From Campylorhamphus procurvoides (Eukaryota > Chordata > Aves > Passeriformes > Dendrocolaptidae): a stretch of DNA of 64,000 nucleotides. The translations under genes and the position numbers were made by a program. Shown here one piece after another: positions 1 through 64,000 of this stretch (within the stretch, counting starts at the first letter, position 1; each line of letters starts with the position of its first letter). The notes under the pieces are model-generated. The model saw only the letters and a program-made list of their open reading frames with translations, made no database searches and was not told the origin of the DNA. The stretch is from the NCBI GenBank assembly GCA_013396655.1, contig WBMV01004761.1:758661-822660 (forward strand). The letters are read 5' to 3'.

Positions 1-580
1 TCGCAGCTGGATGTGTTGTCCAGGGGGCAAATGTGTCTGCCACGAGTAACATCTGATCAGATTGATGTTCTCACTAGAGTCCCTCCAGTGCCACCTGCCA
101 TTCTGGGGCCTGTGACCCATCCCTGAGGGGCAGTGTGTATTTTGGAGCTGAAAGAGCCCTTCCCTCTGAAGGGGCATTAGGTGCAGAAGATCTTTGAGAT
201 TAGAGAGTCCATGTCTTGTCAGTTTAAAATACATTCTCTGGTCCCTTTGGCCAAGCTAATAAGCTGTTCCCAGCATCAACTGCAGAATTGCTGGGAGTTT
301 ACTGCCAGTGCTCGCAAGGGGTGGGATGAACTGAAGTAAGTGAAAGGGGCAGCAAGGAGGTTCAGGACATGAGATGGAGTCACTCCATGTCTCTGTCAGG
401 TCAGCTTCCCCAATATTTTTGCAGGTGGGGAAGGGGGATCCCATGCACACGTGCTTGGTCTCACCTTCCTCATCATCTGCCTCAGAAGAGCTGTCCACAA
501 GCTGAAGGAGAGGATCGCACTGTCGAGGGCAAAAAGGGATTGACTTACATGAATATAAACCAAGTGCTCTTCTGTTTCAG
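1..580 (+). other. XPO5: XPO5 intron, 5' part of the gene outside the window
   Basis: No exon can be supported here. The first recognisable XPO5 exon begins at 581 after a pyrimidine-rich acceptor ending in TTTCAG. That exon starts with one base completing a split codon, so at least one upstream exon exists outside the window or is too short to see. Short open frames on both strands in this stretch resemble no part of exportin-5. Confidence 0.6.
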
Positions 581-3500
581 GACTCACAACAATCTCTACA
601 TGCCAGAGATAATGGCTAGGCTGGGTGATACGTTTGCAAAGGCCTTAGACATGCTGGAGGTGGAGAAGAATACCATTCTAGGTAAGAGGCTTCTCTTCCG
701 GAGGAATGTGTGGATAAACTCTTAGAGGTATTTGAGTTAGTGGTCCATCCATATCAGTGGAATTGAAAAGAAGCTGGAGAGCCATTTTTTTCATAGTATT
801 TGCAGCTTGGCTGTGATTTGCATCTACTGAAATTAAGATGTTAAAGAACTTACTGGTCTCAGATAAGTTGATTTCTTCTGCATGATATGAAGGGTGCCCT
901 AACAAACTGCTTATCCCAGCTGCAATGTGGCATTTCAGGCTGCAGTCTGGGGGTTGCTGTAGTTGTCTGCCTTTGAGCAGTATTAGTGCTCAACAGGAGC
1001 CCTGAGTGCTGGTGCAAAAGACCTGTCCTGGAGGGCAAGAGCCAAGTTGTGCAGTATGTCTCTGTCATGTTTCCAGACAGCATACTAGAAAGAGGCTTTA
1101 GGAACCATCTTAAAACAGGTTTGAGCTCGTGAGCACAGAAGCCTTTCCAGCCAAGCAGAAGTAATTGAGTGGCCTCATGGATAAAGTGTGGATCATGACT
1201 TAGGAAATTGGAGTTTAATTATATGTTCTGACAGACAGTGAAATATTTTGGGGAAGCTGCTTTGTCTTTCTTATCTCCATATCTGTAAAGTGAGGACGTT
1301 CTTCCTTTACCTGTTTTCTGTGACTATAAACTCTGTGAACACCTGCACATAATGCAGCAGGGCCATGATCTCTGCTCTAAATTTCTTCATGTCATGGTTC
1401 AACAGTAGCTTGTGTCCCAACAGAGAATACAAACCTGAAATGATGAGTTACTAGAGGAGCTGCTGTCAGCTTTGTTGCTGACTGGGTTCTGATAGCTTAA
1501 GTTTTACTTTGGAGAAATGAGGTGGCTATAACAACCTCAGTGGAAACAGCTCTGCTCTGGGTGCAACCTGAACTTGGCTGATCTCTGGTCAGTTCTGGCC
1601 CAGGGCTGCTGCACCTCCTCCCATTTGGATGGATGCCAACATCTTTCTCACTGCCATCAAGCTGACTGCGACCTGCCCAGCATCTCCTGAAGGTGCATCA
1701 TGCTCCCTCATTAATGTAACAGAAGATCATTCCTTCCCACAGGTCTCCCTCAGCCTTTGCTGGAGCTTTATGACTCTCCTGTTTACAAAACAGTCTTAGA
1801 AAGGATGCAGGGCTTCTTTTGTACCCTCTACGACAACTGGTAAGAGCACCAGATTTCTCACACAAAGTCCAACATTGCATAGCTGGAGCAGTAGGCTGTT
1901 GCTGGGTCCTGACTTCTTTTAGTTAGATGTTTGATGGAAACTGTATCCTGTAATATCCAAGTACAAGCTGCAGTGGTGGACTATACAGCATGGTTGTAAT
2001 CTACTGCTTATATATGGAACAGTCTCTGGAAATAATGCCTCAAAATGTGGCACTTTTAGCTCTTCCTGCAGTTAAGTAGTTGGATTGCAGCACTTACCTG
2101 TTATACTGATCTAGTTTGTCTCTTCTGCTACGTTTAATTACTTGTTGGGATACATCAGCGCTGGAAAGTACCTTGTGGTACTTCAGTGATTAATATATTG
2201 CTCCTCCGCAGGTATCCCAGAAAAAAAGAGATACATGCTAAAATTCCTCTATAGTATTTTTTTAGAAACATGGCAACAGTGTAATCTTAAGATGATAGTA
2301 CTTGTAGCCTTTGCAGGCTAGAGACGTGGTACCTGTTGTTTAGCAGTCTTGAAACTAACTTGTTTTTTGTTGAAGTTTCCACATCCTGGGAAATGCAGGC
2401 CCCTCCATGCAACAGGATTTCTACACCGTTGAGGGTCTCGCCACCCAGCTCCTCAGCTCTGCTTTTAACAACCTCAACAACATTCCTGATTACAGACTGC
2501 GTCCCATGCTTCGTATCCTTCCGTTTCCATCACTGTCTCAGGCCAGCTAAGGGGGCTTTGAACACAAACTGAAAACCTGCATTGTTTTCAGTATGGCTGA
2601 GACAAAGAAGGGTGGTAAACAAACAGGGATACACCAGGTGTGGGCGAGGTGTGAGCTCAGGAGGGCATGAGCAGAAACAGCAGTGTGTGGGGTCAGACAC
2701 AATAAATACAAAGGATTTGTATGGTTCTGAAGGCACCATGAGGTGGGTAGTGCCTTTTGGGGGGCAAGGGAACTTGGATAATGAGGAGCTTGGCAGTAAG
2801 GTGTGCTTTTGTAGGAGACCATGTGGATTCTCAACCCACTTTCCAGCGCTCTCACAGCAAGGAAATGGGTGCTAAGCACCCTCAGCTTTGTGAACTGAAC
2901 TATCTGGGGAAGTAGCTGAATACCTCATGTTCTTGCTGTATAGAGATGCCACTTGTTAATTAACAACTGCGAGAAAATGGGCTTCACGGTGACTTTCCCT
3001 TGGCCTCCCAGTGGAATGGGCTCTTTTGGGCAGTGTGCTACAGTCTTCCCTAGCCCCTGGCCTTATGAGCTGCTTCTCTTTCCTTAACTGCTCTGTGCAG
3101 GTGTCTTTGTGAAGCCCTTGGTACTCTCCTGCCCTTCAGAATACTACGAAACCCTTGTCTGCCCCATACTGGGACCGCTCTTTACTTATCTGCACATGGT
3201 AAGAAAACAGCTTGTTTGATGCCTGTTCCTTGACAGCCCAGACTCCCTCTAAGCAGCTGACAGCAATGTGTGAGAATGTCTGTCTCTACAGAGCCAGAAG
3301 AGACAAGAACAGAGCCTCGATGCTTAATGATTTTGGTGATGCTTAGGGGGGGCTTTTGAGATGTGTTGAACTCTGTCTGTTGCACAGCACCCCTTGCTGT
3401 GAATTCAAACTCATGGACATTAACTCCTCAACCTGCAGTCCTGAGAATTTCTGTGGGGGCTTTTTGGTCTGGTTCCTCCCATCTTCCTGACGGCTCATTC

Positions 3501-6500
3501 ATATTGCTGCAGCTGGCACAGCTGGTAGCAGTTCTTCTGCCATTCAGAAAGGGTCTTGGCATGAGAGCTGTGTTTAAAGCTCTTCTGCTTCTGTCAGCAG
3601 CTGTCGCTTGGGTCTCCTTGCATTGTATCCAGCATGGCTCCTTAAGAAGGTATTGAGTCTTTCCTTTTGTCTTGAACAGAGGTTGTCCCAGAAATGGCAG
3701 GTGATCAATCAGCGAACCATACTCTGGTAAGCTTCACCCCTTGGTACAAAATGGGAAATGGGGTGGAGGTTTGGTCTTTTGCCCTGTTTGCCAGCAGACG
3801 GCTGGAAAACACTGTGGTGACTCATTCCCTGTGCTTGGGCAGAAGGGATACTTTAAGGCATTGGCTCCCTTCAAACCAAAATTTTTTCTCCTCAGTGAGG
3901 ATGATGCTGCAGATGACAACCCTGAATCTCAAGAAATGCTTGAGGAACAGCTGGTCAGGCTGCTGACCCGAGAAGTCATGGATCTTGTCAGTAAGTGAAA
4001 TCAAATTAGATCCCCTGGGATATTTGGGAAGTCTTCCCTGGAGAGGACAACAGGAATTCCCAATATGCAGTAAAATTTAACTGTAATGGTCAATAGCATT
4101 TAACAATGCATAGAAGCTGGGTGTGAGACAGCCCTGCCAAAATATTAACTAAAACATAGTAAGAGATAATTAAAAACCTTCAGAAGAGTTTATTCCTTTT
4201 GTGTTAGCCTTTAGGGTTCCATGGTTTTGGCACTGTCCGTGTAGGAGTCCAGTCCTATGGAATCTGGGTTTTCCCTTTCTGTGTTCTGGAACCTATTATG
4301 GGACATGGATTTGTGGACAACCCAAGTGTAGAGAAGTTTTGTTCCTGGCAGTTGCCATGTCTCTAGCCAGTCAGAGGGAATAGTCCCTCACCCGAATCAG
4401 TCTCCATTCTTTGTTTTCCCTTTCTCCAACATTGTTTTTTTGTCAGCATGGTTTTGAGCAGAGAGACTGGGAAAATTGATTTCACATAGAGATTACAGAT
4501 CCTCAGTCTTCTGTCTCCTTTCTTGATTGGCCTTTTTGGCTTAAAATGGTGTTCTTCTTGGGTTATAGACTTCAAATGGTTTTGCATGTTCCTTGTTCTC
4601 AGTAGTTTGAAGCAGCCACTGTGCAGCAGGTTCCACTGAGGGAAGGTGCCTTGGGTGGGGTGTTACAGCCTTCTAGGGAGTGTAGTATTTTGCTTTTATA
4701 ATGGGCTTTCTGATTCTTCAGATTCTCTGTAACAGCTGGGGGAGCTTGAAGCAGCTGTGAGCCCATCAGTCTGTAGGATAATTTCTGCATGTTCTGAAAT
4801 AGCATCTTCTCTTTTCTGCTCCTCTGACCTGCAACTGTTTTTGCAGCCGTTTGCTGTGTTTCTAAGAAAAATGTTGACCATAACACTACTGCTGCTGTAG
4901 ATGGAGATGGTGAGTAAAATGCCTACCTTTGCTTTTCCTGCCCTTGGCGTACACAAGCATTTTTCCTATTTCTTGAGGAAGAGGCTTGCCTCTTGATAAA
5001 AGTTTGGGGTGGGAGGGGATTATAGGTTTGGTAAGAAGCCTTCAGCAATGTCCTGCCCAGTGTGTCTGGGGGCTACAGAAAAACCCAGTCTAGCCTAGAA
5101 ACAAATATGCTGTAGAGTTCACAGGTGGCACACTGGAGCAGCTGATCCTTGAAAGTCTGAGAAAAAGAGGGGGATGTGCAGTCTTCCCAAGAGCTGAAGG
5201 GCACCCTTCCTGCCCAACAAAGTGGAGGTGCTTTTTGCTTGAAAAGAGACATTCTGGGCAAGCTTTGTCAGCATTCTGGTTCTGTGTGCTGTCTCCTGAC
5301 TCCCAGCATAGGTCTTGCAGCCTCCCTGTTGTCTCACTCAATCCTTGGGAGGCCATGTTCACAGTGCTGCCTTTGCTCTTCTCTCCAGATGACGAGGCGA
5401 TGGCCACAGAGGTGACCCCCCCTGCTAATGCAGAGCTCACTGAGCTTGGCAAGTGTCTGATGAAGCAAGAGGTAAGAGCACACGGTCTGACTTCCACCAT
5501 GCTTTCTCTGTACTCTGTCATGCTTGTCAGTTGTGCAGCCAAGCGTTGCTGCAGAGATCTAGATTGCTGGAGCATGCACCATTGTGTGAATCATCTCTTG
5601 GGAACATGCATGGTTTTTAAGGGCCTTGTAGAAGCACAAAGCAAATGAGGGTTGGGATCCAGTATAACACGCAGCTAGAATTTCAGTCTTTTTGGGAAAG
5701 AAGCCCTGGACATTCATCCCCCAGGGTGCCCCGTGGCTCTGCCTTTATCCTGGACTCATCTTCATGAGGAAGAACTTCATCCAGAAGTGGTTTCTTTTTT
5801 TCCATAAAATCTGCCCAAGCTGGTACAGAAGCCACAGTGTTAACACTGCCCACTGTGCAGAGTACCTTCATCCCAATGCCTCTGTGCTTCTCTGCTGTGG
5901 AAACCTCAGAAGCTCTTGCAGAAGCTCTTGAAGTGACTTGAGAGTAGCAGCTGATGGGGGTCCATGAGTGCTTTGGGGCCTTTCCCTGGGAGATGAAGGG
6001 CACAGGTTTCTTTGACATTGGTCCCTCATGGTTACAATGGTGCACACTGACTGCCTTTGGGTGTCTTTGAGCACCTTCAGCTGGAATAGCAGCAGGATAC
6101 AGGATTCTCAGAAGGTAACCCTTATGAGTTCTTGCAGGGTGTTTGGATTGCTTCATGTCTCCCTTCAGGTTTGAACACTGGAAGTAGGAAATAGTTCCTC
6201 TGACTGGTCCTCTCTGACTTTTTCAGGATGTTTGCACTGCAGTGCTGATCACTGCCTACACGTCCCTTTCCTGGAAGGACACCTTGTCTTGCCAAAGAAC
6301 CACAACACAGCTTTGCTGGCCATTGCTCAAACAGGTACCTCTGGGAGGAAGAAGGGGTTAGTTCAGTCAGGGTTGGCAGACGAAGCTCTCCATCTTGTGA
6401 GAAGCATGACTACTTCATTCCTGGGCACCTTCTCTCTCAGGAAGACCAAGGTGTTGCAGAAATGCAGTCATGTATCAGTATCTTGCTTCAGTGCTGACAG

Positions 6501-7463
6501 TGCCTCTTCCCCAGGTGCTTCCAGGAAACCTCCTGCCTGATGCCGTGTCCTGGTTTTTCACAAGTGTGCTGAGGGGCTTACAGGTACATGGGCAGCACGA
6601 TGGCTGCATGGCAGCCCTTGTCCACCTGGCTTTCCAGATCTACGAGGCCTTGGTGAGAAATTCTGTCCTTTATCCAAATGTGAGGTTGGCTGGGGAGCGG
6701 TGGAAAACTAATCCCATGCCTGCTTGGGTAGGGGCAGAGGAGCTAATGGCCCCCCAGGGAGGGCAGGGCTGCTTGCCTAGCAGAGCTGTGATAATTGTAC
6801 TTCTCCCTGCAGCGCCCTCGCTACACTGAGCTGAAGGCAGTGATGGAGCAGATCCCTGATATCCAGCTGGACTCTTTGGAGCAGTTTGATTCAAAGCTGC
6901 TCAACCCAGCACTGCAGAAGGTGGCAGACAAGCGTCGGAAGGATCACTTCAAGCGCCTCATCACAGGTTGCATTGGGGTAGGTGATGGCCTGGAGGAAGA
7001 TTAACCTGTTTCATTTCATACAAGGGCGGCCAAGGGAACAGGGTGATGAAATGTTTGAATGAGACCACTGGGTCATCGCTGGGCTTTGGTGAGGATGGTG
7101 GTGTTGGAGCTTTTGGCATTGGATTAGAAGCTGGGGAGCTGGTATGCTGGTGGGTACCTCAGTGCCCTGGCACTTGGGAAAGGCCAGGCCTGACTTCTCA
7201 TAATGCAAGCACAGAGTCCAGGCCTAGGGGTCTGCCTCTGAGCTGCAAGCAAGCTGCCCCTGAGCTGAGAGGTGGTATGAAGACAGTAGTGACTGATACC
7301 TGCCTGTCTCTGTCTTCTGCAGAAGCCCATTGGGGAGCAGTTCCGCAAGGAGGTTCATATCCGGAACCTTCCATCTCTCTTCAAAAAGGTGAAGCCATCA
7401 TTGGAGACAGATGTGCTAGAAAACGAGGATGGAGGGAGCTTCAACGTACTCTTTGAACCCTGA
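581..7463 (+). CDS. XPO5: Exportin-5, C-terminal part (12 last coding exons)
   Basis: Exportin-5 is a HEAT-repeat karyopherin that carries pre-miRNA hairpins and other structured RNAs from nucleus to cytoplasm with RanGTP. Coding exons: 581-681, 1743-1839, 2376-2512, 3101-3198, 3680-3726, 3896-3990, 4847-4909, 5389-5471, 6227-6334, 6515-6652, 6813-6977, 7323-7463. All have AG/GT borders and the phases join without a break, giving 423 complete codons before TGA at 7461-7463. Diagnostic stretches are ILGPLFTYLHM, QEMLEEQLVRLLTREVMDL, VCCVSKK, SCQRTTTQLCWPLLKQ, ALQKVADKRRKD and the tail EQFRKEVHIRNLPSLFKK ending NVLFEP, which I recognise as the exportin-5 C terminus. An acidic linker (DGDGDDEA) precedes EVTPPANAELTELGKCL. 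The N-terminal Ran-binding half lies upstream of the window. No frameshift or premature stop is seen. Confidence 0.96.
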
Positions 7464-7564
7464 GCGTGGGATGCTGCAACCATCTCCTCCCCTACCTTAT
7501 ATTTTGTCTCTCCTAGTAAGCACATTAGATTCTCCTTGTCACACCTCCACAAGCATTCATCCTG

Positions 7565-7570
7565 AATAAA
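7565..7570 (+). terminator. XPO5: Canonical poly(A) signal AATAAA, proximal XPO5 site
   Basis: This is an AATAAA hexamer about 100 bases downstream of the XPO5 stop codon. It is the only canonical hexamer I noticed in the proximal UTR. The sequence after it is C/T-rich with a GT-rich patch near 7608. It probably marks a proximal cleavage site, though a distal site is also possible. Confidence 0.5.
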
Positions 7571-8078
7571 GCCCCTTACGGGTCCTGTCCCGTTCTCCTC
7601 CCTACACTGGGGGTGGGGCCTGTGGTGGCATTTGAACCAGTCTGTTAAGCTTTTCCCTTGATTCCTTCCCCTCCATTGGATGAGCATCTTTAGACCTCTG
7701 CTTCTCTGCAAGGTGGGAGCTGAGCCTATAGACTCCAGTAGGTCATCCTGTAGCCTTGGGTCACTCTTGCTCCACTTCTTCATCCCTTGGGGTTTAGGAT
7801 TAATGCAAAAGGCAGAGTAGTGTGCCATGTGTAAAGGGGCTACCCTAATATTCCTCTGGGTGCTAGTAGCCAGGCTTTGTAGGGAACACATCAGACACTC
7901 CTGTCATGCTTAGCACTTGTCCCCAGTGGACTGGTATTCTGATGAATCTGTTTCCCTCCAGGATGCTGAGCCTTGGGCTGAGGGCTGTGTGCCAGGAAGC
8001 CTAGCAGTGCTCTAGGATCTCCCATGAGATCAGCCTTTCTAAGGTGCAGCTGCTCTCTAGAAAGAGGCAGACACTGTC

Positions 8079-8112
8079 ATATACATATGTATACATGTAT
8101 ATGTATAGATAT
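8079..8112. repeat. TA/CA/TG-rich simple sequence in XPO5 3' UTR
   Basis: This is an alternating purine-pyrimidine tract built of ATACATATGTATAC-like steps. It is low complexity and partly self-complementary. It is a microsatellite-like tract with no coding content. Confidence 0.7.
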
Positions 8113-8200
8113 GATCATACAGCTTGTTCTACCCAGAGCCAAATGGAAGGCTTTTACTTAGTGCCAGCCTTTCTTGGACATCTCTCAGGGGGAGCAGGAC

Positions 8201-8237
8201 AATTTTTTTTTAATTATTATTATTTTTTTTTCATTTT
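8201..8237. repeat. T-rich low-complexity tract
   Basis: Two runs of T are separated by a short AATTATTATTA stretch. It could be an A/T-rich simple repeat or the degraded tail of a minus-strand retroelement; no body of such an element is recognisable beside it. Confidence 0.6.
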
Positions 8238-9453
8238 ACCATGCCCTGTAGACTAGAACTTGGCCAGTGCAGGGTACACAAAATCTGGACCAATACCTGA
8301 AGCACCTGCAAACCAAAAGGGATCCTCTTGCCCTGTTGCAGTGGAGGTGACAGTAGCCCCTGTTTTTACCCAGTCTGGTACTTGGAGAATTTCATGGTGG
8401 GGCAGGAGGGATGGGATTTATACTGCAGTTCACAGGGGAGAGTCAGGACAGAAACTGGGTTTTAAATGAGGTGGGACTCTATGAAGCCACTCCAGTCTGC
8501 AAAGCTTGTTCTTACATGACGAATAGCTCACACAGTCTATCCTAGTGTTAGCACAGGAAAAGGGAGGGTCTGTCCAGAGCTACCTGGCAGTTTTGTCATC
8601 CAGGAGACAGAACAAGTAAAAAACTGTGGTAGGCGGAGTAGTGGTGTCTCAACATGGACAGACTGGACAAAAAAGCTGGCATTGGGAGGTGTGGGAGTGC
8701 AAATAGGAAGAGCAGGCCTTGGGAATCCACTCACCCTCCTGCCTCTGCTGTTCCACCAGCACCCTCCACTTTCCTTCTGGCCTCAAACTTTTTTAACCTC
8801 TGAGCTAACATGGCTCCTGGCTCTAGCAAAGGCTGGGTGTATTTATTGTGTTGTGATATTTTTAACATTCTGTGACTTCATGCTAGACACAAGGGAGTTT
8901 TTTAAAATGGATTTTAAACCTTTTTTGTAGGAATGTTTAAATCCGAAGCTGTCTCTGAACTGGTTGTGTTACACCTCTGAATGTCAGTAAAGCTATTCCA
9001 GTTTCATATACACAGTGTCATGTTTCATTGTTACTGTTTTATCTGTTTCCGTAAGATCTGAGGCCTCTGGTTTGCCCAGGCTGCCTGCCTAAGGATTGCC
9101 CAGCACTCCTTATTCCAGCTACCACACAGGGGGCACCTTTGCTGGTAGTCAACATACATTATCAGGGAGGGGATGAACCATTCCAGACTACGAAGTTAAA
9201 TTAGAAGGTGAGGGAACAATTGCATTTTAAAGTACTTACATGTCACTTACAGCTAGTTGCTATTAATTCTAGGTCCCAGTTTGCAGCTTGAAGGATACAT
9301 GTTGCCAAAACAAAATCCTTGGGTTATTCTAGGGTGTGTTTCATAAGCAGTGCGGGAAATCTGTGAAGCAATAGCACAGAGAAGTGTGCATATGCTACTG
9401 AAGTAGCCTGCAAACCCAACCCTAGCTATTGCTGGGAAGAGCAGTATATTGTG

Positions 9454-9485
<32 letters not shown>

Positions 9486-9542
9486 ATCAGTACCTTGTGT
9501 ATCTATGTGCGTATATATGCATGTATATATACACACACATAG
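9454..9542. repeat. Compound (TA)n(TG)n microsatellite
   Basis: A run of TA dinucleotides passes directly into about ten TG dinucleotides. After a short unique stretch come further TATATA and ACACAC runs at about 9505-9542. It lies in the spacer between the 3' ends of XPO5 and POLR1C and is likely length-polymorphic. Confidence 0.85.
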
Positions 9543-10105
9543 ATAGCAATAACTTGTGATACACAGACCCAACATGTGCACGGGTCTGCCACAGTGCAGT
9601 GACATGGGACAGGTTGGGATTGGAGCCAGGGTGCCAAGTGTACATAACACCTCTAACGTTGTTTCCAGTTGAAGTAGTTATATCCCAGTGAAACAAGTAG
9701 AGAAAAAGCACCATTTGCTGTACTGAATTCTGCCATTATAGTGTGGATTGACTTAAGTAACTGGGGCACAGCAATACTTGCAGACATTTTATAAAATTCC
9801 AGTCCCTTCATAAGCTTGTCAAGAGACTCACAAGCCAATATCTATCTGGTGCTGAGTAGCACTAGTGCTTACCACTGAGGCTATCTTGCCAGTCCTCCAG
9901 GGTGGAGAGGTGTTGACTGTCACTTGCCCTCTACCATCCAGTTCTGCTTCAACATCAGGCCAAAGTGCAGTCATGAATGGGTGAAGAGAGCACAAATCTA
10001 ACATCTGGGATTAAATGCCTGTCCTTGAGATATCTGAGCAGGGATAGCCAGTCCTCACAGGGCCTGGTTTTAAACCCCACCTTGGCACAGAGAAGCCCAG
10101 TGCTG

Positions 10106-10520
10106 TATCATAGAATCATAGACTCTTGGCTGAAAAGGATTGTCAGGAATCATCTAGAGCAACCCCCCTGCCCTGGAAGGAACACACTCCACTAGACCAG
10201 GTTGTCTCATCCAACCTGTCCTTGAACGCTTCCACAGATGGGGTATCCACAACTCTGGGCAACCTGTTTGACATCTTGCTTCCACCCTCATTGTAAAAGT
10301 GTCCTATGTTCAATCTAAGTCTAGCCTCTTCTAGATCAAAACCATTGCCCCTTACCTGTCACTACAGGCCTTGGTAAAAAGTCTCCATAACCCTTTTCAT
10401 CTGTTCAAAGGCCAGAATAAGGTCTCCCTGAAAATTTCTGTTCTCTGGGCCGAATGATCCCAACTCTCTGTTTCTTCACAGGAGAGGTTCTCCAGCACTC
10501 TTGACAGCACAGCCTTTTCT
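10106..10520 (-). mobile_element. CR1 LINE, 3' terminal fragment
   Basis: The plus strand reads as the reverse complement of a CR1 3' end. It begins ATAGAATCATAGACTC, followed by diverged forms of the landmarks CCACTAGACCAGGTTG, CATCCAACCTGTCCTTGAA, CCACAGATGGGGTATCCACAAC, GGGCAACCTGTT and GGAGAGGTTCTCCAGC. These are the order and content of avian CR1 tails. The element is 5'-truncated and contains no intact reverse transcriptase frame. It sits between the convergent XPO5 and POLR1C genes. The outer edge near 10,520 is approximate. Confidence 0.85.
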
Positions 10521-10760
10521 GTACCATATTAACTATCCCAGAGCTGGTCTGAGACACCTGCAAAAAACAGCCCTGCACTGATACCAACTTGTTAAAACTC
10601 ACTGACCTGCTATGAAGTGGTTTACCCTGCTGCCATATCAGGGCTCTTTACATACTGCATATAATCCAAAATAATGCTACTACTCATCTTTAGACCTGCT
10701 GTCACTTCCTTCTCCAGGGATTATGGTTTCACAATTGTGAATAGCACAGAAGAAGACAGG

Positions 10761-10783
10761 TTTATTAAAGAAAAACCTTTATT
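10761..10783 (-). terminator. POLR1C: POLR1C poly(A) signals (minus strand)
   Basis: On the minus strand AATAAA occurs at 10783-10778 and again at 10766-10761, about 180 bases past the POLR1C stop codon. A cleavage site near 10,740 would give a short 3' UTR, typical of a housekeeping gene. Confidence 0.7.
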
Positions 10784-13131
10784 TTAACACATCTCCTCAC
10801 TGAGGCTCACTACCAACAGAAAACAAATCCAAAGAGATGGATTTGACTCTTATCAAGCCCCGTATCAACCCTCTTGCCTACAGAAGGCGAATCACCCTTA
10901 CAGGCAGGTGCAGGAAGTCCAGAACAGCAGTGCAGGGATATGCTTCCCACCTACAGCCTGGTCACTCCATAGGCACAGAATCCAGCTCATTCAGGAAACG
11001 CTGACACTTCCCCATCAGGATCTTGATGGCTTCACTAACCAGGACATCTGGAGGCAAGATACCCGTGGACTCCACTGAAACTGCACAGAGACAGAGGTCA
11101 GCACAGCCACGAGGCAGCTTCAGACTGCACCCAGCTCCACGTTTCTGTCCCTCGCCTTCCCTTACACCACCACGCTTGTGACAAGCCAGGTCTTCACAGC
11201 CAAACAGGTTACATTTACCAGCAGGAAGCACAAAGAGATTGAATCCCAAAGCAACACCAAAACCACAACCTCAGTAGTTATCTATTGGAATATGAATATA
11301 TGAATGCTGATGGGGGGCTAGGGGGAAAGAAAGATCCAGCCATTCATGCTGGCCCCTCTCTGCTTGTTCACACAAACCAGGCAGGGCTCTGTGGGGAACG
11401 GGACACTTACAGATGTAATGGTTTCGTACTCTTGCCAGGCGCACAAGGTTTTTCAGACCCTCATGACGGAAAACCTCTCTGCTGAATGTGTCCAACCGTG
11501 CATTGGCTACTCTTGCCACCTTTTTTCCTAAAGGGAAAAAGATGAAATTAGATGGACAAATTGCAGCAGATGGGTGCCTTGTGGTCCCCGGAGGTGCTTA
11601 CCCCTCAAACAAGCACTGCCCCATCAGCAAAGGCAGGGAAGCCACCAACAGAATTAGCGTATACCCAACATGAAACTCCAATAGGGCAGAACTAACGCAA
11701 ACACAAAGCCTGCACGTACCCCAGGGAAGGACACAAGAAGTCTTCTCCACACTCAGCTACTGGAAGAAGCAAGCTGACTACCCAGCCTTACAAGTTTGGC
11801 TCTCATCTTGAATCAGTCTCTACTAAAGCTTGTAAGGAACAAAGCATTTAGAGCAGAAAAAAAGTACCCTTGATATTCTGGATTTCAATGACTCCAGGGG
11901 AAAAGCACTTCTGCAACGTCTCAGCTGCCTCATCCTCAATAGGCTTCAGGAGAGTAATGTCAGGAAGCAGTCGGTAACTGGCCGTGGCCACAGGAGAAAA
12001 CTTGGCATGATCTTTACCTGCATGAAAAGTTAAGAGTCGAGGATGAGAGCAGGCCTCAGGGGACAAGAGTGGAAGGATGCCAGAGCCTAAAGTTCCAGGG
12101 AAAAAGCCAGTTCTCCACCCTTCCCCTTCACACAGCAGTGCCCTAGTCCAAGCACTCACATTCCTCCTCCTGCTGCCCCAGGACTCAGGACTCACCTATA
12201 CCCTTGACACAGTGCATAAGCACATCTATTTCCTGCCCAGGCCGCAGCAGTGCAATGAGGATGTCATCATGAACAGGTCGGAAGTCAGCATCTGGGAAGA
12301 GGTCTGTCTGATTCCCCAAGGGTACCCATGTCATATGTTTACTATACACTGCAAAGAGAAGCCACAAGTATCAGCCAGCTGCTGTCTCCAAGCAGGTCAC
12401 TGATCTGTACAGGTCTGGAGAAGTCAAAAAGCAAGTTTAGCAGAATGGAATCAGCTCTCCCTGTATGCACACAGCACTGAGGGAACAGCCCAAATCCTGT
12501 CTTCCAAGACCAAAAAAAGGAGAAAACCACCTATTTTTAGGAGAGACCTCACCTTTGTGATTAAAATATAGTTCATCAGGATCAGATGATTCCTTGGCTG
12601 CCTGAGGGTTTCGTTTGCATTTGATTTTCAGCTGAAACTGCAGAGTATCAATTTCTGTGCCTTCTTGATCTCCTGGGAAGAGAAGACCCTATGAGCCTCT
12701 GTGAGATCACACTTCTGCTCAGTTTACATGACCCTGATTCCCTGCTTTGAGGGAAACCTTCAAAATTTCTATTTAATCCAAGACCCTCACCTTGGTTTCT
12801 ATACTCGAAGAGCCGAGGGTCAGCTCGGATAGGGATGAGGCCCAGCCGATGAGCCAAAATTTCATCCTGCACAATGGATGTGTTGTTGTACACAAAGACC
12901 TTCTCTACAGCCATTGTTGGCACCTTAGGGAGACAAGAGATCGCGTCACCATAAGACAGTAGTTGAACTACATGCCAACAGATTATCCGGCTAGAGTGTC
13001 CCTCCTCTTCCACAAATAATGGCCATGCAGGCTATTTTCAGAGGTATTTCTACCAAACCAGAGTACCAAATATACCTTTACATGCCATATACACCCTTCC
13101 CCATTTATTTTAAACAATCACAAGAGGTGAA

Positions 13132-13222
13132 GGGCAGGAGAAAGGGCTTTGAGGCAACCTTAACCTTTTGGTACTTGGCAGCATTATGTAGTTTGTTTGG
13201 TTTGCAACACAGCTGTGTCCAA
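13132..13222 (+). repeat. Copy 1 of a diverged direct repeat flanking the POLR1C/YIPF3 promoter
   Basis: This 91-bp stretch in a POLR1C intron matches 14380-14458 in a YIPF3 intron. Both start GGGCAGGAGAA, share CCTTTT-GTAC-TGGC in the middle and end in an identical block of about 24 bases containing TTTGCAACACAGCTGTGTCC. Copy 1 carries an extra segment of about 12 bases. It may be an unnamed interspersed repeat or a local duplication. Confidence 0.75.
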
Positions 13223-13439
13223 AAGGCTGACCTGTAGGCACTACAGACAGCACCCCTAATGCAACAGACGGTATTGCCTGTGCTGCTAAGGCCCAAACTC
13301 TCTGGGCTCTGTGTGGAATGAACACGTGCTTCTCTTCCAAGCCCTTCAGCTGTCTGCAAGGGCTGACATCAGGCTGGCCCTTCCCTGCTCCCCACCACAC
13401 CATCCTTGGGCCGGCGTGCCCAGGCGAGCCCCCCGGGTG

Positions 13440-18455
<5,016 letters not shown>

Positions 18456-18817
18456 TTTCACAGACTCGGACTTGCTTCCTTCACTACTTTTGGGGCTGCA
18501 TAGGGCCACAGTAACCGGCTGCCTCTTAGGAACAGGACAGAACAATAAGAAGACGACTTGGTTTTGTTTTCCTGGACCTGTCCTTTTGGTTACAGTTTTG
18601 GGCAGCTGAGTGGACTCAGCTGAGGTGAGTTGCACCTCAGTGACTCAGAAGAACTACACTCTTCGCCCACCCAGGTCTGGGCTGTCTTGAGTCGAGGGGT
18701 TCTGTTGCCTGCATGTTTATCTGGGATTTCCCAGCGCAGTTTGTCCCTTAGCCCTCTTTCTGCTTGCTGATGTAACTCCAAGAGTATCTGCCCTGTTCCT
18801 GTCCTGAAGAGGGAAGA

Positions 18818-18823
18818 ATTAAA
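18818..18823 (+). terminator. YIPF3: YIPF3 poly(A) signal ATTAAA
   Basis: ATTAAA lies about 365 bases past the YIPF3 stop and is followed within 30 bases by a GT-rich stretch (TGATGTTGGTGCTGAGTG). That arrangement is typical of a cleavage site. Sequence beyond about 18,850 shows no sign of belonging to the transcript. Confidence 0.7.
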
Positions 18824-18849
18824 TTGATGTTGGTGCTGAGTGATGTCTT

Positions 18850-21800
18850 ATGTTCGAGCCTGCTTGTCTAATGGGAGAGTGATGTTGGGTCTCTGTACCT
18901 CTATCTGTCCTGTCCTAGACTCAAAGCAGGAGTCTTTGAATTTTTTGCTGTCCTGCTTCAAGTGTTTCTGTGGTATGTGGCCTGTCTTGGGCACGTTTCC
19001 ATAGCCCGAGAGGCACAGGAACTTTACTTCCTCTGGAGATTTTCAGGACAGCACAATGTTAAACCACATGATCTTCCTTGTCATGTTCCAGATTGATCCT
19101 TCTCTCTTCACTTGGTCCAAGCTTCTGTCTCACCTCACCATTCCTTCTCCCATGTGCAGAAATCTATCTGTCCCCATGCTTTTACAGCACCTTTTGTTCT
19201 TAATGCCCTTCTGCTCTGTGGGCCATGCAAGGGCAGCATGTTTGTGCATGGCCTTCTGTGGATATTTCTGTCAAGAGACTGATTCAGCCTACCCTTGTGC
19301 TGCTTGCCCTCGTGTCTCCTAGCCAGGGGACTGTCACCTCATTGCACAGAGCAGCATCCTGCTCCCCCCAGACACCTCATCTGTGTACGGCCTGGCTTTT
19401 CAAGCTGAGTCTAGGCCTTATTTCTGAAAGGACTCCTGGAGCCTTGAGGGTCTCTGGCAAACTTTTCTCCAGTGTTTCTGTTAAACAAAAGGAGAAATAG
19501 GGGAGCATGGAATGGAAATAGGCTTGTCACATTTATCTCCATCATACTGACACAGGAAAGCTCCAGTAAGGATGGGGAAGCAGAGCAGCGCAGTCTAGGC
19601 TTACATGTGCTGCAATAACTCACAACTGAGTAGTGCAGACTTCCCTCACTGTCTGACTTTTACTGGTCTGAGAGTGGAAAGCTGCTAGCTGATAAATGGC
19701 TTTTACCTTTTCTCTCCCTATAGCTCTGGGTTTCTAAGAGAGGAACCACCCATCAGAGAAGCTCATCCTTAAACTCAGACAGAAAAAAAACACAAGATGT
19801 TGCCCTTTCTTGGTGTACCCACACATCAGCTGTGCACAAAGCAGAGAGCATGTCAGCACTGCACTCTTTGGTCTCTTGTTTATATCAGTGGGAGAGGATG
19901 CAGCTGTAGTGGCGTCCAGACTAGTGCCAATGTGCAATGAAAGAGAGGAAGACAGTGTAGGCTGTCATCAGGCTGGTCTGATCATCTGCTTCAATTAAAA
20001 CAAAAATGTCACTGGATGTGCAAATTTTCAGTCACAGACCTACTTTCCACTGTTTACTCCTTCCCACGTTCATAAATTGTACCTTAGCAAGAAGCTAACA
20101 ATCACATGCATAATAGACATGTTTGCTCACTCTCTTCCCCCCTCCTTGTCTTGCCTGGCCCTCCTCCTCTTTGAGGAAGCATTTTGACTAAAGAACAGCA
20201 CTCAGAGCAAGTTATCTGGGGGAATTGTTAATTATTTGGGCTAGTAGTCTCCACAGGGTTTTTTGATCAGTTGAACCACTTTAAGCTCCTAGAATTTCTG
20301 TTACTTTGAAACTTTTCAAAATGGAAGTGTTAGTTTGTAATGCTGATTCTGATAGTTTGTAATGCTGATTCTGATATTTCCCTCTTTATATCTCTATGGG
20401 AGGTTTGTTACTAATTCACAGTTCTTGCCCTGGAAGCCTAGAATGGCTCTTTTTCTTGGTGCAAACTCTGGAAGCACAGTCTTCAGGGGAAAGAAAAGAA
20501 ACAGAGACAATTTTTCACTAGAGTAAGTCCAGCTGAGAAGAAAAATCATTCTGCACCAAACTCTATCACTGCTGATCAGTCGGAGAACAGCTGTGCTCCC
20601 CTCCCACACCGAGCCACTTAGCTGAACCAGGGGGGTGAAGCTGTGCCCTGTGTTTTCACTCAAAGCACAGAAGGAGCAGCAAGCAAACTCCTCACACTTC
20701 CCCTGGGCAGCTTGTGTATCGTGTCAGCTGGGGACATTACCAGGGTGACAACCAACCACTCTCTTGGCACCTGTGGGGCTTGCTCTGCTCCAGTTCTTCA
20801 GCCCCGATTAATTCTCTCTGCAGCAGCAGCTGGAAGCTGAACTGCTCTGTACTGCCAGAAATTCAGTACTCAGCTGAGAGCCTCAGCATCGCCTTTCACT
20901 GACAGAGAAGGACGCATTTTTTCAGGGAAACGCCTGCATGCTGCAGTTTCAGGGAGCATGCTGAGCACGCAGCCTTTAATAAAGTCCTTGTGGGAGGGCA
21001 TCTCGGTGCTTACTCAAGTCGTCTAGTTATCAGGACAAGCCTTACAATCCTATCACGCAAGACTATCTCTGCCTTTGTTCCCTGCCATACCTCTTGCAGC
21101 AAATCTAAAATAATTTTCTCCTTCCTTTTCTTCCCTCCTCCCTTGCAGCAAATCTGAAATAATACCCCCCAACACCTCACCCTTTTGAGTGAGGGTAGCT
21201 CTGTAAACTCTTAATGGCATCAGTCTTTGTGCTGTCAGGAGATAAACAATAAATGACCTTCCTCATACCTACTGGGTAATTGTACATGACAAGGAAGCAG
21301 TATCTAGTTCTACACAAAATAGTGTTGCCAAAGTCACCTCTGCATAGCCCTTAACTAGGTTTAGGGAACCAGAGCTTTGGACTCCGAGCTCCTGTGCCAC
21401 GTTTTCCCAATCTATTTGAGCATAAAGCAAGGTGGGATGCTTGTCTCCTCAATATGCTCTTGCTCCTGACAACAGACAGTGAAGATGCCAGCACTAGGGC
21501 GTCTTCATCGGTGTTTCAGGGCTGCTGCTGTCAATGGAAGTGGGACAAGTCTCAGGGGCTCTCCTGAAGCACCTCTCTAATAATAGCCTGTTTAAAAAGG
21601 CACGAGTTGATTAATGCCTGGAGGTAGTTGAGAGGTGAGACTTAGTGTAGTCTTCCAGTTGACCTGTATGTAGCAGCAGCTGGAATTTTCTTGGCCATCC
21701 CCTGCCAACCACTCTGAGATCCAGCCTTTGGCCGCCACTGCCCCGCAATATGTAGGATCCTGTCCTCACCTGGGCCATTTGATGTGACCTTAGAGATCAG

Positions 21801-22690
21801 TTGCTCCTTTCCTGAAAGCCATCAGCTGTACCCAGCTGGGTGCTCACAGCTGCTGCTCATATCCCATTGCAGAGGAGTTGCCAGGCTAGTGGTCTGTTCT
21901 TGGTGTATCTTGCAGGAACAGTAACAAGGTCATGCATCCCTGTGCAACAGGGAAAGAAAAAGGTGTGTGTAGATAGCTCTAGAGAACAGCAACAGATTAC
22001 CCAAAGGGCACGGTGATACCTACATTGGTAGTTAGGTGCTGCAGCCAAAGTCTAAAAGCTGACATCTGAGTCCGGCTTCCTATCTGCTTCTCTCCTTGCC
22101 TCATTCAGGACATAACTGCACCCTCAGCTCAGGTGATCTGGTACTCCATTTCAATGGAGGAGAACGAGTTCACATCCTACTTGTCCCTTCACTTTCCATC
22201 CCCTCTCCCGCGCCTTGGCCTGCAAACCGAGCAGAGGAGCCTGGGTCTGTCCCAGTGTTATCCATTGGGCTGGAATTCACTTGAGCACTGCTAGATGCAG
22301 CAGCCAGATTAGTTACGTACAGAAAGCTGCCTACTTAGGCGGTTTAACCTAATTTCCACATCACTGCCTTCCTTTTACAGCTCAGTGGAGTTGAAAATGC
22401 AGGGGCCCTGCTTCCTATTCCTCTCCAAGTACAGGATTACCCAGCTGCGAGGGGAGAAGGCAACAAATCCCTTTGATCCCTACCCGTGCATCAGCAGGAG
22501 GCAGGGTATGCCCCGCACACCTCAGGTCAGGCTGAGGGCGCGGGCTGTGTGTGCTCGGGGACAAGGGAGCCTGTGTCCCTTCCAGAGCCCTGCAAACACA
22601 GCTCTGCCAGCCCCGGGCCATGAGGAGCAGCTCACACCGACCTGGCCACTGAGCCACGGGCTCCAGGCTCCAGGCTGAGCGGGTTTAAGC
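18850..22690. other. Intergenic spacer between YIPF3 and LRRC73
   Basis: About 3.8 kb without a recognisable exon or interspersed repeat. It contains a perfect 22-bp tandem duplication at 20331-20374 and a duplicated GCAGCAAATCT-AAATAAT phrase at about 21,097-21,164. Open frames are below 100 codons and match nothing I know. Any LRRC73 enhancers would fall here, but none can be read from the sequence. Confidence 0.6.
20331..20374. repeat. Perfect 22-bp tandem duplication
   Basis: Two adjacent identical 22-base units start TAGTTTGTAATGC and end GATTCTGA, at 20331-20352 and 20353-20374. It looks like a recent slippage or local duplication in non-coding DNA. Confidence 0.85.
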
Positions 22691-23620
22691 GTAGATGTCC
22701 CCGAAGGAAGGCGCGGCCAGAGTGTGCCGTGGCCCCTTCCCCAGGTGGGAGGGGGGCTGGCAGGGAGAGCCTTTTCCACGGGGGTTTCTCCACCCTCCCA
22801 CCCTCTCTCCCCTCAGAGCACCTGCGGGCTCCGGGGGATGCCGGGGGCTCTGCAGGCCCATCCCGCTCGGCGCGGGGGCGGCTGTGGGGCGGGATGAGGG
22901 CCCTGTGGGGCGGGATGAGGGCCCTGAGGGGCGGGGCGAGGGCCCTGCGGGGCGGGATGAGGGCTCGGCGGGGCGGGGTGAGGGCCCTGAGGGGCGNCGC
23001 TGAGCGCGGCTCCCCCCGCGGCCCCCGGGACCGGCGACCCCCCGAGCGAGCCGCGGGAAGATGCTGCCGGGGTCCATCCAGATCTCCGGGGAGACGCTGT
23101 CGGGGGCGGAGATCCGCGACATCTGCGAGAGCCTGCGGGAGAACTCGGTGCGGCTGCTGTCGCTGCGGGGCTGCCAGCTCTCCGAGCGGGACTTCGGGCA
23201 CGTCTGCCGCGGGGTGGCCGAGTCCCGCTCCCTCGCACAGCTCAACCTCAACCTGGGCATCGTCTCCAACATCAACCGCGTCAAGCAGCTGGCCGAGGCC
23301 CTGAAGACGAACCGCTCCGTCCAGTCCCTCTTGTGAGTACAGCGGGGTAAGGGGGGAACCCTGGCCCCTTCCCGGGCGGGGGCGGCTCTTTCGGGGGGCA
23401 CAGCCCCTGAGTCTGAGTCCTGCCGGAGGGAAAATGCCCGTGCCGCTGTGCAGAGTAAGCCTCTGCCCTTCACCTGGCTGGGATGGAGCCATCCCTGCCC
23501 TCCCCGACTGGGCATGGCCCTGGCGCTCAGCCCCGGCCTCCAGCCCGGCTGTCCCCCCTCGAGCTGACCCTCGCAGCACAGCCTTCCCAGCACTTTTTGC
23601 CTGCTTGGGGTTAGTACTTG
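22690..23620 (+). promoter_or_regulatory. LRRC73: CpG island and promoter of LRRC73
   Basis: A sharp rise in G+C and CpG covers the sequence upstream of and including LRRC73 exon 1. It contains many GGGGCGGG boxes of Sp1/KLF type, most of them inside a minisatellite at 22880-22999. The ATG at 23061 lies about 60 bases after the minisatellite, so transcription probably starts within or just upstream of the repeat. No TATA box is apparent. Confidence 0.65.
22880..22999 (+). repeat. 21-bp GC-box minisatellite upstream of LRRC73
   Basis: Five full 21-base units and a partial sixth have the consensus CCCTGNGGGGCGGG-ATGAGGG. They start at 22880, 22901, 22922, 22943, 22964 and 22985. Each unit contains a GGGGCGGG core that fits an Sp1-type site. 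An N at 22997 sits in the last partial unit, so the copy number may be wrong in this assembly. Confidence 0.9.
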
Positions 23621-26600
23621 TCATCCACCTCATTTCGCCTGCTTCTCCCTCCCCGATCAGGCTAGTTAGCCCGCAGGAAGAAGGCTCCGTAGTAATTTTC
23701 CCTTTTACCTGCACAGCCTCCATGGGAGTCCCCTGACAGATGCAGGCTTGGCCCTCCTCAACCCTGCTCTCTCCATCCACCCCTCGCTGGTGGCTCTGGA
23801 TCTAGGAGACTGCATGCTGGGTGATGAAGGCATCAACCTTATCTGTGGGCTCCTGCCGCCTGATGGGGCCAAGTCCGGTAAGCACCAGGGGCTGTGGGGC
23901 TGCACAATGACCAGTGGAGCTTTCACACACAGCAGATGCATGCGGCAGTAAATCCTCAAGCCCTGGAGGAGGCAGGCTCTCTAGTTTGCCTAGGCTGAAG
24001 AATTTCTTTCCCCCAACTTAAGTAAAGCAAAAAAGCCAGGCAATAAAGAAGCAGTTCCCTTGGGCAGGCACAGGCTTTCTGCAATTGATCTGTCCAGCTG
24101 GCAGATTGGAGCTCAGAGACCAACAGGTTGCTTCTGGTTCATGTCAGGAGCATTTGAAACTGGAGGAGGTGACAGCTTGGACTTTGAATTTATTATCTTG
24201 CATTTGAGTGTTGATAATGACCATAGATAAATAGATTGTGTGCCCCCACCTCAGCACTTCGCTTTATTGTCAGTGCATGGGAATTGTCTCTGCTTGCTGG
24301 TGCAGTATGTGAGTGTGTAGTTGCATGGTCATAGCCTTAGTGCAAAGACTTGGGTCTTTGCAGGGAATAATCTTTGGTGGTGTGAGGCCAGTGAACCAGT
24401 TAAGCTGAGAGCTGGCATTTGTTGAAGTAATACCACTCCTTTCTTCTGACTCTCTAAGTGCTTTCCACCTCTCCCAAGCACTTCCTCCCCTGTGTGCTCA
24501 CAATGCCACTGATGCTATCATCCCTGCTGGCTACCTCTTCCAGGTGCAGGTTTCAGAGCCTAGTCTTTTTCATCCTCTCTCCAACCTGTCACCTCACACC
24601 ACCTTCTTCACCCAGTCACTCGTCTCACACACCCCTTACCTGGGGTTTCCATTGTGTTTGCTATTTAGGGTAAGCAGGACACAGATTGGGAGAGCAAATA
24701 AATGGGGCAGTCACAGCATGGATAAATGAAAGGCTACTGCTGAAGGCAGTGAAATATTTCACTGAAGTCTGAAATATGTGATGACAGTTGTCAGAGCAAA
24801 TCAAACCCTTAGGCCCCCAAACTCAAAACTGTTCTGGTGAGCTGAAATAATTCTTCCAAGACTGCTTTGGTGATCCTGAGGGTCTTCTGTCTCTTCTCCA
24901 GGCCTCAAAGAGCTAACACTGAGCGCCAACCCAGGCATCACAAGCAAAGGCTGGGGACGCCTGGCCATTGCAGTGGCTCACAGCTCACAGCTCCGTGTGC
25001 TGAACCTGGACTACAACCCTCTAGGTAAGCTGGGGCCAGGGAGGAGGAGCAGGGGATGCTGCACTCCTGCCTCTCACCATTCGTGTGACTGGCACCAGTG
25101 GATGGCTGGGGACCAAGCTCTAGAGAGGCAGTAGAGCATCAACAGTAGGATGGGGCATGTCCTTGCCTTCTGATCCCCAGCAGCAAGTTGGCCCTGCTGG
25201 GAAAGCCACCCTCACTGCTCTGCTCGTGTGAGGTGGCCACATGCCCTGCGGTGAGGTGCAGAAGGGAGGTTGTGCCTTGCCCACTCCACTGCCTCTATAG
25301 TCACGTTTTGATCCTCCGTGTCTTCCTTGTTCTGGAAGAGCTGGGCACTGAAGCTGGCTTGGCAGATGCAGTATGTCGCCGTGCTCCCCCCCTCATCTTC
25401 CTGGAGAAGCAGGGAAGAGGAGGAGGAGGAGGAAAGCCTGGCACTCGTTGCCATAGAAACAAACTCTCTCCAGCTCTGCTGCAAGGTGGTGAGGAGGAGA
25501 TCAGGCCATGCCTCCCTGAGCATCAGCAGGGCACTCCCCTCCTCACCCCGTTTGCAAACAGAACCTGCCTTCAGGGCCTCTGTCTGACTAGATACCTCCT
25601 CTTGGGCAGGAGAGGCTCCAGGGTGTTACCTGACAGCAGTCCGGGTTTTCTTCCAGGAGAAGGTGTCACAGCTGTATGGCATCTTGGCACCCAGCAGAGA
25701 ATGTCAGGAGAACACTGGAGTCTTTTCTCTTCACCAACATTAATCTTTAATGCCCCTTATCCTGCTCCATCCAAAAGTCTGCCCCCTTTCCAGGGAGACA
25801 GTCCTTCAGCTGGAGCAGAGTCCTCTGTCTGGCTCTAGCCCTCCCCTGTACTGAAGTATTTAGCCCTTATTCTGTGTCTGGGATGCCTTACAAGGACTGT
25901 TAAAGGCCCCTGCATCCCTGAGTAGGAAGGAGATTTGGGAAGATATGATTCCTTTGGGAACAAAACCAATTTCACTGTGTTCCTTTGTGTTCCCCCTGAT
26001 AATCAGTGATTGCTCCTGTAACCATAAAATGGTGCACCTTTCCTTGTCTCTTTTCTTAGTTAAGAGCTTTTTTGTCCCCAAGGAACAGATCAGGGGGTTG
26101 TGTGATGGCAGAAATACTCAGAGGAAGTTTCCATGACAGTCTCAGGCCCATGAAGGCATGTGGTATTACATGAGGAAAGGCAGGCACTGCTGACAGCCCT
26201 GGTTTGCTTCTCCCACAGGTGACCAGGTAGCAGGGATGCTCGCTGTCGCTGTGGCCTCCAGTCGAACCCTCGAAGTTCTGGACTTGGAGGGAACAGGACT
26301 TACCAACCAGTCAGCCCAGGTATGAGAGCCCACAGTTCATCTACAGCATCACTGACATCTCAGGGGCACAGGATGGGGATGTTTGTAGAGGGCCTAGGAC
26401 CTACACCTGCCTCCACCCTCTGCCCCAAGTCCATAAGCACCCCCTTCCCTCCCAGGATTGGGAGGGAACCCTGCACCCAGGGGTGTTTTTGCTTTCCCCT
26501 GGCTGTTTTCTTAGAAGAAGTAAGGGGTTGGATTTTTGTCTGAGGATCAGAGCTAAAGCTCTGTGGACACATGGGGGCCAAGGTTTGGTAGCACAGGCTC

Positions 26601-28692
26601 TCCTTTCAGAGCCTCAGCTCCCAGTGGTAAGAGGGAATGAGCCTGGATATTTGGCAGCAACAGGGTGTAGAGCAGTCCCTTTAGACAGAGCATGAAATTT
26701 AAGCTCAGCTTTTCACACAGAAAGATAGGAAGTCCTCAGTCTCTCCTAAAGCCTGACAAAGGGAGGTCAAGGCCAAGGGAAGGGAGAGGTAAGAGGTGGG
26801 CTGGAATTTGCAGGGAGACAGAGCGTTGATGCTTCTTCTGCTCAGCCTGTCTGCTGTTTGTGCTGCTTGTCAGCCTGTTTATCTCACTCTCCACCCAGAC
26901 CTTGCTGGACATGGTAGAGAACTACCCCACAGCCCTCCGGACACTCATCCTGGCAGAGAACAACATTAGTCCTGAGCTGCAGCAACAGATCTCTGACCTT
27001 CTCTCAGAGGGTGAGGAAGAAGAGGAGACAGAGGTTAATGAAGTCCCAGCCAGGGAGAAGAACCCCTGGATCTGCCAGAACAGTAAGAGCTCTGGGAGCT
27101 GGGCTGTGGGCAGGAACTGACAGGCAGGAACTGGGGTGTCTGGGGTGTTTCCAATGCCTCTGGTCTCTTGTGGTGGGGTTGGTGAATGGGATCAGTCCTT
27201 TCCCCCTGTGAACTGGAATACATACAACCTCCAGGCATGACCTTCATGTTAAATAGCATTGGGCTGAGCTGCTTTTGGAAAGGCAGCCTCCAAGGACAAT
27301 GCAGCTACTGCTGCTGCACAGTGTGGAAATGGTACCTCTGAGGCATTTTTCCTGATGCTGCAGGAACGAAATCTTTATGCAAAGTCTTAAAATTCAAGGG
27401 CAGGAGCATTAAAGATCTCGGGGGCCTTTGCCAGATATCCTAGCCAAAACTTGTGTCATTCCTCACTGCTTTCAGAACCTCCCTGCAATCCGCACAGCAT
27501 CAGCTATTCCTATCTCTGCATCCCAAATGTGTGAAGGGTTAGCCAGGTGCCACAGCCTGTCTGTTCCTTGTAATAGAAAAAAGGTATATTATGGAGATAG
27601 CTGTAGCCTGTTTGGTATAGTCTGTATATATGATATTGTATACTGACATGTTTACTATGTGATCCAGGTGGTTTGAGAGGATTTTTTTTACCTTCAGTTA
27701 TTCTTCCCCCTCATAATTCTCATATCAGACTAGCAGCAGACAAGCACAACCACCCTATCAGCCTCAAAACATCTGGATCCTCATTTGTTAAAGCCATAAA
27801 AATCACTTAGTGACATTTTTGTTCAAGTTGATCCCCAAAATAGAGATCCCAGGCAGCAGTTTTAAATGTTTAGGACTGCCACTAAAGATCTCCTCACTCC
27901 CATCCAGAAAAAAATCCATCTTTTTCTGTTTAAAAAGGCTTCTGGATGTGAAACTGGTATCCTGCTGAGTTTCTCACTTGCTATGTGTGTCCATCCTCCT
28001 TGAATCTCATTCACTCGGTGTGGGGAGAGTCACAGTATTCCTGGCTGGTGCTCTGCACCATCACAGAGCCAGCAAACTGCCCTCGACAGGCAGGGAAGGG
28101 CTGCACAAACCCTCCATTCATGCTGTGCAGAAAGTCAGTATTTCCATGCCTCTGCTGCCGTAACATGGCTGATTGCCCACTGCCTTCCCTGCTCCTGGGA
28201 AGGCAGCACCACCCCTATATGGGCTTGGCTGGCTTGCAGCCTGACAGCCTGTCCCACCTGGACACAGTCTCTCTAGCTGAAAAGGCACTCTGTGAGTACA
28301 GATTTAAAGGTCTGCACAGGGCTGGGTCAGGGCAGGGCTGGGCCAGCACAACCAGTATCACCTGCATATGGGAAGGGTTCAGAGCTGTTGTTCCTGTGGG
28401 CTCTTCCTGCTGTGTCTGCTTTCTCCCCCTCTTCAGACATTGATTCTATTCTGCTGCACGGCCAGAGTAGGCCTAGTTAATACGTAATCCCACACTTCTC
28501 AGCAGTTCTCCTCCCACCCTGCAGTGCTCTAATTCCTCATCCTTACCTCTGGATCTGGAGTACAACCCTGCGCTCTCCAGCAGCCCAAATGGCTCATGGT
28601 TTTTTTCCTCTCTCGACACAGATTCCAGCTCCCAGATGGTCCTGATGACGTCGGGTCTCGGTGACAGCCTCTTAGCAGAAACAGAGATGTAG
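23061..28692 (+). CDS. LRRC73: Leucine-rich repeat-containing protein 73
   Basis: This is an intracellular leucine-rich-repeat protein of the ribonuclease-inhibitor type whose function is poorly known. Six coding exons: 23061-23332, 23717-23877, 24902-25024, 26219-26319, 26899-27082, 28622-28692. They join in phase into 303 residues and a TAG; the human protein is close to this length. The start ATG begins MLPGSIQISGETLSG in the CpG island. LRR phrases include VRLLSLRGCQLS, LVALDLGDCMLGDEG, LKELTLSANPGIT, LRVLNLDYNPLGD, LEVLDLEGTGLTNQ and LRTLILAENNIS. An acidic run (SEGEEEEETEVNE) follows the last repeat. A short final exon encodes the conserved tail SSSQMVLMTSGLGDSLLAETEM, which I recognise from mammalian LRRC73. 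Transcription is convergent with TJAP1. Confidence 0.96.
25025..26218 (+). other. LRRC73 intron with a chance 216-codon open frame
   Basis: The intron between LRRC73 exons 3 and 4 contains a plus-strand open frame at 25188-25838. Its translation has no recognisable domain and contains a short poly-Gly run from a GAGGAGGAGG tract. Nothing points to an independent gene, so it is recorded only as the main content of this intron. Confidence 0.5.
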
Positions 28693-29157
28693 CTGGGCTA
28701 CCCTGCCTGCTTTCCGCCGAGAAGAGCCCCATGCCTGTGGGGGCAGCGTGTGCCCGTCGGTCCCCCACCTCCGCTGGGCTCCCCACACCACTTCTCACAC
28801 ATCTCACCTCCTGCTGACGCCTCGCTCGGCCCTCTGAGCGCCGGAGCCTGGCCCGAGCAAATCTCTACACACTTCTCTGTGTTGTCACACGCCCCAGTCG
28901 GCCGCTTGTGATTGTCCCGTCGCCGCATGTGTAGCTCACGCTGCCCCCCACGCCCGGCTGTGCCCGCAGGGCGCAGGCTGTATTTATTCAGATGTGTATA
29001 AGAGATGTCCTTTCTATCGCTTGTACTGCTGTCGCGATGAGAGTTTTATAAAGGCCACAGACGTGGGTGGCCCCACTCGAGGCAGCGTCCGCCTCTGTCA
29101 CTGTGTGACCCCAGGGAGGGTGGCTGGGGTGGCAAAGACGGGCAGGGGCCGCCAGGA

Positions 29158-29225
29158 GCCGGCAGGCAGCGGTGGGCGTTGGCAGGTATCGGCAGGTGCA
29201 GGCAGGTGCAGGCAGGGATAGGTAG
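29158..29225 (+). repeat. Short GGCAGGTGCA tandem array
   Basis: About six imperfect units of 10-11 bases (GGCAGGTGCAGGCAGG and variants) are recognisable. The array lies just beyond the first possible poly(A) site of LRRC73. Confidence 0.75.
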
Positions 29226-29553
29226 CCGCCCGGCAGGGGGCGCCATCCCCTCGTCCCGCTGGGGCTCCATGACCAGACTGGGCCGTGGGGAGGAGAGGCT
29301 GGTGACAGCCCTGTGTTCTGTGCCCCAGACCCTCGCCCGGCCCAGGAGGGAGCCTGCGGGCTGGGCTGCCCCTGCAGGGAGCCGGGCACCAGCCGCGCAC
29401 CCTCTGTGGAAGATTCAGCCCGCATAAGCACTGCAGGTTTCGCTGCTCGGCCAAGCGTCCCTTGCTGGAGCGGACAAGGAAGATCGTGTTTCGAGGCTCA
29501 GATTAGGCTAGAAGATCAAATTGTGGCCACAGCTGCTACTCAGGGGACCAAGG

Positions 29554-29559
29554 AATAAA
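29554..29559 (+). terminator. LRRC73: Canonical AATAAA, candidate distal LRRC73 poly(A) signal
   Basis: This is the first canonical AATAAA I find on the plus strand after the LRRC73 stop codon. It lies about 860 bases past the stop and 700 bases before the opposing TJAP1 3' end. The alternative is TATAAA at 29047. Confidence 0.4.
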
Positions 29560-30259
29560 ATAATTAATTACGGGGACAAAGAAACAAGAAACTCTTCCAG
29601 TGTTACATTTTGCATACATGTAGGTCAGAAAGGCACTGGCAGTATAACACTGGAGGAAAATTCACCACAGTCCTCTGTGCTCTGCAGCACCATTCAACGT
29701 GAAAAGTAAGCACTTCCAAATGTCCATAATAGCATCCTGTAGGACCTTTCTGTCTCATATTTAGGTGACTTCCTGGCTGGGGTATGTTCAATCAACCCCA
29801 ATCCTCCCTCCCCACACACAGTACTGATTCTAGAACTATAAACTCCTTAGGAACTCTGGCAAGGTGGTATGTTACATGGTCCCATGTAACTCATTTTCTG
29901 AAGTGAAGAACTGATACTCTCATCTCATTCCAAAAGCTGGGGTTTTAAAAAGACCTGCAGCTATTAAAAGGATTAGCTACACCACATCCTACTCTAGATC
30001 AGCACGTGGAGGTCTCCCCAGACACAGATCAGCCAGGCCAGCCAGCAATATACTTGAAAGAGTGTAGGCAGAATCTTACTGGTAACAGAGGCTGCTTACA
30101 GCACAAGCCTACAGGCCACAGGGTCACTCTCCTTGTGAGTGCTAATGGGTGGCACACACAGTTCAGCAAACTTGGGACACTGTTCCCTGAGTAGCTCTGC
30201 TCCTTCACATGCTCAGGATTGTTCCTGTCAGGTCTTAAGCAGCATCAAGAACATTACAG

Positions 30260-32905
30260 CTATCTACTTTTAAAATAGTTTATTTCTGGTCTTAAAATAT
30301 ACATCAGTTTGAAAATCTCAGAAAAAAACACATTAGTTACAGATTAACAGTCTGGAGTTGGGACGCTGGAAGTGGGATGAGCTCAAGGCCCCAGAGCCAA
30401 TACTGCTGGAGATGGGCAGGAGTGCAGAGGGCATCATACCCATAGGGAGAAGGCTCTGCTCCTTGAGGCCACCACTTCCCCTCAACATCTGCCAGCAGCC
30501 TAATGCTGCAAAGCACAAGTGTCTGGTGAGGCTCTGGGCACCCTTTTGCCGTCCCTCTATTTCTCCATTGTTTTGCTTTTCAGTCTACCTTGACCAAAAG
30601 CAGAGGGAGGCTGGCTCTGCCCAGCACCATCAGCACCAGCTGCCTCAGCAAGAGAGGGTTTTGTCCCCTGATCAGCATGCCAGGATTCAGGGGAGATGGG
30701 GCTGAGCCCTGAGGGGCAATGCCTCCCCAACTGCAGGCCACCAGCAGCCTCAGAGCCAGAGCAGCTCACTCAGGGAGCATCGAGCCCCAGGTGACATCCA
30801 GGAGGCAGGATGTGGCAGCTGCTGCAGATGCAAATGCTCAGCAACGTTGCAGAAGAACAGAAGAAATGCTGCAGTGGAGCAGCTGATGACAGCAAATACA
30901 AGGACCCTGCCACGATGACTGGGACAGGGGAGATGAACACTCTGCAGGCTCAGAGGAAGCTCCTGCTCTCAGCACCAGCCTGTCCGCACAGGGACCAAGT
31001 GAAATACTGCAGTGAAATAAGGAGTCCCACCTCCCCACCAGACAGTAGCATCCAGCTCCACAACTGTTCCAGGCGGGAAACAAGATGAGTGTGTAGGCAG
31101 CAACTCTAGCCAGGGTACATAAAGCAACCTACACAGCTGCCAGAGAGGCCTGCAGCTCCCTTTCACTGGCCCTGGAGCCTCCAGGCTCGAGCTGAAGCCC
31201 TGGCTGGCCCCAGCTGCAAGCTGCAAGCCCTTTGCAGAGACAGGGGTTTGGGGAGAGGAGCAGGGCCCCCAGGCAGTTTTTGGCTGCGTGTCTTGATGTA
31301 AGCATATGAACACAAGCTCCCTCATGGCGAGAGAGATGCTCTCCTGCAGCCCAGTGAAGAGCCCTCATTATGTAGGATGGGAGGACAACACAAACCCAAC
31401 TCAAAAACCAGACAGCAGACTGAGGGCAGCTGGTGGGGTTTGAGGGAGATGTGGTGTAGGGAACTGGGCTGTTCTCTGTCTCACACTCTTGGGGAAGCCA
31501 AGAAACACCAGACAGACAAGGGCACAGGACAAAATTAAAATGGGAGGCCTGGGCTTTGTAAGCCCTCAAAAAAATACCTACATCTACAAGACCTCACCCC
31601 TTCCCTCCCCCGCCAAACAAGACACTGAGCACACAAGACTGAGAAGAAAAGTCACACAATATCACACTACACTAGGAAAAACAAGTGGAGAGCCCTACCG
31701 GGAAGGAGGGCTCCAGAGAGGCACCAGAGCCAGCCTGGAGCTCCCCAAAGAAGGGGGCGTGCCTGCTGCCGAGCCATGAGGTAGTGCACCTACAGGGAGC
31801 AGCTCCTCAGCATGCTGCCCTCACATCCCTGCTGGCCCTGCACCAAGCCCTGCCCAGAAAAGCCGGTACCATCCTTCACATCTTGCTTGCCTGAGGAAAG
31901 ACCTTGTTCTTGAGTCTGGAGGGGTTTCTACAGGCTGGAGGCCAGGATCAGAGGGAAGTACAGCTCTGATAGCTGAGCCTCCTCAACACACCCTCAACGC
32001 AGGTAGCAGACAGGCTGCCAACGGCTGTGTCTGTTTACGAGGGGTGGGGAAGAAGAAGAAACAATACACCCCAAAACCAAAGGCTTGGAAAGAAGAAAGC
32101 AGCCCACCCAAGAGCAAAGCATCAGCACCGTTCAAACAAAACAACAGCACAGAGAGCGGGGGAGGAGGTGTGAAGGGAGGAGACACACAAACACAAACCC
32201 CAGCACCCAGCAGGCAATGTCTCCCTGAACCACCTCAGCAGGCAGCACCCGTGCATCACCTCTGTGGGGACCAGGTGCTGAGCCCAATGCTGGAGATCTG
32301 CAGAGGCACATCCTGGAGAACCACCCAGTGGACTGCTGGGGAAAACAAAAGTGAGCAGGAAAATGAGACACCAGCAATCCCAGCACATCCCCACGGCACA
32401 CAGCCATCCACTGGGAGAGTCCTCATGCCCCACTCATGGACCCCGGGACTCCCAGGGGAGACACCACCACACAGGCACTCTGCCCTGTTGGCACAAGTTA
32501 AAAGAGAGCAGAGCAACTGTGGTCAACCAGCACAAGAGCACCCAGGGCCTCAGGTACCTGAGTGGGAAGGGGGAAGGGATGAGAGTGTAAAAGAGGCACA
32601 GGCACCAGGACAAGGGGTACCAAGAACTAGCTCTGGTACAGGCACCAGTGTGAGGCTGTGGAGAGAGCTGCGAGCATGTCTGGGCAGTGGGTGTGCTTCT
32701 GCACACTGCGTGTGCTAGTACTGCAGGTCTGAGATGCTGGGGAAGGGGAACCTCAGCTCTTCCAGGTAGCAAAAGGAAGAGAATAAATATAAAATTTCAG
32801 AGAAGACTTGCCCCGGAAGGAGGATACTAAGGGAGGTTTCTCCCTCAGGTGGACTGATGGAGGCATCCCACAGCTCTGCAGCATGCGGCTGCTTCTTGCT
32901 CTGCC
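30260..32905 (-). other. TJAP1: TJAP1 3' UTR (about 2.6 kb)
   Basis: This is minus-strand non-coding sequence after the TJAP1 stop codon at 32906. The first canonical minus-strand AATAAA found downstream is at 30284-30279, which would end the transcript near 30,260. Opposite-strand open frames in this stretch, the longest being 32044-32718 on the plus strand, show no recognisable domain and are taken as chance. Confidence 0.6.
30279..30284 (-). terminator. TJAP1: TJAP1 poly(A) signal
   Basis: AATAAA read on the minus strand, inside an A/T-rich patch (GTTTATTTCTGG on the plus strand). It would end the TJAP1 transcript about 700 bases from the distal LRRC73 signal, making the two genes tail-to-tail neighbours. 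Confidence 0.65.
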
Positions 32906-35900
32906 TCAGCTGAGAAGGTTGCCCTGCTCCTGGGCCTGTGTCAGACTGTCCTTGCGATGTAAGTGGTGGACCCCCATCCTCTTGGGACTGCGATGCAGCC
33001 GACTCAAGGGAGGCTTGACCCTGCCTTCTCCACTTTCCTCTTGGGCACCTCCCTCACTGCTCTCCTTGTTTCCCTGGAGCAGCATTTCTCTCTCTTCAGC
33101 TGGGCTCTCAGGCAAGCCAAGGTCCACATATTCCTTGTGCTTCTCTGGTGAGGGGCTTTCAGGCTCAGCAGCACCTCCACCGCTTTCATGCAACAGCTTC
33201 TGGGCTTCATCCTGGGAGAAATCTGTACCATAGTCTGAGGAGAAATGGCTCCTGCGGGCTCTGGACTCGGTGCTGTCTGTGTCCACGCTTGAGTCCCGGC
33301 TTACAGTCCAGCTGCAACTCTGCGCAGACTCCTCACCATCTGAGTAAGCTGAGGATGCCCTACCCAGCTCCTGCATGGAGCGGCTGAACCTCTTCTGGAG
33401 CTCGGGGGCCGTGTCACGGCTGAAAGCAGTGCGGTTCATCAGCACGCGCTCTGAGGTGGGGGGTGCCTTGTCCACAAACATACGTTGCCAGTTAGCCAGC
33501 AGGTCCTCCTCAGAGCTGGCAGAGCTGGCAAAGGCGCTCGGGATTTGGGGAGGGCTGCTGAATGGGCTGCTCTGGGAAGAGCCGTGAGCTCTGGATGCTT
33601 TAGGGGACTGCTGACAGGAGCAGCTGGAGGCTGAACGGCGCCCTTCTGAAGCAGGGCTGTTGGGGAGTGTCCGGTGCCTGTCGCAGCTCTCATCTTCGCT
33701 CTGTACCAGGCTGAGGGAGATGGCCTGGCGCGTAGCATATGTACAGTTGGGCAGGGGGCTGTTCTTTGGGATCTTTACCTTGTCCTCCGAGAACTCAATC
33801 ACTTTGCGCCCTGGGTACATAGGATGGGGAGGAGAGGGAGTAGGATACGGGCTTAGCTTCTCAAAGGCAGGCATGTCCTCAGGCACACTTTCCACACTAC
33901 TCTGTGGCTTGCAGCCACCATTCTGTTGTTTCCCTGCATCATCTCCCTCCTTCCCCATCTGCCCTGAGCTGTTGCAGGCGTCAGGAGGGGCTCCACTCAT
34001 GTCCACATGCACAAAGACATCCTCAGCCATGGGACAGCTGCCACTGCTAGACTTGGCTGAATTCAGAACCAGAGATTCTGGTTTCTCCAAGACTCTGGCG
34101 ATGACTGAGGTGGGCACAACATCAGATGGAGCCAGGGTGTGGGCTGCCTCTTGACCAGGGCCTGCAGACTCCTGAGTGCTGTGCAAATGCTTATTGACCA
34201 TGTCCTGCAGCTCATAGGGAAGCTAGGGAGAAAGAAAAGACATTAGAAGGGGGCTGCCATGCAAGAAATTTAGTAATTAATCTGCCTTTTCTTATCTTGA
34301 CCCTAACATTCACCTACCTCCCTTACCTTGAGAAAGGCATCTCTTTTCAAAGCAAACCAGCCCCATGAGGGACTACCAAGGCTCTCTAGCTGTCACACCA
34401 GTCATGTTTCTAGGCCATGGTTCATAGGCTCCATTTGGCAAAGAGAACAAGAAAAAATGGCACATAGGCGCAGTTCCACATGCCTGTGAGCAGAGACAAG
34501 GCCCAGCCATTGCATGCTAGGAAGAAGCCTATTGATCTGTGGAAAATCAGTCGGTGGTTCACTGCAGTGACTCTACAGCCCCCAGTGCTTGGATTCACAG
34601 CACTCCCTGAATGCGTAATTGCAGCCATGCTGCCTTGGCATCTTGCCCACAGACCAGGATCGATGCCTTCCCCTGTTCCTATCAACTCTACCACATCATC
34701 CCCCTTCCTCACTCTTTCCATTTCAGAGAGGCAAACATGGGGCTTATTACCAAAGCTACAAGATTGGGGTCTCACCAGGGCATAAGCACCACCCTTGTCC
34801 TGAAAATGGGCACTACTACTCTCCCCATCACCCTGCCAAGCTGCCCTCACCTTGGTCACCAGACATAAGCACTGCATCAGGTGGAGAGCAGAGGTCCCCA
34901 GGCTGCATAGGGGCATAGCAAGGTCTGCCCCACCACAGCCAGAAAGAAACTGCATTCAAAGCTTGGGATGCAGGGTACACAGCTGGCTATGAGGAAGGCT
35001 GTCTGCACAGCTGCTCAGCACCAACCCCTCTCCAGTGGCAGTCACATGGGACACAATGCTCTAGGGCGCAGAATTCAAAGCTCCAGAGAGGGGAGACAGC
35101 TGGGAGAGAGGTCAAGGTTACCCCAGCAGTAACTGATACACTGGCCTCAAGAGTGCTAATTTGAGACACAATGGGGGAGGGTGACATATTGGTCACCTGC
35201 TAAGTTAAAAAAGACAAGCATGTGGTTTTGCTGAGAGGAACATAAGAAGGGACAGAAACTAGAAGTATGACAAGGAGAGAGCTGGGGTAAGGGCTTGAAT
35301 GATACCTTCAACCAAAGAAGTGATGCTACTAACAGTGAAAGACCTGAACCCCATCTTTGCTCATCCTGAGGGCAGGATGAGCTGAATGCTCTCACACACA
35401 CCATTTCCCTCCACAAGGGGGAGTATAAGTTGATATGATCTGTTCAGAAGGCCTAGAAGACACCCTGAATGCTGCCTCACACATTTCTTCTCAAGGTAGT
35501 AAATGAAGCCAGGCCAGACTACTGCTGCTTAACTCCTTATGAGGCCTTTCCATGTGGCCAGGTGAGAAGGGAAAAGGATGAAACAGAGTAAGAGAGAGAT
35601 CTGTCCTGCTGCCAGCTCCCAGCACACACCCAGCAGGATATCAAATTCAAGGTTATTGTGCTTTTTATAACAGTTCCTGGCTGAACTGTGAAATGGAGCT
35701 GTCATGAAAGAGGACCTGGCAGAAACTCTGTGCTGCCTTCTCAGTAGAAGCAGGAACAGGAGCCTCCCCCCACCTCTGAGGCTGAAGGATGAAAAACCAG
35801 CAGCCCTGTGGAGGAAGTAAGATGCATGCATAACCCATGAGCCCTTCTTCCCCACCTCAGCAGGATTGCTACTCACGTCAGCAAACTTGTGGTTCCTGAA

Positions 35901-38900
35901 GTGAGACTTGTTACATTTGAGTAGCTGTACTGCAAGGTTACAGTCCTGTCGATAGCGTTCCTGCAAGAGAGGGCACAGGTGTGCAACAGTGTTAGACGGG
36001 CCTGATCTCTTACCCAAAAAGGCCCCACCTGACCAGATGCTGCTTGAACAGAAGCCAGAGAAGACATCTGATCAGTCGCTCATGAGGGCACCTGCCATTC
36101 CCTCCTCCCCACACCCCTGTGTATTTTCTTACAACTCAGCCAAGGTGTCTTTTTCAAATCCAGTCCTTGCTCCCAGCATATACTGTCAGTGTATCAACCC
36201 TCTCTCCCTCTGGGGATGTTAATAATCTCCAAAAGTCCTACCAGATTTGCTTTTCCATCCCACAGCTCTCAGCCACGTCTGATGATGCAGACAAGCTGGA
36301 GGGAGCTGAGAAGAGTTAATAGAATCAAGCACCAGATCCAGGAATTTCTATATTAATTGTGTAGAAAACACATCAGCTCCAGAGTAAATGACACCTCCAT
36401 TGGTACAGTCTAGACTCAGGTCAAACCCTAAGCTCAAAAGAGCAAGTACATCAAACTTGAAGATGAGTTCTTCCCTGCTCAATCTCTCACACCCTTTTCT
36501 GTTTGTCTCCCTACTGTTGTGTACAGCTTCCACCCTTTCATACACACTGGAGAAATTCATGTGCTCCTTTCCACTAATGACTTTGAACAAAAGGAAAAGC
36601 CCCCACCTCATACACTTCCACAACCATTTACAGACTGACACTTACATTGAGTTCCTCCAGCTTATTGATGGTGGTTTTGGCATCAAGCAATTTATTAGTG
36701 AGCTCTACAATCTCCCAGTCCAGAGTCTTGCGGTCCATTTCTGCCTTTTTAATCTGGGATGCAAGAACACCAGGTGTGAAACTCCCTAGCACAGAAGAAC
36801 CTGGCTTCACCACCCACCTCAGTCCAAGCATAGCACAATGAAATGTTCAGCTGGAACACAAAAAACTTCCAGACAGACAGACAAGTGAGACAACCCTCTT
36901 CAAAGGGAGGGGATTCCAAAGGCCCAAGGGAACCAGCCATTCTGCTAGCTACAGAGACAACAAGGTTGAGTTTGAACCTCTTTCATGCAGTATCTCTTCT
37001 TGCACCATCAGCATGTTTCCCCTCTGCCCTAGTTCCCATGGTGCCTGGTATAAAGCTAGTGTTTTTGAGCACTCAACCTCAACCTGCCGCTGGTAGCAAA
37101 GACCTCTGAGCTTGCAATACCCTGCTATCTTCCCTGGGGCAGCAGAACAAGAATACTTCACAAAAAGATCCAGCAGTCAATGCTGGATGGACAAGGAGGC
37201 TTTTTTTAAAGGAGGAAAGCACCATCTTGAAGGAGTTTAAGCCTTGCTCTAGTAAGTCAAAAGATCTGTGTAGCATCATCTGAAATTTGGCTAATGCCCT
37301 TCCTAAAGCAGGCAATCTTGCCTCTTTAGACTCCCTAAAAGTTCAGGTACAGAGCAGACAGAGACCCAGATGTAACAGCAAATAGGGGCAACAGCTCAGA
37401 ACAACCAAGCCACAGCTGTCCCAAGGAGTTCTTCCAAAGTACCCAAGGGTGCTGTGAGGCTGTGACCACCAGGGCCCAGCTGTGTGTCAGGGGTACAGCA
37501 CAACAACACACAATGGAGTAGGGGTGGGACAGTACTCAGTCTCTTCAGGAACCAGCACAATATGTAAGTCTGTAGTGAATATTAGCCCAAGAAATTAAAG
37601 TGCTAGAACCAAAGAAATCTCATCCTGAGCTACACAGAGGCAATCACCATCTCAGCTATTTGACTTGCCTGCTCACAGACCAGAAGGGGAAGGAAAGGGA
37701 GCAAACGAGGCTCACAGCCATCCATATCTCGTGCAGTGCCGCAGCTTAGGGGCACCACTTCCCAACACGCCATGCTCCAGTTGGCTCAGAGTCAAACACT
37801 CTTAAGATGGAGCACTGCAAGCTAGGACCTGCTGCATCTGTGGGCAGCTGCTGGATACCAGGTGAGCCCTTGGCTGGACGAGGGCTGGGGCCCCTCCATC
37901 TGAGATGGTATATGTGGGACTGACAATGAAACCAACAGGCTGAGACACGTAAAGAGGAAAAAGAAAAAACACACAAACGAAAAGACGCAACTGCAAAAAT
38001 CCAGCTTTGGCTGAGAGAGGCCTGAGAGGTGAGTGCGCCCAGCGTGTGCCAGCGGCAGCGTGGGGAGGAGAAAGAGAAAGAGGGGGGGAGGGAGAGAAAA
38101 GAAACAGCCATGAGTGTTATGAATGCACACATCAGACATACACGCACATTGGCTCTGCTCTGACTGCCCCCATCCTCCCAGATGACCACCCCAAGGCTGG
38201 CTGACACATCCCTGGCATTTTGAGAGGGACTGAAGCAACACGACGGAATACCATGCAATTATGTTGTGAGGAACCAAAGCTCACGTGCACAACCAAGTAG
38301 GGTCTCAGTAAATCAACAGAACAGTTCATGACACCAGCTAGAATGGGGAGTAGATGATCATAGCCAGAATCTCACCCCTCCCCCACTGCCACATCTGCTG
38401 AGTAATGACAGGGCCCCTTTTCCCCATCCACTCCAAACAAATAGGTCTCTTTCACCTCATCTCTGTAGGGACTTAACAGGGCACTTACCAGGGCATGCAG
38501 CTTCTCCTCCAGATCTTGATTGGTTCTCTGGGAAGCAGTGTAGCTGTTCTGCAACCTACGAAAACAAGATTGTAAGCATGGGAACAGATCTCAGGCACCT
38601 TGTCAAGTTGCCTTCATAGCTGCCAAGCAAACCACCGACTCCAGAAGTCCTGAAAGATTGCTACTAAGACAACCAGGCATATTAGCTATGCCTCATTTCT
38701 AGCACACAAGGGCTTAGACCCCAAGTTACTGTAGGCAAGATGAAGCTGGCTGGGTGAAAGGATCTTGAAAGAGAGGATGTAAATTACTTTGAAGGACTCC
38801 TCTGAATTGTCATATCTAAGCACATGACCAGTGATTGGCACTGATTTTTAACTGAAGTAATTTTCAGGTAAAGTGGTGATGTACTTTCTTGCAGGCATCA

Positions 38901-41900
38901 GTGGCTTCTTTTGTACACGTGGGTTAACCATCCAAGCTGGACCCTGTCTTACATCCAATAGACAAAGAATTCCCTACTGTCAGCCTCTCATGCTGACAGC
39001 ATTCCTACACTGTAAGCTGCAGTAAATAATGGCTGTGGAGCCTTTAGCTCTCCACTACAGTCTGGAGCTGCACACTTCCAAGGATGCAGTGTGCCTTTGG
39101 TTTACGCAACAGGGCACAGCCTGCTCACACCAGCTGAGGAAGTCCTCAGTGGGAGGCATCTCTCTAAATCTACCCCTTTCTTGTTTTCTTTTCCATACCT
39201 ACGGAATTTGTCCTTGAACTTCTCCAGCTCCTCACGGTTCTGGCCCAGTTCCATCTCCAGGTAGTCCTGACCTGATTCCAGTTCCCTCTCCATCGCCTCC
39301 ATTTTGTTAGTCACATAGGTCAGCCGTCGACGAAGCTCCTCGTTCTCATGCTGCAGTAGCCTGGCAATAGAACAAGGTACTACTGAGTTGCACAAGGGGT
39401 ACTCCACAACAGCACCCCCACCCTGCTGCCCTGCATTAGTATGCAAGACTCCACACAGGGGCCCCAGGAAGTCAGGAAATGAACTGTCAGGAGACTCCAG
39501 CACATGAAGCAAGCAGTGCATCTCTGTCAGGACACAGACACTCCAACTCTCTCGGAGTAGGGTCAAAGAAGTACATGCCAGCTGGTCAGCCATAGTTCCC
39601 AGCTCCCTCTCAGGTTACAGTGCTTGGATAAAGCCCACTAGACAGATGAGCTGTGCAGCTCCAGTATCCCTCACTGATAAATGAAAAACACTCAATAATT
39701 TATCTCAGTCCAGGTTAGAAGAGTTGAAAGCAAAAAGAGTAAAATCATTTTATCCTCCCCTGAATCTGTTCAAAATCCCTCACATCTTTAATACTTGGTG
39801 GAGAGATGACTCCATAAAGCCTTAAGACCAGAAGCAGAGGTGCTGGAGTGCATTTACAGATGTGATCACAGGTACCAGTCAACCCCACTGCATCATAAAC
39901 TGCTCCATTCCTCCCCAGCCAGGACATGTCTGTTGGTTGGAGGGATTTCCTGTTGTTTTTCATTCCTTTGTGCTCAGTTGCTTGGAGAAATCCAGAAGTA
40001 CAGCTTCCCTCTGGCAGTGCAAGCTTTCTCCTCACTATGGCCTGGAGCTCAGTGCTAGCAGCTGTGTCCCACAGTACCACCAGCAAAGGGCTCAGCTCTC
40101 ACCCTCAGTCAGCAGCACGCCTCTGCATACTGCTTCTAGTGGCTTACACCAGAACAAGAAGGATTTAAAAAGGCACTCCCATCTCCACCTCTATTAAAGA
40201 CTTCATCTACTTTTCTTTCACACCCACCAACTCCTCTGCCTGCACCTGCACTGGTGGTCTGTGTTCCCTCCTCCAAGGGGGACGGACATGCAAGGCAGAG
40301 CCTGGCAAGGCACAGACCAAAGCTCTGCCCACATGGCCCCAAGATGATTGAAGATCTGAGATGAGCCCACAGAGCCAGTCAGCTTCACTGTGCAGGTGGC
40401 AAAGGCAGGATGTGAGGAATCAGCACCCACACAGTTGCAGTATGACAGGCATAAAGGGGGAGCAGGATACTTACTTCATCCTTTCTGCATCCGTCAAGGG
40501 TTCCTGCACAGGGAAGAAAAGAGCTGTGAGATTATGTCAGAGGAGGACTTGGTCTCTCACACTATCCTAAAGGGCAGTCTTGGTTGCTGGACCCTAGCTG
40601 TGACTCTTCCTCACCTGCTCTGATAGGTCATCCTAGGCCAGTTTAGAGCTACAAGGATCTGTACACACCACTCAGCTATCTGATACCAAAATACACCGTG
40701 TGTTCTGGTTCATGGCAGAAGAGCTGGACTAGAAACCACCACACAAGTTAGGTAACCTTACCCACCCATGGTGCAATCTCAGCACCTCTTGTAGAATCAT
40801 CATCTTAGCTGGTGTTTCAGCTTCTTCCACATTCACAGTAAGTGGGTAGTAGGAACCTCACAGGCCAACACACATAGGATTAAATTGTCACCACAGTAAT
40901 CACTTGTGGGGCCCTTGAAGACCCACAAAAAGCATGAGAGAAAATAATTTGGGAGATGAAAAATGTGGTTACCGTTTACACCACCTAGATTGTGCTTTGA
41001 AAATGGTTTCTTTCTGCAGACCTGAAACCAGCCACTGTAACTATTCCAGAACAGCAGAAGAAACACCAAAGGTCAGAAAAGCCTGTAAACGGAATTAATC
41101 TTATGGGCAAGACCCCCAGAGGTGGATGGAGCAGGGCCCTGCAGAACAAGGAGACACAGAGCAGTGACAAGAGCACACAGCTCAGCTATTTTCACTTCTT
41201 TTGCACTCCCTGTGTTAACCCATGACCTGAAATAGACATCATCTAGTACCCCAAGACAGCCAGGCACAGGGCACACACAAAGCACCAGGAGCATCTCAGC
41301 ACTTCCTGATGACAGGTGCCTGCCTCTTGCACAGGCCTACTACCCAGCAGGCTGAAGGGCCTCCAACCAGTAAACACCTGGGAAAGCTGCAGAGGGGAGA
41401 AGAGCACCAGTTTTTACCTTCCATAACTCCTGGGGCTTAAAGGGAAGCTTGTTACTCCCAGGAAGATATACCCAACCTGTAGCACAGCTGTAAGTGGCAC
41501 CCCCACTAAAGAGCAGCTTCCGATGATTAAGCACCCACAATATGAGGTCTGGAGGCCTGCTCTCACTCTCCTCACTGGCTTTACAGACTAGATGAGATCC
41601 AGGTGGGGGCTGTGGCCTTCGTGAGACCGCTGTCTGCAAGTCAGCAACCCTGGCACCTACCTTGTTTAGTGCCAGGCTGAAGGAAGGGGAGGATCTAGAT
41701 GGGGTAGGCCCCTCCTCCCGACTCCAGTGTGTTGGAGTGGAGCAGGATCCTTTCTCTGGGTAGTTCGGCTCCACTGTACGCTTCTGCCCAAGCTTAGCAC
41801 ACTGATGGTGTGGCTGCAATAGCCGTGAACAGGGACTGCTTTCATCCCTTCTGCCCTCTCCACTGATTTTCCATGAAGACAGTGAATGCTGCTGCCCAGA

Positions 41901-43109
41901 GGATGTCCCTGCCAGCCCCAGGTCTGCCAGCTGCTGCAGCTCATACTGACATAGATCTACTACCCTTCTCTCCAAGGAAAGTTTTCCCTTACTGTCCTTC
42001 CTCCCAAGGACAGGTTTCTTTCTTAGTCTGGAAACTCTCCCAGCTTCCTCAGCACACTTTCTCAGGCACGAAGCCATTCCCAGTCCCTCACATTTCTTTT
42101 CTGTTTTTCTTCTGCTTGGGCAAGGGGATCTTTCAGTTGCATGCTTGGTTTTGACCCCTTGCAGGTGACCTTCCCCTTGGCCTTCTGGCACAGAGCTTCT
42201 GGGGAAAAGGGGAGAGTTCTGGTCTTGTTCTGCTCCCCTAGTCTCTCCCAGTGAGCGCAAACGGTTGGGCCTCAGCACCCGCTGGGTAATCTCATCCAGG
42301 AATTTGGAGAACTGCAGTTTTTCCTCTGTGATCTTCTCCCTGCGCTTGGCAGAGTCGGCGGCACTGCTGCTGCTGTGCTCCAGGGAGCGCTTCTCCCTAG
42401 GGCTGAGGCAGAGCTGAGGATCACTGTATTTGTGTGAGCCATGGCCACGGCAAAGTGTCTCTACTGAGCGGGACTTGCATAAGCTCTCAGGACATGAGCC
42501 TGTCATGTTGGTCTGCTTCAGGATCCCTTTGAGAGGCAGGTGCGTAGCTGAGACACGAAACTTCCTCGGTGACAGGACTTCAGGAGGCTCTTTAAATATA
42601 AGTGAGCGTTCCAGGCTTCTGCTCTTGAAAGAGCAAGTGGGATGGTGTCTTTCATCTCCAGACACCAGAACTGTCTCCATGCTACGGCTCACAAATTTAC
42701 TGCGGTGCCCACGACTGCGGTTTGGGCATCGCTTCCCACTCCGCTGCCCCATCTTCCCACTACGTGGAAGTGCTGGCGAGACAGTCTGGCTCTTGATGTT
42801 CAATTCTGCTCTGCACCCTGTCACTTCCTTCTCACTGCTGGACTCCAGGGACCACGATGAGGAGAAGTTCAGGTTGCAAACCTCAAACCCCTCTGCCTGC
42901 TTGAGCTGGCCTGCCTCGGTGTAACTAAACCCTGTTTGCTGGTGCAATGGTGTTAAGCCCTTTGTCACCCGGCAAGTTGTTACCTGACTCTGCTCAGCCA
43001 AGATCACTCCATCCTGGTCGTCACGAATGATGGGTACCTCATGGCGGATTTCGCGATGCTGCGGGGGCGCCTTGCGGTAAGGCTTCTTTGATGGAGCTGT
43101 GCTCGACAT
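32906..43109 (-). CDS. TJAP1: Tight junction-associated protein 1, canonical seven-exon form
   Basis: TJAP1 (PILT) is a coiled-coil protein of tight junctions and trans-Golgi, related to BEGAIN. Minus-strand exons: 43109-42984, 40503-40475, 39360-39199, 38555-38489, 36753-36646, 35960-35877, 34222-32906. Phases close exactly: 630 residues and a stop. Exon 1 encodes MSSTAPSKKPYRKAPPQHRE and exon 2 EPLTDAERMK. Exons 3-6 carry the coiled coil (about residues 48-190) with DYLEMELGQNREELEKFKDK, QNSYTASQRTNQDLEEKLH, EMDRKTLDWEIVELTNKLL and YRQDCNLAVQLLKCNKSHF. The large last exon has VPTSVIARVLEKPESLVLNS, FEKLSPYPTPSPPHPMYPGR, a Ser/Pro-rich stretch and the tail SPKRMGVHHLHRKDSL...NLLS. Human TJAP1 is 557 aa; the extra length here is mainly in the Ser-rich last exon. 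Exon 1 can also be read through its donor (see separate entry). Confidence 0.95.
41418..43109 (-). CDS. TJAP1: Extended first coding exon of TJAP1 (alternative 5' splice site), 564 codons
   Basis: The ATG at 43109 opens a frame of 589 codons that runs straight through the canonical donor (CAG|GTAACA, exon end 42984) to a stop at 41340. Before that stop lies a second good donor, AAG|GTAAAA, with exon end 41418. Both donors leave phase 0 (42 versus 564 codons), so joining 41418 to the usual acceptor at 40503 stays in frame and predicts a protein of about 1,152 aa. The 522 extra codons are Ser/Arg/Lys-rich. They carry repeated motifs SRSMET (141-146), SRSLER (163-168) and SRSVET (213-218), and a predicted amphipathic helix (about 258-288, EEKLQFSKFLDEITQRVL). 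I do not recognise the insert. The alternative reading is a chance open frame in a retained intron, but roughly 24 stops would be expected in 522 random codons. Confidence 0.6.
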
Positions 43110-43142
43110 CCTCCCACCTGCGTGGCTCCGAAAGCAGGTTAC
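43110..43142 (-). other. TJAP1: TJAP1 5' UTR part of the first coding exon
   Basis: Upstream of the ATG, on the minus strand, a pyrimidine-rich tract (CTCTTCTGTGCACTTTCTGC) leads to TTGGTAG, an acceptor placing the exon start at 43142. A second AG (CACGCAG) lies closer to the ATG. There is no CpG island here, so transcription must start further upstream and at least one non-coding exon must exist above 43.2 kb. Confidence 0.5.
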
Positions 43143-43810
43143 CTACCAACAGCAGAAAGTGCACAGAAGAGAGTGTCACGGGCGCTCCATCGAACCCAAG
43201 GAGTGACCCAGCGGGAATTCAGCTCCCCTGGAGTCCCAGAGCAGGTCCCCATGCAGAGTGCTAATAGAGCAGGGAAATGATGTAGCCACAAGCCATGAGC
43301 ACCAGCTGCAGGAGAGGGAGCAAAGTAAGAGGTAGCTGTGTCCTTCTCCCAGCCAGTGAGAGCAGAGGGCTGGCACATCCTCTCCCCCCCTCTACACACA
43401 CTCACTCACGTAGTCTGTGTGTGTCCGGATTATATATAGCAAATGAGAACAGACCTCACAGCAGCATATTGATTAGGCTCTTTAGGAAAGGCCTTTTTCA
43501 ATATGGAAACTGCATGCCTTACAGGCAGCAGTGACAGCGGGAGCAGGAGTTATTGATCATCTCCTGTCACTATCAGCAGGGACTATGTGGGAGGAGACTT
43601 CAGCCATTAAAGTGCCCAAACCCAGAACTTTTTGGTTTACACTAGAACCCCAGTGCAGCAGACCACAGCAGACCTGTCAGAAAGATGTTACCATAGAACT
43701 GCTCGCTCTATCAGAAAAGACAGAAACAACCCCCAAGTCAGAGGTGGCATCAAATTAGCGAGCAATGTCATTGATGTTGGTTCCTAAGGCCAGATTTTGT
43801 GACACTGAAC

Positions 43811-44006
43811 CACAGAATGGCCTAGGTTGGAAGGGACCTCGAAGATCACCTTGTTCCAACTCCCTGGCATGGGCAGGGAACCTTCCACTAGACCACGTTA
43901 CTTGGAGGTCCACCCAGTCTAGCCTTGGCCTTGAATATCTTCAGGGATGGGGAGTCCACAACCTCTCTAGGCAACCTGTTCCAGTGCTCCTTCACCCTTA
44001 AAGAGC
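43811..44006 (-). mobile_element. CR1 LINE, short 3' fragment
   Basis: The plus strand shows the reverse complement of a CR1 tail: CACAGAATGGCCTAGGTTGG, AGGGACCTCGAAGATCACC, CATGGGCAGGGAACCTTCCA, CTAGACCACGTTAC, TTCAGGGATGGGGAGTCC, ACCTCTCTAGGCAACCTGTT and CCAGTGCTCCTTCACC. It is closer to consensus than the copy at 10.1 kb. It is 5'-truncated with no coding capacity and lies just upstream of the TJAP1 first coding exon. Confidence 0.9.
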
Positions 44007-45950
44007 CTAAGTGCATAGTATATAGACATGCAGGAAGATTAGTCCCTTTACCCCAGCCATGCTGGGCAGGATTCTTCCTACCGCAGGAGCAGTACAAGAG
44101 TAAAAACTAGGGTAGACAAAAAGCAGCTACCTTGTACACATGGAAGAAACACCTTCCTTTCCACCTTTTTAGGTTTGCAGTAGAGGGCAGGAAGACTTCC
44201 CTGCAAGCAGCCAGAATTTTAATACCCCATTGTACACAGGACAAGAAGTCTTGGAGATGTCAAGCAGATGTTGCAGAGCCTGATACCAGATTCTTCTCAG
44301 TGATAACATGTGCCATCATTTATAGTTGCCTGATACTTGGAGTAAACACCCAATCCTCATTCCCCTTTCCTCTGCAGGACCCTAACACAGATCAAGCCTA
44401 GCATCTCTGCAATCCTCAGCACCTGATCTGCAGCACTTCAAAGTGCAGGACCTGCGTCAGATTAGATCAACTCTCTCCCCTCTTCTACAAGCAGGGCCAT
44501 ACGACTCCCACTCATATACCTGGAGCCCATGGATACTACTGGGCCAGTGACCTAGCAGACTTCAGCTGCTTTGTGTTTTGGACAGTGGAGCTTTACATGT
44601 TAAGAGTCTAAATAAAGCCCCAAGAATTCTCTTCAGTTCCTAACCACTCTCACCTAGCTGCATCTTCTTGACACTGAGTTCCCTAAGAGGACTGGCAAGC
44701 ATGAGGAGGCTGCACCAAGCATGGATTGGCTCCAAGCCATAAAAGGCTTTATACTTCACAGGTATATTTGCAAACTGTCCTTCACCCTGCTATAAATACA
44801 AGCTCACAAAAGTTCTCGCACCTTTGCACAAACACAAACAACTTCCTATGACTAACCTGTAAATCTTCCCCATAAAAAATGCTGGAAACTTCCCCATGCT
44901 GCAGTCATTCCCTCAAGGTCGCTTCTCCTGAAAAGGCTCAAGTAGGTGAAGAGGTCTCTAATACTTCAGAAAAATCACATCCAGCATACTGAATGCACAT
45001 TTCACAGCATTCCCAAGCAAGACAGATAGGTCTGATTTGCTGGGAAGGCATTTCATTTTTGTCAAAGAGAAATGCTGAAAACCTGACCAGAAGCAGGTTT
45101 GTAAACACCCCAATATCAAACAGGTGATCTAGGGAACTCTTCCGTCAATTCCTGATAGGCTAAGGACAGCAGATGTGCATGGAGATAACCAAGCTGAAAT
45201 CACAATCATTTCTCTAGCTCCTAAGGACACAAGCACTTACCAGCCTGGGCTCAAATTTGAAGCCTCATGAAGCAGAGACACTCACTCACACGCCCTGAAG
45301 AAGAGAAAAAATAGCTTAGGATCTACCACAAAAAAACTTTGAAATACATAAGGAATAGGGAATATTTATAACCAAGGACAACGGGATGGCCACCTATGAG
45401 ATCTTCTGAAAGTAAAGAAAATGAACTTAAGACAGTTGGCCAAATAGCCCAGCAAGAGCTGGAAAAGCACCTGGGCAAGGGCATGTCCAAGGCACTCATG
45501 CAGCTGGGACCACACAGAGTCAAAATTCATGAAGCAGCAGCTTCAAGGGAAACATTGTCCAGGAAGGACTAAACAAACCTCCTACGGAGTGGGACCCCCT
45601 CCCAGCTAATCTTCCCTGCCACTGCAGAGAGATGTTAACTGTGAAGCCTTCAGTACAGAAGTTTGGTAATGCTAACAATTACCTCACTCATCCTTTCAAG
45701 TCAGTGCTTCTCACCCACAAATGAGCTGGCAATTATTATGCTCCTGCTTGAACCAAAACATTACATCCTTGTGCCTACAGCTGTGATAACCCACACCTCC
45801 ACAAGAGAGGAAGCTACTCTCTGACTTCCATCCAGCATGTCATACTCTACCTTGCTGCTAACAGGTTCTGCAAATCGCATCCAGTCAACCACAAGTTTAG
45901 AAATAGCCTTCTGCTCTGTTCAAAGCCCCTGCATTTTTGTACTGGTTTTG
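44007..45950. other. Non-coding stretch upstream of TJAP1 first coding exon
   Basis: About 1.9 kb without recognisable exons, interspersed repeats or tandem repeats. Open frames are under 90 codons. It is probably TJAP1 5' intron. Confidence 0.5.
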
Positions 45951-45955
45951 GGTAC

Positions 45956-46516
45956 TGTACTGGTTTTGTTTGGGATAGAGTTGTTTTTCTTCCTGGTAGC
46001 TGGAACAGTGCTGTGCTTTGGATTTGGGATGAGAATAATGTTGATAACACACTGATGTTTTAGATGTTGCTAAGCAGTGTTTACAATAAGACAAGGATTT
46101 TTCAGCTTCTGGCACCACCCCACCAGTGAGTAGGCTGCAGGGCACAAGAAGCTGGGAGGGGACACACACAGGACAGGTGACCCCCACTGCCCAAAGGGAT
46201 ATTCCACAGCATATGGTGTCAGTATACTGAGCATATGCTCAATATATAAACCAAGGGAAAAGCTGGCCAGGGGCCACTGCTCAGGAACTGGCTGGGCATT
46301 GGTCAGCAGGTGGTGAGCAATTGCATTGTGCATCACTTGTTTTGTACATTCTAATTCTTTCATTATTATCCACTCCTTTTCTGTCTTATTAAATTGTCTG
46401 TATCTCAAACCATAAATTTTACTTTTTTCCCCAATTCTCTCCACATTCCACCGAGGGTGGGAAGTGAGCAAACAGCTGTGTGGTGCTTAGTTGCCAGCCA
46501 GAATCAAACCACAACA
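45956..46516 (+). mobile_element. Solo LTR of an endogenous retrovirus (561 bp) with 5-bp target duplication
   Basis: The element begins TGTACTGG and ends CCACAACA, so it has TG...CA termini. It is flanked by identical GGTAC at 45951-45955 and 46517-46521, a 5-bp target-site duplication. That length fits an ERVL (class III)-type insertion better than ERV1 or ERVK. A TATA-like TATATAAA lies at about 46243-46250 and an ATTAAA signal at 46388-46393, consistent with U3 and R. No gag, pol or env sequence is attached, so it is a recombined solo LTR. The whole sequence resembles a repeat family common in birds; I do not give a subfamily name. Confidence 0.88.
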
Positions 46517-46521
46517 GGTAC

Positions 46522-48633
46522 TCATCGCTACAAGAAGAAAATCTGGGAGCCAGCTGTAAGACTGTAGCTCTGTGGCCACCGCTCTGCCACTGGCATGAAA
46601 AGGGACTGCAGTAAAACCTTTCCTTCCCTGATGTACTTCTGCTATGCTCCTTTTCTCTCATCAGTGGCACGAAGCCCTGGTAGGCGGGACAGGAGTGCAA
46701 GGTGTGGAGCAGTCATACACATGCAGGGACAGTCAGACTGAAGGTGAATGGCACAGGCAGGTAACCAGGATCATGCAAACTTGAGCTTTGCCAAAACAAA
46801 CTGAAGAGGTGCCCTAGTGCTGGTCCTGTCCCAACAAGCTGTCTGGCCCCTTTTCTTACTATAATGCTACAGTCGGGTCTCAACTAGCACAGGGGAAAAC
46901 AGCTTCACAACTGCGTAAGTGCTCTATGGGGCAAACTGTGAAGTATGCGGGGAGAAAGAGAGAGAGGGAGAACGTGAACCTCTGGGAAAGATCAGGCCAG
47001 CATAGTTTGAATCTGTTTATCCACCAACTCCCAGCAGCATCAAGGCATAACCACCAACCACATGGGCTGGCAGACAAACAGAGGCTTCCAGGAACAGCTG
47101 CACCCATGGGTGCATGCATGTTTCCATTGCAGCTGTGCTCAGAATGAACACGCCAAAGGCCTGTCTCCCAGCACACAGTTCCTCAGGGTCTAACAGGACT
47201 GTCCTGTTCCTACCCCAGAGGCAGCAGCTATGCTACCTGCCATCTCATCCCCACTTATCTGGAAAAGATACCTGGATGTGAAACCTACCCTCACGATCTG
47301 AGAATTTCCAAAGACTTAAAAACTCACAGTGCCTCCAGGCAACTTTCCCTCAAACAAGGACTTACAGATCCAAAGTGACGACGTGTCCAAACATTTCTGG
47401 TCGCTTGCTTCAGAATCAGCTTTCCCCTGTCAGCATCCAGCAGCATCTGGCCAACAGCTCCTGAAACATGAGAAAGGAAACTTGGTGTCAGTCACCTGTC
47501 AGCACAAAACACGGCAACAAGCAGGCATGCGCAGAGTAACCCACAGCCGGGTGCCAGGGCACAAGTCAACAGCAAACTGCTCTACCATCAGGCTACTATT
47601 TAATGGCAGGTCTCTCCACTGGAAAAGCTCCGTATCTTCACTGTATCCCGGAAAGGAAAGGTCTTCTAGCCATCTCTCCATTGAGCAGGATACCTCTGCA
47701 GACCAGCAACTAACCTCAGAAAGGCAGCTGTTTTTTCTAGTTGGCTCCAGGGCCCCTTGCTTCCCCACCTGCGTTGCTGTCCGACACCAAGAATCCAGTC
47801 CCTGTCATTCTGCTCCAATCCCATTAAATTGGATCTGCCACACCAAACCAATTTTATTCTGCAGACATCCCTGCACTGAACAGCACAGTAAAGGCCCCTC
47901 GTCTACAATACCTGAGCAACCCTTGCTACCATAGAGAGAGAATCCCAAGGCAGTTCAATTCACCACACCTGTTCAGAGAGCAGATACTCTCTGCAGAACA
48001 GATGGACCTTGTGCTCCAATGCAGAAATAGATATAGGTAACACCCATAAATAAAGGTGGCACCAATTCTGTTCATCATGCTATTCACAAGCCTCTCTCTG
48101 AAGGAGCTTGCTGTCAAGTCCACATTATAACTACCCTGCAGAAGCTCATTTTAGCCTGGAGCTACAGGAGGAGGCAGCTCTTCAGCTATTCTAATTAGCA
48201 CTGTAATACAAGATGAAACTCAAACTCTTGGTTCCTTTTGTCTGCCTTTTCCACCTCTCATCAATAATGCGTCTTAACATTTGCAGTCCTCTTCCTGGCA
48301 GTCTATTGCCTCCAGTGGCTCCAATTCTACTCTTCTCAAGTAGCTTACCCACTACTTGCCCACTGTAGTTCAGATGATTTCTAAGCTCACTGATAGTTAC
48401 ATCTTCACTGGAGTGTTTCACAGAGGCCTACAAGGCTCACACTGATCAGCATGACCATTAATCACACCTTGCAGGCAGACACACATGAACACACTAAGGG
48501 TCAGAAGCAGTGCAGTGTAAACCTAACAGTTTGCTTTGTTAATGCAAAAAGCTGAGGATTCCTTCATCCCCTCACAAAGACAAAACACACACAACCTCTC
48601 TCCTCTTCACAGTGATGGAGTGCAGTGACAGTG
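46522..48633. other. Unique sequence between the two LTRs
   Basis: About 2.1 kb with no retroviral coding remnant. The longest frame, 47329-47934 on the plus strand (201 codons), resembles no protein I know. The first LTR has its own target duplication, so this is not the inside of a provirus. Confidence 0.6.
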
Positions 48634-49208
48634 TGTCCTGGTTTCAGATGGGGTAAAGTTAATTTTCTTCCTAGTAGCTGGTACAGTGTTGTTTTGGACT
48701 TGGGATGAGAATAATGTTGACAATACACACTGGTGTTACAGTTGTTACTAAGCAGTGCTTACCTTACACTAACTCAAGGATTATTGCTCATTTTCAGTTT
48801 CTCATGCTCTGACAGTGAGGAGGTGCACAAGAAGCTGGGAGGGAACATACTCAGGACAACTGACCCAAACTAATTAGGGCAATATTCCATACCATATGGT
48901 GTCATACTCAGAACAAACTGGGAGGAGTTGGCTGGGAGAGGCTGATTGCTGCTCTGGAACAAGCTGGGCATTGGTCAGCAGGTGGTGAGTAACTGCACTG
49001 TGCATCACTTGTTTTTCTTGCATTTTATTCCTCTCTCCATTATAATTATTATTATATTTTACTTTATTTCAATTATTAAACTGTTCTAATCTCAACCCAC
49101 AAGTTTTACTTTTTTTCCAATTCTACCCCCCATGCCACTGGGAATGGGGGAGAGTGACCAAACAGCTGTGTGGTACTTAGTTGCCAGCTGGGATTAAACT
49201 ACCACACA
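48634..49208 (+). mobile_element. Second solo LTR of the same family, same orientation
   Basis: It starts TGTCCTGGTTTCAG and ends near ACCACACA. It shares many blocks with the LTR at 45956: TTTTCTTCCT-GTAGCTGG, GGGATGAGAATAATGTTGA, CAAGAAGCTGGGAGGG, CATATGGTGTCA, GCTGGGCATTGGTCAGCAGG, CATCACTTGTTTT, AAACAGCTGTGTGGT-CTTAG and TTGCCAGC. An ATTAAA lies at about 49075-49080. The TATA-like box of the first copy is not kept. Target duplications are not clean (CAGTG on the left, CAGCA or GCAGC on the right), so the outer edges are uncertain by a few bases and the copy is probably older. Confidence 0.82.
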
Positions 49209-52200
49209 GCAGCAGAGTGCAGCTGCAGAGGCAGCATACAAGCTCGACTCCAGCTGTTTTTACCAGAGAGCATCCCTCAGCATAAAATCCACTTGCAGAG
49301 TAGCTATGTTCGCTGTGTGATCTGAGAATGGAAAAACCTTTACCACAACCAGAAACAGATGTCATCCAGCATAGAATTGCTTGAGATAGTGGACCTTGTA
49401 TAGAATAAGCAGCCCCTTGGAAAGCATACAAAACCACAATACTACCCATGAGCATCACTTTGTCTCCAGTAGCAAGAAAGAGCTTCACAGCAGAGAAAAA
49501 AAGGTCCAAAAAGGAAGGCTTTGGACAAAAAAGAGAAAGAACAAGATGAAAAAAAGGCAGCACTTGCAGACACCTACTGTCTTCCAGATATTTGGCAAAT
49601 CCCTTGAGGCCTAAAGCAGACAATACTTAACTTTGGTTTTAGGATGCACACAGCTTCTGTCTGCTTGATGTTACGTCAGCTGTGAACATTTCCTGCAAAG
49701 AGGCAGAGGACTTGCAGGGTTTTCCTCCTCATCACCTTCTTCTGTGTTGCCTTTTATGACCTTATAGAACAGCCTGCTTACCAGTGCTGAGGGTCAGCAG
49801 TCTCTCCTCCTCAACAGAAATATGGTGATTATGGCCCAGAGAATGGTTTTTTTTTTTCAGGCATTGTATCATCTTTCCAGGCTTTTCCTCTTACAAGCAG
49901 CATTTCTTTAGCCTTGCCTTTTATTCAGAAGGATAAACTTGTATGACTGAGAAAATACATTTCATAACACAACTGCAGTCACATTTGTTTCTAATGCAAC
50001 ACTACAGAAAGATTCTGTAGTGGCTATCACAGTGAGTGAACTCCAAAAACCTGCAAGTGCAATACTCTCAAGTAAAAAACCCAATTGTCCTGTGCCACAT
50101 ATTTGAACACCACAATTAACCCAGAATTTTCACTCCCTGTGGGCCAACCAATACTTTGCATGCATATCCAATGGAGGATACTGGCACATTCTGCTTTAGG
50201 AGACAACGTCTCCTCATCAGCATCAGAAAAAGCTAAAGAAAGACTTGTCCAGCCATCTTCCTGTGCTTATGGATAGAGGCAAACTTAGCTTTCACAAGAC
50301 TCAAGTGAGACTTTGTGAGAACCTGCTACAGTCAGCCTGACCAAGACAACTAATCTGTGAGATGGATGATGCAATAACTGCATCAAGGGATGTCTATCCA
50401 GGACACAAAAGCAAGCTGTGGGAAGCAGCACCTGTAGACTGCTGATGCCAAGTACAATGGGAAAGGACTACAATGGGAAAGGACTGCAATGTTATTAAAG
50501 GGTACTTTAACATTTAACAAGAGAGATCTTTTCATTCAGAGAAGACATCTCAATTAAAAGAAGGATCAGATCCATTTTGCTGCTGACTACTTTGAAACTC
50601 ATTTTAAAAGAATAGGATGACAGCTCCTACTGCAGAGACTCACATCTCACTTCTGCTTGTATGTTAATGCTCACGATTCAGATCTGAGTAATAGCATTAC
50701 AGTGACTCTTGGATTAAAATTGAGTTTCAGAAGGATTATTGCTCATTCCTGCTTTTCATACCAATTAACCTTGACTGTTAGGCAGAAACCTCTGTTCCCT
50801 GCATGGGAACAATTCCAAGAGCTATCAAGAAAAAGGGATCAGGCTAGCTATTGAACAACAGTCCGTGTAACAAGCCCTACTTAACACCTAACACATTTCC
50901 AAAGAAAATGAAATCCCTGGACTCCAGTTGTACATAGTTCTTGTTGAATGGAAATACCACAGGACATATCATGTATCTGTTATACCCAGTGCACTATGCA
51001 GAATTCTCTTTAAAGTTATCAGAATCACACTTTTCTTACAGTCCTGTTCCCTCCTTCCACAATACAGAGATCTCAGTCCCCCTAATTCAGCTGCACTCCG
51101 TACCCTAAGTATGCAATTTATTATTTATTCTCTGCTAGTTAAGAGTAGCTTAGCTTCCCTCACCCTTTTATAAAAGCCAGGACAGGTCAACATTGCTCAA
51201 GAAAGGCTAACATCACTAACATGTAACTGGAATAGAATGCAACAGCTGATTAACATCTGAACAGGAACAGGACAGGAAGCAAAGGACCGAATTCAATCCC
51301 CACAAGGAATGTTAATGGAGAATAAAAATACGCCAGGGAGATTTTGACCAGGATATGAACACGAGCTTTTTAATGCATATTAAAAGCATAGAAACATCTT
51401 TAACAGCTACACCTGAAATTGTACAAGAACCAGTTCAGCAAAAGGTCATTTACCAAGTTACCTTTAGTAGGGACAGCTACATCGAGGGCTAATGACAGCT
51501 TCTCATTCAGAAATGCTGACACACCAGAAGCTTGTTGAGTTTGTTCAGTGATCCTGTTAGCTTGATCTCTTTGGTTTGTTCAATGATCCTTTCAACTCTA
51601 ACAAGGTAGTTTAAGCTACAAACGTTGAGAGTCTCTTCATCTTTACACCCCGGGTTTCATGTCCCTCCCCACTTGTCTTCATACCTGTGTTCTTCGAAGA
51701 TCTTCCATTGGAAGAATTCTGGAGTATATTGCTCAGATACTTAAAGAAATACCAGAACATTAGATAAAAACTCATGGAGATTAGGAGAACTCCTGAAAGT
51801 TTCTAAAAGTGTCTGGGCCGACTTAGAAAAAGGAAATCTTGATAATCTAACAACATATATCTGGTAAAAAGTTGGTAGATCACATCAGGGAAATTTGGAA
51901 GTCATGGCCTTAAATTTTTGCAAACACAAACATGAGAACAGCTACAACATGTAAACATTTGAAGAGAAGTGAAAGAGGGAAATTTTCGTAGAAAATCAAC
52001 ACACAGGAATACTCTTTCCAGACTTTCGTCATCTCCTGCACTGAGTAGGAGGGGAAGAAAAGGGGGAAAATGATACACTATCTTCCTAAAACATAAAATC
52101 AAAAGGCATTTAATTAGGACAAGGCAGAAACAGCTTAAATTTTTCAACCACCGAGAGGCAGACTCTCAGCACCTGTAAGTATTCCCTAAGTCTCACACAA

Positions 52201-55200
52201 CCCCCAGCAATTAATATCGGCACTCCTCGTTTCAGCCTTTGGTTCAGAAGTTCTGGGAAAACTACAGTCTCCAGCTCTTCAGTGCCAGGGACTGAATGTC
52301 ACTGAGTTGACCCTCTAGCAGACACAGTAATGCCAGTGAACGCTCCATTATTGAAGCATTCAACTATACACTTGCCTCAATCCGCTCTCCAAAACATCCT
52401 CTCTGTCTGTGAGTCTCAGCGATGCACAGATGGCTAACACACTATGCAGTATCTACACAGCAGGACAATGGAGCAGAGCACATTATTTGCATTATTTACA
52501 GAGGACAGATGGACAAGTTGCTGCAGTGACCTAGCCTACAGGGCATCTGCAATGCTGAGGAGGAGTTAAGTCCAGCACTGATGTTTGCAGGTGCTGACAA
52601 AAGCAAATGTAAAAAACCAAACTGGCCGTTTACAACAGCCAGCTTTATTCTGAAATGTTATCACTACAACCACTCTTGCAGAGCAATTCACGTGCTAGTT
52701 TTGCTCCCATTTAGCCTTTACCCTCTAGCAGAAAACACAAGATGCATTGATTAGATTTATCCGTTCCAACAAGAAAGGGAACTGACATCTGCAGTACTTC
52801 TTCCTCAGCCATAAGTTTTATATGTGTGTAAACCACTATATACAGCACGTGGCACCTACTGGGGGGAGGCACACACCAGGAAGGAGTATCAAACTTGAAA
52901 TTTATTTCATGTTTTGCCTAGCTGTAGAAAAGTCCAGCTCAAACCTGCTCAGCCACCTGAATCTTTTGGATTTTTAAATATTTGTGAAAGTTTTAAGATG
53001 TTGCTTTTGCTGACTAAACGTTACACTAAGTCTGCAGGCACTTTTATTAGCAGGCTGAGGAGGAAACTTAAAATAACATTTCAGGGGTCTCATATCTGTT
53101 CTAGACAGGAAAAAGCCTGATTTACAAGGAGGTGCAATCTACTTTAATCGAACACTTTGGGTAAGAATGACCAAGTTGTACAAATGCCTGCAATGATCAG
53201 TTCACCCATCCTCCACCAACATGCACCACAACAGGCTCTTTCATTCCATGATCACATGGCTGCAGCCAAACATGACAGACTGTTCAGCAAGTAATAAAAA
53301 GGATCAGCTTTTTCCCCAAGGTCTTGTCTACATATACACTGTACTAAATTAAACTGACTTAGAAAGTAACATAAAGCAGTATAACGCTCCTGGGCAAATG
53401 TTCTTAATTCAGTTTAAGAGCACTTTACATTAAAACAACTTAAGTTAAATAGATAGATACAAGACACAAACTAAATTAAGGATGCCTATACAAGAATGCT
53501 GCACTAATATAATCACAGCTGTTTCTAATCTGATTAAGTTAAATCAGTACAATTTCCCTGCAATGGCAAAATCCTAACAGATATGGAAATTAACCCTTTT
53601 TTGCCCCTTTCTACTTCCAAAGCAGGTTTTTCTGGGGTTTGTGTTTGGTTTTGGCTTTTTCCTTAAAAAAAAAACAAACCCAAAAACAAAACCCCAAAAC
53701 CACAACAGTGTGACACCTCTCTCTCAGAATCAAAATAAGCTAATTACACTACACAAGGTATATTAAGGTACTGAAGGTACTGGTATTTTATGTGTCTTGA
53801 AAGTTTTATTAATCCTATGCCAAATAAACATGACAACAAGGCTCAGACCAGCACAGCATAATATTTTCTTTATTTTCCCCAAGGAAGATGGGAAGTGTGA
53901 TCACACATACTCATGCTGTACCCTGCTGTCCATACACCCACACAGCTTTTGCTTGCTGATGTCCAACATACCTGGAGCAGTTCCGGGAAGACAATGTTCC
54001 ACACTTGCTCATTCCTAAGGGTATGGCTCACCACCAGTTTATCTGAGCAAACTGGAGTGTGGAGTTAGAGCATGTAATCTAGCTGCCCCCAGGCATGGTT
54101 TCACTACTGACCTTCTTCCACAGAAGTACGAAGTTCTCCTGCTTACTGTGGGGTAAGCACATACGCAAACCAAGTCTGAGGTCACAGACCTACGATGCTA
54201 CAAATCCACACTCTAAAATCACCTCTCATCTCCTCAATTCCTACAGCATTTCCCCAGGAAACATACTTGTCAAAATCAAATTTCAACAATTCCAAAATTA
54301 CTGGTGTTTTCCCCATTCCTCATTCAAAACTATTTGAACTCTTCCTCCTGAATATCAGGACTAAATTTATCTTCAGTCTTTTGGTACTCTTTCATCTCTG
54401 TTTCTTCAGTCTGGTCTTTTTGAGCTCAACACAGTCTTTCTCACATCCCTGCCAGCAATGCAACCACCACCCTCTCTTCAGGACCATCTTCTACTTGCTG
54501 CCTCTGAGGTACCATGTAGAGAATTAACTTCCTCTTCTAGTACAAGTTTCCCATGTCCAGCACAGAAAGACAATAGCAAGAATCTTCTTAGAGCCCTTTG
54601 CAGGGAACTAAATCCCTCATTGGCCTTCAGAAACTAAATTGTGCCAACACTCTGAACAATGTGGTGAGATGTCTCTTCTGTTGAGTATCATCAGCAACCC
54701 TGAAACCAACCAGAGCTGTAAAGTTTTCTTGTTCTTTTTTTTTCCTTTTTTTTTTAAAATGAAAGAGCTGTTTTGAAGTCCCAATCACATGGTAACATGG
54801 ATTGTACATACACAGAAGAGTTCAGTTGCTAAGGGAATCACACTTCCACATTCTCTATTTAACAAGGTTTAAATTTCAACTCTCAAAGGGCAGCAGGCAC
54901 ATTTTTGCAACAAACTCTTTGGTCTCAAGTCTCAGATTCACACTGGTAGCTTGTGCAATTATAAGGATATGTGGCCCCACATCAACTCTAGGATTCATCC
55001 TCATCATAAATATATACAATGAAAAAGATAGGAACAATTTCCATTCCACAAATAATAACATTGAGACACTAGAAGAAAAAAGCTTTGTGTACTCTTTTTT
55101 GCATTAAATTGCAAGTTAAAGAAAATCAGACTCAGCTGTCATAAGAAAGGAACTGTATAAAAATTCAGCAAGATATTTCTTGCACCTAAAGCAAGAGTGA

Positions 55201-58200
55201 TCTGAGATAGAAAAGAGAAGGAAAGTCTACATGAGCTAAACACCTAACTGACAGTAATTGAGTTGAATAGCCTGCAATTCTTTATAAGTACAAATAAAGC
55301 AGCAACCCTGATCCAGTAGTAGAACAATATTTGTACTATACTCAATTTTTTCTGCTGCTGGGGTTTAATCTCAGCAAGAATCGTTTTGGTTTAATTAGCT
55401 TTTCCCTGGCAGATGGTCAGATGTGAGAGGCAGAGAATGGTACAGGCTTAACTGTTGGGTGATTGTGCAGCTGCATCTATAGCTGAACAGTTAAGCATGT
55501 CCAGGGGTCCAGCTGTAGTTTGCATGACACAGTCCATCTCCTCCATTAGCCAAATGTCAGGTTCTGCTTTCTACAGATTATATATCACTCAGAAGCACTA
55601 TCCAAAGGTAGGCAAAAAACTAACATGCAGTTTTACCACCATCCCCTTTCTCAGACAAAATCCTCAAATCTTAATCAACTGGAAGTCCGTCTTTCTTTTG
55701 TGATGGAAGCACATTCAGAAGCATTGCCATGGAAACTTGAGCCATCCTCTGTGCTACTCATCAAAGAAGATCTAACACAGAAATATTTTATGAACTCTGT
55801 AACACTGAATACAGACAGCAGTCAGTATAACGAAGTAAAATTAGAGACCTTAGCATAGTGTGAGGATAGCAGTGGGACATTCTTCAACCTTCAAGCTGCC
55901 TGAACCTTGTACCACCTACAACGATGCTGTTATCAGCTGGCAGAGAAAAGCAGCGTAGCACTGAGAGAAGCAGAACTGGTGTAGAGGAATAAATCTACCC
56001 AGACAGAGGGATAAAAGAGAAAGGGGGTCATTACAGCCTTTTCCCAAAGCTGATTATATCCTGCGCTTTTCCTTCCCAGAGGTTATAAGTGATGTACTAC
56101 TGATTCCCTTGCAAAGCAGGATTCCTACCAGGCACAGACACCTCCCACTTATCCCAAATCACAGCCACTGCTTACTCTGGAGACCCCATCAGTATTCCCC
56201 GTCAAAGTCCGCTCAGCCCCTGCATCCAGGTACGACGTAGAGTGTTAGATCACCACTCCTAAACACTGGCAGTAGTCATCTCAATGGGACACAAAGGAAG
56301 AACAAGGAGATGGTTTTCAAAAACATGCTTTGGGCCTAGTAGATTCATAGTCTGAGCCAAGGGCAGGAACAGGCACAGAACTTGTCTTAGTTCTGTAAAC
56401 AACTGAACAGAATGGCTCCTGAAGCAGCATGTAACCCTGGAGCATCTCTCTTTTTTGTGGTAGTAGTTAATCTGCCTCAGTTTGCCTCCTTTGGGTTTGT
56501 TTTTTTTCTCCTAAGCTTTTTTAAAATTATTCTCTTAGTCTTCAGCACCACTGAGAGACTTTATTCTGAGAGTTCAGTCATAAAAATATAACATGGCTTA
56601 ATCCAGCTTAGGAAAAACAAACAGATCCACCCATCCGTTTTTCACTGGTGATCTGTGTAAAGCACGCAACTGACTGTGGCTCCTCTCTCTTCATTCAGCT
56701 GGGCTCCAGTCAGCCCCTTTAAGAGCAGGACCCAAGCCACTGCAGAGGAGACCCACACCTCCGCTCCCTGCCCTACACATGGAAGCTGCCTGTTACCAGC
56801 AGACAAGGGCTGCACCACTTGTCCTTCTGTACATGCTGTATTGTACCTCCTAGGTTCATCTTCCTCTTTTAGTGGGGTGGATAACCACAGTTGCCCCACT
56901 CGACACCAAGCTGGGCTGCTTCACCTCTTCCCTCAGACACAACTTCTCCTTGTGGCAGTCAGAGCTCTTATCAACTATATCCTTCCACTGTCATCATAGC
57001 TAGCATCAGTGTTGTTCTTCAGATAGAGCTAGTAATGAGCAACAATTTTCCCAAGGGGCAACTGCAGTGAAGGCCCAGCACTTCAGTTTTACCACAAGGT
57101 CAGCCTGTCCAGACTAGCTCTACATCCCCTGCCTGGCACTGCTCTTGTAAAACTGAAACGCCTTCACTGCCAGGTGAAGGAAAAACACTTCTTCTAAGTA
57201 ATGCTAAAAAGACAAGCTCTTCCGCTCCACAGGGCTCCTTCCTGTAGATACCCACACCTGCCCCTGCCCTGAAACTAAACTCTATGCAGCATTTCAGAGA
57301 CTGAGCTGGGAATGAGAGATAGTCAAGCTGCAAGTGAATTCACCTATCCTCAAAGGGGATCGATAATCAATGCTAGATAAGCCATCACATTCCAGGTACC
57401 TTTTTTTTTTTTTTTGGTTAAGTGTCAGACTCAACAACTCAAAGAGCCAGCAGCTCACTGCTCATCTAAGGGCAAAGACCATGAAGGAATGCCAGCATAC
57501 GGCCAGGCAGATGCTGCAAAGATAAGGTGTTTGCTCAGTACATCAAGCTGTTCACTCAGGCCTTCAGCTTCGTGCAGCTGCACGAGCTCAGCTCTACAGA
57601 ATCTGTGACTCTGGCCTAAGGAATGTCTCAACTGGACAATCACCAAATCTGCTGCCGGCTCAAGGTGCCGCAGGATCCGACCAATTCCCAGTGTTACCGG
57701 CCAGGTGTAGCTGTGCCTTCTGCGCCCTGGTCCACCAGGGGGAGATCTAGCTACTTGGGAGAGTTACAGCTCTAGCCAGAGGAATGCATTGCCTGGAGAG
57801 AGGTGTTTGGGACTGGACACAGGAGGACAGGGATCTGGATTCCTACAGTCTTGAAGACCAGCAGGGCAGCCAAAACAAGGAACTAGTGACTTTCTCTCCA
57901 CAACACATTAGAACTCACTGACAGGATGGAAAAAGGCCAAGAATCACCCCTACTTCCTCCTCAGCTGAAGTCACTTCCATTTCATTCTGACTCCCTCACT
58001 CCTTTCTTGGCAATTGGAAAGCGACAGCAGAAGCAGTATGTAATCCTAAACAAGACCTCCATTTTTGCAGACATAGCCCATATCACATGACAAAGCTGAA
58101 ACACTCACTGATTACAATGATTATACACGCTTAAATGCTCTAGCAGTAACATTCCACAAAACCCATTTTCAGACTTACTTATACTTTGCTACAACTCCAA

Positions 58201-59639
58201 TTGCTGCAGGGCATATCATCCAGTTTGGTACTGCAGAACAGAGGAAGGAAAATGAAGAATCAGGCAACCCACCTTCTCACCAACACCCAAGCCTTTAGTC
58301 AGGTATGGAGTCAGTGGCTAGTAGTTAAAAATAAAATGCACGGTTTACAAATCAAAAGAGAAGAGAGCGTAATATGAATAATTTCCAACTGTTTCACAAT
58401 GCTAAGAGTCTTGCAACAAGTTACGTTCCCTTAATCATCTATCACTGAGATTCTGCTTTGAGAAGTGATATATACTTCTGGAGAGAGGGTAGCATGGACC
58501 ACTCTGGTAACCAGAGCTCTGCAGTGACTCACTCAGAGACTGTATCAGCAGCTAAAAAGCAAAAACTATTCTATAAAGCCAGAGCCCTTCTGAGAGACAA
58601 TTCTTTCATTCTTGCTACTGTCTAAGGATGGCAATAGCGAGGTCTTCTGCAGAAGACTAATACGGAAATGACTGGCAGGTCACAGAATTTCAGGCTACAA
58701 GACATTGCCAAAAGGGAACCTGCAAGTCCAAAAGATCCAAGCAAACAGGGTAATGGACAGCCCAGGGCTTATCGAGAACACAGAAGACAGTCTGTTGTTG
58801 TTTCCACGAGCCTTGCCTATGTGCTGCCCACACTGACGCTGCCAAAAGGGATCACGTTTCCCTGCACCAGGCAAAGGAAAGACTTGTATAAAAGAAGATA
58901 AGGATGGTTTGCATGGCAGGGGCATAGAAAATTATGTGAACATTTTTCACACATACCACGTCAAGGATCTCAAAATAATGCATCTGCATCCTGATCTGCC
59001 ATCTTTCACCAGCCTCCCTGTCCTCAGCTTTTGGGGTTCCAGCCATAAAAAGAAACATTTTCCAGAAGAAGATGAAACAGCTCAGCTGCAGCACAAAGGT
59101 ATAAGAATATTTGCCCACCGACTGGGGGAAGCACTCCTGCCTAGGTTAAATCCTGAAACCATTCCATCTCCAGGCAGTCATTTCATGCACAGTTTGTACT
59201 GAGCAGAGCTTGATGGCACAAGCCACTCAATCATCTACTGATTGTCAAGAGCACACAGGCTGCAGGGGGGACGAGCCAACCTTAATTGGCCTTATCGTTG
59301 TAAATTAAACCGTACAACACACCCAAGCAAACAGTCAGTTCCTTTGGAGAAGCAGGCATGAGTTATTTTGCTACAGCTATAAAGGAAACATTGCTGCTAG
59401 GACATGCCCCTGGAGTGACTGTGCTGCTCAGCGCTCCCGCTGCATTCCTGGGGTTGTTTAGCATAGACTCAGCTCCAGCCTTTCCACAAGCAAGAAGTCT
59501 GAACCCTGAATGCCATCTGCAACACAGTCAGACTCCACCTCCTGCATGCCTGCAGGCCACCAGGTGTGGCCAGGAATGGCACAAGCTACACACTAAACAC
59601 ACCTTTGATGTGGAGCTGAAAGCATGTAGCCACGGGGCA

Positions 59640-59830
59640 CGAACAGCACGCCGCCCGCCGCCGTGCTGACTCCCACTGCAGGAATGTGGCTGCAACCACA
59701 GGCCAACGAAGGCAAACACATTGCATTCCTCACCAGGCAGCAAAGGAAAACAAGTAGCAAGCCCACACACCCGCCCCGCTCCCTCCCCACGCGTACCTGC
59801 ACGGCCGCTGCTGGGAGCCCAACAACAGCT
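59640..59830 (-). promoter_or_regulatory. Small GC-rich patch with minus-strand splice donor candidate
   Basis: Within AT-rich DNA, this patch contains CCGCCCGCCGCCGTGC and CCCGCCCCGCTCCC. On the minus strand GGCCGTGCAG|GTACGCG gives a plausible donor with exon end at 59,797. TJAP1 needs an upstream non-coding exon and a promoter, and this could be one of them. The CpG density is modest and no transcript evidence is available. Confidence 0.22.
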
Positions 59831-62800
59831 CCAGCCCCAAACTCATTTGTGAGAGCGCCCAAGTTCTTCAAGCAACTTCTTGAGCCATGGGGCAAGAGAA
59901 ACAGAGCAAGGCAGGAGAGTTCTAAACTGGGCATGCAAGCCACAGGGAGGAGAGCTGCCACAAGGGCTGGGAAATAGCCACAGTCCAGGACAGGAACAGC
60001 TCTACCCAGTAGCCCGGGAAGGGAATTTCCCTGACTCTTCCTATAAGACAAAGGGCAAACATAACACCAAGACTTGTTGAGCTGAGGGGGTAGAGCTGAC
60101 TTTGGGCATCAGGGGTGCTTGGAAGGATCCAGGTATTTTTCCATCCCCAGGAAACCATTCTACCTTAAGTAGCTTCTCTGACATGCAGACATTTCCTCAT
60201 TACTCCAAAATTCTTCTGTAAACAACTGTGTCCACTGCCCACAGACACAGTTCTGATCTTCACTGTACATTATTCTCCCCATACAACACTAACACCTGGT
60301 CACTTCAGTGACCCAGAGCAAAAAACCTTAATGTACAAAAATCCAAGACATGAGGTAACCTCTTGTCTCAGAATCTCAGCATTTTAGAGTTGCAAAGAGA
60401 CTCTTATGCTCTAGTTAGAAAAAAACCACTCCTCCTTTATGCGGCACTCCTACAAATCCCAAAGCTTTCCAAAGAATTCACAGTTCTCAATATGAAGTTA
60501 CTCTGACTGGAAAAAGATGATGATGCCTCAGGAGGTAAAACTGTCACCAGAATTCTCAAGCCGGTATTGTAAATCCCCTCACATTCTGAATCTGCACTTA
60601 CTTTGTGCAATATAACTAAACACTACTCCACTCCTAAAAACTCCAAAAATCAGTCAGTTCTGAGGGCCAACTCTGAGACTTAATAGCCAGTGGTCTCTCA
60701 GCGCCAAGCAGGAAAGCCAACATTCCCAGGAGTACTGCTGTGAGAATATTTCCAACTTGACTGTAGCAGACACAAAACAACGTCAGGAAATTCAGAGAGC
60801 ACCAACTAAGGGCTGAAATATTGTAACCTCTGGGGATCCTGAATGGGGAAAGGTCACTGTAGCCATAAGCTCTAAAAACATGTCGATGCATCTAGCAAGC
60901 GGCCACAGCAGGGATGGTTTATAAGGCTGTGGCCCAGCTGCTCCACACCCAACATGTGGATTTCAAGGCCCTCACAGAGGGGAATGATCTGATATTAAGT
61001 AACAAAAACAGACCAGACAAGGTCCAGTAGACTTTTCCATGCCTGTTAAAATTCAAGGCATCAGGCTACCTATCCCCTTCTAAGCCAGCCAAGGTAAGCT
61101 ACTGCAGTAGCTCCAGTACTTGGAAGAAACAGGCATGAAAGACCAAATTCACCAATAGATTTATATCCAAAGATATAAATAGAAGCCTGGCAGGATTTAC
61201 AAAAGCACCCAAACAGATTAGGTGTCTAAATCACCGCATGTAGAAGAAAGGGCTTCTCCCCTTCCAACCACTCCATACCTCTCAAACCCCAGCCACCACA
61301 AGAAAACCCATTTCAGAGAGGACGGAAGCCCCTACTGCTCCACGTGTTGCCAAAGGCCATCCCTGTGCAATCCACTTTGACAGTGACGGCACCCAAACTC
61401 CCACAAGTCTCAACAGTGCAACCTGCAATGGCTGCAGCTCTTACAGAATGTAGGTCTGCCTGTTTCCCAGAATAGGAGCTGCCTCTTCAGCCTCTCCTCT
61501 CCCTTCCCCCACTACATCTTTACTTTTCATAGACTTCATACTGTTTCAAGGTACCCTCATCCTGCCGCTGGTGGGCGGGTGAGTGGGGGAAAGGGGCCCT
61601 TTATAATTGTAGTGTTGCAATCTGCCAGCCCGGCCAGGCAGCCTGTTCCCGCCTGCACTGTATTAAATACCTTATAACTGATTACACCCCCATGGGGCAT
61701 GATTAGCAGTCTTCAGAGAACAAAGTCTACTTTCATAAGAATAAGAACAGACACGTACTGCTAACCTACTACACAGCTGGGCAGGTGAGGAAACCGAGAA
61801 AGGAAGGTGTGGGGGGGGGAAAAGTTAACTGTACTGCTAACTGTATTCCTTCCTTCCCTTCCCTATCCCAGCTGTCTAAGTTGAGACTTCCACTGGCCTG
61901 AATACTAGTACCCTTCAAACCTACCCCACAAGATTGTTGCCTGGGGAAGTCAGGCCAAGTCCTAACCTGGAGAGGTAAGGCATTGAGGCAAGCAGATTGA
62001 GCTTTGCTCTGGGTGACAGCAATTCTTTCACACCAGTTCCCAGGAAAAGGGAAGGGTGAATTCCAACTGCAGCAACAAAACAAGCAGCAGGAGGGAAAGC
62101 TCGACATACGATCACATCCCCATGTCCCTCTTTAACCACTGTATACCTCTGGAAAGTCTATATAAGTAACAGCAAAACATCTAATTCAATCTGAAGGTTA
62201 ACAGTTCCCCAAGTGATTATGTTTTTCTTGTGGGGAGAGAGGAGGCAACAAGTAGGAGGAAAGCCCTCTCCATCTGAGATAGGTAACAGGGATCCCCAAA
62301 CACGCATAGTCCATAAGCATTGCCGCAACAAAGAACCAGCCTGATGGAAACTTAGCCAATCTGACATTAAATGACCTACAGCTCATTAGCAAAGTGCCTT
62401 CTAAATCTCAAAATGCCCACACAAACAGCCACAAGTATATTTGGTGCTATCTGGCCTCCACCTCCACAAAGCACAAAGAATCAGACTGCACAGCCTTTCA
62501 CCAAAAGCAGTAAGAAAAGTGAAGGCAACTCTGAGACTAAAACAAGCCTAGGACAAGCCCTTCCAACTGCTCTCCCCAAACCTACAACAGAGGTGAGCAG
62601 AAAGCTCCAGAAAAATGGCCTTATTTGATATGCCTACGCTGCAGCTTCAACAAAATAGTAAGAATTCTCCTAACCCTTTCATTTTAGAAATGAATCATCT
62701 GTTTTACCCAGAGCTCACTGGCTTAGCCCATAGCACCATGGATGCTCATGAGAGTCTGGAAACACTTGTGTTCAGCTGATGCCTCTAGAAGGGGGCGCAC

Positions 62801-63427
62801 CTTGCTGACACATTCCACTTGGATTCTCACCCAACCCACCCAAGAAAGGATTTGTTAATGAGAAACCAACCCAGCTGAAAATGATCTACCTTTATCTGCT
62901 TTACTCAGCAGCTGGTCCTTCAGTCAGCACATAGTAGATCTCTGAACTGTACTGTTTAGCCTCATTTGTACAGCAAAATCTGCATATTCACTTTATTACA
63001 GAAAGACTTGAAGGCACCAGCTGACTTTAGGCTCTGATGTCCTCGTCTCTGATGTAAAGCATCAATACATTTAGAGTTACCAAATAGACTGTGCTTTCAG
63101 GATTTGGATAAATAGGAGCTTTCACCATAAACACAAGTTAGTCATTAGAAGCTCCAGGAGGTAAATTTAAAACATCGCAGCCAGCATAAAAATAGTTTTA
63201 TTTTGGGAGTTGAAGTTGCAAAGCTATAATAAATCCAAGCAGCACAGTAAAACCTCTTGTAAAAGCTTAAAATTAGTTGTGAAGCCCCAGATGGCCTTGC
63301 ATATAATTTGATTCTGCTACCATGAGCTAGCAAAAGGGAAACCACTCTTTATACTGTAAAAAGAGACCCAAAAACTCTATCTTCTTTCAGCTCCTAGGAG
63401 ACAGAAAAGGCAGGCTTACATTTTGTG

Positions 63428-63478
63428 TCTATATATATGTAAAATACATAAAAATAATAAATATATAAATAAAATCTA
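63428..63478. repeat. AT-rich low-complexity tract
   Basis: A run of TATATATATGTAAAATAC and AATAAATATATAAATAAA steps. It is simple AT-rich sequence with several chance AATAAA hexamers. Confidence 0.7.
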
Positions 63479-64000
63479 AAAACCACACAGCTTGTTCAAT
63501 CCCCCATTGCACTGGACATCTATCAGTCAGGTATCTTAGCTCAAACTGGAGCACTGCAAATTCAGAGCTCCCTCCTGGTTGCTGTACCCTCACAGACACC
63601 CTGCACCCACCCCCCACTCTCAGAGTAAATTGCCATCCACCGCAGAGGAGCACTCCTGCTATTCTGATACCGGCATTTGCCACCAGAGAAAGAGACCCTA
63701 ATTTAGCCCCACACGGGCCTTCTGCAAACTGCTAATCCCCGATACACAGCTGTTTTTCAAATGTACAGGCATGAGCAAACCATAAACGATTTATGGCGCG
63801 TGGCAGGAAGACTCCTGGCTCCCTGCGTAGGCGGGGTTTTGGGACAAGATCATGCTTGGACTAATGTTTATATTGCAAGTTGTCAGTCAGGTAGTAAATC
63901 ATCTCTGGAGATGCACAGTAATACAGCTCTCCCCATGCAGCTGGAGCTTTGATGACATGGAATTCTGTTATGGCCATTTCAGATACATCTGGGGACCTAT

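Follow-up and report, generated by a model that had tools for sequence, protein, structure and literature searches.

Splicing is known to add a long, charged and disordered insert to an otherwise established protein, as in big tau, which carries exon 4a, and in the giant-exon ankyrins. The protein considered here, TJAP1 (Pilt), is located at the Golgi and at tight junctions, and PMC10820826 describes its precise function as essentially unknown. The same paper reports binding of TJAP1 residues 9-22 to the PTB domain of Mint1 at ~21 uM and predicts homodimerization of the central coil (PMC10820826).

The DNA analyzed, called the window below, is a stretch of 64,000 nucleotides from the bird Campylorhamphus procurvoides (contig WBMV01004761.1, positions 758,661 to 822,660) that contains TJAP1 on its minus strand. 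The TJAP1 exons were located by splice signals and peptide anchors, and the canonical coding sequence was spliced by hand from seven exons, which yields a protein of 630 aa with a single terminal stop. The last exon matches the Pfam family Pilt (PF15453) with an E-value of 1.3e-171 and 571 bits (cut-off 27). Residues 9-22 of exon 1, KPYRKAPPQHREIR, match the Mint PTB-binding peptide KPYRKAPP.HRE.R when compared by eye with that given in PMC10820826, and the coil starts in exons 2 and 3. The canonical features are listed below, with a slash marking the splice position within a donor.

42984..43109, minus strand: canonical first coding exon, with the ATG at 43109, 42 codons and an end at CAG/GTAACA
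40475..40503, minus strand: exon 2 (EPLTDAERMK), whose acceptor is common to all proposed forms
39199..39360, minus strand: exon 3, in which the coiled coil starts
38489..38555, minus strand: exon 4, from splice signals and peptide anchors
36646..36753, minus strand: coiled-coil exon, from splice signals and peptide anchors
35877..35960, minus strand: a further coiled-coil exon, from splice signals and peptide anchors
32906..34222, minus strand: last coding exon with the Pilt domain PF15453, from the Pfam match

At this locus the segment 42983-41661, perhaps continuing to 41418, is probably a real coding extension of TJAP1 exon 1 that arises via an alternative 5' splice site. This reading, which is drawn from the genomic sequence, is given a probability of about 0.72. 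The features on which it depends are as follows.

41661..42983, minus strand: insert A, which has 441 codons free of stops in the exon 1 frame and is the proposed coding extension, indicated by the probability of an open frame, composition and a partial synonymous bias
41655..41660, minus strand: AAG/GTAGGT, the strongest donor of the region, after 41661 (phase 0, score 9.94)
41418..41660, minus strand: insert B, 81 more open codons up to the AAG/GTAAAA donor, exon-like to ~41543 and intron-like beyond
41412..41417, minus strand: donor AAG/GTAAAA, after 41418 (phase 0; its score of 7.05 is close to the 6.95 of the canonical donor)

The frame of exon 1 is free of stops from 43142 to 41343 on the minus strand, which amounts to 600 codons from stop to stop, and is closed by a stop codon at 41342-41340. 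The first-pass annotation had described a first exon of 42 codons that ends with CAG/GTAACA at 42984 in a frame open to 41340, and both the coordinates and the frame are right. The 522 codons of 42983-41418 (minus strand) contain 0 stops in the exon 1 frame, and the other five frames contain 9 to 30 each. The number of stops expected in 522 random codons had been put at about 24; dinucleotide shuffles of the 522-codon insert revise this to about 20 (mean 20.0, minimum 9), and the frame is open in 0 of 2000 shuffles. In 60 shuffles of the window with N removed, the longest ORF has 261 codons. A local Markov model puts the probability of an open frame, P(open), at 1.3e-9 over the full 522 codons and at 1e-7 when only the first 441 are counted, and the two parts of 42983-41661 are each open beyond chance (P of 2.3e-4 and 4.5e-4). 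When the 97 ORFs of the window that have at least 100 codons and no N are ranked by improbability, the exon 1 ORF is first with a log10 P of -9.9, and the known last exon of TJAP1 is less extreme at -6.6. The control consists of 221.6 kb of the same genome, namely 200 kb of the same contig and 21.6 kb around the presumed BEGAIN gene. None of its 262 ORFs of the same kind (at least 100 codons, no N) match the exon 1 ORF, and the only one that falls below -5.3 is the last exon of BEGAIN (-8.07).

For codon-position periodicity, 42983-41661 has a chi2 of 6.2; the last exon reaches 44.5, 66 non-exonic windows average 5.5 and stop-free random sequence gives 8.7. Taken alone, an insert without periodicity counts against coding. 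Encoding the same residues with typical codons gives a chi2 of only 10.4 (4.1-19.2), so the periodicity test has little power here, and the value of 6.2 lies within both this coding expectation and the background expectation of 2.7-15.3. The absence of periodicity, together with a T-poor composition that lowers the stop rate, is what speaks for a chance open frame within T-poor intron sequence. This explanation is opposed by the lack of any open case among the 2000 composition-preserving shuffles, by a P of 1.3e-9 that already allows for local dinucleotides and by the lack of a comparable non-coding ORF among the 262 in 221.6 kb. Given the shuffles, the ORF ranking and the control ORFs, chance is a poor explanation of the open frame and is considered very improbable.

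Codon usage provides a further comparison. The codon log-odds of the insert is 0.094, the best of the six frames by a small amount (next 0.078); the last exon has 0.225 and the intron following the insert -0.18. Synonymous bias, a measure free of amino-acid effects, over the first 246 insert codons is 0.135 +/- 0.038, the highest of the six frames, and the six-frame pattern of this bias mirrors that of the last exon. Known TJAP1 exons score 0.114 and 0.164, and six presumed non-coding ORFs, which were chosen by the analyst, score -0.081 to -0.008. The bias of the first part has a P of 0.009 against all genomic windows and of 0.04 against windows with a GC content of at least 0.5. The next 195 codons score -0.071, and all 441 codons together score 0.044 (z=1.6). 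A true BEGAIN exon scores -0.016, which means that the synonymous-bias test misses real exons.

Homology searches were performed with the insert against its own genome (an assembly of 1.02 Gb in 2,666 contigs) and against external databases. A protein search of the genome at E-values up to 10 places the insert at one site, the TJAP1 locus, and the four other matches contain stops and have E-values of 0.53 or worse. The insert has no relative in Pfam or PDB at E-values up to 10. Single-protein searches, which reach only close relatives, gave 2 pattern matches in viral contigs and 37 in prokaryote contigs, none of which were confirmed. A Pilt-family paralogue is present in the same assembly at C963:50850-51461 and is taken here to be BEGAIN, which has coiled-coil exons and a Pilt C-terminus in common with TJAP1. 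No relative of the insert was found in the 51.6 kb around BEGAIN, nor were the 5' exons of BEGAIN; because these exons were not reached within the 51.6 kb, BEGAIN neither supports nor refutes the long form.

The lack of a detectable paralogue of the insert, the missing periodicity and a second part without codon bias would all be in keeping with a decayed exon, one that encoded protein in an ancestor, has since fallen out of use or come under relaxed constraint and has a frame that is open by history only. Against this, 522 codons persist without a stop and the donors are intact, and a frame this long would be expected to be disrupted soon after constraint was relaxed. Decay is viewed as an improbable account of the locus.

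Donors were scored from sequence alone with a donor frequency table. On this scale the six canonical TJAP1 donors range from 6.95 to 10.67, with the exon 1 donor the lowest and two others at 7.1. The AAG/GTAGGT site after 41661 is the best donor between 42984 and 41340 and belongs to the top 0.3% of the 2,147 minus-strand GT sites at 30001-63000. The donors after 42984, 41661 and 41418 are all phase 0 and keep the frame at each junction to the acceptor at 40503, which leads to two candidate long proteins. The 41661^40503 form, spliced in silico, gains 441 codons and has 1,071 aa, and the 41418^40503 form has 630 + 522 = 1,152 aa by arithmetic. The earlier proposal had been that AAG/GTAAAA at 41418 is phase 0 and, joined to 40503, gives a protein of about 1,152 aa, and its donor, phase, acceptor and sum all check. 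The 41418 site is present and in phase, but the stronger phase-0 donor at 41661 had been missed. A cassette exon that uses acceptors opening at 42198, 41676 and 41386 was also considered and rejected; the pyrimidine tracts are strong and none of these acceptors is phase 0 to codon 42.

The end of the extension can be approached through base composition. In the two parts of 42983-41661 the T content amounts to 0.192 and 0.174. The three TJAP1 exons that were measured lie at 0.167-0.180 and intronic or upstream stretches at 0.285-0.302; 41660-41418 has a T content of 0.243 and the sequence beyond 41418 one of 0.308. T-poor DNA also occurs outside exons, as plus-strand windows within 30401-32923 are lower still. 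In an exon-against-intron score, based on an order-1 model trained on the window itself, the piece that ends at 42246 has +35.8 nats, that ending at 41661 has +15.8, that ending at 41418 has -3.2 and that ending at 41343 has -4.4. Within 41660-41418 the score is +7.4 nats up to ~41543 and -10.2 nats over the last 128 nt, and the cumulative score peaks at 41543. A two-segment fit places the change at 41542-41547 and is slightly better for 41660 than for 41417 (19.05 vs 17.82).

These values bear on a nested version of the proposal, in which the extension is real, the main junction is 41418^40503 (1,152 aa) and the 41661 donor is silent or minor. Its merits are that 41660-41418 is open at a P(open) of 0.015, that exon-like composition continues past 41661 to ~41543 and that the 41418 donor scores as high as the canonical one. 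The 41418 donor is nevertheless 2.9 bits below that at 41661, the 128 nt leading up to it resemble intron and 41660-41418 has no synonymous bias (-0.041). The nested version is a possible arrangement, though an unlikely one. Donor strength and composition lean toward an end at 41661, while the open frame favors 41418, and both long donors may be used. The alternative 5' splice-site isoform put forward by the first-pass annotation stands as the best reading given the frame, composition, early bias and donors, but there is better support for another junction than its 41418^40503, since the donor at 41661 is much stronger.

The frame also runs beyond both donors to 41340, as it would if RNA were retained or unspliced up to that stop and either encoded a 589-residue protein without the coiled coil or remained only as nuclear or decay-prone RNA. 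This possibility gains some weight from human microglia, in which PMC10548223 reports that a TJAP1 intron, numbered 4 in that paper, is retained. It is countered by the sequence: neither AATAAA nor ATTAAA occurs from 43109 to 40504, with two weaker variants inside the ORF, and the tail after 41417 is intron-like. Retention also leaves the strong phase-0 donor unexplained and is judged to have a low probability.

The 441-residue insert is composed of 14.5% Ser, 9.8% Leu, 9.5% Arg, 8.4% Glu and 7.9% Lys, and it includes the following stretch.

42243..42689, minus strand: stretch with four (S/K)RS(L/M/V)E motifs, a related RSLGE and a predicted helix at residues 250-278, from a motif scan and a structure model

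SRSME, SRSLE, SRSVE and KRSLE occur at residues 141, 163, 213 and 240, and RSLGE at 285. The Ser codons of the motifs are AGC, TCA or TCC and the Arg codons are CGT, AGA or CGC. Self-similarity of the 441-residue peptide relative to shuffles has a p-value of 0.008 in frame 0 for one measure and of 0.06, 0.38 and 0.65 for the other three; none of the four measures is significant in frames 1 and 2, and the 522-residue version reaches 0.05 at best. The repeated S-R-S-x-E motifs reported at first pass are present, with modest statistical support from one of four measures, and because the test followed the discovery of the motif, self-similarity counts only as modest evidence. No tandem repeats were found at 39000-44000. 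A single-sequence structure model built for the 589-residue frame lacks structure over most of its length, with a mean pLDDT of 40, and the predicted helix at 250-278 reaches a pLDDT of ~55-64 in its best blocks. The amphipathic peak in the helix region is not significant relative to shuffles (p-value of 0.093). A SILK-like GILK at residue 195 lacks an RVxF partner and was not used. As a separate observation, the canonical TJAP1 C-terminus carries a similar FSRSMQEL at residue 471.

Under the preferred reading of a coding extension, the spliceosome would bypass the canonical donor at 42984, which is fairly weak, in favor of a downstream in-frame donor, most likely AAG/GTAGGT after 41661 or else AAG/GTAAAA after 41418. 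The long exon 1 would then be spliced onto the usual exon 2 at 40503 and translated. The sequence itself shows the open frame, the strengths and phases of the donors, the base composition and the motifs; splicing, translation, disorder and the role as a linker are inferred from it. The insert would form a basic, Ser/Arg/Glu-rich linker that is largely disordered, in which the (K/S)RS(L/M/V)E motif recurs and one helix is predicted, placing 441-522 residues between the N-terminal Mint-binding peptide and the dimerizing coiled coil. Since the Mint peptide is in exon 1 and the coil is from exons 2 and 3, with the insert between them, the peptide would be held on a long tether away from the dimer. 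Such a linker could lengthen the tether and add repeated Ser-containing motifs as well as docking or phosphorylation sites. A bolder proposal, offered tentatively and regarded as doubtful, is that a fast-evolving, disordered linker of ~441 residues with recurring motifs belongs to an unrecognized giant first-exon isoform of birds, and perhaps of other vertebrates, that uncouples the Mint end from the dimerizing coiled coil and is regulated through donor choice.

If the long form is expressed, TJAP1 grows from 630 to 1,071 or 1,152 residues, and a role of the long form could go unnoticed in studies on the short form alone. The long form would also be an example of an exon that periodicity scans can overlook, as little periodicity is expected of a Ser/Arg-rich insert. 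No long TJAP1 isoform was found in the TJAP1 literature among the matches listed, within the portions covered; gene-model databases may already carry one.

The proposed long form shares with the canonical TJAP1/Pilt isoform the start codon, everything from exon 2 onward, the coiled coil and the Pilt domain PF15453, and differs from it in the 441 or 522 residues inserted after codon 42. The inserts of big tau and the giant ankyrins are supplied by optional exons, whereas that of TJAP1 would be supplied by an alternative 5' splice site that extends the first coding exon.

Five smaller features lie elsewhere in the window, some of them in or near TJAP1, a minus-strand gene of the Pilt family:

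5091-5590, minus strand: 166-codon frame whose Pfam match to Period_C is weak and falls below the cut-off
13110-14486: open frames interrupted by a run of N, with 18 X in the translation
31780-32715, plus strand: 312-codon open frame in A-rich, T-poor DNA just past the TJAP1 stop, on the strand opposite that gene
37992-38021, minus strand: candidate in-frame microexon of 30 nt (ASLSQSWIFA) between TJAP1 exons
41378-41386, minus strand: possible 9-nt exon, CTTTCCCAG, shortly 3' of the proposed alternative donor of TJAP1 exon 1 (AAG/GTAAAA after 41418)

The 312-codon frame is probably due to chance, because its log10 P (a local Markov-model score for the chance of a frame staying open) is only -3.9, the Pfam search of the frame returned no match and its synonymous bias, a coding test on codon choice with amino-acid effects removed, is negative. 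The Period_C match (E 0.0045) is probably also fortuitous. A peptide from the N-interrupted frames resembles POLR1C, a candidate identity.

Just beyond the alternative donor, an acceptor with a strong pyrimidine tract precedes CTTTCCCAG, which is followed by a fair donor, GTGTTT; judged from these signals, the 9 nt may form an exon. The candidate TJAP1 microexon of 30 nt has the acceptor ctctcag and a weak donor, gttgcg. A segment similar to ASLSQSWIFA is probably present in human. The legend of a figure that deals with microexon mis-splicing mentions Tjap1 (PMC12148930).
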